DNA from: Minisyncoccota bacterium
GTDB lineage: Bacteria; Patescibacteriota; Minisyncoccia; JAHIHE01; JAGLIN01
Length of the DNA: 42,486 nt
Direction: 5' to 3'
Assembly: GCA_023142995.1 (NCBI GenBank)
Contig: JAGLIM010000014.1
Span: 1-42,486 of the forward strand
A program made the translations under genes and the position numbers. This document shows positions 1 through 42,486 of this stretch, one piece after another. Numbering within the stretch: position 1 is the stretch's first letter; each line of letters opens with the position of its first letter. The notes beneath the pieces were generated by a model. It saw only the letters and a list, made by a program, of their open reading frames with translations, ran no database searches and had not been told where the DNA came from.

Positions 1-1044
1 ACAAGAGAATTAGCAATTCAAGTCAATGAATCTCTTGAAAAGATCGGCAGACCGTTAGGACTTAGAACTGCAATTATAATTGGCGGAGACAATATGAATC
101 GACAGATCAGACAGGTTAGAAACAATCCACATATCTTCGTTACTACTCCTGGACGGCTTATTGATCATATTCAAAGAAAAACGATCTCTTTGAAAAAAAC
201 TTCTATTCTAGTGCTCGATGAAGCAGACCGTATGCTTGATATGGGATTTGAAGCTGAAATTAAAAAAATACTCGCAGAAATTCCAAAAGAAAGACAAATT
301 ATGCTTTTTTCTGCAACAATGCCTCCGAAAATCATGCAAATTGCAAAATTACATATGCAATTACCAATAAGAGTTGAAATCGCGCCAGCAGGATCCGTCA
401 CAAAAAATATCACACATGAAATATTTTTCTTAAAACAAACATCAAAGATCGCACTTTTAGACACAATTTTAAAGAAGCATACTGGAAGTACTTTGGTCTT
501 TTCAAGAACAAAATTTGGCGCAAAAAAGATTGCAGCACAAATTCGAAATATGGGACATACTGCATCAGAGATCCATTCAGATAGAAGTCTTAGGCAAAGA
601 TTAAACGCTCTTTCAGGATTTAAAACTGGAAAATATCGAGTTCTTGTTGCAACTGACATAGCTGCAAGAGGAATTGATGTAAATAATATAGAACTAGTGA
701 TCAACTATGATCTTCCAGAATCTCCAGAAGATTATGTACATCGCATTGGAAGAACTGGACGCGCTGAGTGTACAGGTCATGCAATTTCATTTGCAACTCC
801 TAATCAAAAATTTGCCATTAAAATGATTGAACGCCTTATTAAAAAACAATTACCTATATCTAAATTACCACCTCTTCCAAAAGAAAAATATTCCGATAAA
901 GAAAGTAAATCTAATAATACAGAAAATCGTCGCAGTTTTTATCAAGGAAAAAATAAACGCTCAAATTCACAAAAAGATTCTCGCAATAATTATAAGGGAA
1001 AACGTACTGGATCATATTCTAGATCAAATAATAAGACGAATTAG
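1..1044 (+). CDS. DEAD-box ATP-dependent RNA helicase (5' truncated by window)
   Basis: The open frame runs from base 1, so the N-terminus with the Q motif and Walker A lies outside the window; the first internal Met is at 94. Superfamily 2 helicase motifs appear in order: TRELAIQV (Ia) at the very start, TPGRLIDHI (Ib), VLDEADRML (II, the DEAD box), SATMP (III), then the second RecA-like domain with LVFSRT (IV), VATDIAARGID (V) and YVHRIGRTGRA (VI). A basic, Asn/Lys/Ser/Arg-rich tail of about 65 residues follows, as in RhlE/CsdA-type helicases that use such tails to bind RNA. The expected role is unwinding of structured RNA in ribosome assembly or mRNA turnover. Family is certain; the exact subgroup (RhlE-like) is inferred. 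Confidence 0.96.
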   Translation, partial: TRELAIQVNESLEKIGRPLGLRTAIIIGGDNMNRQIRQVRNNPHIFVTTPGRLIDHIQRKTISLKKTSILVLDEADRMLDMGFEAEIKKILAEIPKERQIMLFSATMPPKIMQIAKLHMQLPIRVEIAPAGSVTKNITHEIFFLKQTSKIALLDTILKKHTGSTLVFSRTKFGAKKIAAQIRNMGHTASEIHSDRSLRQRLNALSGFKTGKYRVLVATDIAARGIDVNNIELVINYDLPESPEDYVHRIGRTGRAECTGHAISFATPNQKFAIKMIERLIKKQLPISKLPPLPKEKYSDKESKSNNTENRRSFYQGKNKRSNSQKDSRNNYKGKRTGSYSRSNNKTN

Positions 1045-1065
1045 AATTTTATATAATAGTTCACG

Positions 1066-1172
1066 GACTCCTCACGATAGTGAGGGTGAAGTATCGTAGG
1101 ACTAATGAAATTCATTAACTCTTTGATATTTCAACCTTGCTCTCGCAAGGACTCCATTGAATATCATTCAAC
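1066..1172. repeat. Structured dispersed repeat R1 (two hairpins)
   Basis: Begins 22 bases after the helicase stop. It has a hairpin CCTCAC-GATA-GTGAGG (1070-1085), then a conserved segment GTGAAGTATCGTAGGACT, then a second hairpin CCTTGC-TCTC-GCAAGG (1135-1150) followed by GACTCC. The same arrangement recurs at 15448 and, for its first half, at 15569, with the first loop as GAAA. Function unknown. The rest of 1045-1349 holds only AT-rich sequence and the terminator at 1256. Confidence 0.8.
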
Positions 1173-1255
1173 CTTACTTTGAAGTTTATTGTAATATAAG
1201 ATAATAGAAAAACAATATTAAAATATGGTTTAATTTTTATAAAACCTTAACCTCA

Positions 1256-1291
1256 CAAAAAAACAGACTCTCTCTCAAGTCTGTCTTTTTT
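1256..1291. terminator. Bidirectional intrinsic terminator
   Basis: ACAGACT (1263-1269) pairs with AGTCTGT (1278-1284). A T-run follows on the plus strand and an A-run precedes it, so the hairpin can act in both directions. It sits between the converging helicase and beta-propeller genes. Confidence 0.8.
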
Positions 1292-1349
1292 ATTTTATTT
1301 TATTTTCTAATTATTTATACCCTCAAATATAAATATCAAAATTATCAAT

Positions 1350-3686
1350 TTAATTATGATTATCCACTAATTCAATATTCTTTATCTCATTAAGATCATT
1401 AAGACCATTAGCTTTCAAATATTTATTAGATAAAGTATATAAGACATTATCAATATATAAACTTCTTTGCACATTGCCACTTCTATCCCAACTCTTATTC
1501 TCATCATCTGAATGATCAATCTTCCCTTTCAATTCAAAGCCCTTCTTGTTTATATTAAATACTGCAACACCATTAAAATATTTTCTAACTGACGGCATAA
1601 TCATCTCTTCTTCAAATATTGCACTTTCTTGAACTTTTACAATATCTTCTTGCATAGTTACTGGAATCGCAAGCAAGTTTTTATCCTTTGAAAACAAAAA
1701 TGCTTTATGTTCATTTATCGCAATTGAGTTACTGCTACGATCTCCTAAAACAAATTTATCAATCTCCTTTGGGTTTTTAACATCAGAGACATCAAATAAA
1801 GATAATTTTATACCGCCTATTATTCTTCCAGTATCATCTGTTTCTTTCCCAAGTCCGATCAAAGTTACATCATCATAAGGATGCAAATAGCTGGAATATC
1901 CTGGAACTTTCAATTCTCCCATAACTTTTGGATTTTCTGGATTTGTAAGGTCAATTACAAAAAGTGGATCAACTCGTTTGAAAGTGACCAAATATGCTCT
2001 GTTTTGCATAAACCGAACAGAATAAATTCGCTCGCCCTTTGCCAATCCTTCAACTTTTCCAACAACTTTCATATCATTATCAAGTACATAAAGATTGCTA
2101 TAGGACTGCTTTTGGTCAGTGTCTGCAAGACTAGACCATGATCTATTTTTAGTTGTCGCAATTCGAAAATAACCATTATTTTCATCCATTGAGAATTGAT
2201 TCAAAACCACTCCAGTAACTTCACCTGATGTTTTGTATTTTAAATCACCATCATTAATTCCTATTTTATGTATCACAGTTTTTTCAAGTTCTTTAGAAAT
2301 ATCTTCATATCTTTCTTTCACTCTTCTTTTTAGTTCTTCTCCGATTTCCACTGACTCATTCTCACTAAATAAATTTTCATATTTAGCCATGATCATTACG
2401 ATCTTCTCATATTTTTCCATTGGAGAAAGAAGATCATCATCTGAGTTTTCTATCTTTTCAATTAACTCTCTGTCTCTTTGAGTTAATTGTGGAGAGATCT
2501 TTTCTTTAATAATCTCAAGAACAATATCTGATACTAATTCTTCCTCACTGACTCTTTTGTTATAAGTTATATAAAGATTTTCTAATGAGACAAACAGATT
2601 ATTCTGATATCCATCAAGCATATACACTTCACTCTTTATATTTCCTGATAGATCATTTATATTAATCGCCGAAACAGTTGTAAAATTATAAGAGTAATAG
2701 TTCATATCGAAATAATAAACATCTGGGCAATTACTACAGTTTACATTTTTTGGATCACTGCCTAAAAGCTTTCCATCTTCAACTAAAAGCGGTACTGGAT
2801 AGTTTTTGTCATAAAAATGTAAATTGTTTGAAGTTACAAAATAGATATAATCCCCAATCATTCTTGAATCAGACAGATTTCCTTCAAAATCATAACTCTT
2901 GATCTCTTTTGGATTACTTCTGTCAGAAATATTATAGATTTTTACATATGAATAATTTTGAAATCTATTTTTTGGAACCATATCTCGATAGCTTGAAATA
3001 CTAGAAAGATAACTTCGTCCATAAACTAAGATCTTATCATCATTAATATAAATTCCGCTTGGTTTTGTATTTAATTTAATTCTTGAAACTTCACTCGAAT
3101 CTTCAGCAGGAAATGCATCAACAATGACAACATCATTTCCACTTATAGCATAAATATACTTTCCATCATTTTTTACAATATCTCCTTCATCAACGCCACC
3201 GATTTGAATATTAGTTGTTGAATAATCTTCACTTCCTCCTATTCCTTTGGCCGAATCATTAGTAGTAGCTGACGCTTCTGCAGACCCCCATCCATCTATA
3301 GACTCTTCTTTCATAACCCCAGTTCTATTTTCAAGCATACTTGTTCCTCCAAAATAATTATCACCATATCCAGAAGCAATAGCACTTCTTTCATTCATAA
3401 AATCTTGCATCTGCGAATAGTTCTCAAATTTTTTAACATAATTACCAAGATATTCTTCTTCAACTATAGGAATACTTGGTTTATTCGGTTTATTTACCCT
3501 ATTAGTAGTCATCAAAGCCACTATCAATCCTCCTATAACAAAAATAATTAGTATAAAAGAAATAAAAAATGATAGAAATATCATTTTATTTTTAGATCTT
3601 AGCTTTTTTTTCTCCAACTCTAATGTTTCCTTCGAATAATTTGAAGAAGAACCAGCTGATTTGTTTTTCTCATCATTTGTATTCAT
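1350..3686 (-). CDS. Membrane-anchored beta-propeller domain protein (COG4880 type)
   Basis: A 778-residue protein with a short charged cytoplasmic N-terminus, one hydrophobic helix at about residues 33-60, and a large extracellular part. The segment TNIQIGGVDEGDIVKNDGKY, followed by YIYAISGNDVVIVDAF, is the hallmark of the secreted C-terminal beta-propeller family (Beta_propel, COG4880), distantly related to WD40. Further blade-like strands continue to the C-terminus (LYVLDNDMKVVG, AYLVTFKRVDPLFVIDL, SLFDVSDVKNPKEIDKF). Two CxxC-like cysteines lie in CSNCPD. A charged, probably helical insert of about 100 residues (roughly residues 380-480) interrupts the propeller. No Shine-Dalgarno sequence precedes the ATG. 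It is likely a cell-surface binding or scaffold protein; no ligand can be named. It converges with the helicase at the terminator near 1270. Confidence 0.88.
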   Translation of the reverse strand: MNTNDEKNKSAGSSSNYSKETLELEKKKLRSKNKMIFLSFFISFILIIFVIGGLIVALMTTNRVNKPNKPSIPIVEEEYLGNYVKKFENYSQMQDFMNERSAIASGYGDNYFGGTSMLENRTGVMKEESIDGWGSAEASATTNDSAKGIGGSEDYSTTNIQIGGVDEGDIVKNDGKYIYAISGNDVVIVDAFPAEDSSEVSRIKLNTKPSGIYINDDKILVYGRSYLSSISSYRDMVPKNRFQNYSYVKIYNISDRSNPKEIKSYDFEGNLSDSRMIGDYIYFVTSNNLHFYDKNYPVPLLVEDGKLLGSDPKNVNCSNCPDVYYFDMNYYSYNFTTVSAININDLSGNIKSEVYMLDGYQNNLFVSLENLYITYNKRVSEEELVSDIVLEIIKEKISPQLTQRDRELIEKIENSDDDLLSPMEKYEKIVMIMAKYENLFSENESVEIGEELKRRVKERYEDISKELEKTVIHKIGINDGDLKYKTSGEVTGVVLNQFSMDENNGYFRIATTKNRSWSSLADTDQKQSYSNLYVLDNDMKVVGKVEGLAKGERIYSVRFMQNRAYLVTFKRVDPLFVIDLTNPENPKVMGELKVPGYSSYLHPYDDVTLIGLGKETDDTGRIIGGIKLSLFDVSDVKNPKEIDKFVLGDRSSNSIAINEHKAFLFSKDKNLLAIPVTMQEDIVKVQESAIFEEEMIMPSVRKYFNGVAVFNINKKGFELKGKIDHSDDENKSWDRSGNVQRSLYIDNVLYTLSNKYLKANGLNDLNEIKNIELVDNHN

Positions 3687-3760
3687 ATGTTTTTTTTAGT
3701 TATTTAATAAAAAATACTTATCATATCTAATAAGTATTAATTATCTTACAAACAAAATCA

Positions 3761-3859
3761 TTAGATACTTGTTATAACCAAAGCCATAACAATTGCTCCA
3801 AGAAATGCTACAAACAGCAAAGCTGGCACAGTATCATGCACTTTCTTTTTTGTTTTCAT
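3761..3859 (-). CDS. Putative 32-residue single-span membrane peptide
   Basis: This frame is short and easily missed. It reads MKTKKKVHDTV then a continuous hydrophobic stretch PALLFVAFLGAIVMALVIT and ends SI-TAA. A positively charged N-terminus before one 19-residue helix is what a small inner-membrane peptide looks like; codons are ordinary for the neighbourhood. It lies upstream of, and on the same strand as, the beta-propeller gene, so it may share its transcript. No Shine-Dalgarno sequence is seen. I do not recognise a family. The remainder of 3687-4099 is AT-rich with nothing else evident. Confidence 0.5.
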   Translation of the reverse strand: MKTKKKVHDTVPALLFVAFLGAIVMALVITSI

Positions 3860-4099
3860 GTTTATTTTTGTTAAATATAAATTTATTAATTAAGTTTAAA
3901 ATATATATAAAAAAGAATATTTTAAACACACCACTAAAGTCTTATTTAAAAACTTTGAATATTAAATTCTTTCTTTCTTTATTTTACCATTTTTGATTTT
4001 TATTGTCAAGAAACAATTTTTAACAATTTTTAATAAATTCACTCAATAAAACAAATCGTCACGAGATTTAACCTTATTTTTCTCGTTTTATCCTTGCTA

Positions 4100-4942
4100 T
4101 TACTTTTTATCAATTCTTTCTGTTTCAATAAGATATTCTTTTAAAGCATCTTCCCACGGTCTCATTGAAGAAAGTTTTGTGTTTACAAGCATTGAATATG
4201 TTGGCTTTTTAGCAGGAGTTACAAATTCCTCAGATGTAACTGATTTTACATTTGGTTTCAATCCTGAAAGTTCAAAGATCTTCAAAGCAAATTCATACCA
4301 ATTGCAATAATCCGAATTTGTAATATGATAAATTCCAGATGATTTCTTAGATCCAATCAGCTCTTTTACTTTTTCAGCTAAATCTTTTGCATATGTTGGA
4401 CTGCCAAACTGATCGTTAACAATTTTCAAATCTTTTCCTTCTTCGGCAAGACGAATCATTGTTTCAACGAAATTTTTTCCATATTTTCCAAAAAGCCAAG
4501 AAGTTCTGATCAAATAATATCGTGGTTCAATATCCAAAATCATTTTTTCTCCAAGTGCTTTTGATTTCCCATACATATTTATAGGATTATAACTATGATC
4601 TTCTTTATATCCAATATGACTTTCTCCGTCAAAAACATAATCAGTACTAAAATGAATAAATAGAGCATCTATTTCTTTGCAAATTGTAGATAAAAAGCCT
4701 ACAGCGCAACCATTTACTTTATATGCTATATCTTTTTCTGATTCTGCTTTATCAACAGCAGTATAAGCAGCAGCGTTTATGACAATGTCTGGTTTCAGCT
4801 TACTAACCTTTCTCATAACATCATCTCGTTTCGTAATATCAACTTGATCCTTATCCCAAAGCGTTAGATCATTATTAGCTTTAAATACTTTGACAAGTTC
4901 ACTTCCCAACATTCCTTTATATCCTAAAATTAAGATTTTCAT
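4100..4942 (-). CDS. rfbD: dTDP-4-dehydrorhamnose reductase (RmlD/RfbD)
   Basis: A 280-residue extended SDR enzyme, full length for the family. The Rossmann loop GYKGMLG is at residues 7-13, the conserved INAAAYTAVDKAE at about 55-67, STDYVFDG at 99-106, and the catalytic YxxxK as Y124-GKS-K128. SWLFGKYGKNFV and VNDQFGSPTYA are typical RmlD sequences. It reduces dTDP-4-keto-L-rhamnose to dTDP-L-rhamnose with NAD(P)H, the last step of rhamnose donor synthesis for surface polysaccharide. The other rml genes are not in this window. A polyprenyl-phosphate sugar transferase at 13237 could feed the same surface-glycan pathway, but that link is inferred. Confidence 0.95.
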   Translation of the reverse strand: MKILILGYKGMLGSELVKVFKANNDLTLWDKDQVDITKRDDVMRKVSKLKPDIVINAAAYTAVDKAESEKDIAYKVNGCAVGFLSTICKEIDALFIHFSTDYVFDGESHIGYKEDHSYNPINMYGKSKALGEKMILDIEPRYYLIRTSWLFGKYGKNFVETMIRLAEEGKDLKIVNDQFGSPTYAKDLAEKVKELIGSKKSSGIYHITNSDYCNWYEFALKIFELSGLKPNVKSVTSEEFVTPAKKPTYSMLVNTKLSSMRPWEDALKEYLIETERIDKK

Positions 4943-4962
4943 TTATTTTTCTTAAATTGATT

Positions 4963-5970
4963 TTAAATGACCTTATTGCGATTTTTTTTATTCATATATA
5001 TTTTGACAGCAAGAACAACTATAATAACTATAACAAAGAATATCGCATAACCAAATGTCTTGCTAAAGTCCTTGCTATCGCCAATCTTGTTTTCCAAATC
5101 ACAATCCTTTGGACAATTAATTTTGTTTTCTTCTCCTTCACATTTTCCATCAAGAACACACACAGATTCAAATGTTTCTTCTGTATATCCTTCTTCAAAA
5201 ATAAATTCTTTTTCTATTCTCCTTTGGTTATATCCTTCTTTAGAAAAATTTGCCCACAGAGAATATTTTCCTTCTTCAGCGTCTATTAAAGAATAAGGTG
5301 CAATGTTATTTTCAAAATTCAAAACTTCAATTTTTCCATTTGGAGTTTTGATCGTAGCTCTTGTTTTTACATCTTCAGTAGAAACATTTAATTTAAAATA
5401 AACTATTTCATTTTTACCAAATACCATTTTTTCACTAGAACATTCCTCATCAACACAAATCAAAATAGCCACTTCAATTTCATTATTATCATTTTCTTTT
5501 TCTACAAAAATTTCAAAAAATTCAGATCTTTTACCTATATTATGATCATTTTCATCTCTGATCTCAACTTCTGCCTTATATTCTCCCGCAGGCATCCAGG
5601 ACTCAACTTTCATTTCAGAAACAAAATACTGAGTCTTTTCTTTGGAAGAAAGATTGAAATCTTTTATAAAAGACTTAGCTGGAAAAGATCCATCCAGCGG
5701 AAAGATCATAACCACCATTCTTCCTGAAAATGATTGATCTGTTTGATTATGAAAAGCTGCTTTTACTTCAATTATTTCACCAGCTATAAACTTTTTTTTA
5801 TTTATTGAAAAATCAATTAGCTGATTGTCATTTGCCTCAATTGTTGGAACATCAATTGGTTCATTTTTGGGAATATCTATAAATTGAGCATTAACTTCTT
5901 TTGAGATTGGGATTATCAACAAAAACAAAACAATTAATAAATATTTTATTCTACTTGTTAAATTTTCCAT
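4963..5970 (-). CDS. Secreted, C-terminally anchored protein with Cys motif
   Basis: I place the start at 5970 (MENLTSR, 335 residues) rather than 6021. This gives a clean signal peptide (YLLIVLFLLIIPI, then A-Q) and avoids overlapping the upstream gene, leaving a 10-base gap. The body is beta-rich, with two segments resembling Ig-like/extracellular-domain strands (IDFSINKKKFIAGEIIEVKA and VYFKLNVSTED). Near the C-terminus CVLDGKCEGEENKINCPKDC matches the C-x-DG-x-C-x-x-GE-x-x-x-NCP-x-DC motif also seen in the giant protein at 6654. One membrane helix (YAIFFVIVIIVVLAVKIYM) and a basic tail follow. It is probably exported and membrane-anchored; function unknown. It ends the surface-protein cluster. 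Confidence 0.75.
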   Translation of the reverse strand: MENLTSRIKYLLIVLFLLIIPISKEVNAQFIDIPKNEPIDVPTIEANDNQLIDFSINKKKFIAGEIIEVKAAFHNQTDQSFSGRMVVMIFPLDGSFPAKSFIKDFNLSSKEKTQYFVSEMKVESWMPAGEYKAEVEIRDENDHNIGKRSEFFEIFVEKENDNNEIEVAILICVDEECSSEKMVFGKNEIVYFKLNVSTEDVKTRATIKTPNGKIEVLNFENNIAPYSLIDAEEGKYSLWANFSKEGYNQRRIEKEFIFEEGYTEETFESVCVLDGKCEGEENKINCPKDCDLENKIGDSKDFSKTFGYAIFFVIVIIVVLAVKIYMNKKNRNKVI

Positions 5971-5980
5971 AATATTAATA

Positions 5981-6520
5981 TTAAATTTTAGATTTATTTT
6001 TTTTCTTATATATAATTGCAATAGTTAGAATTAATATTATAAGAATTGCGCCCAATAAATAACCAGATATGTTTTTAAAATAATCTTTCCAGTCTAGCTT
6101 TTTAATAACTTTTATTTCTTTCGGATTATCTTCTTTTTGACTAACAACAACTTCTAGCTTCATTAAACTTGTTACTTCTTTTTCTGCTCCATCGTCTAAA
6201 ACGCATAAAGTACATTTGGTATTATAAAGACATCTTTGATCTGAAACGGTTTTTGTTCCATATCCATTTATTGCGCAAAAGTTAAATTCTCTTTTTTCCT
6301 GTCCAACAAAAAAACTCCATCCCGATGCTTCGGATCCATCTGGAAATATACAAATTCCCTGTTCTCCTCCAGCTGTTTCTCTTGTGTCATATTCATATCC
6401 TAGATCAACACAGTAAGCTGCTGCTGGATTACGCATTCCAGTTTCCATAGCAGAAATATGAAATAACGGAGTCAATAAAAATATAATTGCTACTGCTATA
6501 ATGATTTTTTCATATTTCAT
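5981..6520 (-). CDS. DUF333 domain membrane protein
   Basis: The start at 6520 (MKYEKIIIAV, 179 residues) is preferred over 6574 because it begins directly with a signal or anchor helix (IIIAVAIIFLLTPLFHISA). Residues 31-74 match the DUF333 pattern: NPAAAYCVDLG, GGEQGICIFPDGSE, then GWSFF. That domain is a small Cys-containing module of exported, putatively haemolysin-like proteins with no proven function. A second Cys cluster (CLYNTKCTLCVLDDG) follows. A C-terminal helix at about 150-170 with a Lys-rich tail predicts a type I membrane topology. It lies 10 bases upstream of the Cys-motif protein, so the two are probably co-transcribed and may work together at the surface. Confidence 0.82.
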   Translation of the reverse strand: MKYEKIIIAVAIIFLLTPLFHISAMETGMRNPAAAYCVDLGYEYDTRETAGGEQGICIFPDGSEASGWSFFVGQEKREFNFCAINGYGTKTVSDQRCLYNTKCTLCVLDDGAEKEVTSLMKLEVVVSQKEDNPKEIKVIKKLDWKDYFKNISGYLLGAILIILILTIAIIYKKKNKSKI

Positions 6521-6586
6521 ACTTTTGTGGTTTAGATATAAATAAAATACTAAAAATATTACAAAATAAATCAAATTTCACGTATC

Positions 6587-6624
6587 TGGGAACTCAGTTC
6601 TGGGTACCCAGAACTGAGTTCCCA
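6587..6624. repeat. Perfect 38-bp palindrome, no loop
   Basis: The arm TGGGAACTCAGTTCTGGGT is followed at once by its exact reverse complement. It lies 30 bases after the stop of the giant protease gene and before the DUF333 gene. It may terminate or protect the transcript, but no T-run follows, so it may instead be another REP-like element. Confidence 0.9.
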
Positions 6625-6653
6625 TTCTATTATTGAAATCCCTATACAATCGT

Positions 6654-9600
6654 TTATGGACTTAACACTTTTCCTGGATAATACATTTTACTCTCTATTC
6701 CACACTCTCCGTAAATAACTTCAAAATACCCATCATCACCGAGATTAGGCCAATCTGTGCCCCAACTATTTCTAACGATCCAATAATTAGCTAGATCGTC
6801 ATATCCAACAATTACAACAGCATGATTTAAAGAAGTATCATTTAAACATCCAAGAGTACCCGCATCCCAACCGTTACTAGCAGGATCTGCATTCATAACA
6901 ACAACAATTGGACCATCATTGATAATCTTGTCTTTCATAATCTGAGGTATCATACCTATGTTAGAAGATGAACTGTCTATATTCCAAATGTTATTTTGCC
7001 AAAGAGCACATTTGCCAGAGCAAACAGCGTTGGCAGACTGATAAGGAAAACAGCTTTCCTTATTTATTCCAACAGTTTGAAGATAATACATTGCAAGGTT
7101 TGGGTCGCCTCCATTACAATCTCCCGCATAAGAGCATGAGACAAGATCTTGCTCAGATAAATTTTCATCCAAATTCAAATTGCTATTTTGAATATTATAT
7201 TTAGCCTCTACCGATCCTAAAGTTGCAAATGCCCAGCAAGAGCCACATCCCCCTTGATCTCGTATCGGAGTCATCCAATTTCCAGCATTATTTCTCCAAT
7301 CAAATACAGCAGTTGCACTAACATCAATACAAGTATTATCAATTTCTGCTGGTTTTGTCGTATCATCTCCACAAAAATTATTATCGGTGCAAACTCTTGT
7401 TCTGTTCCCTAACGCGCAAAAAGACCATTCAATACAATCCCAATCAGGAACACAAACGGTCGGAACTGGATCAATTTGAATTTGAAAAGTTTTTATTACC
7501 TCAGCAGTAAAAGGGAAATTACTATCTTTAATTTTCACTGTAATAGTATGCAAACCTTCTGTTAGATCGTTTTTTTGAAAAAATTGCGCAGAACCTATAA
7601 GACCATATACGTCTGATGTCCAACTAATGCTAGCTACTGACCATCCAATTATTTGATTAGCAAGAAATAATACTGACTGACCAACTATAAAATGATCACC
7701 ATTCTTGGGATATATATCATATATAGATGTTGCTTCAACAACATTAATTATTTTTGTATCTTGCGCTGTTGCAACACCATCTGTAACACTCAGCGTTATA
7801 GTATGAGCCCCAAGCGCCCAAGCAGGTATTGTTGAAAAATCAATTATCGGAAGTTTATCAGTTGAAAAGTTTCCTGCTAGATTTGAACTCCATTGATAAG
7901 AATAAGCTCCTGTCCCTCCAGAAGCAACAACACCAGCAATAAAATATCCAAAACTTCTATAAAATTCTGTTTGTCCTAACACCATTGTTACGCTCAAAGT
8001 TCCTGCTGGATGAACAGTTATATTCACACTATCTTGAGAAACAACAGCATTATTATCTGTAACTTTTAAAGTAATTGTATGAGTATTAGCAGATAGATCA
8101 CGAGAAGAAAAAACTCTCTCAGTTGAAAGAACAAGAGCTTCATTATCAGATGACCACTCATAAGTATAATCAGGAGTTCCTCCAAGAACAAACCCTTCAA
8201 AATCAACTAAATCACCTTCAGTATAATTAGTACCATTTAATGGACTATTAATTGAAACAACTAAACTGGGTAAAACGCATATTCCAGACACATTACAAGT
8301 AGCAGGAAAAACGCAACTTCCACAATCGGTTGGCACTCCGCAAAGATCTTGCGTTCCACATTCATATCCTTCTGAAAAACAAAAGTCAGGACATCCAAGA
8401 GGACAGCATTCAGTTGGACAATTTAAGCAATTTTCTCCCGCATCACAAATATTGTTTCCGCAAGTTCCTATAACTCCCGCGCAACTTGATGGATCATAAT
8501 TAAAACAATCCCAGCGACAACCTAAAGTTCCGCCTGTATAGCCAAAAAAATTGCATGTTTTTCCATTTAAATCCATATTAGCTATATTACCGTCAGCAAC
8601 ATCGCAAATCTCACCTGCCAGATTTTCAGTAATAGCATTATCACAACAAACACTTTTAAAAGTTAAATCACAACCAGAATCACCAAGATTAACGCATGCA
8701 CAATCAGCAGCGCAAGTTGTACATTCGCCACCTGCAATATCACAAGTTCCGTCTGGGCAGGTAACTTCAGCCACCGTCACAACATAATCTTGAGTTGAAG
8801 AATCAGCGGCTGTAACGGTATATGTAGCTGGTGCAGTAAAATCCTGAACTGCTCCAGATAGTGGAGCAACTGATGATCCATCGTGAGTGATAGTTGGAAC
8901 AAGAGCAGCAACAACGGTACCGAATGGGACAGTAAGAGCAACTGTTTTAGCTACTTCATCAACTGTTCCTATGACTGCTGGGACAAGTCCATTAAAATCA
9001 AAAACTGTGATGGCCTTTGAATCTGCAGCGGCAACTGTTACTGTCACAACATAATCTTGAGTTGAAGCATCAGCAGCGGTAACGGTATATGTAGCTGGGA
9101 CGGTAAAATCATTAGCTACTCCAGATAGTGGAGCGACTGATGATCCGTTATGTGTAATAGTTGGAGTAAGAATAGTAACATCTGTACCGAATGGAACTGT
9201 AAGAGCAACTGTTTTAGCTGCTTCATCAACTGTTCCTATGACTGCTGGAGTAAGAGCGTTGAAATTAAAAACTGTGATGGCCTTTGAATCTGCAGCGGCA
9301 ACTGTTACTGTCACAACATAATCTTGAGTTGAAGCATCAGCGGCGGTAACGGTATATGTAGCTGGGGCAGTAAAATCCTGAACTGCTCCAGATAGTGGAG
9401 CGACTGATGATCCACTGTAAAAGATAGTTGGAACAAGAATAGTAACATTCGTACCAAATGGGACGGTAAGAGCAACTGTTTTAGCTGCTTCATCAACTGT
9501 TCCTATGACTGCTGGGACAAGTCCATTAAAATCAAAAACTGTGATGGCCTTTGAATCTGTGGCTGTAGCGACAATAACATCAAAATTAGCTTGCTCAGCA

Positions 9601-10007
9601 TTAAACACATATCCAAACAAATCAGCAGTAATTATAAAAACCTTATAATTACCTATTGGAAGGGTCAACGGAATATCAAATTTATTACTAAATATTTTAT
9701 CTCCAGCGACAGTGTCAAAATTTGTACCATCATCATAAAGATTAATTGTTCCCACATCTATCCCTGCTGCATTTTTTATCAAAGCTCTTGCATAAGTGAT
9801 CCCAGAAACATCTTCAATTTTTGAATTGATCAAGATACTATTGCCTTGATTTTGAGGATCAGGAGTTACAGTTGTATTGCTTACTAAAGGCTCACTTTGA
9901 TTATCAATCTCAAAAGATGGTTTTTGAGCATAAACAATTGAAACAACTAAAATTGCAAGTGCCAAAAAAGTAAATATTGCAATTTTTTTAATATTATTTT
10001 TATTCAT
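6654..10007 (-). CDS. Giant secreted protein with C-terminal papain-like (C1A) cysteine peptidase
   Basis: An 1117-residue exported protein. The signal helix is at about 8-27. An Ig-like domain at about 50-145 contains DTVAGDKIFS. Three near-identical 89-residue repeats (about 150-417, DSKAITVFDFNG to QDYVVTV) resemble DUF5018. A Cys-rich region (420-560) carries CGNNICDAGENCLNCPTEC, and PKD/Ig-like modules follow to about 830. The final part from about 900 is a C1A peptidase with all key residues: oxyanion Gln918 in RDQGGCGSCWAF, nucleophile Cys924, His1062 (LNHAVVIVGY), Asn1080 (RNSWG). No clear inhibitory propeptide precedes it, although the long N-terminal part could serve that role. It is likely a surface or released protease with adhesive stalk domains. 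It follows two T4SS-pilin-like genes on the same strand, which suggests a shared envelope or secretion role (inferred). Confidence 0.93.
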   Translation of the reverse strand: MNKNNIKKIAIFTFLALAILVVSIVYAQKPSFEIDNQSEPLVSNTTVTPDPQNQGNSILINSKIEDVSGITYARALIKNAAGIDVGTINLYDDGTNFDTVAGDKIFSNKFDIPLTLPIGNYKVFIITADLFGYVFNAEQANFDVIVATATDSKAITVFDFNGLVPAVIGTVDEAAKTVALTVPFGTNVTILVPTIFYSGSSVAPLSGAVQDFTAPATYTVTAADASTQDYVVTVTVAAADSKAITVFNFNALTPAVIGTVDEAAKTVALTVPFGTDVTILTPTITHNGSSVAPLSGVANDFTVPATYTVTAADASTQDYVVTVTVAAADSKAITVFDFNGLVPAVIGTVDEVAKTVALTVPFGTVVAALVPTITHDGSSVAPLSGAVQDFTAPATYTVTAADSSTQDYVVTVAEVTCPDGTCDIAGGECTTCAADCACVNLGDSGCDLTFKSVCCDNAITENLAGEICDVADGNIANMDLNGKTCNFFGYTGGTLGCRWDCFNYDPSSCAGVIGTCGNNICDAGENCLNCPTECCPLGCPDFCFSEGYECGTQDLCGVPTDCGSCVFPATCNVSGICVLPSLVVSINSPLNGTNYTEGDLVDFEGFVLGGTPDYTYEWSSDNEALVLSTERVFSSRDLSANTHTITLKVTDNNAVVSQDSVNITVHPAGTLSVTMVLGQTEFYRSFGYFIAGVVASGGTGAYSYQWSSNLAGNFSTDKLPIIDFSTIPAWALGAHTITLSVTDGVATAQDTKIINVVEATSIYDIYPKNGDHFIVGQSVLFLANQIIGWSVASISWTSDVYGLIGSAQFFQKNDLTEGLHTITVKIKDSNFPFTAEVIKTFQIQIDPVPTVCVPDWDCIEWSFCALGNRTRVCTDNNFCGDDTTKPAEIDNTCIDVSATAVFDWRNNAGNWMTPIRDQGGCGSCWAFATLGSVEAKYNIQNSNLNLDENLSEQDLVSCSYAGDCNGGDPNLAMYYLQTVGINKESCFPYQSANAVCSGKCALWQNNIWNIDSSSSNIGMIPQIMKDKIINDGPIVVVMNADPASNGWDAGTLGCLNDTSLNHAVVIVGYDDLANYWIVRNSWGTDWPNLGDDGYFEVIYGECGIESKMYYPGKVLSP
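8759..9559 (-). repeat. Three 267-bp in-frame tandem repeats
   Basis: Units start at 9559, 9292 and 9025 (each marked by the complement of CCTTTGAATCTG). They encode three 89-residue copies that are almost identical at the DNA level, with exactly constant spacing. This implies recent duplication or gene conversion and possible copy-number variation between strains. Confidence 0.92.
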
Positions 10008-10139
10008 TTTATATTTTTATTGAATAAATTTATACTATACTAATTTGCTAAAATAATTATATTTTAAAATTAGAGAAATATAATTATTTTAACAATTGAA
10101 TATAAACAACATTATTATTTTAATTGCACAGTAATCCTA

Positions 10140-10766
10140 TTATATATCCTCAATTTCCTTACAAAACGCATCGTTATTGCAAGCAGTTATATCTACAAAA
10201 TATGGACCAATAGCACCCGATGTCCAACTTCCGCTATAAATATCATCCCCAGCTACCAAATCAGGAGCAACCCCAGTATCAACTAATAAAATATTAGCTA
10301 CTTCAACCTCATTAGGACTTTGTATACTTGCTTTTGTTGTTGTCGCATCAACACCAACGACTGATGTTATAGTAGTTTTTATTGTGAATGTCGTAGGAGG
10401 AATTCCCGAAGCTGGAACAACAGTAGCACTTATAATATTAATTTCTATATCCGTTGAAATATGAGATACAGTGTCTATTATTCCATAAGAAAGAAGAGAG
10501 AGTATTGAACCTACTAATGTAAATGTTATTAATTTTTTTGCTTTTTCCTGATTATCTGGATTTGAACCAGAAACCACATAAAGCACCCCTCCAATAATTA
10601 AAAATAATAATATTAATTTACTTAGAAATGACAAAAGCATTAATGTAGCATCATTAAAAACATCTATAATATCTTTATCAAAATATGTCAGCTCCATAGC
10701 TTTGCAAGACGAGCAAACCACAAAGAATAAAAGGAAACTAATATAATATTTTATATTTTGAGGCAT
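10140..10766 (-). CDS. T4SS-pilin-like membrane protein with C-terminal Ig-like domain
   Basis: A 208-residue protein. After a signal segment, residues about 35-100 hold two membrane helices around the family signature GGVLYVVSGSNPDNQEKAKKL, the pattern of the type IV secretion system pilin family (T4SS_pilin, VirB2/TrbC-like) common in Patescibacteria. Unlike ordinary members of about 110 residues it carries an extra extracellular domain (about 115-205). Its VDTGVAPDLVAGDDIYSGSW closely resembles DDGTNFDTVAGDKIFSNKF in the N-terminal domain of the neighbouring giant protease, so the two probably share a domain. Likely a membrane or pilus subunit presenting an Ig-like head. No T4SS ATPase is in the window. 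Confidence 0.8.
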   Translation of the reverse strand: MPQNIKYYISFLLFFVVCSSCKAMELTYFDKDIIDVFNDATLMLLSFLSKLILLFLIIGGVLYVVSGSNPDNQEKAKKLITFTLVGSILSLLSYGIIDTVSHISTDIEINIISATVVPASGIPPTTFTIKTTITSVVGVDATTTKASIQSPNEVEVANILLVDTGVAPDLVAGDDIYSGSWTSGAIGPYFVDITACNNDAFCKEIEDI

Positions 10767-10864
10767 AATTTTTTCAAATAATTTTTGAAGTTTAGCGTAG
10801 GAATGTAGCAGTGCTATGTCTCTACAAAGTTTTTGGAAAATTTGACCAAAATAGTGAGTCTATT

Positions 10865-11203
10865 CTATGGCTGTGCAAATATACTATCTAGTACACCAAG
10901 AAAAGCATAAGAGATCAAAACAAGCATAAGTCCTAAAATAGCGAAAGTGACCGTTTTCTTTGCTTTCTCTTGAGCTTGTGGATTTGAGCCAGAAACTACA
11001 TATAAAATTCCTCCAAACATTAATATGAACAAAGCTATTTTACCCATATATGATAAAATAACCAATATCAGATCATTGACAATATCAACTACTAATTTAT
11101 CTCCAATAGAAAAAGAAGCTGCTCCCGCACTAGAAGCTGATAGTAAAATAACAACAATAGCTACTATAAAAAATGAAAACAAAACGATTTTGATAAATTT
11201 CAT
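10865..11203 (-). CDS. T4SS-pilin-like small membrane protein
   Basis: I choose the start at 11203 (MKFIKIVLF, 112 residues). The longer frame to 11260 only adds residues before a good signal peptide (IVLFSFFIVAIVVILLSASSAGA). Two helices follow, with GGILYVVSGSNPQAQEKAKK between them, the same signature as in the adjacent protein at 10140; the pair are paralogues. VirB2-like pilins are small, have two membrane spans and form the conjugative pilus or a membrane channel. In CPR bacteria they are usually found in multicopy pairs without a full T4SS. The plus-strand promoter at 11264 starts just upstream, so this gene and the gene at 11314 diverge. Confidence 0.85.
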   Translation of the reverse strand: MKFIKIVLFSFFIVAIVVILLSASSAGAASFSIGDKLVVDIVNDLILVILSYMGKIALFILMFGGILYVVSGSNPQAQEKAKKTVTFAILGLMLVLISYAFLGVLDSIFAQP

Positions 11204-11263
11204 ATTGAAGACATTAATTTCTATTATTATACAATATATTAATGAATTATACAAATACAATAA

Positions 11264-11291
11264 TTGACATTTTTGTTTTCTCTGCTACACT
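11264..11291 (+). promoter_or_regulatory. Sigma70-type promoter for the gene at 11314
   Basis: TTGACA (11264-11269), 16-bp spacer, TACACT (11286-11291). A strong Shine-Dalgarno AGGAGG (11300-11305) lies 8 bases before the ATG, which is exceptional here because most neighbours have none. Confidence 0.75.
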
Positions 11292-11313
11292 GTGAAATTA
11301 GGAGGCAGTGTAG

Positions 11314-12225
11314 ATGATAAATGTAAGCGATGAGCTAGATAAAGGATCTGTATTAGCGATCAGATCATTCCAACTTAATGTTGGAATGGGATCTGGAGAG
11401 AAAAAATTTGACAAGCATTTTTTTTTGGAAAGAGTTGCTGGTCCAATTTGGAAGGTTTTAAGAGGATCCAATGGAATATTTAAGGCAGTTATTGTAACTA
11501 CTAATGGCGTAAAGGGAAATCCTTTTGCTGAAATTGTTGATAGCAAAGGAAAAACTCCGACAATATATGCTCTTGAGCAAGAATTCCAGAAAGAAATAGA
11601 AAAGAATCTACTGATTCCCCGCGTCTGTTATAAAGATTGGGGAGACAATATTGGAAGTGTAACACCTAATAACGAAATGGCAAGAATAGCTGCCGAAGAA
11701 CTGGGAGCTGGAGCTATAACATATTGGGCTCCAGAGTTAGAGATGGACATAGTACGAATAATAACAAACATTGATTTTATGAAAAGGGAAAATCTTTTCG
11801 TGAGTGGTTTCTTGAGAAAAGGTTGGTGGAATAATCTACCATGGCGTACTCCTCAAAGTACGGGTGCCACTTGGTTACTCAAATTACTTTTAGAAGCTGG
11901 AGGATTTCCTTTAGCATGTAACGGCACAGGAGAAACTGTACCAACAAAAGAATATGGGGATGTTCTCTTAGCAGGAATGGATCATATTCCTCCAATGGCG
12001 TGGCTTTTGGAAAAATATCCCAACCTCTTTTGGGGAATGAGCGGAACAATAAATCCTTCTGAGTGGAATATCAATTTCCCTCTCAATAGCGCAAGATTAA
12101 AAAATAATCGTATTATGATTGCTCGACAATCGTTAGTGCTAAAAAAATGGATTGAACGATATCTCCCACAGTATTCCATTGATGAAGCAATGGGAATGTT
12201 TTACTCCCGCTATCGTCAGGACTGA
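11314..12225 (+). CDS. Glycosyltransferase-like (GT-A fold?) protein
   Basis: A 303-residue soluble protein with no signal or membrane helix. I do not recognise a named family with certainty. The layout recalls GT-A/GT2-type proteins: an N-terminal alpha/beta part (AVIVTTNG), then GAGAITYWAPELEMD where these enzymes carry their acidic motif, then ATWLLKLLLEAGGFPLACNG and YGDVLLAGMDHIPPMAWL, reminiscent of the acceptor-side segments around GGF and ED. A classical DxD is not evident, so activity is uncertain. It is the only plus-strand gene between the helicase and cca, and has its own promoter, a strong ribosome-binding site and a terminator, so it is an independent single-gene transcript. Neighbouring sugar-related genes fit a glycan role. 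Confidence 0.7.
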   Translation: MINVSDELDKGSVLAIRSFQLNVGMGSGEKKFDKHFFLERVAGPIWKVLRGSNGIFKAVIVTTNGVKGNPFAEIVDSKGKTPTIYALEQEFQKEIEKNLLIPRVCYKDWGDNIGSVTPNNEMARIAAEELGAGAITYWAPELEMDIVRIITNIDFMKRENLFVSGFLRKGWWNNLPWRTPQSTGATWLLKLLLEAGGFPLACNGTGETVPTKEYGDVLLAGMDHIPPMAWLLEKYPNLFWGMSGTINPSEWNINFPLNSARLKNNRIMIARQSLVLKKWIERYLPQYSIDEAMGMFYSRYRQD

Positions 12226-12242
12226 ATAAATATCCAAAACAA

Positions 12243-12284
12243 CCTTTTGCAATTAAACATTTTTGCAAAAGGTCTTATTTTTTT
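12243..12284 (+). terminator. Intrinsic terminator
   Basis: CCTTTTGCAA pairs with TTGCAAAAGG across a 10-base loop, followed by TCTTATTTTTTT. It ends the gene at 11314 and separates it from the converging transporter gene. Confidence 0.85.
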
Positions 12285-12301
12285 ATTTCAGATCATAATC
12301 T

Positions 12302-13192
12302 TTATCCTAACAACGCTATAAACAAAACACCAATAACCATAATAATAGAGCCGACTAATCTTTCTCTTATATTTTTTTCTTTAAAAATAAAACACCCAAA
12401 GAAGACACTGATCACAGCACTTATTCGTTTTATAGAAATAACATAGATAACCAAAACCATATTTATTGCTGTCATTTGGCAAGCAAGAACTATAGAAGAA
12501 CACAACCCTATCATAACTAAATTTTTTAACCCACTTGAAAAGTTTTTCGATAGAATTGATGCTTTATTTATTTTATATAGTTTTATTCTATGTAACATTA
12601 TCGGAAACATAATCAGCGCTATATAAGCATTAACTGAAATAGCCCAAAATATAGGTGAGGAATCTTGAACTCCAATTTTATCAATATTAGCAGTTATACT
12701 CCATAAAAAAGCCGCCAACAGCATCAATCGAGCGCCTCTTTCATTCAGAAGAGCTTTGAATGGAACAAGATATCCAATGCTTTTTTTCTTGATATTCAGC
12801 ATATAAGATCCAAAAACGATCAAGAAAACTCCGATCAATCCAAAAACTGTTGGAAATTCTCCAGTAATTATTGGTGAAGTTACTAAAAGAAATAAAGGAG
12901 TAAAAGTAATTATTGGAGCTACAATAGAAAGTTCGGAATATTTCAGCGCTTTTACAACCAATACTGTCGTAATAGCATTAATACTCCCTCCAATAAGCAA
13001 TGCCATTAAAAATCGATCACCTATTTGAGGAATTTCTATAAAAACAAAAGCAGATAGCAAAAATAGCAAAGTAAAAAATCTCAATGCCCATGAAACAATA
13101 TATTCGTCAATATTTTTGACACTTTTTTTACTGAAAACTCCTTTTACTGAATCAAAAAAAGCTGCTAAAAAAGCAAGGATAAACCAAATCAT
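12302..13192 (-). CDS. EamA/DMT-family transporter
   Basis: A 296-residue integral membrane protein with about ten hydrophobic helices arranged as two similar five-helix halves, the EamA layout. The N-terminal half has GVFSKKSV and ALKYSELSIVAPIITFTPLF; the second half has LWSITANIDKIGV and KRISAVISVFFGCFIFKEKN, the canonical second EamA repeat with its conserved Glu-Lys near the end. Members of the drug/metabolite transporter superfamily export or import small metabolites; the substrate cannot be told from sequence. It lies 44 bases downstream of the sugar-phosphate transferase gene on the same strand and is probably co-transcribed. Confidence 0.92.
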   Translation of the reverse strand: MIWFILAFLAAFFDSVKGVFSKKSVKNIDEYIVSWALRFFTLLFLLSAFVFIEIPQIGDRFLMALLIGGSINAITTVLVVKALKYSELSIVAPIITFTPLFLLVTSPIITGEFPTVFGLIGVFLIVFGSYMLNIKKKSIGYLVPFKALLNERGARLMLLAAFLWSITANIDKIGVQDSSPIFWAISVNAYIALIMFPIMLHRIKLYKINKASILSKNFSSGLKNLVMIGLCSSIVLACQMTAINMVLVIYVISIKRISAVISVFFGCFIFKEKNIRERLVGSIIMVIGVLFIALLG

Positions 13193-13236
13193 AGATTTGT
13201 TAAGTTATATTAATCATAATTTTTGATCATCAACAA

Positions 13237-14646
13237 TCAACACGCTGATCTGTCTCCCTTGATAAAAGACAGAAGAGTTTTGATAAGAATGGTAGAATCC
13301 AAAAGCAAAGACCAATTTTCAATATAATAGATATCAAGTTTTGCTTCACGCTCAAAATCAAGATCTGAACTTCCGTTGACTTGCGCCATTCCTGTCATAC
13401 CTGACTTAATCATTAATAATTTGCGATGATGTTTTTTATACTTAGCAACTTCTTCTGGTTCATGCGGTCTTGGTCCAACAAGACTTATTTCTCCTCTGAA
13501 AACATTGATCAGTTGCGGAAACTCATCAAGACGAGTTTTTCTGATGAACCTTCCAACACGAGTTACTCTCGGATCATTCTTAATCTTAAAAAGCGGTCCT
13601 TCATTTCTTTCGTTAAGTTTTTCAAACTCAGGCCTTAAATTTCCATCTTTGTCATATTTCAAAGAATGAGCATTTTTAACCATTGAACGAAACTTATAAA
13701 GACGGAATTTCTTCCCCCTGGAAACTCTTTCAAGTCTCTCAAAAACTGGACCTTCACTATCTAATTTAATGACAACAGCCATAATAGCAAAAAACAGCGA
13801 AAGCGTCACAAGTCCTAAAAAAGAACCAACTACGTCTACGACTCTTTTAATGATCTTTCCCCATCCATCAAGAGGTGTTCTTTTTACTTCAATAAGAGTT
13901 ATATCTGCAATTGTTTGCATTTCAAATAACGCAGCTTGAGCTTGAAACATATCTGGCACAAATTTAAAATCTATATTTTTTTCCTGACAAAAATCCAGCA
14001 ATTCCTGAATTCTTCTTTTTTCAACATTAGTTGAACATAAGATTATTTCATCAATTCCTGGATCTTTATATATTTTCTCAAGCTCTTCAATCTTAAAATT
14101 TCTTAATTTTCTAACAATTTTATATCCTGAAGCTTTTTTCCCTCTAATTTCTTTTTGAACTGTTTTTACAATTGTGTTCTCACCAAGCAGAACTAATCGA
14201 TGAAAACCGAATTTTAATTTATCAGCTGCCCATATTTGGATAAATCTGACAAATAACCTTCCTGAAACAACACTAAAAATAGCAAAGAACCATCCTGCGA
14301 AAAAGATAAATCTTGAAGAAAACATTTCTCTTTGCATAAATGTCACAAAGATTAAGAGCATAAACACGGCAGAAATACCAATTATAACTTGCGCAATTTC
14401 TTTGACGATCTTTCTTATACCAGAATTACTATAAAGTCCTAAAAGAGCAAAAGATACAACAAAGAAAGGAGATACAATAAAGACTATCTCCATAAAAGAA
14501 CTAAAAGGCAGATCAAATACAATTGGTCTAAGAAGTGATAATCTATCACTGAACCTCAAAGAATAGGCAAGCATTCCAGCAACAACGATCATTGCAAAAT
14601 CAACGAAAACTAACAATACATTAAACATTAATTCAGATCTTTTCAT
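13237..14646 (-). CDS. Polyprenyl-phosphate sugar phosphotransferase (WcaJ/WbaP type)
   Basis: A 469-residue membrane enzyme. Four N-terminal helices (about 10-130) are followed by a Rossmann-like CoA-binding-type middle domain (HRLVLLGENTIVKTVQKEI) and the catalytic phosphoglycosyl transferase domain from about 265. That domain has the membrane-dipping helix (VVDVVGSFLGLVTLSLFFAI), EGPVFERLERVSRGKKF, KFRSM, the catalytic Asp-Glu pair in RLDEFPQLINVFRGEISLV and GPRPHEP, and KSGMTGMAQVNG. It moves a sugar-1-phosphate from a nucleotide sugar to undecaprenyl phosphate, the first committed step of exopolysaccharide or O-unit assembly. Length and domain order are normal. The sugar specificity is unknown. 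Confidence 0.95.
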   Translation of the reverse strand: MKRSELMFNVLLVFVDFAMIVVAGMLAYSLRFSDRLSLLRPIVFDLPFSSFMEIVFIVSPFFVVSFALLGLYSNSGIRKIVKEIAQVIIGISAVFMLLIFVTFMQREMFSSRFIFFAGWFFAIFSVVSGRLFVRFIQIWAADKLKFGFHRLVLLGENTIVKTVQKEIRGKKASGYKIVRKLRNFKIEELEKIYKDPGIDEIILCSTNVEKRRIQELLDFCQEKNIDFKFVPDMFQAQAALFEMQTIADITLIEVKRTPLDGWGKIIKRVVDVVGSFLGLVTLSLFFAIMAVVIKLDSEGPVFERLERVSRGKKFRLYKFRSMVKNAHSLKYDKDGNLRPEFEKLNERNEGPLFKIKNDPRVTRVGRFIRKTRLDEFPQLINVFRGEISLVGPRPHEPEEVAKYKKHHRKLLMIKSGMTGMAQVNGSSDLDFEREAKLDIYYIENWSLLLDSTILIKTLLSFIKGDRSAC

Positions 14647-14783
14647 AATAAATACAAATTATATTCCTATATTACTATATCATTATCCAAAAATCAATTT
14701 AATAAACTTAAAAAGATATTTAGCTCAAGAGTAAATTCCATATATTTTTTAAAACAGGTTCTAAAAAAACGCTTCAATTCAAA

Positions 14784-15379
14784 AGTGATAAACAATAAGC
14801 CGAATTCTGTTCCCTATTTTTTAAATAGATCTTCAGTAACAAGGTCATTGGTAGTATGAATAGTCATAAGTTTTTAGTCTTTGGCTCTTTACTAATGACT
14901 TTTGACTAATAACCTGTATTACTGCCAATAACCTTGTTACCAGTGACTTTTTAAAATAGAGTGATAATCATCTATCTAGCCCCGACATTGCTGAGGGGGT
15001 CATGCGAACTACTTTTTCCCTAACCAACTTATAACTTATAACTTCAACGTTGTATATTTGTTATAAATTATAAGCTGGTCAGGGTTTGTTCTTGCACCAG
15101 GCAGGGTTTACCATCACTTACCATCACTAGTAAGGAAAGAATATAGCTTCAAATTAACATTAATTTGAAACACTATTCAACTTTTCACCTTTCTTCCGAA
15201 TAAACGGAATAGTATAGTCTCTGCGGCACTTTCCCTATCCCGAGAACTCGGGACGATTGCTGTTAGCAATTGCCTACTTCATTCCGATAACTCGGAATGG
15301 GTGTTCGGACTTTCCTCCACATTTTAAATAAGTTATAAATAACTTTTAAAAAATGAGGCGATTATCTAGCTTACCACTT
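14784..15379 (-). ncRNA. rnpB: RNase P RNA (M1 RNA, class A-like)
   Basis: On the minus strand the 5' end reads GTGGTAA then GCTAGATAATCGCC. GAGGAAAGTCCGAACACC and GGAAAGTGCCGCAGAGAC follow, then GATGGTAAACCC, the P18 region, CTAGATGATTATC (P2 3' strand) and ACAGAATTCGGCTTA (P4 3' strand). P1 closes with TTTATCAC. About 596 nt is long for the family. The excess lies in a 25-bp helix where P15-P17 are expected (15018-15084), and in a hairpin with a 21-bp stem between P2 and P4 (14836-14940, the P19 position). I see no unpaired GGU in the P15 region; that loop normally contacts tRNA CCA. The RNA removes 5' leaders from pre-tRNAs together with RnpA, which is not in this window. Confidence 0.95.
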
Positions 15380-15406
15380 TAGAATTTAAGCGTTTAAACT
15401 TGTTTA

Positions 15407-15434
15407 ATTATACTTAAAATTATTTTTTTGTCAA
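15407..15434 (-). promoter_or_regulatory. rnpB promoter
   Basis: On the minus strand TTGACA (15434-15429), 16-bp spacer, TATAAT (15412-15407), which is full consensus in both boxes. Transcription should begin near 15400, about 20 bases before the predicted mature 5' end. Confidence 0.85.
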
Positions 15435-15447
15435 TATGTCTAATCTT

Positions 15448-15551
15448 GACTCCTCACGAAAGTGAGGGTGAAGTATCGTAGGACTGATGAAATTCAAAAG
15501 ACTTACGAAATTTCTCCCTTGCTCTCGCAAGGACTCCAGTGAAATTGAAAC
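15448..15551. repeat. Structured dispersed repeat R2
   Basis: Second copy of the element at 1066: hairpin CCTCAC-GAAA-GTGAGG, the conserved GTGAAGTATCGTAGGACTGA, then hairpin CCTTGC-TCTC-GCAAGG and GACTCC. It lies just upstream of the rnpB promoter. Confidence 0.85.
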
Positions 15552-15568
15552 AAGTTTACTATAGATCC

Positions 15569-15635
15569 GGATTCCTCACGAAAGTGAGGGTGAAGTATCG
15601 TAGGACTGATGAAATTCAAAAGACTTATGATATTT
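15569..15635. repeat. Structured dispersed repeat R3 (first half only)
   Basis: It has the same CCTCAC-GAAA-GTGAGG hairpin and identical following core as R2, about 121 bases further on. The second hairpin is absent and the sequence diverges after about 15630. Positions 15636-15729 show no gene. Confidence 0.8.
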
Positions 15636-15729
15636 TCATCCCAAGGCTGATGAATTTTGGAACTCACGCCTTTACAGTCCAATTTAGCAAACTTATTTCA
15701 ATACAAGAACTACATAAAATATTCTGTTC

Positions 15730-16008
15730 TTATAAAAAATCCATAATCCGATCTGTTTCATCTTCAACAACTTTTCCGTCATATTCTCCACTATGAGCAG
15801 TTTGCTTTCCATAGCTTGGTCGCTTTTGATCTAAATGTAAGTTTAAAACATATTTATCATCTTGATCGTTAATATAGATATGAAATCTAGGATATCCAGA
15901 ATTTGCCAGAACCCTTGTGAAACTATTATGAAAAGGCGCATATCCGCACTTTCGCATAAAATTATTTATATTCACATTTAAATCACTTTTGTTAATTTGA
16001 ATTTTCAT
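15730..16008 (-). CDS. Conserved small hypothetical protein
   Basis: A 92-residue soluble protein with no signal or membrane helix. It begins MKIQINKSDLNVN and contains FMRKCGYAPFHN, a strand-rich centre (YPRFHIYINDQDDKYVLNLHLDQKRPS split by short turns) and an acidic C-terminal helix (AHSGEYDGKVVEDETDRI). The His-containing centre and YDG motif look conserved, and I believe similar short proteins occur in other Patescibacteria, but I cannot assign a fold or function. No Shine-Dalgarno sequence precedes it. It is upstream of rnpB on the same strand, separated by R2 and R3. Confidence 0.72.
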   Translation of the reverse strand: MKIQINKSDLNVNINNFMRKCGYAPFHNSFTRVLANSGYPRFHIYINDQDDKYVLNLHLDQKRPSYGKQTAHSGEYDGKVVEDETDRIMDFL

Positions 16009-16074
16009 ATTTAGATATAAGACTTAAATTATAAATTGCAACTGAACATTAAGGAGGTTAAACCTTGATAGAGC

Positions 16075-16638
16075 CTACATAGATATCTCAATCTTCTTAA
16101 TTGCTTGGATTATTTCTCTAGAATTATTTTGATCATATCTTAAAACAAGATCTGCTTCAGAATCTTCAACAGATTCATATTTTTCTTTTCTAATATCCAA
16201 ATAAAGATCAACCCATCTATACTGACTATTTTTACTGTCTCTGTTTTTTAACCTATTTAATAATTCATCCTCATCTAAAATAGCTTCAATTATTATTGTT
16301 ACAATTTCTTTATTATAGTGACCAGCTAATTTTAGATAATTATTTCTAGCTTCTTTGGTGATTCCAGCACCATCGATTAAAACTGATTGATCTTTAAATA
16401 ATAATTCTTTCACAAGGTCCATTCTGAAAACTGACATTACTTTATTTGCAGATATTATTTTTTCATTTGGATAAGAATAATGGGTATCTGAATAGAACTT
16501 GATATTAGATATCAACATATCCCTTATCACATCTCCATTTACTTGATTAATGTTTAGTTCAGATATTAATTCTTTCGACAAAACAGATTTTCCGGATGCA
16601 TTATGACCTGATAATAATATTAGTAATTGTTTACTCAT
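16075..16638 (-). CDS. P-loop kinase-like ATP-binding protein
   Basis: A 187-residue protein with Walker A GHNASGKS at residues 11-18, then NGDVIRDML, which resembles the substrate-binding strand of adenylylsulfate, shikimate and zeta-type kinases, and QSVLIDGAGITKEAR, which includes the Walker B-like Asp. A lid segment LLNRLKNRDSKN follows, and a C-terminal region with Asp/Arg (DLVLRYDQ). This is a small-molecule or protein-modifying kinase fold of the AAA_33/zeta-toxin-like group; the substrate is unknown. No antitoxin partner is adjacent, which argues against a toxin. It lies 41 bases downstream of the metallo-hydrolase gene on the same strand. Confidence 0.82.
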   Translation of the reverse strand: MSKQLLILLSGHNASGKSVLSKELISELNINQVNGDVIRDMLISNIKFYSDTHYSYPNEKIISANKVMSVFRMDLVKELLFKDQSVLIDGAGITKEARNNYLKLAGHYNKEIVTIIIEAILDEDELLNRLKNRDSKNSQYRWVDLYLDIRKEKYESVEDSEADLVLRYDQNNSREIIQAIKKIEISM

Positions 16639-16679
16639 ACAATTAACTTACTAGATCTTTAATTATTTAATTAACAATT

Positions 16680-17432
16680 TTAAACAAATTCTATTTCATC
16701 TCCTGTTGATAATTTTTGAATTCCGAATATCAAGTGAAATTTTGCTAATGTCGGAAAATCAACACAGTGCATAGGATAAAGATGTTCAGGCTTTTCTGCT
16801 TTAAAATATTCAATAGTCCTATCTACTGTTTCTTGATCATTTTGGAACAAATGAAATCCTCCGATCACAGCGTGCAATTTCTGACCAGTCACTTCTTTAG
16901 CATATTCACAGATATTGCAAATACCACAATGAGAACAACCAGCAATAACAATTGCTCCATTTTTAGACCTTATGGCTATTGCAGAATCATCAAGCATTTT
17001 ATCATTTTTATACATCCCCTTCTCAAAATTATTTTTTCTCGGAATTTCACCCAAATAGTAAACATTATCAGAAAACTCCAATGATCTTTTTGAAGTAATA
17101 ATTTCAAAATCAGATTTTATCTTACGAGATTCATTTAAAGGCAGTTTATTGATTATTTCAGGATGAATAATTAACTTCTTCTTATCTTTGAAATTATGAT
17201 GTTGTATTCCACCAGCATGATCCCAATGATAGTGAGAGAGAACTACAAAATTTGTTTCTTGAAGGTTGATACCTAATTGTTCAGCATTATGTTTATAAAT
17301 ACCAGTATGACCTGTATCAAAAAGTATATTCACATCATTTATTTGAACAAAAGCAGAAAAGCCCCACTCAGCCAAACATACTTCTGCTCCTTTATAACTT
17401 AATTGATTTTCACATAGAATTGTTATTTTCAT
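16680..17432 (-). CDS. MBL-fold metallo-hydrolase (COG1237 type)
   Basis: A 250-residue metallo-beta-lactamase-fold enzyme. The zinc motif HxHxDH is H67-Y-H69-W-D71-H72, preceded by the strand NILFDTGHTG. The C-terminal half has GAIVIAGCSHCGICNICEYA and HAVIGGFHLF, the sequences typical of the COG1237 subgroup, which includes archaeal 7,8-dihydropterin-6-yl-methyl-4-(beta-D-ribofuranosyl)aminobenzene 5'-phosphate synthase. A final H in YPMHCVDFPT completes the metal ligands. No signal peptide, so cytoplasmic. Family assignment is firm. The methanopterin-type reaction is unlikely in this organism, so the true substrate is unknown. Confidence 0.92.
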   Translation of the reverse strand: MKITILCENQLSYKGAEVCLAEWGFSAFVQINDVNILFDTGHTGIYKHNAEQLGINLQETNFVVLSHYHWDHAGGIQHHNFKDKKKLIIHPEIINKLPLNESRKIKSDFEIITSKRSLEFSDNVYYLGEIPRKNNFEKGMYKNDKMLDDSAIAIRSKNGAIVIAGCSHCGICNICEYAKEVTGQKLHAVIGGFHLFQNDQETVDRTIEYFKAEKPEHLYPMHCVDFPTLAKFHLIFGIQKLSTGDEIEFV

Positions 17433-17470
17433 AATATAATAAATTATCTTTTAATAAAACCTTCATTTTT

Positions 17471-18646
17471 TTATGCTTCAGAAATTACATCAAATACACC
17501 AGCTTTCGCGCTTCCTGTAATAGTAAGAGCATATACTTTTTTTGCTATATTTTGCGTAATAATCTTTTTAGCTGTTTCATTAAGTGTTGCGCCAGAGCCA
17601 GTCACATCATCAATAAGCAAAATATTATTATATTTTTGCGCATCATTTACAATAATTGTTTTTTTTGCATTTAACATTCTATCTTCTATTTTCTTCAAAC
17701 TTTTTTGTTGCACTGGAACAAGATTTTTTACTTTTGTAAAAAAAATCTTTTCACAAGGAATATTTAGCTGTTGAGCAATAAATGTCATAAGCTGTGTTTT
17801 TCTGGCAACTGTTGGAGGAATAAATGCTATACAATCAATATTATATTTAGAAATAATTATATCTGCGCTTTCCTGAATTTTTTCTACAATTTTTCTCATC
17901 AATACTCTATTTGCGCGACCAGATTTTGCTGTTCGCACCATTTGACTTAATGCTGTTTTACCAAAAACTGGCAAAGCATCAAAATCTCGATGAAACAATT
18001 TTTCTATAAATACTTCATTGCCAAAAACATATTGTAATTTATCAGTAGCATCAATCATTAATACTCCGCTTTTTTTATTATAATATTTTTCCCGCATACT
18101 AACATATTCTTGCGCAAGATTCTCAATATCTTTTCTACCAGAGGTATGTTCTGCCCAATATACAAAACCTTTTATACCTTCCAACAATCGTCCTTCTGGA
18201 GTTGTATATACATAATATTTTTCAATAATTTCCTTTTGCTCTGGTAAAAATAAACTATTATTTTTTTGTGATATATACGTATAAACGATCTTTTTAGGCG
18301 GTGTACCAAACTTTTTGATAATATCACTATCAATGAAATTTTTAATGTATTTCTTTGCCGAATTTACGCTTATACCCCACACACGTGCGAAATCATCTAT
18401 ACTCATTTGCTCAATGTGTTCAAAAAGAAAAGTAACTGCTTTATTATTTATAGTAAGTTTATATTTTACACCAGAACCATTTTTCACAGTCTTTTTTAAA
18501 ATATCATCAATAATAAGTTCACGCAGTATTTTCCCTATACTCTCACGAGAAAGTATGCTTCTGTTTTCAATATCAGAAATAGCGAAAACTCCTGTTTCTA
18601 GCAGAATATTTACAATGATTTTATGCTGTTCATTTTTACCTGTCAT
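17471..18646 (-). CDS. HTH-phosphoribosyltransferase transcriptional regulator
   Basis: The start at 18646 (MTGKNEQH, 391 residues) is chosen because a consensus promoter lies inside the longer frame that begins at 18682. TATAAT ends 7 bases before this ATG, so the message would be leaderless. The N-terminus is built of winged-helix-type segments (IVNILLETGVFAISDIENRS, then MSIDDFARVWGISVNSAKKY). The C-terminal half is a type I phosphoribosyltransferase domain with the PRPP loop NILLIDDVTGSGATLNETAK at about 340-358. The architecture recalls B. subtilis PurR, where a PRT domain senses PRPP. Two palindromes upstream (18712, 18783) are candidate operators. The regulatory role is inferred; catalytic salvage activity is not excluded. 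Confidence 0.85.
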   Translation of the reverse strand: MTGKNEQHKIIVNILLETGVFAISDIENRSILSRESIGKILRELIIDDILKKTVKNGSGVKYKLTINNKAVTFLFEHIEQMSIDDFARVWGISVNSAKKYIKNFIDSDIIKKFGTPPKKIVYTYISQKNNSLFLPEQKEIIEKYYVYTTPEGRLLEGIKGFVYWAEHTSGRKDIENLAQEYVSMREKYYNKKSGVLMIDATDKLQYVFGNEVFIEKLFHRDFDALPVFGKTALSQMVRTAKSGRANRVLMRKIVEKIQESADIIISKYNIDCIAFIPPTVARKTQLMTFIAQQLNIPCEKIFFTKVKNLVPVQQKSLKKIEDRMLNAKKTIIVNDAQKYNNILLIDDVTGSGATLNETAKKIITQNIAKKVYALTITGSAKAGVFDVISEA

Positions 18647-18653
18647 ATTACAT

Positions 18654-18682
18654 ATTATACTATAGATAAATTTACTTGTCAA
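18654..18682 (-). promoter_or_regulatory. Consensus promoter of the HTH-PRTase gene (leaderless start)
   Basis: On the minus strand TTGACA (18682-18677), 17-bp spacer, TATAAT (18659-18654), then seven bases to ATG. The spacer contains ATCTATAGTA, one arm of the palindromes at 18712 and 18783, so a bound regulator would sit on the promoter. Confidence 0.85.
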
Positions 18683-18711
18683 TACTAGTTTATTAGCTTA
18701 AATAAAGTAAA

Positions 18712-18738
18712 ATCTATAGTACGTATTGTACTATAGAT
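18712..18738. promoter_or_regulatory. Palindromic operator candidate 1
   Basis: ATCTATAGTAC and its exact inverse GTACTATAGAT flank a 5-bp spacer GTATT. It is about 30 bp upstream of the -35 box of the HTH-PRTase gene. Confidence 0.75.
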
Positions 18739-18782
18739 ATAAAACACACAAAACACTGCTTTGTCGGCTTAAATAAGCTAAA

Positions 18783-18808
18783 ATCTATAGTACACATTGT
18801 ACTATAGA
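18783..18808. promoter_or_regulatory. Palindromic operator candidate 2
   Basis: ATCTATAGTAC, spacer ACATT, GTACTATAGA. It lies exactly 71 bp from candidate 1 within a duplicated segment (CTTAAATAA...AAAATCTATAGTAC at 18698 and 18769), and 34 bp after the Nudix stop codon. Confidence 0.75.
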
Positions 18809-18841
18809 CTTTTATTATTTTTCACAAAAATTGCTTTGTAT

Positions 18842-19267
18842 TTATTCGAAGACAACTCCTGATAAATATCTTTCTATTAAAATTCTATCAGCTGGAAATA
18901 AGTTTAATTTCAATGCATCTTCTATATTATACCACGCCCAATCTAATCGCCCTTCGTCATATAGGTCAGTAAGTTTACCAGAAACATAAGCTGCTTTCAT
19001 ACCAATAGTAACATAATTTTTTTGTTTATCTTCACGATAAAAATCATATACAGAAATAAGTTGTACGCTATCACAAGTTGCTCCGCTTTCTTCACAAACT
19101 TCACGAACTGCACATTCTTTGAGACTTTCACCATTTTCCCAATGTCCTCCTGGAACACCATATACATCTCCTTTGCGAGTATCTTTACCCATAAGTATTT
19201 GATCATTTTTTATAACAACCGTAGCCACACCAATAGAAGGACGGTTAGTTTTATCTTCTTTTGTCAT
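18842..19267 (-). CDS. Nudix hydrolase
   Basis: A 141-residue single-domain protein. The Nudix box is complete: G41-x5-E47-x7-R55-E56-V-C-E-E-S-G-A, preceded by YGVPGGHW. The N-terminal strand IGVATVVIKNDQILMGK and the later VTIGMKAAYVSGKL are typical of MutT-like nucleotide hydrolases that split nucleoside diphosphate derivatives. The W in GGHWENGES and DWAWYNIED at the C-terminal helix resemble dCTP/ADP-ribose-type members, but the substrate cannot be fixed. It is upstream of the HTH-PRTase gene on the same strand, with the palindromes between them, which suggests a nucleotide-related unit (inferred). Confidence 0.93.
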   Translation of the reverse strand: MTKEDKTNRPSIGVATVVIKNDQILMGKDTRKGDVYGVPGGHWENGESLKECAVREVCEESGATCDSVQLISVYDFYREDKQKNYVTIGMKAAYVSGKLTDLYDEGRLDWAWYNIEDALKLNLFPADRILIERYLSGVVFE

Positions 19268-19351
19268 ATTTTTTCTATTATATATTAATATTTTATTTAG
19301 ATTAGTTCAACATCTTTGATTGTCAGTGTCTTCAGGTATTGGTTCTTCGTT

Positions 19352-19450
19352 GCGGGAACTGGTTTAAAACCAATTCCTAATGTTTCCCATACAGGTAAGA
19401 TAAGATGAAACTTAAAAACATAGGAAACGGGTTTTAAACCCGTTCCCGCA
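19352..19450 (-). repeat. REP/BIME element A
   Basis: Minus-oriented copy of the two-hairpin element: HP2 (GCGGGAACTGGTTT...) then linker then HP1 (ACGGGTTTTAAACCCGTTCC). It begins 22 bases after the stop of the gene at 19472. Confidence 0.9.
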
Positions 19451-19471
19451 AAAAGCTGTAAAAAAGTTTTT

Positions 19472-20062
19472 TTATATCTTTTTTGGATCCAATTCTTCAA
19501 ATTGTTCTTCTGAATATATGCCGATTCCCGTTAATTTCCTATCTTCTCTATCGCTATTAGTATATAAAGTAATATGGGATAAAGGAACCTTAAATTGTTT
19601 ATCCAGCAACAGATTTAATTTTTGATAAAATTCGTCCATTCCATTGATTTCAGCTATTTGCACAATTGATTCGCGTTTTTCAGAAATTTCCACTTCTGGG
19701 TCATCTTCATCTGGATAATTATAGTCTTTACATATATAATAAAAATCATTTTTCAAAACAGCTTCCCATTCTATTGATTCGCTTAGCTTACTTATTTCAT
19801 TTATTTTTTCTTCTTTTTCTTTTTCACTTAGATCGCTGATAGCATTTAAGATCTCATCCCCAGTATCATAGCCAATAACAGTGAGATGAAATTCATTTTT
19901 TTCTAATAACCCAAACTGTTCAGCCTCTTCTCTCTTAATTTCCAAATTGGGAACAGAGCCATCAATGTTCAAGATCAAAGTAGCACTCTCCGAAGAAAAC
20001 GCAGCCTCTACTGACACTTTTTTGCTTTCTGTTTCGTATGCTCTATCATATAATTCTTTCAT
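19472..20062 (-). CDS. 2H phosphoesterase-like protein
   Basis: A 196-residue cytoplasmic protein with two H-x-T motifs, H59-L-T61 in NEFHLTVIG and H163-I-T165 in PLSHITLYT, each on a predicted beta strand and about 100 residues apart. That is the pattern of the 2H phosphoesterase superfamily (2'-5' RNA ligase, LigT, cyclic phosphodiesterases). The middle (about 70-135) is charged and Glu-rich (SEKEKEEKINEISK), longer than in compact LigT. The N-terminus (YDRAYETESKK) has no signal. It may act on 2',3'-cyclic phosphate or 2'-5' linked RNA or nucleotides. Assignment rests on the paired motifs only. Confidence 0.68.
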   Translation of the reverse strand: MKELYDRAYETESKKVSVEAAFSSESATLILNIDGSVPNLEIKREEAEQFGLLEKNEFHLTVIGYDTGDEILNAISDLSEKEKEEKINEISKLSESIEWEAVLKNDFYYICKDYNYPDEDDPEVEISEKRESIVQIAEINGMDEFYQKLNLLLDKQFKVPLSHITLYTNSDREDRKLTGIGIYSEEQFEELDPKKI

Positions 20063-20109
20063 ATTTATAATTTAATTAATAATAAATAAAGTTCCGAAAA
20101 ATATAATCC

Positions 20110-20163
20110 TTGTCATTCTTGTAAATGTTAGATAATTTGTTGACAGAAATTTTGTCATCAAAT
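20110..20163 (+). repeat. Dispersed repeat family 2, copy a
   Basis: TTGTCATTCTTGTAAAT ... GACAGAAATTTTGTCATC. It matches the reverse strand at 39493-39562 and, more loosely, 39250. It lies between the genes at 19472 and 20177. Confidence 0.65.
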
Positions 20164-20176
20164 ATTAAAATCTTAT

Positions 20177-20917
20177 TTATCTTGCTCTCCCTTTTTCTTG
20201 TTCTGACGAAATAATATCATCAAACTCTGTTTGAGAGATATATTGTGGAATATATGACCCATTGTTATTTTCAATTAGTCTCATAAAAGCGCGCAAATGA
20301 TTGCGAGAACCCTTGTTGAGATTATTATATGTTGCAATAATATCTGCGTTATTTGTTTTCGCTGAGAGTTCATTAAGGTCTTTAATGTCAAGGTCTTCAA
20401 CGATTGCTCCCACTGTTAACGCATCTAAAAGAGACAGATTGCCTTGTTCTAATAAATTTTGATATAATTCGTCTAACTCAAAAGAAGTAAAAACTCCGAC
20501 GCTGTCGTCTTTAACTGGATCTTCTATTTCATAGCGATCTAAAAGAACCTTTATCGCATCTGTATGAGTTTGTTCTGATTTTGCAATATTAGTAAAAATT
20601 TGCATCCCCCATTTTTCTCCTAGAGTATTATAAACATCTCTTGCCAATTTTTCTTCTTCACGCATCAGAACAAGACCGTCAATTTCTTCATTGCTTAACT
20701 GTGATTCTGGAATATCTTTGATCAGTTCATTTCCTTCAATAAAATCGCTTTGGTCTATGACATATTCATCTGGAGGTGTTTGATTTTCTATTACACTTTG
20801 TGTCTCTATTATATTCGTAATTTCCTGATTTTCTGATTTATTAATATACCAAAATAATACAGCTATAGACAACAATAAAATTGTAAACCCCGCTAATTGT
20901 TTTTTTAAATTTTTCAT
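20177..20917 (-). CDS. DUF2202 ferritin-like protein, membrane-anchored
   Basis: A 246-residue protein with an N-terminal anchor helix (about 9-24, FTILLLSIAVLFWYI) and a linker. From about 75 to 235 it carries a DUF2202 domain: EEIDGLVLMREEEKLARDVY, IFTNIAKSEQTHTDAIKVLL, then NNLNKGSRNHLRAFMRLIE. The E-x-x-H-like Glu/His pairs (REEEKLA, SEQTH, NHLRAF) are where ferritin-like four-helix proteins bind two metals. Usually exported with unknown function; an oxidant or metal-related role is inferred from the fold. Its length is normal. No operon partner is obvious. Confidence 0.9.
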   Translation of the reverse strand: MKNLKKQLAGFTILLLSIAVLFWYINKSENQEITNIIETQSVIENQTPPDEYVIDQSDFIEGNELIKDIPESQLSNEEIDGLVLMREEEKLARDVYNTLGEKWGMQIFTNIAKSEQTHTDAIKVLLDRYEIEDPVKDDSVGVFTSFELDELYQNLLEQGNLSLLDALTVGAIVEDLDIKDLNELSAKTNNADIIATYNNLNKGSRNHLRAFMRLIENNNGSYIPQYISQTEFDDIISSEQEKGRAR

Positions 20918-20994
20918 AGTGTTGTTTGGTTAATAATTATAAATATTTTTTAATTGTTTGAAGTTTATCTTGGAAAAATATAATATTGTTATTG

Positions 20995-21348
20995 TTATTC
21001 AATTATTCTATTGCCAAGATCTTCTATCATCTTTCTTATTTCTCCCATAAGCTCTTCCTTGGTATCAAACTTTCCAATTAAATATTTATAATCATTAAAA
21101 AGTAGTAGAGATTTTTGAAAATCTTTTAAAACATCTGAAATACTGGCTATCCTCCATTTTCCATTTTCTTTTTTAACAAAAATCCCATATCCATTTATAT
21201 TTTCAAAACTATCATCTGTTTCTTTAAATGAAGTTTCCGCTAGCTTTTTGATTTCTTCTGCAAAATCTTTTAAACTTTCAAAGTCCAGCTCTTCTGGCTT
21301 GATTGTTTCTGAATTCTTATTTTCATTTCCTGGTATTGATTCATACAT
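20995..21348 (-). CDS. Hypothetical 117-residue protein
   Basis: Acidic, soluble, mostly helical at both ends (ELDFESLKDFAEEIKKLAET and KEELMGEIRKMIEDLGNR) with a short strand-turn-strand centre (GYGIFVKKENGKWRIASI). The central GxxVxKENGKWRI could be a small beta hairpin. No signal, membrane helix or metal motif is seen, and I do not recognise a family. It lies downstream of REP copy B and upstream of the DUF2202 gene on the same strand, with a 77-base gap. Confidence 0.68.
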   Translation of the reverse strand: MYESIPGNENKNSETIKPEELDFESLKDFAEEIKKLAETSFKETDDSFENINGYGIFVKKENGKWRIASISDVLKDFQKSLLLFNDYKYLIGKFDTKEELMGEIRKMIEDLGNRIIE

Positions 21349-21400
21349 ATTTTTTTAGTTAAACAAATTAATTAAATTAAATACTCTGTATATTTTCCTT

Positions 21401-21497
21401 CGCGGGAGCGGGTTTGCAACCCGTTCCTTTTGTTTTTAAGTTTCATCTTATTTTACCTGTATAAAAAACATTGGAAACGGCTAAACCAATTCCTGCG
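21401..21497 (+). repeat. REP/BIME element B
   Basis: Plus-oriented copy. HP1 is intact (GAGCGGGTTTGCAACCCGTT); HP2 is eroded (GGAAACGG-CTAAACCAATTCC). Between this copy and 21660 I see only AT-rich sequence. Confidence 0.85.
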
Positions 21498-21660
21498 ATA
21501 AGGATGTATCTACTTATAGTCCTATTATATCACATCACAAACAATGGGAAATGGAACTTTTTAAATATCCCAAATTAATTATAAATATACTCCTTCGCTC
21601 TTAAAATTACATTCTTGTTATTTTAAGTCAATACTTATTTTATCTAAAATTAGTTGATTC

Positions 21661-21821
21661 TTAGGACTACTACACAAATAATATTTCAAAGTTTACTTAG
21701 CTTTATATTAGATTGGTTTGAAAAAAAATGAGGGATATTGATATATACTGAAAGTTTTTTCAAGACAAGATGATGTGAAGATGAGGTAAAATTTGGGAGA
21801 TTATTTGTGTAGTGGTCCTAA
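21661..21821. mobile_element. MITE-like element with 22-bp terminal inverted repeats
   Basis: The left end TTAGGACTACTACACAAATA (plus AT) is inverted at the right end (21800-21821) with one mismatch; 161 bp in all and no coding capacity. If the ends are read as GGAC...GTCC, a TA dinucleotide flanks both sides, the target duplication of IS630/Tc1-mariner elements. No matching transposase is in the window. Confidence 0.8.
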
Positions 21822-21889
21822 AATACGAACTTACGGCATATTATACGAAATTATTTTAACAAAGGAGTATAAATACTGATGAAATTTTA

Positions 21890-21926
21890 TAAAAAAATAA
21901 AGATAGATCATCTACAATCTATCTTT
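21890..21926 (-). terminator. Terminator of the DUF5701 gene
   Basis: On the minus strand AAAGATAGAT pairs with ATCTATCTTT over an 8-base loop, then TATTTTTTTAT. It starts 12 bases after the stop codon. Confidence 0.85.
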
Positions 21927-21937
21927 TCAACATATAA

Positions 21938-22516
21938 TTACCGATATACACAAGAGGGAGAGCCCCGCTTGTTATTTTTAACGTCAGTCCTCCGACAGCT
22001 GAGAAGCGGTTTGGTGCCAAGATAAATATTAGGCACAAGCCCGTCTCGCTCAAGATAAGATCCCATGCAATCTACACCGTTTTCAAGAAGAACATTGGTC
22101 TGAAGAGATAAGGCAATTCCCTCATCGATAGTAAGACATGACCTTCCCTGCTCTTTAATAAGAACTTCTGCCTCACTTGGAGACTTGCCGATCATATCTC
22201 TTCCACTTTCAACATCATAGATGAAATATGGTTCCTCACGCACACTGACCATATCTCTGATTTCTGACTGATCAAGAAAATTGTGTCCATAATATCTATC
22301 ACAACAAACCATTTTCATCAGAGCATCAAGTCCGAGCTCTGATCGTGGAACCACTGCAATAAATGGTATGTGAAGTGGAACTATTCCCTTTATTCGATAC
22401 ATTTTTTCAGCAACACTTTCTTCCTTGCTCTTCAGGTAATCAATTACACTTTTTGGGCAATCTCTTTCCTGAAGAGTTCTAATCTGTCTATGAAATAATT
22501 CTTTATCATAAAACAT
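21938..22516 (-). CDS. DUF5701 family protein
   Basis: A 192-residue soluble protein with no signal. The C-terminal half carries the family signature: YFIYDVESGRDM, then PSEAEVLIKEQGRSCLTIDE, then GIAL, then VPNIYLGTKPLLSCRR and the terminal RGSPSCVYR. In other DUF5701 proteins this reads as LTIDEGIAL ... GSASC-x-R, so the match is convincing. Conserved Cys residues near the end may bind metal or be redox-active; function is unknown. It has a promoter, a strong GGAGG nine bases before ATG and its own terminator, so it is an independent transcript. This regulatory layout is shared with the gene at 11314 and contrasts with the leader-poor neighbours. Confidence 0.8.
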   Translation of the reverse strand: MFYDKELFHRQIRTLQERDCPKSVIDYLKSKEESVAEKMYRIKGIVPLHIPFIAVVPRSELGLDALMKMVCCDRYYGHNFLDQSEIRDMVSVREEPYFIYDVESGRDMIGKSPSEAEVLIKEQGRSCLTIDEGIALSLQTNVLLENGVDCMGSYLERDGLVPNIYLGTKPLLSCRRTDVKNNKRGSPSCVYR

Positions 22517-22549
22517 ACTAAAAAACCTCCTATTATACTACGTAAACGC

Positions 22550-22578
22550 AACATAGCATATTTTACTGCGATAGTCAA
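22550..22578 (-). promoter_or_regulatory. Promoter of the DUF5701 gene
   Basis: On the minus strand TTGACT (22578-22573), 17-bp spacer, TATGTT (22555-22550). The Shine-Dalgarno GGAGG is at 22530-22526. Confidence 0.65.
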
Positions 22579-22682
22579 TTATCTGCTATTTGACCTTCTT
22601 TTTCTTTTCACGTTTTATTTATAAATTACGGAAAAATGATTTTGGACCACTTGCAAGAAATATCAGTTTTTATCAAACCAAT

Positions 22683-25007
22683 TTATCTTCTACTATAATC
22701 CCATTCTATTTTGGTAATACTACTTGCTCCCATTAGAGAAGATGAGTATGAATCAGAGCCTTTAACACGCGTTTCATTTTCTATCGATTCAACGATAATA
22801 TCTTTTTCGCCAATGAAAAAATTGCCCACATTAGAAAAATATTTTGGACATTTGATCTCACCATTAGAAAGTGTAACGAAGTCACACTCGCCATACATTT
22901 GAAATGTGTCTCTAAAGATATATTCACCCTGACCAAGAACAGCTTGCGCGCCAGTATATGTTTTGTTTTTTGTCATTCGCACGATCGTATCAAGTTCTGT
23001 CTCATTATTAATAAAAGCTCCGCGACTCTCTGGATGCGGGTGCTCGCGCTTTGTCTCTCCAGAACCTGTGATATTATGATATTCACTCGTTTCTTTATAA
23101 GTGTATTTAATATCTTGCTTCATTACCTGAAATTCAATATCTATTGTTGGATTTTTTAAAACTGCCAAAGGATTCATATTATTATTTTTCCCTACAGTAA
23201 CTTGCTCTAATTCTTCTTTTATTATCACGCTCCAAGTTTTTGTTACAGTTACAAGAGGATGTGGTAAGATCATTGTTTCGGTAGCCTTAAGCGTTCCATA
23301 CCAAGTACCGCTACAAGCCTCTGCCTTGCCTTCGGTTTTAATTTCTATTGCTCCTGTGCTATTTGTTTTTTCAGCATTGCTAAAAATAAGAACAACATAA
23401 TTCAAATTTTCTTCGGTGCATTTGTCTTTGTCATCCTCATCACAATACAGACAGAATCTTCGCTCTTCTTTGTCCGTCCAATCTTCAATTTTTGTGCTTC
23501 TGTCCTGAAGATATATAATTGCCTTGATACTTGCTTTATCAGATTGACTCGTGAATTTTTTCAGGTCTTTGAAAATAAGCTGTTTGAACATATTTTGATC
23601 AACAACATTATTGATCTTCAAAACTTGAGCAGATAAAGGTCTAATGCTATTAACACTGATCTTATCATCACCAGCAACAAATTCATTAATGGCATTTGTT
23701 CCTGAAGATATAGTAGAAAAACCATTTACATCAGTATAATATCTGATTGGAGTTATATTATAGTTCCACAAAGTAAACTCTTTCCACTGACCTTTGAAAC
23801 CGTCAGAGATATTATCGTCTATTGCGTCCAAACAGCCGGCATAATTACAATCTTCCCAAATATTTCTGATTATTTCATTTCCTGAATTTTGTGTCAAATA
23901 GTATGGAAAAATATACGCGCCATACTTAAAGGTATTAGGTTGATTATCATATAATGTTTTTTCTGGATATGGAATGAAATACTTTAGTCTTTTTTGTTCA
24001 TAATTGAATCCTTTATAGATGAAATCTTCCGCCCAAACTGCAGTTGCTTCCGCCCACCAACGAGAATTATTCAAACTCCAGGTATATGAATATTGAAAGA
24101 TGTGAAACATTTCATGTGCTAGATTTCTTTTGTAATGATTATCAAAATTAAGCCAACCAGCATTTACAATAATATAACCACTAGAAGGAAAAGGAGCTAG
24201 ATCACAGACTGCCACTGCAGCAGCTCTTGTATATAAGGGACCAATATAGATGTCCAATGCGTCATCACCGCCCCAAGCCCCATCACTTTCAGGTTCTCTT
24301 TGCAAAAGCTCTGTAAATCTTTCGTAGATGCGATCATTATTTAGCGTTGTTTGTAATCTTTCTGCCATAGAAAATAGTGTTGCCTGGTCAATATCCATCA
24401 GATAACCCTGACTTGCTTCTGGCGCATTAATACTGACATCTGGGTACCATATTTTCACTCTACTGCCAGCGGCAAACAAATAACAATCATCACAATATAG
24501 ATTTGCGTTTACATTTGTTCTGGCAGAAGCTGACGGAATAATTTTTGAGATGATTTCATCTGTATCATCTTCGTTAATTGATTCTTGATATTTGAGATTG
24601 AAGTAGCTTTCCTGATCGTTCGGTCTTTTCAGAAATGGAGAGAGCTCTTTTTGTGTTTCAAGCGACAAAGAATCAAACGCCTCTCTCGTTTCAATAAATG
24701 ATTCATTTGCCTCAAGCATCATTACTTCGCTTGCATATTCACTCGGCAATTTATCATTACCAAAAATCGCATACATTTTATAGATCAAAGATGTCTCAAG
24801 ATCAATTTTCTTTTCGGTAAGGGCTTTGTTAATTAAATCAAGACTGCTATCACCCTCCAAATCATAAAGATCATCTTCTTGCTCTTGGGTGTTGCCGTTT
24901 GCTTGTTCTTTTGCTTTATCGTCTGTTTTTGTCATATAGAAAGCAAAGATCATTATTGCAATAATAGACAATATTACAGCGTAGGTTGTGATTTGTTTTT
25001 TTGTCAT
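22683..25007 (-). CDS. Membrane-anchored gluzincin-like metallopeptidase
   Basis: A 774-residue exported protein anchored by one N-terminal helix (about 6-24, TTYAVILSIIAIMIFAFYM). An acidic helical segment (about 35-165) precedes a pair of Cys (CDDC). The catalytic-type zinc motif is H298-E299-M-F-H302 within NLAHEMFHIFQYSY. The downstream E320 in RWWAEATAVWAED fits the third ligand of gluzincin peptidases. The C-terminal 350 residues are beta-rich with a Cys-containing segment (FCLYCDEDDKDKC) and contain no known domain I can name. It is likely a surface or secreted protease; the substrate is unknown. Two REP copies lie just upstream of its start. Confidence 0.82.
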   Translation of the reverse strand: MTKKQITTYAVILSIIAIMIFAFYMTKTDDKAKEQANGNTQEQEDDLYDLEGDSSLDLINKALTEKKIDLETSLIYKMYAIFGNDKLPSEYASEVMMLEANESFIETREAFDSLSLETQKELSPFLKRPNDQESYFNLKYQESINEDDTDEIISKIIPSASARTNVNANLYCDDCYLFAAGSRVKIWYPDVSINAPEASQGYLMDIDQATLFSMAERLQTTLNNDRIYERFTELLQREPESDGAWGGDDALDIYIGPLYTRAAAVAVCDLAPFPSSGYIIVNAGWLNFDNHYKRNLAHEMFHIFQYSYTWSLNNSRWWAEATAVWAEDFIYKGFNYEQKRLKYFIPYPEKTLYDNQPNTFKYGAYIFPYYLTQNSGNEIIRNIWEDCNYAGCLDAIDDNISDGFKGQWKEFTLWNYNITPIRYYTDVNGFSTISSGTNAINEFVAGDDKISVNSIRPLSAQVLKINNVVDQNMFKQLIFKDLKKFTSQSDKASIKAIIYLQDRSTKIEDWTDKEERRFCLYCDEDDKDKCTEENLNYVVLIFSNAEKTNSTGAIEIKTEGKAEACSGTWYGTLKATETMILPHPLVTVTKTWSVIIKEELEQVTVGKNNNMNPLAVLKNPTIDIEFQVMKQDIKYTYKETSEYHNITGSGETKREHPHPESRGAFINNETELDTIVRMTKNKTYTGAQAVLGQGEYIFRDTFQMYGECDFVTLSNGEIKCPKYFSNVGNFFIGEKDIIVESIENETRVKGSDSYSSSLMGASSITKIEWDYSRR

Positions 25008-25059
25008 GATTTTTTGTTATATAAAAAGTTTTATTTTATTCGCGGAAATAGACTTCTTT

Positions 25060-25158
25060 GCGGGAACGGGTTTGTAACCCGTTTCCTTTGTTTTGAAGTT
25101 TCATCTTGTTTCACCTATATGATAAACATTAGAAACTGGTTTCAAACCAGTTCCCACG
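25060..25158 (+). repeat. REP/BIME element C
   Basis: Complete plus copy: HP1 GAACGGGTTTGTAACCCGTT, linker with GTTTCATCTTGTTTCACC, HP2 GAAACTGGTTTCAAACCAGT. It forms a tandem pair with D (period 133 bp, with the preceding CGCGGAAATAGACTTCTTTG also duplicated). Confidence 0.95.
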
Positions 25159-25192
25159 ACAGAAAATATTCTTCGCGGAAATAGACTTCTTT

Positions 25193-25289
25193 GCGGGAAC
25201 GGGTTTGTAACCCGTTTCTTTTATTTTTAAGTTTCATCTCATTTTGCCTGTATGGGAAACATTGGAAACTGGTTACAAACCAGTTTCTG
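25193..25289 (+). repeat. REP/BIME element D
   Basis: Complete plus copy, tandem with C. It ends 11 bases after (minus-strand sense) the stop of the gene at 25300. Confidence 0.95.
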
Positions 25290-25299
25290 TAAAAACAAT

Positions 25300-25998
25300 T
25301 TATACTTTTTTTGATAATTCATTGTAATTAGAAAAAATCTTTATATTTTCTACTAATGCATCCAAGTATATATTAATAAATTCTTTATAAGTCAATTTAC
25401 ATTCGCCATTAATCGTTTGTGACTTTTTTTCAAAGAAGAAAAAATTATAAGCACAATCTTCTGATTTTTCATTTTTAAAAATTATTCCTGTATAATTTCC
25501 TTTATGAACATACTCGCATCTTATATCATAAAAAATACTTGAAAAAGTTGCATCTTTTATTTTGTTAATATCATCAATTGTAATTCTGACTTTATAATCT
25601 AAACCGTATCTATCAACAATCGGAGCAAAAAACTTTTTAACTAATTCTCTGTGAGAAGAATTGTTGTTTACATCTTTTTGATAAAAAGTATTGATGGTTA
25701 TTTCGGCATGAGAAATTAGAAGAAAAATTTTTATTTTGTCAACATCTTCATTTTTTTCTTTTTTTAAACTATCTAAAAAGTCACATATTTTTATAACTTT
25801 ACGAATTTTACTTAATAAATAAAAAATTCTTTGTTGTTTTTTATAGTCTAAACAAATCAAAAAGTCATATAATTCAGAAACATCTTGAACGTATTTATTA
25901 AAAAAGTCTACTATTTCTCCTTTGTTATTTTTCCAACTTTCTTTTTGCATATTCTGCCATTTATTGCTAAATTCATTTATTGTATTATTCTTTTTCAT
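25300..25998 (-). CDS. HEPN-like hypothetical protein
   Basis: A 232-residue, strongly Lys/Asn-rich, almost wholly helical protein without signal or membrane segments. In its second half IFYDIRCEYVHKGNY contains R160-x4-H165, the R-x4-6-H motif of HEPN ribonuclease-type domains, followed by G-x-Y as in many apea/RiboL-like HEPN proteins. The N-terminal part (about 30-110) is two or three long helices that may form the rest of the four-helix bundle. If real, it could be an RNA-cutting toxin or defence protein. The surrounding AlbA_2, Fic and AbiE genes fit that reading. Based on one motif and fold guess only. Confidence 0.7.
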   Translation of the reverse strand: MKKNNTINEFSNKWQNMQKESWKNNKGEIVDFFNKYVQDVSELYDFLICLDYKKQQRIFYLLSKIRKVIKICDFLDSLKKEKNEDVDKIKIFLLISHAEITINTFYQKDVNNNSSHRELVKKFFAPIVDRYGLDYKVRITIDDINKIKDATFSSIFYDIRCEYVHKGNYTGIIFKNEKSEDCAYNFFFFEKKSQTINGECKLTYKEFINIYLDALVENIKIFSNYNELSKKV

Positions 25999-26126
25999 TT
26001 TTCAATTAAGTTTAAATAATTAGGATTTTCTCCCATCGCTGGCTCAGGTCTCCTGACCTGAATCATATATTTCTTACAATTACACTATAACCAACTATCA
26101 ATCTAAAGCTCGCAATTCTTACTTTC

Positions 26127-26224
26127 GCGGGAACGGGTTTGTAACCCGTTCCTTTTGTTTTTAAGTTTCATCTTATTTTGCCTGTATGGGAAACATTGGA
26201 AACTGGTTACAAACCAGTTCCCGC
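26127..26224 (+). repeat. REP/BIME element E
   Basis: Complete plus copy with the best-preserved hairpins (GGAACGGGTT-TGT-AACCCGTTCC). It ends 12 bases beyond the stop of the gene at 26236. Just before it, 26040-26065 holds a separate small hairpin CAGGT-CTCCTG-ACCTG. Confidence 0.95.
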
Positions 26225-26235
26225 AATAAAGGATT

Positions 26236-27270
26236 TCAGGCAACAGAGTCCCCGTGTAAATCTATTCCCCATATCTCATTTAGTTGCTTCTCGGAAGGAT
26301 TTGAAATACACTGTTTATAAATTTTATTTAATTCCTCTTGTGTCTTTTTTATAATTTTTTTATAAACCTGCTGATTCCTTGCCCCGATTGATAATTCTAT
26401 ACAGAAGTTTTTTGTAAAGGGTGGTAATAATTCTAAGTTTATAACCATTATTTGCGACCTTTGTTCATATCCTAGTCGAAAACCTTGTTTAGAAATAAAA
26501 CTAAATTCAACTCCGTATGCATTTTGATAATTATAATTTTCTATATCACTAAATTGAATATTATTTTGACAATTATCTCCCGATGAAAACGTCCTAATAA
26601 ATCCATAGATATCTTCAGCGATACCGAGTCCTCCGTTTACCGCCATTAAACCAACATTCCACTTTACTGCCTTGTTCTCTGTAATTTTTGGAATACCCAT
26701 ATTGCCCAGATTAAACATCCAAAAAACATCAGATTGTGGCGAACGCCCAAACATTCCCTGTAATACTCCATGTGGAACGGGCATAAACGAATCTCCAGCA
26801 CGCATATAATATTTATAGTCACTGATGTTTTGATATGGTCGGTCGCTCCCCTTTGGAATAACAGTGACTATTAATCCTTCATTCGCACTGTTTGACTTTT
26901 TTACGATAAAATTTTCAACAGTTTTATGAACTGGTAATGTTAGAAGCGATATAAACGACTCAAGGAGAGATTTGAAATTTTCTACACTCTTAATTGGCTT
27001 TATCGCTTTTGCGAAATCATCATAACTACCCGATGCCTCTATTCCCCAAATTATAATACCGCCTTCAGAATTTCCAAAACCAGATAGAGCTTTTGCGAAA
27101 TTCTTTTTGTCTGAATCAAACAAAGTTTTCTGTCCACTATAATCATCTTTTTGTGTTAACTTAAAATCAACAAAAAAACTTTCTGATTCTTTTCTAGCTA
27201 AAATATCTTCAAAAGCCTTGAAACCTTGTTTTTTTATATCATCAATAATTGGAGTTACATTATCCTTCAT
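26236..27270 (-). CDS. AlbA_2 (Schlafen-type) domain protein
   Basis: A 344-residue protein. Residues about 28-165 match the AlbA_2/Schlafen-type domain: ESFFVDFKLTQ, then KNFAKALSGFGNSEGGIIIW and GIE, then LIVTVIPKGSDRPYQN, then YYMRAGDSFMPVP. The ExxxxDFK and NFAKALSGFGNSEGG segments are the conserved core. The C-terminal half (about 180-330) is unrelated to the usual ATPase or HTH partners and ends in a Lys-rich helix. AlbA_2 proteins are often transcription regulators or defence effectors binding nucleic acid. The gene is bracketed by REP copies F (upstream) and E (downstream). Confidence 0.85.
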   Translation of the reverse strand: MKDNVTPIIDDIKKQGFKAFEDILARKESESFFVDFKLTQKDDYSGQKTLFDSDKKNFAKALSGFGNSEGGIIIWGIEASGSYDDFAKAIKPIKSVENFKSLLESFISLLTLPVHKTVENFIVKKSNSANEGLIVTVIPKGSDRPYQNISDYKYYMRAGDSFMPVPHGVLQGMFGRSPQSDVFWMFNLGNMGIPKITENKAVKWNVGLMAVNGGLGIAEDIYGFIRTFSSGDNCQNNIQFSDIENYNYQNAYGVEFSFISKQGFRLGYEQRSQIMVINLELLPPFTKNFCIELSIGARNQQVYKKIIKKTQEELNKIYKQCISNPSEKQLNEIWGIDLHGDSVA

Positions 27271-27295
27271 AGTTATTATATTGTTTTAATTTTAT

Positions 27296-27393
27296 GCGGG
27301 AGCGGGTTTGTAACCCATTTCTTTTGTTTTGAAATTTCATTTTGTTTTGCCCATATGGGAAACATTAGAAACTGGTTGCAAACCAGTTCCCGT
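27296..27393 (+). repeat. REP/BIME element F
   Basis: Complete plus copy, slightly eroded HP1 (AGCGGGTTTGTAACCCATTT). It lies between the AlbA_2 start and the RAYT gene. Confidence 0.92.
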
Positions 27394-27410
27394 GGGAAAG
27401 AAAGACTTTT

Positions 27411-28011
27411 CGGGTAGAAACTCGTTCGCAACCCGATCATATTACTTCTAAGCATCAACAGCCTCCGTTCTTATTATACTCTGTGGATTGGCGGAAGACC
27501 AATGCCAATGTGCTGGATCTGTCACATATTGTTTTCTAACTGGATTTTCTTGAATGTAATTTACTTTTTGTAGAAAATATTTTTCTGATTCAATTTGTTT
27601 GGGCATATTCGTTTTTTGCCAGAACTCATATTTATTTTCACCGATTTGAAATAATTTTAAAATACTTGGTTCAGTGGCAATGATATTTTTCAAGATTTCC
27701 TTGGAAGTAAATTTTTTGAAATCTCTGACAAAAGCAATCATATCCGAAGAAGAAGCAATTAAGTGAATATGATTCAACATAAAAACATAAGCATATAATT
27801 TTAAATCTTTATTTTTTTGACAATACTGGATTGAATCACTTAGAATTTGAAATCTATTGTGTCGGTCAAAAATGTAATACCAGTTTTTTATGGTAAATGT
27901 GAGAAAATATATTCCTGAATTTAATTCTTTTGAAATTTTGATAGATGGCATATAAAAATTTGTTTTATTTGCTTGGGAAACATTAGAAACTGGTTACAAA
28001 CCAGTTCCCGC
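27411..28011. mobile_element. RAYT unit: degenerate HP1 - transposase - HP2
   Basis: The transposase gene (27448-27951) is preceded on its left by a degraded HP1-like hairpin (CGGG ... CGCAACCCGATCA, 27411-27440). On its right lies the linker end plus intact HP2 (TTGGGAAACATTAGAAACTG ... CCAGTTCCCGC, about 27971-28011). The order HP1-gene-HP2 matches a full element whose internal deletion would give the short REP copies. Confidence 0.7.
27448..27951 (-). CDS. REP-associated tyrosine transposase (RAYT, Y1/HUH)
   Basis: A 167-residue single-strand transposase of the Y1_Tnp/IS200-like fold. Strand ISKELNSGIYFLTFTIK begins it; the HUH motif is H61-I-H63 in VFMLNHIHLIA. The nucleophile is expected at Tyr132 in VNYIQENPVRKQYV, the family's Y-x-x-x-NPVR signature, and HWHWSSA follows. 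RAYTs bind and cut hairpins of REP elements and are domesticated IS200/IS605 relatives. Length (usually 150-230) and both catalytic motifs are intact, so it may be active. It sits among nearly identical REP elements, and it lies between HP1-like and HP2 sequences. Confidence 0.94.
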   Translation of the reverse strand: MPSIKISKELNSGIYFLTFTIKNWYYIFDRHNRFQILSDSIQYCQKNKDLKLYAYVFMLNHIHLIASSSDMIAFVRDFKKFTSKEILKNIIATEPSILKLFQIGENKYEFWQKTNMPKQIESEKYFLQKVNYIQENPVRKQYVTDPAHWHWSSANPQSIIRTEAVDA

Positions 28012-28026
28012 GAAAGTGACTTCTTT

Positions 28027-28124
28027 ACGGGAGCGGGTTTGTAACCCGTTTCCTTTGTTTTAAAGTTTCATCTTGTTTTGTCTGTATGGGAAACATTGGA
28101 AACTGGTTTCAAACCAGTTCCCGC
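28027..28124 (+). repeat. REP/BIME element G
   Basis: Complete plus copy (GAGCGGGTTTGTAACCCGTT; GAAACTGGTTTCAAACCAGT), then a short echo GAGCTCCCGCAGAAG. It ends 27 bases from the Fic stop. Confidence 0.95.
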
Positions 28125-28150
28125 AGAGCTCCCGCAGAAGATAAATTTAT

Positions 28151-29212
28151 TTATAATTTTCTGTAAACAGTGCCACGTCCTTGTCCAATCCGCTCTATTT
28201 TTTTAAGTCGCATTAATTTATCAAGTGCTTGTCTAACAGTGCCATAAGCCACTTTTGTCTTTTTAGCAATTTCAAGAGGGGTAGATTCATCTACTTTATC
28301 AAGATACTCCCAGACAGCAAGCTGTTTATTTGTTAATAATTTTTCTATTTTTTCTTCTGATAATAGCTCCATTGCCATTTGAGATTGCTTGATCAGAATA
28401 GTAAAAAAGAACTCTATCCACGGCACGACATTTTCTTTTTTAGAACCCATTGTTTTTTGACTTTTACGCAAAGCAATATAATATTCTGGTTTATTGTCCT
28501 CAATTAATTTTTCATGGGAAACATAAGGCATATATTCATAACCTGCTTTCAAAAGCAACAAGTTTGTCAAAACACGAGAAAGCCGTCCATTACCGTCCTG
28601 AAACGGATGAATTTTCAAAAATTCCACAAGAAAATTAGCAATAACAAGAAGGGGATGATATTTTTTATCAGTCAACGATTTATCTGTCCATTCAATCAAT
28701 TCCTGCATTTCCTTAGGTGTGAGATAGGCAAGAGTGGTATCAAAAAGAATTCCAATAGATTCACCAGCTTCATTTATCATATGAACTTTGTTCTCCTGCT
28801 TCTTGTAATCACCTCTGTGTCTTATGTCTTTATCAACATATTTAAGCAATTCATTATGAAAATGCTTGATTGAACTTTCATTAAAACGAAGTGTTTTCCA
28901 TGAATTAAAAACATTCTCAAGTAACTCATAATATCCCTGAACCTCCTGTTTATCACGACTGGCAAATTTCTGAACAGAAATTCCTTTCATCATTTTTTCA
29001 ATATCCCGATCTGAAAGTTTCGCACCCTCAATGCGAGTAGAAGCACCAGTAGAAGTAATCAAAACAGATCGTTTGAGACGACCTAAAATTTGCGGACTGA
29101 GTATTGCTCCCGTAATCCATTTTCCTTTTAGCTCATCAATCTGTGTTATTTTAAACCAAACACTATCAGATATGTTTTGGATTCTTAGATTGAATTTATT
29201 ATTTTTTATCAT
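28151..29212 (-). CDS. Fic family protein 1 with winged-helix C-terminus
   Basis: A 353-residue protein. The inhibitory alpha-helix motif S58-T-R-I-E62-G63 is near the N-terminus, so this is a self-inhibited class II Fic protein. The catalytic loop is H202-PFQDGNGR210-LSR, complete. The C-terminal 65 residues form a winged helix (PLEIAKKTKVAYGTVRQALD, then LKKIERIGQGRG). Fic proteins usually transfer AMP from ATP to a target hydroxyl. The wHTH and the palindrome at its own promoter suggest autoregulation. It is paralogous to the protein at 34446, sharing layout and motif spacing. Targets unknown. Confidence 0.95.
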   Translation of the reverse strand: MIKNNKFNLRIQNISDSVWFKITQIDELKGKWITGAILSPQILGRLKRSVLITSTGASTRIEGAKLSDRDIEKMMKGISVQKFASRDKQEVQGYYELLENVFNSWKTLRFNESSIKHFHNELLKYVDKDIRHRGDYKKQENKVHMINEAGESIGILFDTTLAYLTPKEMQELIEWTDKSLTDKKYHPLLVIANFLVEFLKIHPFQDGNGRLSRVLTNLLLLKAGYEYMPYVSHEKLIEDNKPEYYIALRKSQKTMGSKKENVVPWIEFFFTILIKQSQMAMELLSEEKIEKLLTNKQLAVWEYLDKVDESTPLEIAKKTKVAYGTVRQALDKLMRLKKIERIGQGRGTVYRKL

Positions 29213-29220
29213 AAATTTAT

Positions 29221-29271
29221 CTGTTATTTATAACTATAACAGATTATAGCGGATTCATAGAATAATGTCAA
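29221..29271 (-). promoter_or_regulatory. Fic-1 promoter and operator
   Basis: On the minus strand TTGACA (29271-29266), 17-bp spacer, TATAAT (29248-29243), directly followed by CTGTTAT-8-ATAACAG (29242-29221). This inverted repeat covers the expected transcription start and is a likely autoregulatory site. Confidence 0.8.
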
Positions 29272-29354
29272 AATTGTTTTAGTGTTTATAGAAACAATAC
29301 GACATACTGCAGTTGGTTCAATATCTCTGACCTGAACCAATTATTCCTTCTTTG

Positions 29355-29451
29355 CGGGATTGGGCTTAAAACCCGTTTTTTTTGTTTTTATATTGCATTT
29401 CGTTTTATTTGTATGGGAAACATTAGAAACTGGTTTCAAACCAGTTCCCGC
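29355..29451 (+). repeat. REP/BIME element H
   Basis: Plus copy; HP1 is diverged (GGATTGGGCTTAAAACCCGT), HP2 intact. A further hairpin TTGGTTCA ... TGAACCAA lies just before it (29311-29341). Confidence 0.92.
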
Positions 29452-29495
29452 TGTAAAACCAGTTTATGCGATTGAACCAACACTTATAAAAAATA

Positions 29496-29948
29496 TTATG
29501 AAGCTATAAAAAATTTTACAGCTCCGATAACCATTATATATCTAAAAGCTTCGCCCAAAATAACCCAGAATGAAAATATTCTAATATTTAAATTAAATGC
29601 TCCAGCAATAATACATATTGATTCCCCAACAATAGGAAGCCATGAAAAAAACAACAAAGGCGAACCCCATTTGGAATAAGCTTTCTCTAATTTACGCTTT
29701 TTCTTTATTTCTGGTTTTAGATATTTTGCCAGAAAAAATTTATTTCCATATTTCCCAAGGCAATAATTAGTCAAATCTCCTGAATAATTACCGATTGTAG
29801 CAAAAACAAGAATTAGCCAGATATTATAATCCAAGGTCGTCATCAGGACAACAACGGTTTCCGAACTCATAGGAATGACAGTGCTGGATAAAAAAGCCAC
29901 AACAAACAGACCAACATACCCAAAATCATAAATTAAACTTTCTAACAT
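29496..29948 (-). CDS. YqaA family membrane protein (VTT/DedA-like)
   Basis: A 150-residue membrane protein with a YqaA-type layout: GYVGLFVVAFLSSTVIPMSS then ETVVV at the N-terminus, a conserved GNYSGDLTNYCLGKYGNKF loop, and SPLLFFSWLPIVGESICIIA then GAF in the second half, with a final helix. It resembles the short members of the SNARE-associated/VTT superfamily. Related DedA proteins act in envelope lipid handling (undecaprenyl phosphate recycling for some); YqaA itself is uncharacterised. Length is normal. It is preceded by the BtrH-like gene with a 63-base gap. Confidence 0.92.
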   Translation of the reverse strand: MLESLIYDFGYVGLFVVAFLSSTVIPMSSETVVVLMTTLDYNIWLILVFATIGNYSGDLTNYCLGKYGNKFFLAKYLKPEIKKKRKLEKAYSKWGSPLLFFSWLPIVGESICIIAGAFNLNIRIFSFWVILGEAFRYIMVIGAVKFFIAS

Positions 29949-30011
29949 AAATAATTAGATTATTGAAAAAATTGAAAAAATACAATAGGAAATAACTACG
30001 CAATAAGTATG

Positions 30012-30998
30012 CTATATTTTCAACAACAATTCCATTGCTATTTTTTCTTTTTTAGATAGATCCACAAGAATTTCAGATGCTTGGTTTATATATTTAATAT
30101 CTTTTGTTTCTCCTGTTTTATCAAATAATGTTGAAACTTTTGTCCACAAGATCGCTATTTCAGCAAACATTTTGTGAACCTCATTCAACTTTTCTATTTT
30201 CAATAGATCATAACTTTCTTTCAAAAAATCTCTGTACAAATTCCTGAATAATGCTCCTCCTGTTCCTGCTTTTTCCATAAGCATCGCAGTTGTCTTGAAA
30301 TCGCCTTCTATGTCCTTACTGTTTTTAAACCATTTTTTAATCTCTTCACTTGTTTTTAATATTCCTTTATAGCCAATATTTTTAATTGGAGGATTTAAAA
30401 AGTCTTTTGCGTTATTTCTTATTGCTATAACAATAATTTTTTCAAGATCATAACCTTTTTTTGTATCACAAATTGTATAGCTTAGATTTCTTGAAGACAT
30501 TGGACCTTTTTCGCTTCTGGCCAGTTCAAGATTTTTTAATGTTGTCTTTACTTCACTGCCTTGTTGTTTGGTATCAATTAAATAAGCAAATTTATCATCA
30601 TAACCATACATCGCCACATAATGTCCAGCAAAATGAATTTTATCTGTGAAGTAATCCAGATAATAGCAATCAAGTTTAAGAGCAGTTGCGATATTGTTAT
30701 CAATCTCATCCTTAACATTTTCCCAAGCCTTTTTAACTGATGATGTTTCTTTAACTTCTAATTTTAGATTTAAATTCTTTGTAATATTTTGTGTCAAAAC
30801 ATCTGGCTTTATTCTTCCACCAATAAAAGGAAAATCCATCATTTTCATATTCCAGAAGATAAAACCTAATCCTTCTCCCAATCCAAAAAGCATTGGTTCA
30901 GAAAATTCTATCCCAATTTGATTTAGGAGTGAACCAGTCGCAGTTGTCTCGCAATGCTGACCAATAAATGGTTTAAAATCTTTGATTGTATTTGTCAT
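30012..30998 (-). CDS. BtrH-like N-terminal domain / DUF4872 protein
   Basis: A 328-residue soluble protein. The start HCETTATGSLLNQIG with Cys16 and the later HFAGHYVAMYGYDD (His126) and AYLIDTKQQG match the BtrH_N domain, a papain/C39-like fold, followed by the DUF4872-type helical C-terminus. In butirosin biosynthesis BtrH transfers an acyl chain from a carrier protein to an aminoglycoside. Other family members are found with peptide or lipid-modifying genes. No carrier protein or biosynthetic cluster is present here, so the role is open: acyltransfer or cysteine-peptidase-like chemistry. Family assignment is good; function is inferred. Confidence 0.82.
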   Translation of the reverse strand: MTNTIKDFKPFIGQHCETTATGSLLNQIGIEFSEPMLFGLGEGLGFIFWNMKMMDFPFIGGRIKPDVLTQNITKNLNLKLEVKETSSVKKAWENVKDEIDNNIATALKLDCYYLDYFTDKIHFAGHYVAMYGYDDKFAYLIDTKQQGSEVKTTLKNLELARSEKGPMSSRNLSYTICDTKKGYDLEKIIVIAIRNNAKDFLNPPIKNIGYKGILKTSEEIKKWFKNSKDIEGDFKTTAMLMEKAGTGGALFRNLYRDFLKESYDLLKIEKLNEVHKMFAEIAILWTKVSTLFDKTGETKDIKYINQASEILVDLSKKEKIAMELLLKI

Positions 30999-31076
30999 AT
31001 TATTTTATTTGAATTCATTTTTTTTATTATAAATTAAAGTTTATAAATTTATTATAGAACCTTTAAAAAACGCAGT

Positions 31077-31117
31077 TTTTGTCATTCTCGCGAATGCGGA
31101 AATCCAGAATTTAAGGC
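31077..31117 (+). repeat. Dispersed repeat family 2, copy b (short)
   Basis: TTTTGTCATTCTCGCGAATG then CGGAAATCCAGAAT, similar to the widespread 'GTCATTC...' intergenic hairpins and to the copies at 20110 and 39250. Confidence 0.5.
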
Positions 31118-31167
31118 AAAAAATAAATTCTAAAGTAGAAGTTTATTAGTTTTTCAAAGTTTCCTTA

Positions 31168-31869
31168 TTATTTTTGAATAAGTTTTAAACTTCTATCTGC
31201 TTCCCATTTTAGCTCTGGCTTTTTGCTTGTTTTTAAAATATCTAGTAAGATCATTTCTGATTTTTTGTTTGGAAATGCGCTTAACGCTCTTATTATTTTC
31301 CATTGTATAATTTCATCGCGCTTATATTCCTGTAATGATCTTTCCAAAGACTTAAATGAACTTTTATCTTCGCAATAAAAAGAAATAGATCCAACCGCGT
31401 CTATCGCTTCAGAAGTTTGTTTTTTAGTTCCATTTTCTAAAATATTATTTAAATCTACTAAAGCACCATTTCCAATTTTACAAATAGTTCTGGCAATAAT
31501 ATCTCTCGATAAAGGATAGCTTTTTTTATTAAACTTTTTCTTGGGCAAAGCTTTATGCTGATTACTTCCTATTGCGCCTAAATATTTTATAAGCTCTTTC
31601 ACTGCTGGTTTGCCAATATTACCAAGAGCTTCTGAAATAGCGATCTTTGAATATAGAGCTTTTTCATTCTTGAGTTGCTCGCATAAAGCAACGATTGCTT
31701 TTTGAGATCTTCTTTGTCCTAATGTCTTTGCCGATGAAGTTCTCTCTTTTGAATTATTAGATCTTAAAAGAAATATTAATTCGCTATCTGATCTATTTGT
31801 GAAAAGACTATCTTCAATTTCCGTTGTAAATCCTCTTTTTTCTTTTGCTGTTTTGCTTTTGGTTTTCAT
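31168..31869 (-). CDS. HEAT-repeat protein
   Basis: A 233-residue soluble protein. After a basic N-terminal stretch (KTKSKTAKEKRG) come paired helices of HEAT/PBS-lyase type: SKERTSSAKTLGQRRSQKAI, then LYSKIAISEALGNIGKPAVK, then REIIARTICKIGN-like and QTSEAIDAVGSISF segments, with the Ala/Ile and Gly spacing typical of these scaffolds. The last repeat is WEADRSLKLI. HEAT proteins are interaction platforms and no partner is evident. The gene starts 24 bases after the AbiEii stop, on the same strand, so it may be expressed with the toxin-antitoxin pair. Confidence 0.85.
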   Translation of the reverse strand: MKTKSKTAKEKRGFTTEIEDSLFTNRSDSELIFLLRSNNSKERTSSAKTLGQRRSQKAIVALCEQLKNEKALYSKIAISEALGNIGKPAVKELIKYLGAIGSNQHKALPKKKFNKKSYPLSRDIIARTICKIGNGALVDLNNILENGTKKQTSEAIDAVGSISFYCEDKSSFKSLERSLQEYKRDEIIQWKIIRALSAFPNKKSEMILLDILKTSKKPELKWEADRSLKLIQK

Positions 31870-31893
31870 TTTTTTTAAAATATCTTTACCGAT

Positions 31894-32745
31894 TTAACCA
31901 ATTTTCTTCACCAGATTATCATAAATTTCCAAATAATTATTACTTAGCTGTTTTATTCCTTCTGGTGATTCTATTAAATTTTTCATATCCTCATAAATTC
32001 CTTTTGTGTTAATATTTTCTGTTCTCTCGCGAATTAATTTCCAGATATCATCATAACTTTTTACTGTCTTATTTTGTTCTGCTTTTATAATTTGTTGAAC
32101 TCTTTTTAAATTTGGCTTAATTCCATTTTCTAAAAACCAAATTAAATCATAAAAATCCCGCCCCTTAAAATCAAATTTATCCTGAAATACTTTATCTTTT
32201 CTGCCCAATATTGCACCTATTTTATTAGCAAATAAAGTTTCTAAATCATAGTTTCTAATAATAAAAAATAAGTTGTCTCTGGCTATAGGCGTTGCTTTTA
32301 TATCATAGACAGAATATTTATTTTTTTCTATTTCTATTTTCAAATATAATAGATCACTTTCAGATCTTATATTTTCTATAATGCCTAATTTTTTTAGAAC
32401 TGGGAATTTCAAAATAATGAGTTTGCCATTTTGTTTAGAAGCGTAACCGAGATCGTCAAATCCTAATTGCTTAAAATATTTTATTAAATCTGTCAAAAAT
32501 CTATCAGAATCAAAGTTTTCCTCAAGATAATCCATATCCAAATCTTCAGACAAGCGCGCAGTCTTTCCAATTATTTTCAAAGCCGTTCCACCGCCAAAAA
32601 TTAGCTTATTCCACTTTGGTGAATTATAGATAAAATCAAGAGCATAATAAATTAACGCTTCTTTTAACTCTATCTTTATATATTCTTGGGATATGTTTCT
32701 ATCTCTACCTAACTGAACTATTCTTTCTAAATTATTTATCAACAT
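31894..32745 (-). CDS. abiEii: AbiEii/AbiGii-type nucleotidyltransferase toxin
   Basis: A 283-residue protein with the AbiEii signature: LIFGGGTALKII (nucleotidyltransferase GG-T loop at 51-54), then S66-E-D68-L-D70 (metal-binding D-x-D), and the later NYDLETLFANKIGAILGR and KFDFKGRDFYDLIWFLENG. AbiEii proteins use GTP or CTP/tRNA-type substrates to block growth and are neutralised by a partner AbiEi. The start overlaps the upstream antitoxin gene by 14 bases, the classic arrangement. All motifs appear intact. It probably acts as the toxin of a phage-defence or maintenance pair. Confidence 0.93.
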   Translation of the reverse strand: MLINNLERIVQLGRDRNISQEYIKIELKEALIYYALDFIYNSPKWNKLIFGGGTALKIIGKTARLSEDLDMDYLEENFDSDRFLTDLIKYFKQLGFDDLGYASKQNGKLIILKFPVLKKLGIIENIRSESDLLYLKIEIEKNKYSVYDIKATPIARDNLFFIIRNYDLETLFANKIGAILGRKDKVFQDKFDFKGRDFYDLIWFLENGIKPNLKRVQQIIKAEQNKTVKSYDDIWKLIRERTENINTKGIYEDMKNLIESPEGIKQLSNNYLEIYDNLVKKIG

Positions 32746-33355
32746 AAACTTTCATTATTTTATAAATCTCAGTCATTTTCAACGGCGCTTTTCTTAAATA
32801 TTTTTGATATTCTTGCCAATCATTTTTTTGCATTACATCTAAATCTAATCTCAATCCCAATAATTCTTTTTCAGTGATTTTGCTAAATTTATTTTGACTA
32901 AAATAGATATAATCAAATAACGCCTTGGCTTTACTGGCAACATACCACTTCATAGTACCGTAAGATCTTATGGAAAATCCAATAAACAAATCTTTTTTAA
33001 TTGATTGGTAATTAAATGTCCCAAACTCATTAGTAACAGAATTCGTTTTTTTGGTGGTCATTATTGAGTAACCATAAACTACATCTGTTAACATTTGATA
33101 ATCCTGTAAAACAAATTCTTTACTTAGATAACTTGGTTCAATCATTTTAGTTGCTAAAAACTGAGAATAATATAATGAATTATCTCTTTTTTCCAAAAAT
33201 CTTCTAAACACAAAAAAACCTCTTTTTAGACGAATCAAAGATTTATTTTTAATCCAATAACTTATTAAATTTCGTAGAGTATTGGAATTCTTGTCTAAGT
33301 AGTTAGATAAAGCTGTTTTAGACAAATACGGTAAGTTTTCAATATCTTCTCTCAT
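32732..33355 (-). CDS. abiEi: AbiEi-like antitoxin with N-terminal winged helix
   Basis: A 207-residue protein, first gene of the AbiE pair. The N-terminal helix-turn-helix (YLSKTALSNYLDKNSNTLRN, then IRLKRGFFVF) binds DNA. The C-terminal part has YSQFLATKMIEPSYLS, YGYSIMTTKKTNSV and YVASKAKALFDYIYF, which is the AbiEi pattern of antitoxin-fold residues. AbiEi proteins repress their own promoter by binding inverted repeats and neutralise AbiEii. A consensus promoter flanked by two matching palindromes lies 38-75 bases upstream. The identity as antitoxin rests on context and fold signature. Confidence 0.85.
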   Translation of the reverse strand: MREDIENLPYLSKTALSNYLDKNSNTLRNLISYWIKNKSLIRLKRGFFVFRRFLEKRDNSLYYSQFLATKMIEPSYLSKEFVLQDYQMLTDVVYGYSIMTTKKTNSVTNEFGTFNYQSIKKDLFIGFSIRSYGTMKWYVASKAKALFDYIYFSQNKFSKITEKELLGLRLDLDVMQKNDWQEYQKYLRKAPLKMTEIYKIMKVYVDK

Positions 33356-33364
33356 TTCTATAGT

Positions 33365-33439
33365 TACTAATTATTTTAGTACTTACAGAAACAGTATAGC
33401 ATAGTAAATTACAGCTGTCAATCAATACTAAAATTAGTA
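33365..33439 (-). promoter_or_regulatory. AbiE promoter flanked by two operators
   Basis: On the minus strand TTGACA (33421-33416), 17-bp spacer, TATACT (33398-33393). TACTAA-TT-TTAGTA lies upstream (33439-33426) and TACTAA-AATAA-TTAGTA downstream (33381-33365). Two copies of the same inverted-repeat arms around a promoter are what AbiEi-type autoregulation needs. Confidence 0.82.
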
Positions 33440-33446
33440 ATTTCTA

Positions 33447-33704
33447 TTAATCTTTCCAATTCCACCATTTTAATTTTTCAGTATCGTGTTTTTTATGCTG
33501 GGCAAAATATACTGATGAGCGACAGACATAGCACATACATTTATCAACCTGCTCACCTTTTTTAGTACAAATTTGCAGGTACAATTTTTCAGGATCTTTT
33601 CCTTCTAAATCAGAAACTTTTTTAATCCCAATATCATAAAAATCTTCAGCAATACTTTTGCCAACTCCTGGAATTGTTTGTAAGTTTTTAAGTTGATCTT
33701 TCAT
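33447..33704 (-). CDS. Cdd1-like helix-hairpin-helix protein
   Basis: An 85-residue protein with NLQTIPGVGKSIAEDFYDIG (helix-hairpin-helix), then VSDLEGKDPEKLY, then GEQVDKCMCYVCRSSVYFA and the terminal KLKWWNWKD. This is the full pattern of the small Cdd1 (pathogenicity locus) family. HhH motifs bind DNA nonspecifically. Cys residues in CMCYVC may bind a metal. It starts 4 bases after the SAP-domain gene, so the two are one transcript and probably both bind nucleic acid. Confidence 0.93.
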   Translation of the reverse strand: MKDQLKNLQTIPGVGKSIAEDFYDIGIKKVSDLEGKDPEKLYLQICTKKGEQVDKCMCYVCRSSVYFAQHKKHDTEKLKWWNWKD

Positions 33705-33708
33705 TTGA

Positions 33709-34290
33709 TTAGATATTATATTTTAAATCAGATTTACTATAAACATTATCTCCTCTCATAGATTTTTTAATTTTCCAATATTTAATAGCATCAGCTCTGG
33801 TTTTATTTGGATTATCTTTGAAAAAATCACGCGTATATTGATTATACTCGCAGGATTTCATTATTTTCGAATGATAATTTTTATTTTTTCTTCGCTCATA
33901 TTCCGCCTGCCACTCATCAGCATATTCTTTGAATGTTATTTCTGGACGGTCTTTCATATATGTTGCCATATAAGCAGTGAAATGAAAGTGTTGACCGATA
34001 ATTGATCTAAAGTATTCTCTGAACAGCTGTGAACTTGAATAATTATCAGGAATTATATCGTTGATATTTTTAGGCATTCTTTGAATACATTTTTTTATTT
34101 TCCTTTTTTTATTTTCTATCTTCCCAGTTTTAAGATATTCCACAATTCTACCAGTGATCTCAATTTTCCCGCCAGAACAACTTATTCCAATCTCTCTACA
34201 AAAAGAAACCAGTTCTTCCTTCATCCAATAAAAATCTTTGAAATCTTTGAGAGTTATGTTCTTGTTTAGAATTGGTCTTTTGGTTATCAT
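33709..34290 (-). CDS. SAP-domain protein with DUF6434-like C-terminus
   Basis: A 193-residue basic protein. Residues about 14-55 match a SAP-type helix-extended-helix (LKDFKDFYWMKEELVSFCRE, then GKIEITGRIVEYLKTG), a DNA-binding module. The second half (IIGQHFHFTAYMATYMKD ... CEYNQYTRDFFKDNPNKTRA then DAIKYWKIKK) matches the DUF6434 pattern. Lys-rich stretches (NKKRKIKKC) suit nucleic-acid contact. It leads the two-gene unit with the Cdd1 gene. The family assignment is moderately sure and function is unknown. Confidence 0.8.
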   Translation of the reverse strand: MITKRPILNKNITLKDFKDFYWMKEELVSFCREIGISCSGGKIEITGRIVEYLKTGKIENKKRKIKKCIQRMPKNINDIIPDNYSSSQLFREYFRSIIGQHFHFTAYMATYMKDRPEITFKEYADEWQAEYERRKNKNYHSKIMKSCEYNQYTRDFFKDNPNKTRADAIKYWKIKKSMRGDNVYSKSDLKYNI

Positions 34291-34445
34291 TTTATTTTTT
34301 AAAATCCTATTGCGAGAACTAATTTTTAATTTTTATTAAAAAGATTCCAACTGTGAAAATGGGTTTACCTGTCTGCAACAAAAAAATCATCCTTTTCCAC
34401 ACAAACAATTCTAATTCCAACCAGATATAATCTCTGATTTCTCAA

Positions 34446-35504
34446 TTATTTTCCTATCTTCCCATACCTCGTCGCTGAACCTTGTCCGATTTTTTCAAGC
34501 AGTTTATATTCTGTTAATCTAGATACGGATTGTTTTACTGTTGATAGAGGGATGTTTGTTTTCTTTTGAATTTCAGAAACCTTTAGTTCAATGCTGTTAG
34601 TAAACAAATCGTAAATTTTTTCTTGTGCTCTGGAAAGTAACTTTCTGTTCTCCTTGCCTTCTAATAAGCTCAATGCTTTTTTATTTTGTGTTAAAACAGC
34701 GTCAAGGAAAAAACTTAACCAAGACGTAATATCTTCATTTTTAGTTTTATGGTCTTTTTGTGTTTTCCTTAATGCCAAGTAATATTCTGATTGTTTTTCT
34801 TCAATAATTTCTTCTAAAGAAACATAGGGAACAAAACTGTAATTATTTTGGAGCATCATCAAATTGATCAAAACTCGTGAAAGCCGTCCATTGCCATCAA
34901 TAAAAGGATGAATAGCTAAAAATTCAAAAATAAAATTCGCGATTATCACTAGTGGATGCAAATCTTTTTTCTCTTGTCTTTCTTTGTACCATTCAAAAAG
35001 ATCATCCATTTCTTTTTTTACAAGCCATGGTGCAGTTGGTTGAAAAAGAATTTTTTTAATTTTTCCTTTTTCAACAATAGCCACGGTGTTATCTTTGGTT
35101 TTATATCTCCCGCAATGTTCTTTGTCTTTTTTGGAAAATGCTAACATTATTTTATGCAATTCCAAAATTCTGCTTTCGCTAATTTTCAAACTTTTGTAAT
35201 TATCAAAAACCCTTCTTAATAGATCAGCATATCCAGCCACTTCTTCCTCATCCCTATTTTTTGGAGTTTTTTGTTTAATTCCATGCAAAAAATGTTCCAC
35301 TTCCTTGTCAGTCATTTTTGCTCCTTCAATACGAGTAGACGAAGCTGAACTGGTAATCACTACTGATCTTTTCAATTGATGCAAGATTTTTGGATTCAAA
35401 AAAAGCGAACCGCTCCAGCGTCCTTTCAATTCATCAATTTGAGCAATTTTTAAAATTATCTCATTTGAAAGTTTTATTCTTTTGTTTAATCTATCTTTAA
35501 TCAT
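34446..35504 (-). CDS. Fic family protein 2 with winged-helix C-terminus
   Basis: A 352-residue paralogue of the protein at 28151 with the same layout. Inhibitory motif S56-T-R-I-E60-G61, Fic loop H199-PFIDGNGR-LSR, and a C-terminal wHTH (LKVSEIQKKTNIPLSTVKQS, then EYKLLEKIGQGSAT). Shared sequence blocks include IDELKGRW, LKRSV, STRIEGAK and HPLVIIANF. All catalytic residues are present, so AMP transfer is expected. The two differ enough in sequence to be old duplicates rather than a recent copy. A promoter with a direct repeat in its spacer and a small palindrome lies upstream. Confidence 0.95.
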   Translation of the reverse strand: MIKDRLNKRIKLSNEIILKIAQIDELKGRWSGSLFLNPKILHQLKRSVVITSSASSTRIEGAKMTDKEVEHFLHGIKQKTPKNRDEEEVAGYADLLRRVFDNYKSLKISESRILELHKIMLAFSKKDKEHCGRYKTKDNTVAIVEKGKIKKILFQPTAPWLVKKEMDDLFEWYKERQEKKDLHPLVIIANFIFEFLAIHPFIDGNGRLSRVLINLMMLQNNYSFVPYVSLEEIIEEKQSEYYLALRKTQKDHKTKNEDITSWLSFFLDAVLTQNKKALSLLEGKENRKLLSRAQEKIYDLFTNSIELKVSEIQKKTNIPLSTVKQSVSRLTEYKLLEKIGQGSATRYGKIGK

Positions 35505-35512
35505 ATATTTTT

Positions 35513-35552
35513 AGATATATCTGATTATATACGATTATATACGATTAGTCAA
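35513..35552 (-). promoter_or_regulatory. Fic-2 promoter with palindrome and direct repeat
   Basis: On the minus strand TTGACT (35552-35547), 17-bp spacer, TATAAT (35529-35524). The sequence AATCGTATAT occurs twice, spanning spacer and -10. AGATATATCT (35522-35513) is an inverted repeat just downstream. Confidence 0.75.
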
Positions 35553-35644
35553 ATTTGTGAGAGTTTTTAACAAAAATATATCGCATTCATTGGTTTTGAT
35601 TTTTTCCTCCACAATTATTAAGTTAAAAACTAGTAAACTACTAT

Positions 35645-36094
35645 CTAACCATTTAATTCTATCACAAACTCTTTTGCATCATCCAAGTCTTTTTCGTCTG
35701 GTTTGTTTTTGTTTATGCCACCAATTAATTTAAATGGACCATAATCGTCAAATCCTTTGCAAGAAAATTCACCTGTTATATTAAATCCTTTTTCTGATAA
35801 TTGTTTTTTAAGTGCTTTATGACAAATTGATATAGGGAAAAGTCCTCTCGTTGAAAAGATAAATGCTTTTTTATTATTTTGACCTTGCAATTTGGAAACA
35901 AGATCTAATAAGCTTTTATGATGTTTTCCAGAATAAATTCCAGAGCCAAAACCGATCAGGTCATATCTAGATAATTCATCTGTTTTAATTTCATTTGGTT
36001 TGACTAATTTTGCATCAAGAGCTTCGGCCATTGTTCTTGCGATCTTTTCGGTATTGCCGTTATGTATAGAAGTGTAGATGATAAGTGTTTTCAT
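35645..36094 (-). CDS. Flavodoxin-like protein
   Basis: A 149-residue flavodoxin fold. The FMN-phosphate loop is IIYTSIHNGNTEKIA at the N-terminus, then YDLIGFGSGIYSGKHHKSLL and KKAFIFSTRGLF, the family's isoalloxazine-contact loops, and the C-terminal EFSCKGFDDYGPF. This is an electron-transfer flavoprotein of the flavodoxin domain group that includes protoporphyrinogen-oxidase-like HemG relatives, but its redox partner is unknown. The ATG overlaps the stop of a degenerate SDR frame (ATGA at 36091-36094), suggesting it was once translationally coupled to that gene. Confidence 0.92.
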   Translation of the reverse strand: MKTLIIYTSIHNGNTEKIARTMAEALDAKLVKPNEIKTDELSRYDLIGFGSGIYSGKHHKSLLDLVSKLQGQNNKKAFIFSTRGLFPISICHKALKKQLSEKGFNITGEFSCKGFDDYGPFKLIGGINKNKPDEKDLDDAKEFVIELNG

Positions 36095-36277
36095 TCTGGT
36101 AATATTAATTTTTTAGAGCTTTTTCGCTTTAATTTTTGTCTGAGACCCTGTAAATAATTTGACTGGAAAGCTTTTGAAGCATTATAGGCTGGACATTGAC
36201 GATCTCCTCTAATTGAAGCAATAGATGTTATTGCAACTAGATGTCCTCGCTTTCTTTTTATAAAATATTTATAAGCA
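36091..36277 (-). pseudogene. Truncated short-chain dehydrogenase remnant
   Basis: The reading frame to 36297 contains only the catalytic centre of an SDR enzyme: GHLVAITSIASIRGD (Ser strand), then PAYNASKAFQSNYLQGLRQK (Y-x-x-x-K). The Rossmann N-terminus and C-terminal part are missing. The first residues of the frame (KPVSN) come from a REP element. The gene appears to have been truncated where REP copy I joined it, and is probably inactive. Its end (KLILPE) overlaps the flavodoxin start. Confidence 0.85.
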
Positions 36278-36301
36278 ATATTAGAAACTGGTTTCAAACC
36301 A
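36278..36301 (+). repeat. REP/BIME element I, left half of split HP2
   Basis: ATTAGAAACTGGTTTCAAACC then A: the first arm and part of the second arm of HP2. The copy is interrupted at 36301 by the insertion below and resumes at 36654. Confidence 0.85.
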
Positions 36302-36653
36302 CTACTGTCCGAAACCTTGATATAGTCGATTGTCCTAAAGTAAATTTAAAGTCTTAATAACTTTAAATTACACAGTTCCGTAGAAATGTCATCCTGAATT
36401 TAGTTCAGGATCTTCAAGTTGCTACTTCTATTCTATATTCAATTCAATAAACCTGCTCTTTCGTTTTAGCTTAATTTAAAGGTTTATAGATTTATAGGTT
36501 GATTTATCCGTAAGAGATGAAAGATTCTGAAATAAATTCAGAAAGACAACACGCAAGCGTGTAATTTCTAAATTGGCAAATTTGATGTCATTATCAGTGG
36601 TAAAAACCTTTTGTTTCAAAGTTCATTACAAGGTTTCGGACAGCTGTGATTAT
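36302..36653. mobile_element. 352-bp inverted-repeat insertion inside a REP element
   Basis: A 15-bp perfect inverted repeat CTGTCCGAAACCTTG (36305-36319) / CAAGGTTTCGGACAG (36629-36643) bounds non-coding DNA. AAACCA flanks both sides (36296-36301 and 36654-36659); removing the insert with one AAACCA restores the canonical REP sequence exactly, so this is a 6-bp target duplication. Inside are two opposed copies of repeat family 2 (36379-36420 and 36515-36556). A MITE-type element; no transposase. Confidence 0.8.
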
Positions 36654-36667
36654 AAACCAGTTCCCGC
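36654..36667 (+). repeat. REP/BIME element I, right half of HP2
   Basis: AAACCAGTTCCCGC. It lies 13 bases downstream (in minus-strand sense) of the cupin stop, as other copies do. Confidence 0.85.
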
Positions 36668-36679
36668 AACAGAACATCA

Positions 36680-37030
36680 TTATTTCAAAAGAGAATCTCC
36701 ATTTTGGAAATTGATCTTAAAAACGATCATCTTGAATTCTTTATTACTATCATTTCTAAATCCATGATTCTCTTTTTTATTTACATAGATCATATCACCA
36801 GGACTTACTTTAAACTCTTTATCATTGATGATCATCGTTGCTGAATTATCGGTTATATAAAATATTTCATCAGTAAAATCGTGATTGTGACAAGGAATTT
36901 CTCCTTTCGGGGATATTATAATATCTTCAATAAGATCGATCTTATTTTCTAGCTTTTTTATTAAGATTCTTTTCTGATAGCTTTCTCCTTTGATCCAACT
37001 ATCATGATCTATTTTTTGTTTCATAATCAT
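36680..37030 (-). CDS. Cupin domain protein
   Basis: A 116-residue single-domain cupin. Motif 1 is intact: H48-x-H50-x4-E55 within PCHNHDFTDEIFYI. The second motif holds GDMIYVNKKENHGFRN with the third His. ATMIINDKEFKVSPGD is typical of the jelly-roll strands between them. The metal-binding triad His/His/Glu plus His is complete. Small cupins of this kind bind or modify sugars and other small molecules; the ligand is not evident. The start is either 37030 or two codons later (Met3). It ends beside the split REP element. Confidence 0.92.
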   Translation of the reverse strand: MIMKQKIDHDSWIKGESYQKRILIKKLENKIDLIEDIIISPKGEIPCHNHDFTDEIFYITDNSATMIINDKEFKVSPGDMIYVNKKENHGFRNDSNKEFKMIVFKINFQNGDSLLK

Positions 37031-37099
37031 AGTTTAAAGTATAATGAATTTAAATTTAAAGAAACGCATAATTTAATTTTTAATTCTTTAAAACTATTT

Positions 37100-37504
37100 T
37101 CATTCATTCCATGGACAAATTACCGTGCATTTATTATCAACACATTTCATCTCATAGGGACAACTGGATATTACAGCATATGACATTGGTAATTTACAAT
37201 CTGAATCTATAGAGCATGGTTTATCAATTTCCGAATCATCACCAAATTGAGATTTGTTTTTTTTAACACATTTTATAATATGCTTGCAATCGCTATTGCA
37301 ACCTTTCCAAACAGGTTCTTCATTTTCATTATCACACGCTATATCTATATAAGCACACGAAGATAAACTTCCTAATTTTCTACAACAAGCTCCGTTTTCT
37401 GCATGACACTCAACAAAATTATTTAACAAGAAATTAGGTAAAAGAAAAATAACAGACACAATAACAATGGATAAAATTGTAATAACTATTATTATTTTCT
37501 TCAT
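37100..37504 (-). CDS. Cys-rich membrane-tethered secreted protein
   Basis: A 134-residue protein with a lysine-led N-terminal helix (IIIVITILSIVIVSVIFLL) and then an exported domain with about 14 Cys, spaced as in small disulphide-rich modules (GACCRKLGSLSSC, KGCNSDCKHIIKC, PCSIDSDC, CVDNKCTVICPW). Such spacing suggests disulphide pairs or a metal knot. No family could be recognised. The Cys content is close to that of the Cys-rich parts of the giant protease at 6654 but the motifs differ. It probably sits outside the cell membrane. Confidence 0.75.
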   Translation of the reverse strand: MKKIIIVITILSIVIVSVIFLLPNFLLNNFVECHAENGACCRKLGSLSSCAYIDIACDNENEEPVWKGCNSDCKHIIKCVKKNKSQFGDDSEIDKPCSIDSDCKLPMSYAVISSCPYEMKCVDNKCTVICPWNE

Positions 37505-37576
37505 AATTATATTATAACTAATAAATATATATTTTATTTATCACTATATTTTTTCTCATTACGCAAAATAAGAATT

Positions 37577-38125
37577 TTATTTTTTGTTTCCATGGTTATT
37601 ATATAATTTGGGATTTTTAAAAGGGATCAACGCTAACACAACCGCTTCAGAATAAAAATTTGTCCTATCTATAATATTATCCGTTAACAAACCAACAGCC
37701 CCGCCTTTTTGTTTCAAATTTGTTTGTCCAAAAACAATATCGCCTGCTTGTCCTAATTCTTTTCCAGCATTGATCATTTTTACTATTTCAAAAGGAAGAA
37801 AAAAAGTTCCAGTTTTTGCTTTTCCTATCACACTGTCAGACTTGATCACTATCCATGAGAATGATTCCATCTCTTTGTCATATTTTTGAATGCCTCCTTC
37901 AATTCCAACCCAATAATCGGCTTTAGAGGTGGCAGAACTAGCATTGTTTGCCCTGCTTAACGCTCCTAACATTGTTTCTTGATCATCCTTTGGTTGCTCA
38001 GAAACATCTGAGGGAACAGAAATACCTTCAAATTCAAAATCATCATCTGGAAATACTTTTTCAAACCCAATTTTTACAGCATTGATCTTAACTGGATTTT
38101 TTGAAGCAACAATTATTTTTTTCAT
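37577..38125 (-). CDS. yjjX: Inosine/xanthosine triphosphatase (YjjX family)
   Basis: A 182-residue protein of normal YjjX length. MKKIIVASKNPVKINAVKIG starts the domain (the S-x-N-P-V-K motif is characteristic), EGISVPSDVSEQPKDDQETM follows, then ARANNA-type sequence and ADYWVGIEGGIQ, then GQAGDIVFGQTNLKQKGGAV and GLLTDNIIDR. The Glu/Asp/Lys residues that bind the metal and the triphosphate are in these segments. YjjX hydrolyses ITP and XTP to the monophosphate, cleaning damaged purine nucleotides. It lies on the same strand as the HD gene, 44 bases downstream. Confidence 0.96.
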   Translation of the reverse strand: MKKIIVASKNPVKINAVKIGFEKVFPDDDFEFEGISVPSDVSEQPKDDQETMLGALSRANNASSATSKADYWVGIEGGIQKYDKEMESFSWIVIKSDSVIGKAKTGTFFLPFEIVKMINAGKELGQAGDIVFGQTNLKQKGGAVGLLTDNIIDRTNFYSEAVVLALIPFKNPKLYNNHGNKK

Positions 38126-38169
38126 ATAGTTGTCATCAATTATTAAACTTTATTACACAAAGCTTAAGT

Positions 38170-38727
38170 TCAATCTAAAAGAATCTTCATCGCTTCATAT
38201 TTCGGTCTGATAATCTTTTTAGAACTTTCAAAATGCAATTGTTTCCATTTGTTTTCCAGTTTTTCCCGAACAGAATCTCTTGCCTGACCCTGATCTTTTC
38301 CTTCATAAACAAAAGCGGCTTTGAAAATTCCTCCAATATTATCAAAATTGCTCATAATATCAGCTTCAGCTACAATATGTTCCTCTATACTTTCTGCATT
38401 ATTCTTCTGAGATCCTCTGTGATTTAAAATACATTTTTTCACAAGTTCAATTCTTTCAATTGGATATTTCAGTTCTTTTAACTTTTCTTCTGCTATTTGC
38501 GCTCCTGTAATATGATGATCTTTTCGTCCATAAATTATAGCACCAATATCATGCAACCACGAAGCAATCATAATAATCTCTTTATCGCCACCCAATTCAT
38601 CTGAGAGTTTCTCAGCATATTCAACCATCGGAATAAAATGATATAAAAAAGGGTCATAACCATACTTACTGCTTGGTTTTTTACATTCATTTTCAACAAA
38701 TATTTTTATTTCTTCAATTACATTCAT
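38170..38727 (-). CDS. HD-domain phosphohydrolase
   Basis: A 185-residue protein with the HD signature: FLYHFIPMVEYA (first His), then IIMIASWLHDIGAIIYG (H59-D60), then RKDHHITGAQIAEEKL (His/His) and EEHIVAEADIMSNF with the final Asp. The family is a set of metal-dependent phosphohydrolases acting on nucleotides or cyclic nucleotides. The substrate cannot be named. Length and residue order match small YfbR/YqeK-type members. It neighbours the YjjX gene, which supports a nucleotide-related role (inferred). Confidence 0.94.
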   Translation of the reverse strand: MNVIEEIKIFVENECKKPSSKYGYDPFLYHFIPMVEYAEKLSDELGGDKEIIMIASWLHDIGAIIYGRKDHHITGAQIAEEKLKELKYPIERIELVKKCILNHRGSQKNNAESIEEHIVAEADIMSNFDNIGGIFKAAFVYEGKDQGQARDSVREKLENKWKQLHFESSKKIIRPKYEAMKILLD

Positions 38728-38817
38728 AGTTTATATAAAGATTAATTTGCTTCTACACTTGTTCTATATATATTGTATATATATTAAAGTTTATTGGCAA
38801 ATAAGATTTTCACAAGC

Positions 38818-38841
38818 AAAAAACCGTTTATAAACGGTTTT
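38818..38841 (-). terminator. Terminator after tRNA-Ala
   Basis: AAACCGTTTATAAACGGTTT is an almost loopless inverted repeat. On the minus strand it is followed by a T-run and starts 5 bases after the tRNA 3' end. Confidence 0.8.
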
Positions 38842-38845
38842 AAAG

Positions 38846-38919
38846 TGGACCTGAGGAGACTCGAACTCCTGACCTCCTCCATGCCATGGAGGCGTTCTAG
38901 CCAACTGAACTACAGGCCC
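38846..38919 (-). tRNA. tRNA-Ala(GGC)
   Basis: Acceptor stem GGGCCTG/CAGGTCC, D-arm TAGTTCAGTTGGCTAGAAC, anticodon arm CCTCC-ATGGCAT-GGAGG (anticodon GGC), T-arm AGGAG-TTCGAGT-CTCCT, discriminator A. No CCA is encoded; bases following are CTTTA. Confidence 0.96.
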
Positions 38920-38925
38920 ATATCA

Positions 38926-39077
38926 TTTTAACATACTAACATTTAAACACACTGTGAAACAAAGGTTTTAACCCAAAAGTAAAATCATACCATCCAGCTC
39001 TATCCCTCAAACTAAATTCTTTGCTCCAAATATTCTTTATTTTTGTTCAAATGTTAATATGTTTGCATGTTAAAATG
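38926..39077. repeat. Inverted repeat between the tRNA genes
   Basis: CATTTTAACAT-ACTAACATTT (38925-38945) matches, inverted with a short gap, AAATGTTAATATG...ATGTTAAAATG (39048-39077). The enclosed 102 bases hold no gene. Could be a tiny MITE or remnant. Confidence 0.6.
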
Positions 39078-39083
39078 ATTCTG

Positions 39084-39155
39084 TGTCCTCGGCAGGAATC
39101 GAACCTGCATCTAGAGCTTAGGAGGCTCTTGTTCTATCCGTTGAACTACGAGGAC
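39084..39155 (-). tRNA. tRNA-Arg(CCT)
   Basis: Acceptor stem GTCCTCG/CGAGGAC, D-arm TAGTTCAACGGATAGAAC, anticodon arm AGAGC-CTCCTAA-GCTCT (anticodon CCT), T-arm GCAGG-TTCGATT-CCTGC, discriminator A. No encoded CCA (CAG follows). Confidence 0.96.
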
Positions 39156-39249
39156 GGAGATTGTGTTATTAAGTTTGTTTTGCTTATTAAATATAACAGA
39201 ATGCTTAATAACAAGTCAACTTAATCAAAATTATGAAATCTATAAATCA

Positions 39250-39350
39250 CATTGTTATTCCTGTAAATACTAGATGATTCGTTAACAAGAAATTGTCACT
39301 GCGAACAATGTCATCCTGAGCTTGTCGTGGGATTGATTCAGAATCTTCGT
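39250..39350 (+). repeat. Dispersed repeat family 2, copy d
   Basis: ATTGTTATTCCTGTAAATAC ... AACAAGAAATTGTCACTGCG, then GTCATCCTGAGC ... CAGAATCTTCG. It is the plus-strand partner of the copy at 39493. Positions 39156-39597 hold only repeats and AT-rich sequence. Confidence 0.6.
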
Positions 39351-39492
39351 TTTTTTACATTTAACCAAGCCTATAGATCACAAAACTTTAATTTAAATTG
39401 AAAATACAATAAATGTATTATTATAGCAAAGATAATTATATTTCCATTGCATATAAAAGTATAGTGTAAGTAGCATAAGTCAAAACCTAAAA

Positions 39493-39562
39493 TACAAAAG
39501 ATCCTGAAATAAATTCAGGATGACAAAATTTCTGTTAGTTAATTATCTACAAGAATGACAAA
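39493..39562 (-). repeat. Dispersed repeat family 2, copy e
   Basis: On the minus strand TTGTCATTCTTGTAGATAAT, AACAGAAATTTTGTCATCCT, then GAATTTATTTCAGGATCTTT. The best-preserved form; its terminal part is a hairpin GATCCTGAA-ATAAA-TTCAGGATG. Confidence 0.75.
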
Positions 39563-39597
39563 AAATATAAACATTTCAAAACTGTGGATAACAGCCC

Positions 39598-39626
39598 TTG
39601 ACATAATTTCTATAATAGTGTAAACT
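39598..39626 (+). promoter_or_regulatory. Promoter of the small RNA
   Basis: TTGACA (39598-39603), 17-bp spacer, TAAACT (39621-39626); predicted start near 39633, at the foot of the RNA's closing stem. Confidence 0.75.
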
Positions 39627-39632
39627 GTAAAT

Positions 39633-39819
39633 AAGGTTGAATTGGATAGTCTTAAGTGGTTGATTGGTAGGGGTAACTCTAAGCTTTATTACAAGAGAAT
39701 AGAGTCACCCCCACCAATAATGAAACTAAATATAAACAAACAAACCCAAAAAACTATCAACAAAAAAACAATTCAACCTAAACCCAAAGCACCGGTTTGA
39801 GATCTCAAAGCGGTTTTTT
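39633..39819 (+). ncRNA. Structured small RNA, 6S-like or novel
   Basis: About 187 nt with a promoter immediately before and a terminator at its end, and no reading frame. The 5' AGGTTGAATTG (39634-39644) pairs with CAATTCAACCT (39769-39779); GATAGT (39645-39650) with ACTATC (39753-39758); and a long inner helix (39664-39680 with 39701-39717, TTGGTAGGGGTAACTCT against AGAGTCACCCCCACCAA). The 3' side between the helices is A-rich and unpaired, giving a large asymmetric bulge. A long rod with a closing stem and a central bubble is the plan of 6S RNA, but I recognise no conserved 6S sequence. It could also be an undescribed RNA. It lies 33 bases before cca, on the same strand. Confidence 0.72.
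39792..39819 (+). terminator. Intrinsic terminator of the small RNA
   Basis: CCGGTTTGAGA and TCTCAAAGCGG form an 11-bp hairpin with one G-G mismatch and no loop bases to spare, followed by six T. It stops the RNA before cca. Confidence 0.88.
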
Positions 39820-39851
39820 GATGTTTAAACATTATATGCTAAACTTAGGAT

Positions 39852-41351
39852 ATGAATATTCCAAAAGAAATACAATCTGTTATTGAAAAACTTGAAAAGA
39901 ACGGCTTTGAAGCCTATATTGTTGGTGGTCCAGTACGTGATTTTTTGCTTGGAAAAATTCCAAAAGACTGGGATATTACAACAAATGCTCTGCCAGAAGA
40001 AATTCAGAAAGCTTTTCCAGAAAGTTTTTATAACAATAAATTTGGAACAGTTACAGTTGTTAATAAAAACACAAAAGATGAAAGTTTAAAAAATATAGAA
40101 ATTACAACTTATAGAATTGACACTGGCTACAGCGATAATCGTCATCCTGATGAAATTAAATTTACTCCAAATCTCGAAGAAGATCTAAAAAGAAGAGATT
40201 TCACAGTTAATGCGATGACAATCAGAGTTGAAAGTCAAAAGTTCATAAAGCATGCCCTCAAGAGCCGTCGGGGGTCAAAAGTCTATAGAATCAAAGGTTA
40301 TGAAATAATTGATTTGTTTGGAGGTCAAAAGGATTTGAAAAATAAAATTATAAGAGCTGTTGGTGATCCTAATGAAAGGTTTAATGAAGATGCACTTCGA
40401 ATGCTTCGAGCAGTTCGTTTTTCCGCACGGCTTGGTTTTGAAATTGAAAAAAATACATTTGAGGCAATTAAAAAAAATAGTAAACTTTTAAAATTTGTTT
40501 CCCAAGAAAGAATTCGGGATGAATTTGAAAAAATAATTCTCTCAAACAGAGCATATGAAGGAATTGAGCTTCTTCGAAAACTAGAACTTCTCTCTTTTGT
40601 AATTCCTGAGCTTGAAGACGGAATTGGAGTTGATCAAAATCGCCATCACACATATACAATATATGAACATTTAGTGCTATCTCTAAAACATTGTCCAAGT
40701 AAAAAGCTTGAAGTTCGTTTGGCGGCACTTTTACATGATATTGCCAAACCTCAAACAAAAGCAGGAACTGGACCTGATAGCACTTTCTATAATCATGATC
40801 ATATTGGAGCTAAGTTCGCAAAAAAAATATTAACTCGCTTAAAGTTTTCAAATAAGACCATTGAGAAAGTTGTTCTGCTCGTTAAAAATCATATGTTCTA
40901 TTATAATGTCGATGAAGTTTCAGAAGCTGGAGTGAGAAGATTGGTAAAAAGAACTGGAAAGGAAAACCTGAAAGATCTAATGGACCTTCGGATTTCCGAT
41001 CGACTTGGGAGCGGAGTTCCAAAAGCAAAACCATATAAACTGCGCCACCTTGAATACTTGATCGAAAAAGTCAGCAAAGATCCGATATCTGCTAAAATGT
41101 TAAAGGTTAGTGGACAGGATATTATGAAAATACTAGATACTCCTCCAGGACCGAAGATCGGAGCAATTCTCAAAGTTCTTCTCTCAGAAGTAATTGAGGA
41201 ACCTGAAAAAAATACAAAAAAATATCTCGAAAAACGAGTAAAAGAATTAAATAAACTATCAGCAGAAGAAATTAAAAAAAGCGAGAAAGTCATTGAAGAG
41301 AAAAAGGAGGAAGAGGATCTAAAAGATAAAAAGAAATTTTGGGTAAAATAG
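39852..41351 (+). CDS. cca: CCA tRNA nucleotidyltransferase (CCA-adding enzyme)
   Basis: A 499-residue class II nucleotidyltransferase with C-terminal HD domain. Head: GGPVRDFLLG (25-34), D39-W-D41 metal pair, RRDFTVNAM, then neck RFNEDALRMLRAVRFSARLG. The HD motif LAALLHDIAKP is at about 290-300, with HNHDHIG-like HDHIGAKFAKKIL next. The Lys/Glu-rich tail (about 475-499) is low complexity. It adds CCA to tRNA 3' ends and may also repair them. This is essential here because both tRNA genes nearby lack an encoded CCA. An insert of about 20 residues (KHALKSRRGSKVYRIKGYEI) between FTVNAM and DLFGG is unusual for the family. Confidence 0.95.
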   Translation: MNIPKEIQSVIEKLEKNGFEAYIVGGPVRDFLLGKIPKDWDITTNALPEEIQKAFPESFYNNKFGTVTVVNKNTKDESLKNIEITTYRIDTGYSDNRHPDEIKFTPNLEEDLKRRDFTVNAMTIRVESQKFIKHALKSRRGSKVYRIKGYEIIDLFGGQKDLKNKIIRAVGDPNERFNEDALRMLRAVRFSARLGFEIEKNTFEAIKKNSKLLKFVSQERIRDEFEKIILSNRAYEGIELLRKLELLSFVIPELEDGIGVDQNRHHTYTIYEHLVLSLKHCPSKKLEVRLAALLHDIAKPQTKAGTGPDSTFYNHDHIGAKFAKKILTRLKFSNKTIEKVVLLVKNHMFYYNVDEVSEAGVRRLVKRTGKENLKDLMDLRISDRLGSGVPKAKPYKLRHLEYLIEKVSKDPISAKMLKVSGQDIMKILDTPPGPKIGAILKVLLSEVIEEPEKNTKKYLEKRVKELNKLSAEEIKKSEKVIEEKKEEEDLKDKKKFWVK

Positions 41352-41394
41352 TCTTTTACACATTTAATGATTTTTTAAAAAAATAACGAGAAGC

Positions 41395-41637
41395 TCAATG
41401 GCTAATCGCATTTTGAAATCTTTTGAAAATCGGCTTTAAAGAAAGAACTAGGATATCCCAACAGAATAAAATTATTGCAATGATCACAAGAACTATCCCA
41501 GTAAACATTTGACCTCCATCAGAGAACAATCCATCTCTAGCTATAATTCCAATCGCAAGATTTGCAAGAGCTATAATTGATAGCACCAGACCAATGATCA
41601 ATATTGCAACAATTTTTTTGTTTTTTACATTTGGCAT
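41395..41637 (-). CDS. Small two-span membrane protein
   Basis: An 80-residue protein with a charged N-terminus (PNVKNKK) and two hydrophobic helices, VAILIIGLVLSIIALANLAI and GIVLVIIAIILFCWDILVL, separated by a short loop with GLFSDGG. A basic C-terminus (KPIFKRFQ) is consistent with both ends inside. I do not recognise a family. It converges with cca, 43 bases from the cca stop, where only a weak AT hairpin is seen. Confidence 0.75.
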   Translation of the reverse strand: MPNVKNKKIVAILIIGLVLSIIALANLAIGIIARDGLFSDGGQMFTGIVLVIIAIILFCWDILVLSLKPIFKRFQNAISH

Positions 41638-41743
41638 TTAATCATCTCCACTAGTAATATAATATAAATAAGAATATTCGTCAATAATAATAGTCTTTAA
41701 TAATAGTCTTTAAGTTATAAAAAAGTAATTAAATATATAAACA

Positions 41744-41767
41744 AAAAAGAGTCTTAGGACTCTTTTT
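41744..41767 (-). terminator. Terminator of the rubrerythrin-like gene
   Basis: On the minus strand AAAAAGAGTC pairs with GACTCTTTTT over a 4-base loop (CTAA), followed by a T-run. It begins 25 bases after the stop of the gene at 41792. Confidence 0.85.
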
Positions 41768-41791
41768 AAGATCTATATTTTCAAAGTTAAT

Positions 41792-42304
41792 CTACATTTC
41801 CTCTTTCAACAGTGCAATATGATCTCCTTGTGCTTCAATTAAACCAAAAAATACTTCTTTTATTCTAGGTTCTGTTGTATCATTATATACTTTTTCATAG
41901 AACTCTTTTGCTTTTATTTCACGATTTAAAGAGTCTTTAATATTTTCATAATCAAGCCTAAAACAAATATCTTGTAAAGTTGAATTTTGATTTGGCTTTT
42001 TTAATAATTTCGAAACCAGCATAACATGTTGCATCTTGATCTTCAGAAAAGATTGAAAAATACTTTTCTTTACCAGGTCCTGAGCATGAGATACCGCACA
42101 TCGATAGAAACAAGCATTTTCAAGTTCAATGTTCAGAGCTTTCTCAAGACTTTCTATCGTCTCTTTTGACATCTCTTTTGAATCTTTCTTTTCAGACCAA
42201 TCTTTAACGCGAATTATATAATCATCATGAGCACCACAAAATGGACAAGATGATGATTTATGTTCAGCTAGTATAACTTCCTCACAAAGAACACATTTGA
42301 ACAT
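41792..42304 (-). CDS. Rubrerythrin-like protein with N-terminal zinc ribbon
   Basis: I prefer the start at 42304 (MFKCVLCEE, 170 residues); the longer frame to 42325 adds MIVYNLN. A TATAAT six bases before this ATG suggests a leaderless message. The N-terminus is a Cys ribbon with C4, C7, C20, C23. The rest is a four-helix ferritin-like domain: LEKALNIELENACFYRCAVS, FQSFLKIKMQHVMLV, LNREIKAKEFYEKVY, EAQGDHIALLKEEM. In typical rubrerythrins the second and fourth helices carry E-x-x-H. Here the Glu positions read Lys and Gln, so the di-iron site may be altered. Family is clear; catalysis is uncertain. The rest of 42326-42486 shows no gene. Confidence 0.85.
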   Translation of the reverse strand: MFKCVLCEEVILAEHKSSSCPFCGAHDDYIIRVKDWSEKKDSKEMSKETIESLEKALNIELENACFYRCAVSHAQDLVKKSIFQSFLKIKMQHVMLVSKLLKKPNQNSTLQDICFRLDYENIKDSLNREIKAKEFYEKVYNDTTEPRIKEVFFGLIEAQGDHIALLKEEM

Positions 42305-42486
42305 ATTTAAATTATATACGATCATTTTTTTTAATTAATAATTAATATGTATTGTTAAATATTTACTAATTCACTAACAGACTAGCGTCATATTAGGTTT
42401 TAATTTATACTATTTACTTCATACTCTTTTTTCAGGTATAAAAATAATAATATCGTTCGACTTTATGGAGAACTTCACGCAATAAA

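What the first reader, a model, noticed from the sequence alone, without database searches (positions are those of the whole stretch)
17471..18808. HTH-PRTase regulator with a leaderless promoter and two strong palindromes
Two near-identical operators (ATCTATAGTAC-N5-GTACTATAGAT) lie exactly 71 bp apart upstream, and an arm of the same sequence lies in the -35/-10 spacer of the gene's promoter. The protein joins winged-helix segments to a PRPP-loop domain, as PurR does. This looks like an autoregulated, PRPP-sensing repressor not described in this lineage.
Basis: partly seen in the sequence, partly recalled or inferred. Interest (0 to 1): 0.72.

Follow-up and report, generated by a model that had tools for sequence, protein, structure and literature searches.

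The report
Self-repressing phosphoribosyltransferase with triple operator
In tiny, little-studied bacteria, a stand-alone gene encodes a DNA-gripping protein fused to an enzyme-like domain related to bacterial self-toxins, and it appears to switch off mainly its own gene through a strictly spaced set of docking sites; relatives across many species seem to have traded docking site and matching grip together.

Summary
Observation confirmed and extended. The gene (minus strand, 18646-17471, 391 aa) has two 27-bp palindromes 71 bp apart, plus a third degenerate copy, again exactly 71 bp on, covering its own -10 box and start codon. In nine related species the copies sit at -163, -92 and -21 from the ATG; one species is off by 1 bp at the outermost copy, and that copy is badly degenerate in three. 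Arms co-vary and copies evolve together within a genome. A sequence model finds no other convincing site in the window's genome. The protein is winged-helix + winged-helix + a phosphoribosyltransferase domain of the ComF/ShosT branch, not PurR's. About 230 relatives, mostly Patescibacteria; most of 71 examined carry a 29-bp operator of four 7-bp half-sites at their own promoter. In 49 genomes scanned, 46 had no second full site. Operator dialect tracks one recognition-helix residue (arginine in 18 of 18 GTTCC sites, 0 of 44 others), and two near-identical protein pairs differ by a sharp joint exchange of operator and winged helix. Best reading: a self-contained autorepressed PRTase switch. PRPP sensing and toxicity are untested.

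The parts
17471..18646 (-). wHTH-wHTH-PRTase protein, 391 aa, ATG start, TAA stop
18461..18634 (-). winged helix 1 (residues 5-62), present only in the close clade
   Evidence: AlphaFold model, pLDDT about 62-80 here
18263..18457 (-). winged helix 2 (residues 64-128), equivalent to the single winged helix of distant relatives
   Evidence: MarR/ArsR-type matches, Z about 9
17492..18070 (-). PRTase domain of the ComF/ShosT branch (residues 193-385)
17585..17620 (-). PRPP-loop motif LLIDDVTGSGAT (residues 343-354); D346, D347, G350, S351, G352 invariant in 71 of 71 aligned sequences
18783..18809 (-). operator O1 (begins at -163 from ATG)
18712..18738 (-). operator O2 (begins at -92)
18641..18667 (-). 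operator O3 (begins at -21), degenerate; covers the -10 box and the start codon
18677..18682 (-). -35 box TTGACA
18654..18659 (-). -10 box TATAAT, inside O3, 7 nt before the ATG (leaderless)
   Evidence: same geometry in the nine aligned regions
18739..18782 (-). spacer O1-O2 (44 bp) with repeated weakly conserved element
18668..18711 (-). spacer O2-O3 (44 bp) with the same repeated element and the -35 box

Best explanation
A solitary, self-contained autorepressed switch. Shown by comparison: the protein's DNA-binding part is matched to palindromic operators at its own leaderless promoter; in the window's clade these are three operators in strict 71-bp register, the innermost covering the -10 box and the start codon. 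Inferred: the winged helices bind these operators cooperatively (71 bp is close to seven helical turns, so same-face contact or wrapping is plausible) and shut off the gene. Inferred: the ComF/ShosT-type PRTase domain is both the switch (a ligand such as PRPP or a nucleotide alters DNA binding) and the output (an enzyme or effector whose amount must be kept low). The set of regulated genes is essentially the gene itself, so the protein is better seen as a PRTase that controls its own dose than as a classical global regulator.
For: Triple array at -163/-92/-21 in nine of nine close sequences with different 5' neighbours. Dyad pairs co-vary: 12 cells changed on both sides against 5.6 in shuffles, 0 of 500 as high. 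Units 1 and 2 are more alike within than between genomes (permutation p 0.002 for operators, 0 of 20000 for spacers). Sequence model in the window's genome: only O1, O2, O3 at E<=8e-5, next E 0.21. Wider family: 7-bp, 1-bp-centre grammar scores 0.769 against 0.48 in controls; own-promoter operator found in 49 of 49 scanned genomes (patterns were designed on these) and no second place in 46 of 49. Helix residue follows dialect: R in 18 of 18 GTTCC, 0 of 44 others; 7 of 7 independent pairs. Joint exchange of operator and winged helix in L058/L076 and L077/L114. PRTase fold: ComF Z 14.3, ShosT Z 11.6; PADLOC PsyrT E 1.7e-15 over residues 5-379.
Against: No binding, repression or ligand was measured. 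Repression rather than activation is inferred only from O3 overlapping the promoter. O1 is weak in three of the nine (L045, L046, L049). The four-half-site grammar of the wider family is not significant in the close clade itself. Sites also occur next to other genes in a few relatives' genomes (L089 before a NUDIX gene, G567, G586, G611), so some may have small regulons. Degenerate targets below the model's threshold cannot be excluded.
Confidence: 0.6

Rival explanations
1. A PRPP-sensing repressor in the manner of Bacillus PurR that controls nucleotide genes as well as itself.
For: PRPP-loop residues D346, D347, G350-G352 invariant in 71 of 71; a NUDIX gene lies upstream in the window, and in L089 a perfect second operator stands before a NUDIX-like gene.
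Against: No further convincing site in the window's genome; no second full site in 46 of 49 relatives' genomes; NUDIX motif in 3 of 153 adjacent genes and 4 of 526 other neighbours, too few to claim a link; no PurR model matched; neighbours not conserved.
Confidence: 0.2
2. Regulator tied to DNA uptake, because ComF itself is a competence protein.
For: Best fold match is H. pylori ComF (Z 14.3); NCBIfam comF E 9.8e-8 but 32 bits against a cut-off of 233.
Against: No competence gene seen by eye as a recurring neighbour and no operator elsewhere in the window's genome.
Confidence: 0.1
3. The repeats are an incidental tandem duplication, or sites of another protein (for example replication iterons), and the neighbouring gene is not involved.
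For: Units also resemble each other in the spacer, as expected after duplication; a 71-bp array without the gene exists in the L045 genome.
Against: Array follows the gene in nine of nine close sequences with differing neighbours; spacing kept while spacers differ; palindromes co-vary; distant relatives have a matching operator that changes with the recognition helix.
Confidence: 0.05

Closest known systems
ShosT (ShosTA toxin-antitoxin; PDB 8zvd, 8zvc, 8zvb)
   Same: Same PRTase fold branch (Z 11.6, 11.5, 9.0), PADLOC ShosT E 7.8e-7. A review passage says ShosT acts as PRTase and pyrophosphatase and disturbs purine metabolism (PMC12593503, passage).
   Different: Here the domain is fused to DNA-binding winged helices, and no DprA-like partner is seen as a recurring neighbour.
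PsyrT / RqlH (RecQ-like helicase with C-terminal PRTase)
   Same: PADLOC PsyrT profile aligns over residues 5-379 to positions 364-684 of 689, E 1.7e-15. RqlH toxicity needs its PRPP-pocket residue (PMC4670107, abstract and passages).
   Different: No helicase part; operator-bearing solitary gene. In RqlH the PRTase alone was not sufficient for toxicity (same passages).
ComF / GntX
   Same: Best fold match (H. pylori ComF 7p0h, Z 14.3); comF model 32 bits.
   Different: Far below the comF cut-off of 233 bits; winged helices and operators added.
Bacillus PurR (recalled)
   Same: Winged helix plus PRTase-type domain plus operators near promoters.
   Different: No PurR model matched at E<=1; different PRTase branch; own gene is the main target.
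GfcR of halophilic archaea (NF045507)
   Same: DNA-binding domain plus PRTase-like domain (recalled).
   Different: Not listed for the window protein; weak for two relatives (E 0.0064 and 0.0098, 16.0 and 15.4 bits against a cut-off of 300).

Membership tests
Bacillus PurR | Match to PurR family models | tested here: not met
   No PurR model among Pfam or NCBIfam families listed at E<=1
Bacillus PurR | PRPP controls DNA binding | not testable with these tools
   needs binding assays
ComF | Score above the curated comF cut-off | tested here: not met
   32.2 bits against 233.55
ComF | ComF-type PRTase fold | tested here: met
   Z 14.3, rmsd 3.0, 159 residues
ShosT | ShosT-type PRTase fold | tested here: met
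   Z 11.6, rmsd 3.3, 160 residues; next other PRTases Z 8.9 or less
ShosT | Adjacent DprA-like antitoxin gene | tested here: not met
   None among the scanned window neighbours; no recurring partner gene in 81 loci (clusters judged by eye)
ShosT | Toxicity / purine-pool disturbance | not testable with these tools
   needs expression test
PsyrT/RqlH | RecQ-like helicase domain | tested here: not met
   391-aa protein begins with winged helices; no helicase family
PsyrT/RqlH | PRTase with conserved PRPP-pocket aspartate | tested here: met
   D346 and D347 invariant in 71 of 71; correspondence to RqlH D663 is inferred from the motif
GfcR | Match to NF045507 above cut-off | tested here: not met
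   not listed for P0001; two relatives at E 0.0064 and 0.0098, far below cut-off
Autorepressor (works like) | Own operator overlapping own promoter | tested here: met
   O3 covers -10 box and ATG
Autorepressor (works like) | Own protein binds and represses | not testable with these tools
   comparative support only

The most novel reading that the evidence does not exclude
A one-gene counterpart of a toxin-antitoxin module: the C-terminal ComF/ShosT-type PRTase is an effector harmful to its own cell, and the fused winged helix replaces the antitoxin by holding the gene almost silent at its own promoter until invading DNA, an anti-repressor or a nucleotide imbalance titrates it off. Repeated exchange of the operator together with the matching winged helix would then be immunity-like diversification, as in phage repressors, keeping each copy deaf to decoys and to cross-repression by incoming copies; the triple 71-bp operator is the tightest version of this lock.
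Probability: 0.28. Interest if true: 0.85.

Novelty: new variant of a known kind. Interest (0 to 1): 0.66.

Why it matters
It gives a widespread, apparently undescribed family of solitary self-regulating PRTases in Patescibacteria, where regulation is little known. The operator at each gene's own start makes the DNA-recognition code readable from sequence: one helix residue predicts part of the half-site, and natural cassette exchanges test it. The strict 71-bp triple operator is a clean system for cooperative binding at a distance. The link to ShosT/RqlH-type PRTases makes the question 'enzyme, sensor or effector' directly testable.

Tried and rejected
PurR-like regulon: searched the window's genome for further sites with a pattern and a sequence model; nothing convincing beyond O1-O3. 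NUDIX link: motif count 3 of 153 adjacent against 4 of 526 other genes, not enough to claim a link; the motif missed at least the NUDIX-like genes of L089 and L046 that are recognisable by eye, so this count is a lower bound. Operon or neighbour function: no recurring neighbour in 81 loci beyond generic genes. Phage origin: the viral-contig scan found no relative. Solved relatives by sequence: the single-protein search gave one chance-level match, E 0.73; the profile search matched winged helices only. Upstream copies as extra promoters: no good -35 boxes by eye. Four-by-seven grammar for the close clade: tested, not significant; O1 or O2 holds or ties the top score in only three of nine. The F/Y residue for GTTGA against GTTTA: 13 of 15 against 3 of 20, but only 2 independent supported pairs, inconclusive. 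The first control for the grammar was spoilt by a true second operator in L089 and was redone: real above 27 in 57 of 71, controls 13 of 419. Rows dropped: L109 (no ORF called) from the promoter counts; L055, L063, L089, L094, L096, L103, L107, L111, L116 left out of alignment A4 (near copies or doubtful starts, chosen by hand), so residue counts rest on 62 of 71. L045 O1 and L046 O1 were left out of model R1. L085's genome was not held. The 80 kept loci are the best of 231 relatives. The first call for relatives by single sequence found none.

Full report
What is there. The gene lies on the minus strand, ATG 18646 to stop 17471, 391 aa. Upstream are two palindromes, 18712-18738 (exact) and 18783-18809 (one mismatch), with none expected in 100 shuffles. 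The repeat finder shows a third copy in the same 71-bp register. That third copy, 18641-18667, contains TATAAT (18659-18654) and runs into the start codon; TTGACA lies 17 bp before the -10 box; 7 nt separate the -10 box from ATG. The transcript is therefore probably leaderless, and the operator includes the start codon.

Conservation of the array. Two relatives in the same family but another genus (71 and 70% identity) have the whole region alignable without gaps from the first operator to the ATG. A search of named genomes gave eight close loci, 55-71% identical: Moranbacteria/Moraniibacteriota, Paceibacterota or Parcubacteria by record title; two of them match the genomes in contig length, identity and sequence. 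With the window that makes nine sequences. In all nine the three copies begin at -163, -92 and -21; in L049 the outermost copy is one base off; in L044 the third copy ranks fourth by score behind a chance match but is in register. O1 is degenerate in L045, L046 and L049 (5, 5 and 4 of 13 dyad pairs). O2 is clear in all nine. Pairwise identity is 0.61, 0.75 and 0.80 for O1, O2, O3 and 0.53-0.56 for the spacers, against 0.33 by chance composition and 0.39 just upstream of O1. Eleven dyad pairs in 18 sites: 85.9% standard pairs against 79.6% in shuffles, covariation 0.236 against 0.146, 0 of 500 as high; that control ignores relatedness, so it is suggestive. Units 1 and 2 resemble each other more within a genome than between genomes. 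L048 and L049 show the same altered arm in two or three copies. The 5' neighbours differ among most of the nine.

Targets. A 27-position sequence model run over nine genomes finds in the window's genome only O1, O2 and O3 at E<=8e-5; the next match has E 0.21. The one clear extra place is in the L045 genome: two sites 71 bp apart without a regulator gene, upstream of a gene that by eye looks like an ATPase. A strict two-site 71-bp pattern hit only the window's genome among 379 of the phylum.

The wider family. Relatives: 231 confirmed stretches in the species-level genome set, best 80 kept, mostly Patescibacteria, with a few Bacteroidota (including Ekhidna lutea), Saganbacteria and Margulisbacteria; 19 of 379 sampled genomes of the phylum; none in viral contigs. 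Distant relatives (about 31-42% identity) lack the first winged helix. Their neighbourhoods share nothing specific. At their own starts most carry a 29-bp operator of four 7-bp half-sites, two forward and two reversed around one base: unit 7 with centre 1 scores 0.769 against about 0.48 for shuffles and neighbours, and units 5, 6, 8, 9 show little or no excess. Per locus, 57 of 71 exceed 27 against 13 of 419 control promoters; 41 against 5 at the control's 99% level. The best control was itself a true operator, in L089 before a NUDIX-like gene.

Dialects. GTTCC, GTTGA, GTTTA and GTATA half-sites occur. At the helix position aligned to residue 98, arginine occurs in 18 of 18 GTTCC proteins and in 0 of 44 others; GTTGA has F or Y in 13 of 15; GTTTA has H, S or A in 17 of 20. 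On a tree of the PRTase part alone, dialect needs 21 changes, residue class 19, jointly 24; for GTTCC against arginine, 7 of 7 independent pairs agree (sign test 0.016); for F/Y there are too few pairs. L058 and L076 are 92% identical in the PRTase part but 53% in the winged helix, with GTTCCT against GTTGAC; L077 and L114 are 89% and 53%, GTTCCC against GTTTAC; DNA identity steps sharply at about codon 50. This looks like exchange of the operator and winged helix as one block.

Self-targeting. With patterns designed on these operators, 49 of 49 genomes show the site at the gene's own start and 46 of 49 nowhere else; reversed-pattern controls gave 0. The three extras are an internally deleted duplicate of the gene (L145), a site before a membrane-protein gene (L146) and one between other genes (L147). 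In the GTATAC group one of five genomes with a match, that of L089, has a second place.

The protein. AlphaFold2 on 71 sequences gives mean pLDDT 83.4, pTM 0.66. The PRTase part (193-385) matches H. pylori ComF (Z 14.3) and ShosT (Z 11.6, 11.5, 9.0), then PurF, APRT and others at Z 8.9 or less; winged helix 2 matches MarR/ArsR-type domains. PADLOC: PsyrT 1.7e-15, ShosT 7.8e-7, retron III-A PRTases 1.5e-6. NCBIfam comF 9.8e-8, far below cut-off. Pfam PRTase-CE 25.6 bits, just below its cut-off of 27. Invariant residues include D346, D347, G350-G352, R282, Q285, K305, Q314, K315, R323, N326, so a ligand or catalytic site is kept.

What related domains do. In E. coli RqlH the PRTase domain is needed for genotoxicity, a PRPP-pocket substitution removes most of it, and the domain alone was not sufficient (PMC4670107, abstract and passages). 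A DprA-like protein with a PRTase defends against phages (PMC9122126, passage). A review says that ShosT disturbs purine metabolism (PMC12593503, passage).

Reading. The operator-protein match and self-targeting are supported by comparison; repression, cooperation over 71 bp, ligand control and output are inferred. One inference worth testing: four equal half-sites in single-winged-helix relatives would suit two dimers on opposite faces, whereas the close clade, with two winged helices per chain, has a palindrome with unlike inner and outer parts. The four-by-seven grammar is not significant in that clade, so this remains a suggestion.

Verdict. It is a new variant of known kinds (autorepressor; ComF/ShosT-type PRTase). 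I found no paper describing it in searches, judged from their listings; that library lacks most subscription journals.

Noticed in passing
L145 1..5001 (G549:C5): Second copy of the regulator with its own operator but the middle of the protein deleted; suggests that the gene moves or duplicates as a promoter-gene unit.
   Followed up: partly
L166 (G611:C3, about 35930-36027): Two operators 71 bp apart without a regulator gene, upstream of an ATPase-like gene in the L045 genome: relic or trans target.
   Followed up: partly
L089, operator starting near 6022: Perfect four-half-site GTATAC operator between the regulator and a downstream NUDIX-like gene, in addition to the one at the regulator's own start.
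   Followed up: partly
L095 upstream of 4944: Partial GTTTAC/GTATAC half-sites directly followed by a full GTTCCT operator: possible footprint of a dialect switch.
   Followed up: no
window 18668-18711 and 18739-18782: Both spacers carry the same weakly conserved element (TTAnATWAGCnAAAAAA-like) in equal phase in the nine close sequences; function unknown.
   Followed up: partly
L042 and L043, +1203..+1949 after the regulator start: Both share a downstream gene that by eye looks like a ZIP-type metal transporter; a related gene lies near the regulator in L047.
   Followed up: no
window 16680-17432: Metallo-beta-lactamase-fold gene 38 bp after the regulator, with a sub-threshold match to anti-Pycsar Apyc1 (E 3.3e-4, 20.6 bits against 50).
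   Followed up: no
L071, L098, L100, L108, L121: Bacteroidota relatives have operators with a slightly different core (ATTT/TATT-like) and histidine at the helix position.
   Followed up: no

Follow-up and report, generated by a model that had tools for sequence, protein, structure and literature searches.

Does the transposase gene of this locus lie between two copies of its own REP hairpin, and are the short repeats around it the same element without its coding sequence? The initial annotation had proposed both, with the gene nested between two hairpins, HP1 and HP2. We examined the proposal in the window (the whole stretch of DNA that was analysed, 42,486 nt, from a Patescibacterium) and across related loci in other genomes.

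By family model, conserved residues and fold, the open reading frame at 27448-27951 on the minus strand is a REP-associated tyrosine transposase (RAYT). It scored 89 bits against NF047646 (REP_Tyr_transpos; cut-off, 80) and carries an HUH motif (N60-H61-x-H63) and a single catalytic tyrosine (Y132); H61, H63 and Y132 were invariant across 26 RAYT relatives, while the C-terminal tail is poorly conserved. The structure predicted with AlphaFold2 (pLDDT 91.5) had as its top PDB match 4er8_A, TnpAREP (E 1.7e-7, TM 0.68), and 4er8, the Escherichia coli TnpAREP bound to a REP hairpin, outranked ISDra2 and IS608. With the REPtrons and 4ER8 the protein has in common the fold and the NHxH, WQ, YIxxNP and C-terminal SS motifs, a likeness by fold and motifs. 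It resembles the IS200/IS605 elements (IS608, ISDra2) in its HUH/Y1 fold and its hairpin-marked ends but differs from them in scoring only 14.8 bits against NF033573, the IS200 TnpA model (cut-off, 55), and in its tyrosine motif, which is YIQENP (YIxxNP) and not YxxxQ. Orthologues were found in metagenome-assembled genomes (MAGs) named Moraniibacteriota, Paceibacterota and other Patescibacteria, and a search of IMG/VR found no relative. Three close relatives (L116, L119 and L125) come from MAGs labelled Deltaproteobacteria, Brocadia and Planctomycetota, labels that reflect either horizontal transfer or binning error.

The gene and the sequences that bound it are as follows.

27448..27951, minus strand: RAYT gene (TnpAREP-type HUH/Y1 transposase), 167 aa, assigned by family model, conserved residues and fold
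27952..27985, minus strand: 5' subterminal sequence, TAATGTTTCCCAAGCAAATAAAACAAATTTTTAT, common to the left half of the REPIN spacers
27986..28011, minus strand: intact 5' REP of the RAYT element, GCGGGAACTGGTTTGTAACCAGTTTC, identified by its sequence, its fold (z -2.87) and the same position in the related loci L113 and L114
27411..27437, minus strand: decayed inverted 3' REP, identified by alignment to the 3' REP of L113; weak fold

The gene does lie between two inverted REPs, an intact one upstream and a decayed one downstream. The intact REP and the subterminal sequence common to all REPINs together span 27952-28011 and correspond to the intact linker end and HP2 that had been placed to the right of the gene; the degraded HP1 that had been placed to the left is the decayed REP, left being the 3' side of this minus-strand gene. 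HP1 and HP2 had been taken for two distinct hairpins, but each is the reverse complement of the other, a single REP, GCGGGARCNGGTTTGNAACCNGTTTC, in two orientations, and each repeat copy is a REPIN. The decayed REP reads ATCGGGTTGCGAAC...CCCGA on the window minus strand (27437-27411) and lines up in register with its intact counterpart in L113, the comparison orthologue, whose RAYT is 91-92% identical to that of the window (alignment score, 22; p ~0.0005 with dinucleotide shuffles as the control and 0.0002 with random pieces of the window). Failure of the flanking hairpins to align with HP1 and HP2 better than random had been named in advance as grounds for abandoning the nesting, and they aligned far better than chance. 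The expected fold of the 3' hairpin held up less well: the alignment to L113 speaks for it, but folding is weak, at -4.8 kcal/mol and z -1.65, against z -2.87 for the intact 5' REP. Because its 3' REP has decayed, the window RAYT gene probably no longer moves itself; it may, we infer, still serve REPINs in trans. The foot of the REP is GCGG here and GYNG across relatives (GCGG, GTTG, GCTG and GCAG). The REP does not start with GT[AG]G, as those of typical subclasses do, a start that is not required for subclass 2.6; the published REPtron/TnpAREP subclasses include 2.6, with atypical REPs that lack GTRG (PMC6006769).

The same REP is abundant elsewhere in the genome, with 24 sites of the strict pattern and none for the reversed control. 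The strict pattern was present in 9 of 14 genomes of the same family and in 0 of 18 outside it. Ten of the 24 REPs lie on the RAYT contig, which makes up 2.9% of the 1.48-Mb draft genome; the p value for this clustering is optimistic, as some REPIN copies are in tandem and not independent. Two REPs in inverted orientation around a conserved spacer make up a REPIN; there are 27 distinct copies, with a modal length of 98 nt (97-99 nt in 14 of the 27). Those in the window are the following.

27296..27393, minus strand: 98-nt REPIN immediately beyond the RAYT element on its 3' side
28027..28124, minus strand: 98-nt REPIN immediately beyond the RAYT element on its 5' side
26127..26224, minus strand: 98-nt REPIN
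25060..25157, minus strand: REPIN, one of a tandem pair
25193..25290, minus strand: REPIN, the other member of that pair, with a decayed outer foot
29354..29451, minus strand: 98-nt REPIN
19352..19449, no strand assigned: 98-nt REPIN farther from the RAYT gene, both ends scoring as left-type
21375..21494, minus strand: degraded REPIN, 68% to the reference copy

REPIN orientation relative to the coding strand was weakly biased overall (19 of 26); outside the window the count was 13 of 19, a weak and non-significant form of the bias that lagging-strand transposition would produce. Across the 27 copies, the flanking sequence resembles TTNTY before GCGGG and is A-rich and C-poor after CCCGC, a composition that possibly reflects a target preference.

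What ties the REPINs to the gene is their spacer, which equals the 5' flank of the RAYT gene joined to its 3' flank, stop-codon sequence included. Left spacer halves matched the 5' flank in nine of nine REPINs, with only 0-1 of 500 shuffles as good, and right halves matched the 3' flank in five of nine (0-2 of 500 shuffles) and more weakly in the other four. Among ~30 RAYT loci, the best left match was always one of the three GCGGGAAC elements, and the best right match was L113 or L114. One REPIN, L014, retains GTTGAGtCTTAA, comparable to the GTTGAGACTTAA of the RAYT tail, the sequence of the last codons. An element reduced to upstream flank, stop codon and downstream flank would measure 96-98 nt, and the modal REPIN measures 98. 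In clade II, REPINs were extracted and their spacers compared with the gene flanks by eye. The REPINs are MITE-like in that their ends are homologous to those of a gene-bearing element whose interior they lack, probably through deletion.

In L140, a locus of a Candidatus Kuenenbacteria MAG, a REP leads into 68 RAYT codons that abut the opposite REP, the whole spanning 296 nt; the missing part of the gene was looked for in the L140 locus and was not found. As read from its sequence, L140 shows that internal deletion happens in this family, but it is no proof that deletion, and not gene capture, gave rise to the 98-nt REPINs. L148, considered as a second internal deletion, is not counted, having no evident 3' REP.

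The arrangement recurs among relatives, as had been predicted: inverted hairpins stand at both ends of the gene in nearly all of the 25 with complete loci, and in L113, L114 and L115 the REPs lie at -59 to -71 before the ATG and at about +34/35 after the stop codon. Hairpin stems vary between clades and agree within a locus. Over the 25 loci, an upstream hairpin scored 44.8 against the downstream hairpin of its own locus and 17.4 against those of other loci; the partner from its own locus came top in 19 of the 25, and none of 10,000 permutations paired the hairpins as well. REP type also follows the RAYT tree, with the GCGGG, GCAGGTTC and GGCTCC types in separate clades; the REP of the other clade reads GTTGGCTCC.... 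In genome G369 there are three RAYTs, and their REP stems and types differ from one to the next. Checked for several copies of one RAYT, that genome gives no sign of recent duplication, the three being only 68-69% alike in DNA and having distinct REP types.

The borders of homology between loci suggest that REP, gene and REP behave as a unit. The RAYTs L113 and L114 come from separate genomes and have 91 and 86% protein identity, respectively, to that of the window. Their DNA homology covers 597-1195 in one and 839-1439 in the other, starting and ending no more than 1 nt from the REP feet (598/1194 and 840/1438), and the neighbouring genes of the two loci bear no relation to each other. Because homology starts and stops at the REP feet between unrelated flanks, these borders fit movement as a unit. 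More broadly, 16 of 18 locus pairs with at least 75% DNA identity had no flank homology outside the REP-bounded region, a count that sets aside other REP copies or nearby short matches in the flanks; the two remaining pairs, L121/L122 and L128/L131, are syntenic. In clade II pairs the borders are fuzzy. Homologous recombination among dispersed REPINs could also have carried the gene between loci, and we regard this as a somewhat unlikely route. It would place borders at REPs too, given that REPs are repeated and REPINs lie on both sides of the window locus, but the homology common to each REPIN end is just ~50 nt, and L113 has the same borders with no second REPIN directly beside its RAYT. The question concerns only the mode of unit movement and is otherwise compatible with the explanation that follows.

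We consider it probable that the locus is a REP-rayt-REP element and that the REPINs around it and through the genome are the same element minus the coding sequence. A gene for an HUH/Y1 single-strand transposase would have its own recognition hairpin at both ends, in inverted orientation, and a REPIN would run from REP through the 5' subterminal sequence and the 3' subterminal sequence, with its stop-codon region, to the inverted REP. The enzyme would probably act on single-stranded DNA, where it would recognise the REP hairpin together with its 5' foot, presumably cut near the REP feet, and probably move the whole element, or gene-less REPINs in trans, into T-rich sites. Enzyme family and fold, flanking REPs, spacer-flank homology and homology that ends at the REP feet are what the sequences themselves show; catalysis, mobilisation in trans and deletion, as opposed to gene capture, we infer. 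The proposal that the repeats are internally deleted forms of an autonomous element stands as to spacers, lengths and L140, and its direction remains the conditional part. Deletion is supported because the spacers equal the joined flanks, the lengths agree and an internally deleted RAYT element exists. Against the explanation as a whole, the longer REPIN spacers yielded nothing of the RAYT coding sequence apart from the last codons, in six genomes of the same family type I REPs were present and no type I RAYT was detected, and the orientation bias is weak.

The reverse course, in which a pre-existing REPIN captured a RAYT gene and donated both of its flanks and perhaps its stop codon, is unlikely in our judgement. 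Spacer-flank homology is symmetric in time, the C-terminal tail of the protein is poorly conserved, and long spacers (128-148 nt), searched on both strands, held no internal RAYT coding remnant above shuffles, all of which suit capture. Capture would, however, have had to recur in each clade, as RAYTs with their own, different REPs occur across distant clades, and internally deleted elements such as L140 do exist. It seems less likely still that the ends are alike only from the need of the transposase for subterminal sequences, as binding sites in common with no descent by deletion: one enzyme must recognise both REPIN and RAYT element, which would account for the hairpins, but in-register homology runs past them through the spacer on both sides, stop-codon bases included, and total lengths agree within 1-2 nt. 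That the gene merely sits by chance amid neighbouring REPINs of an array, one of them partly decayed, is scarcely credible; the window does carry such an array, but almost every relative has inverted REPs on both sides of the gene, at distances that hardly vary, and the matching of stems within each locus in effect refutes it.

The layout and the hypothesis of origin are already published, so their novelty had been overstated; new here are the host lineage and how direct the evidence is. Nunvar et al. 2010 (PMC2817692) had reported RAYT genes with an inverted REP on either side, RAYT-REP coevolution and REPs clustered close to the gene, and found no homologues outside the gammaproteobacteria; REPINs were proposed as derivatives of an IS200-like element by Bertels and Rainey 2011 (PMC3116915). 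As in the gammaproteobacterial REP-rayt-REP loci (PMC2817692), two inverted REPs bound the RAYT gene, REPs are abundant in the genome, RAYT and REP coevolve, and REPs lie near the gene in some hosts; unlike there, the host is a Patescibacterium and the foot is GYNG, not GT[AG]G. The count of 24 REPs is modest against the hundreds in some Stenotrophomonas. Like published REPINs (PMC3116915), those described here consist of two inverted REPs and a spacer, but unlike them they have a spacer that can be matched base by base to extant RAYT 5' and 3' flanks. In the open-access literature searched, whose coverage was incomplete, we found no earlier report of REP/RAYT elements in Patescibacteria; the present loci extend such systems to this small-genome group. 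The origin of REPINs had been a proposal without a sequence-level link, and a spacer readable as joined flanks, with a deleted intermediate in a relative, makes it directly testable. REPtrons are said not to move as a unit (PMC6006769). We offer as a tentative idea that the RAYT elements of Patescibacteria still move as complete REP-rayt-REP units and repeatedly shed gene-less REPINs by internal deletion; if so, they would represent a surviving stage between IS200-like insertion sequences and the RAYTs known from Proteobacteria, immobile and single-copy.

The neighbourhood holds traces of other elements. One adjoins a REPIN of the first type.

26038..26118, minus strand: 3'-terminal remnant of another, different RAYT element, comprising last codons, stop codon and its own REP (GATTCAGGTCAGGAGACCTGAGCCAGC); matched by eye

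It is closest to the RAYT L126/L042 of genome G011 (contig C26), a gene broken by the insertion of a short repeat of another type; part of the insertion resembles window repeats at 36511 and 39488 (GAAATAAATTCAG). A gene beside the G011 RAYT matches the candidate defence family PDC-S49, and in the window, defence-like genes (26236-27270, 28151-29212, 31894-32745 and 34446-35504) surround the RAYT: a Schlafen AlbA_2 gene, two for SoFic-type Fic proteins, and AbiEii. The window also carries a further repeat family, CTCACGAWAGTGAGGGTGAAGTATCGTAGGACT (1061-1131, 15443-15513 and 15565-15635), a 253-nt unit present three times in tandem (8773-9559) inside the minus-strand open reading frame 6654-10007, and a 57-nt repeat present twice (18681-18808) that ends in the palindrome-like TCTATAGTAC...GTACTATAGA.
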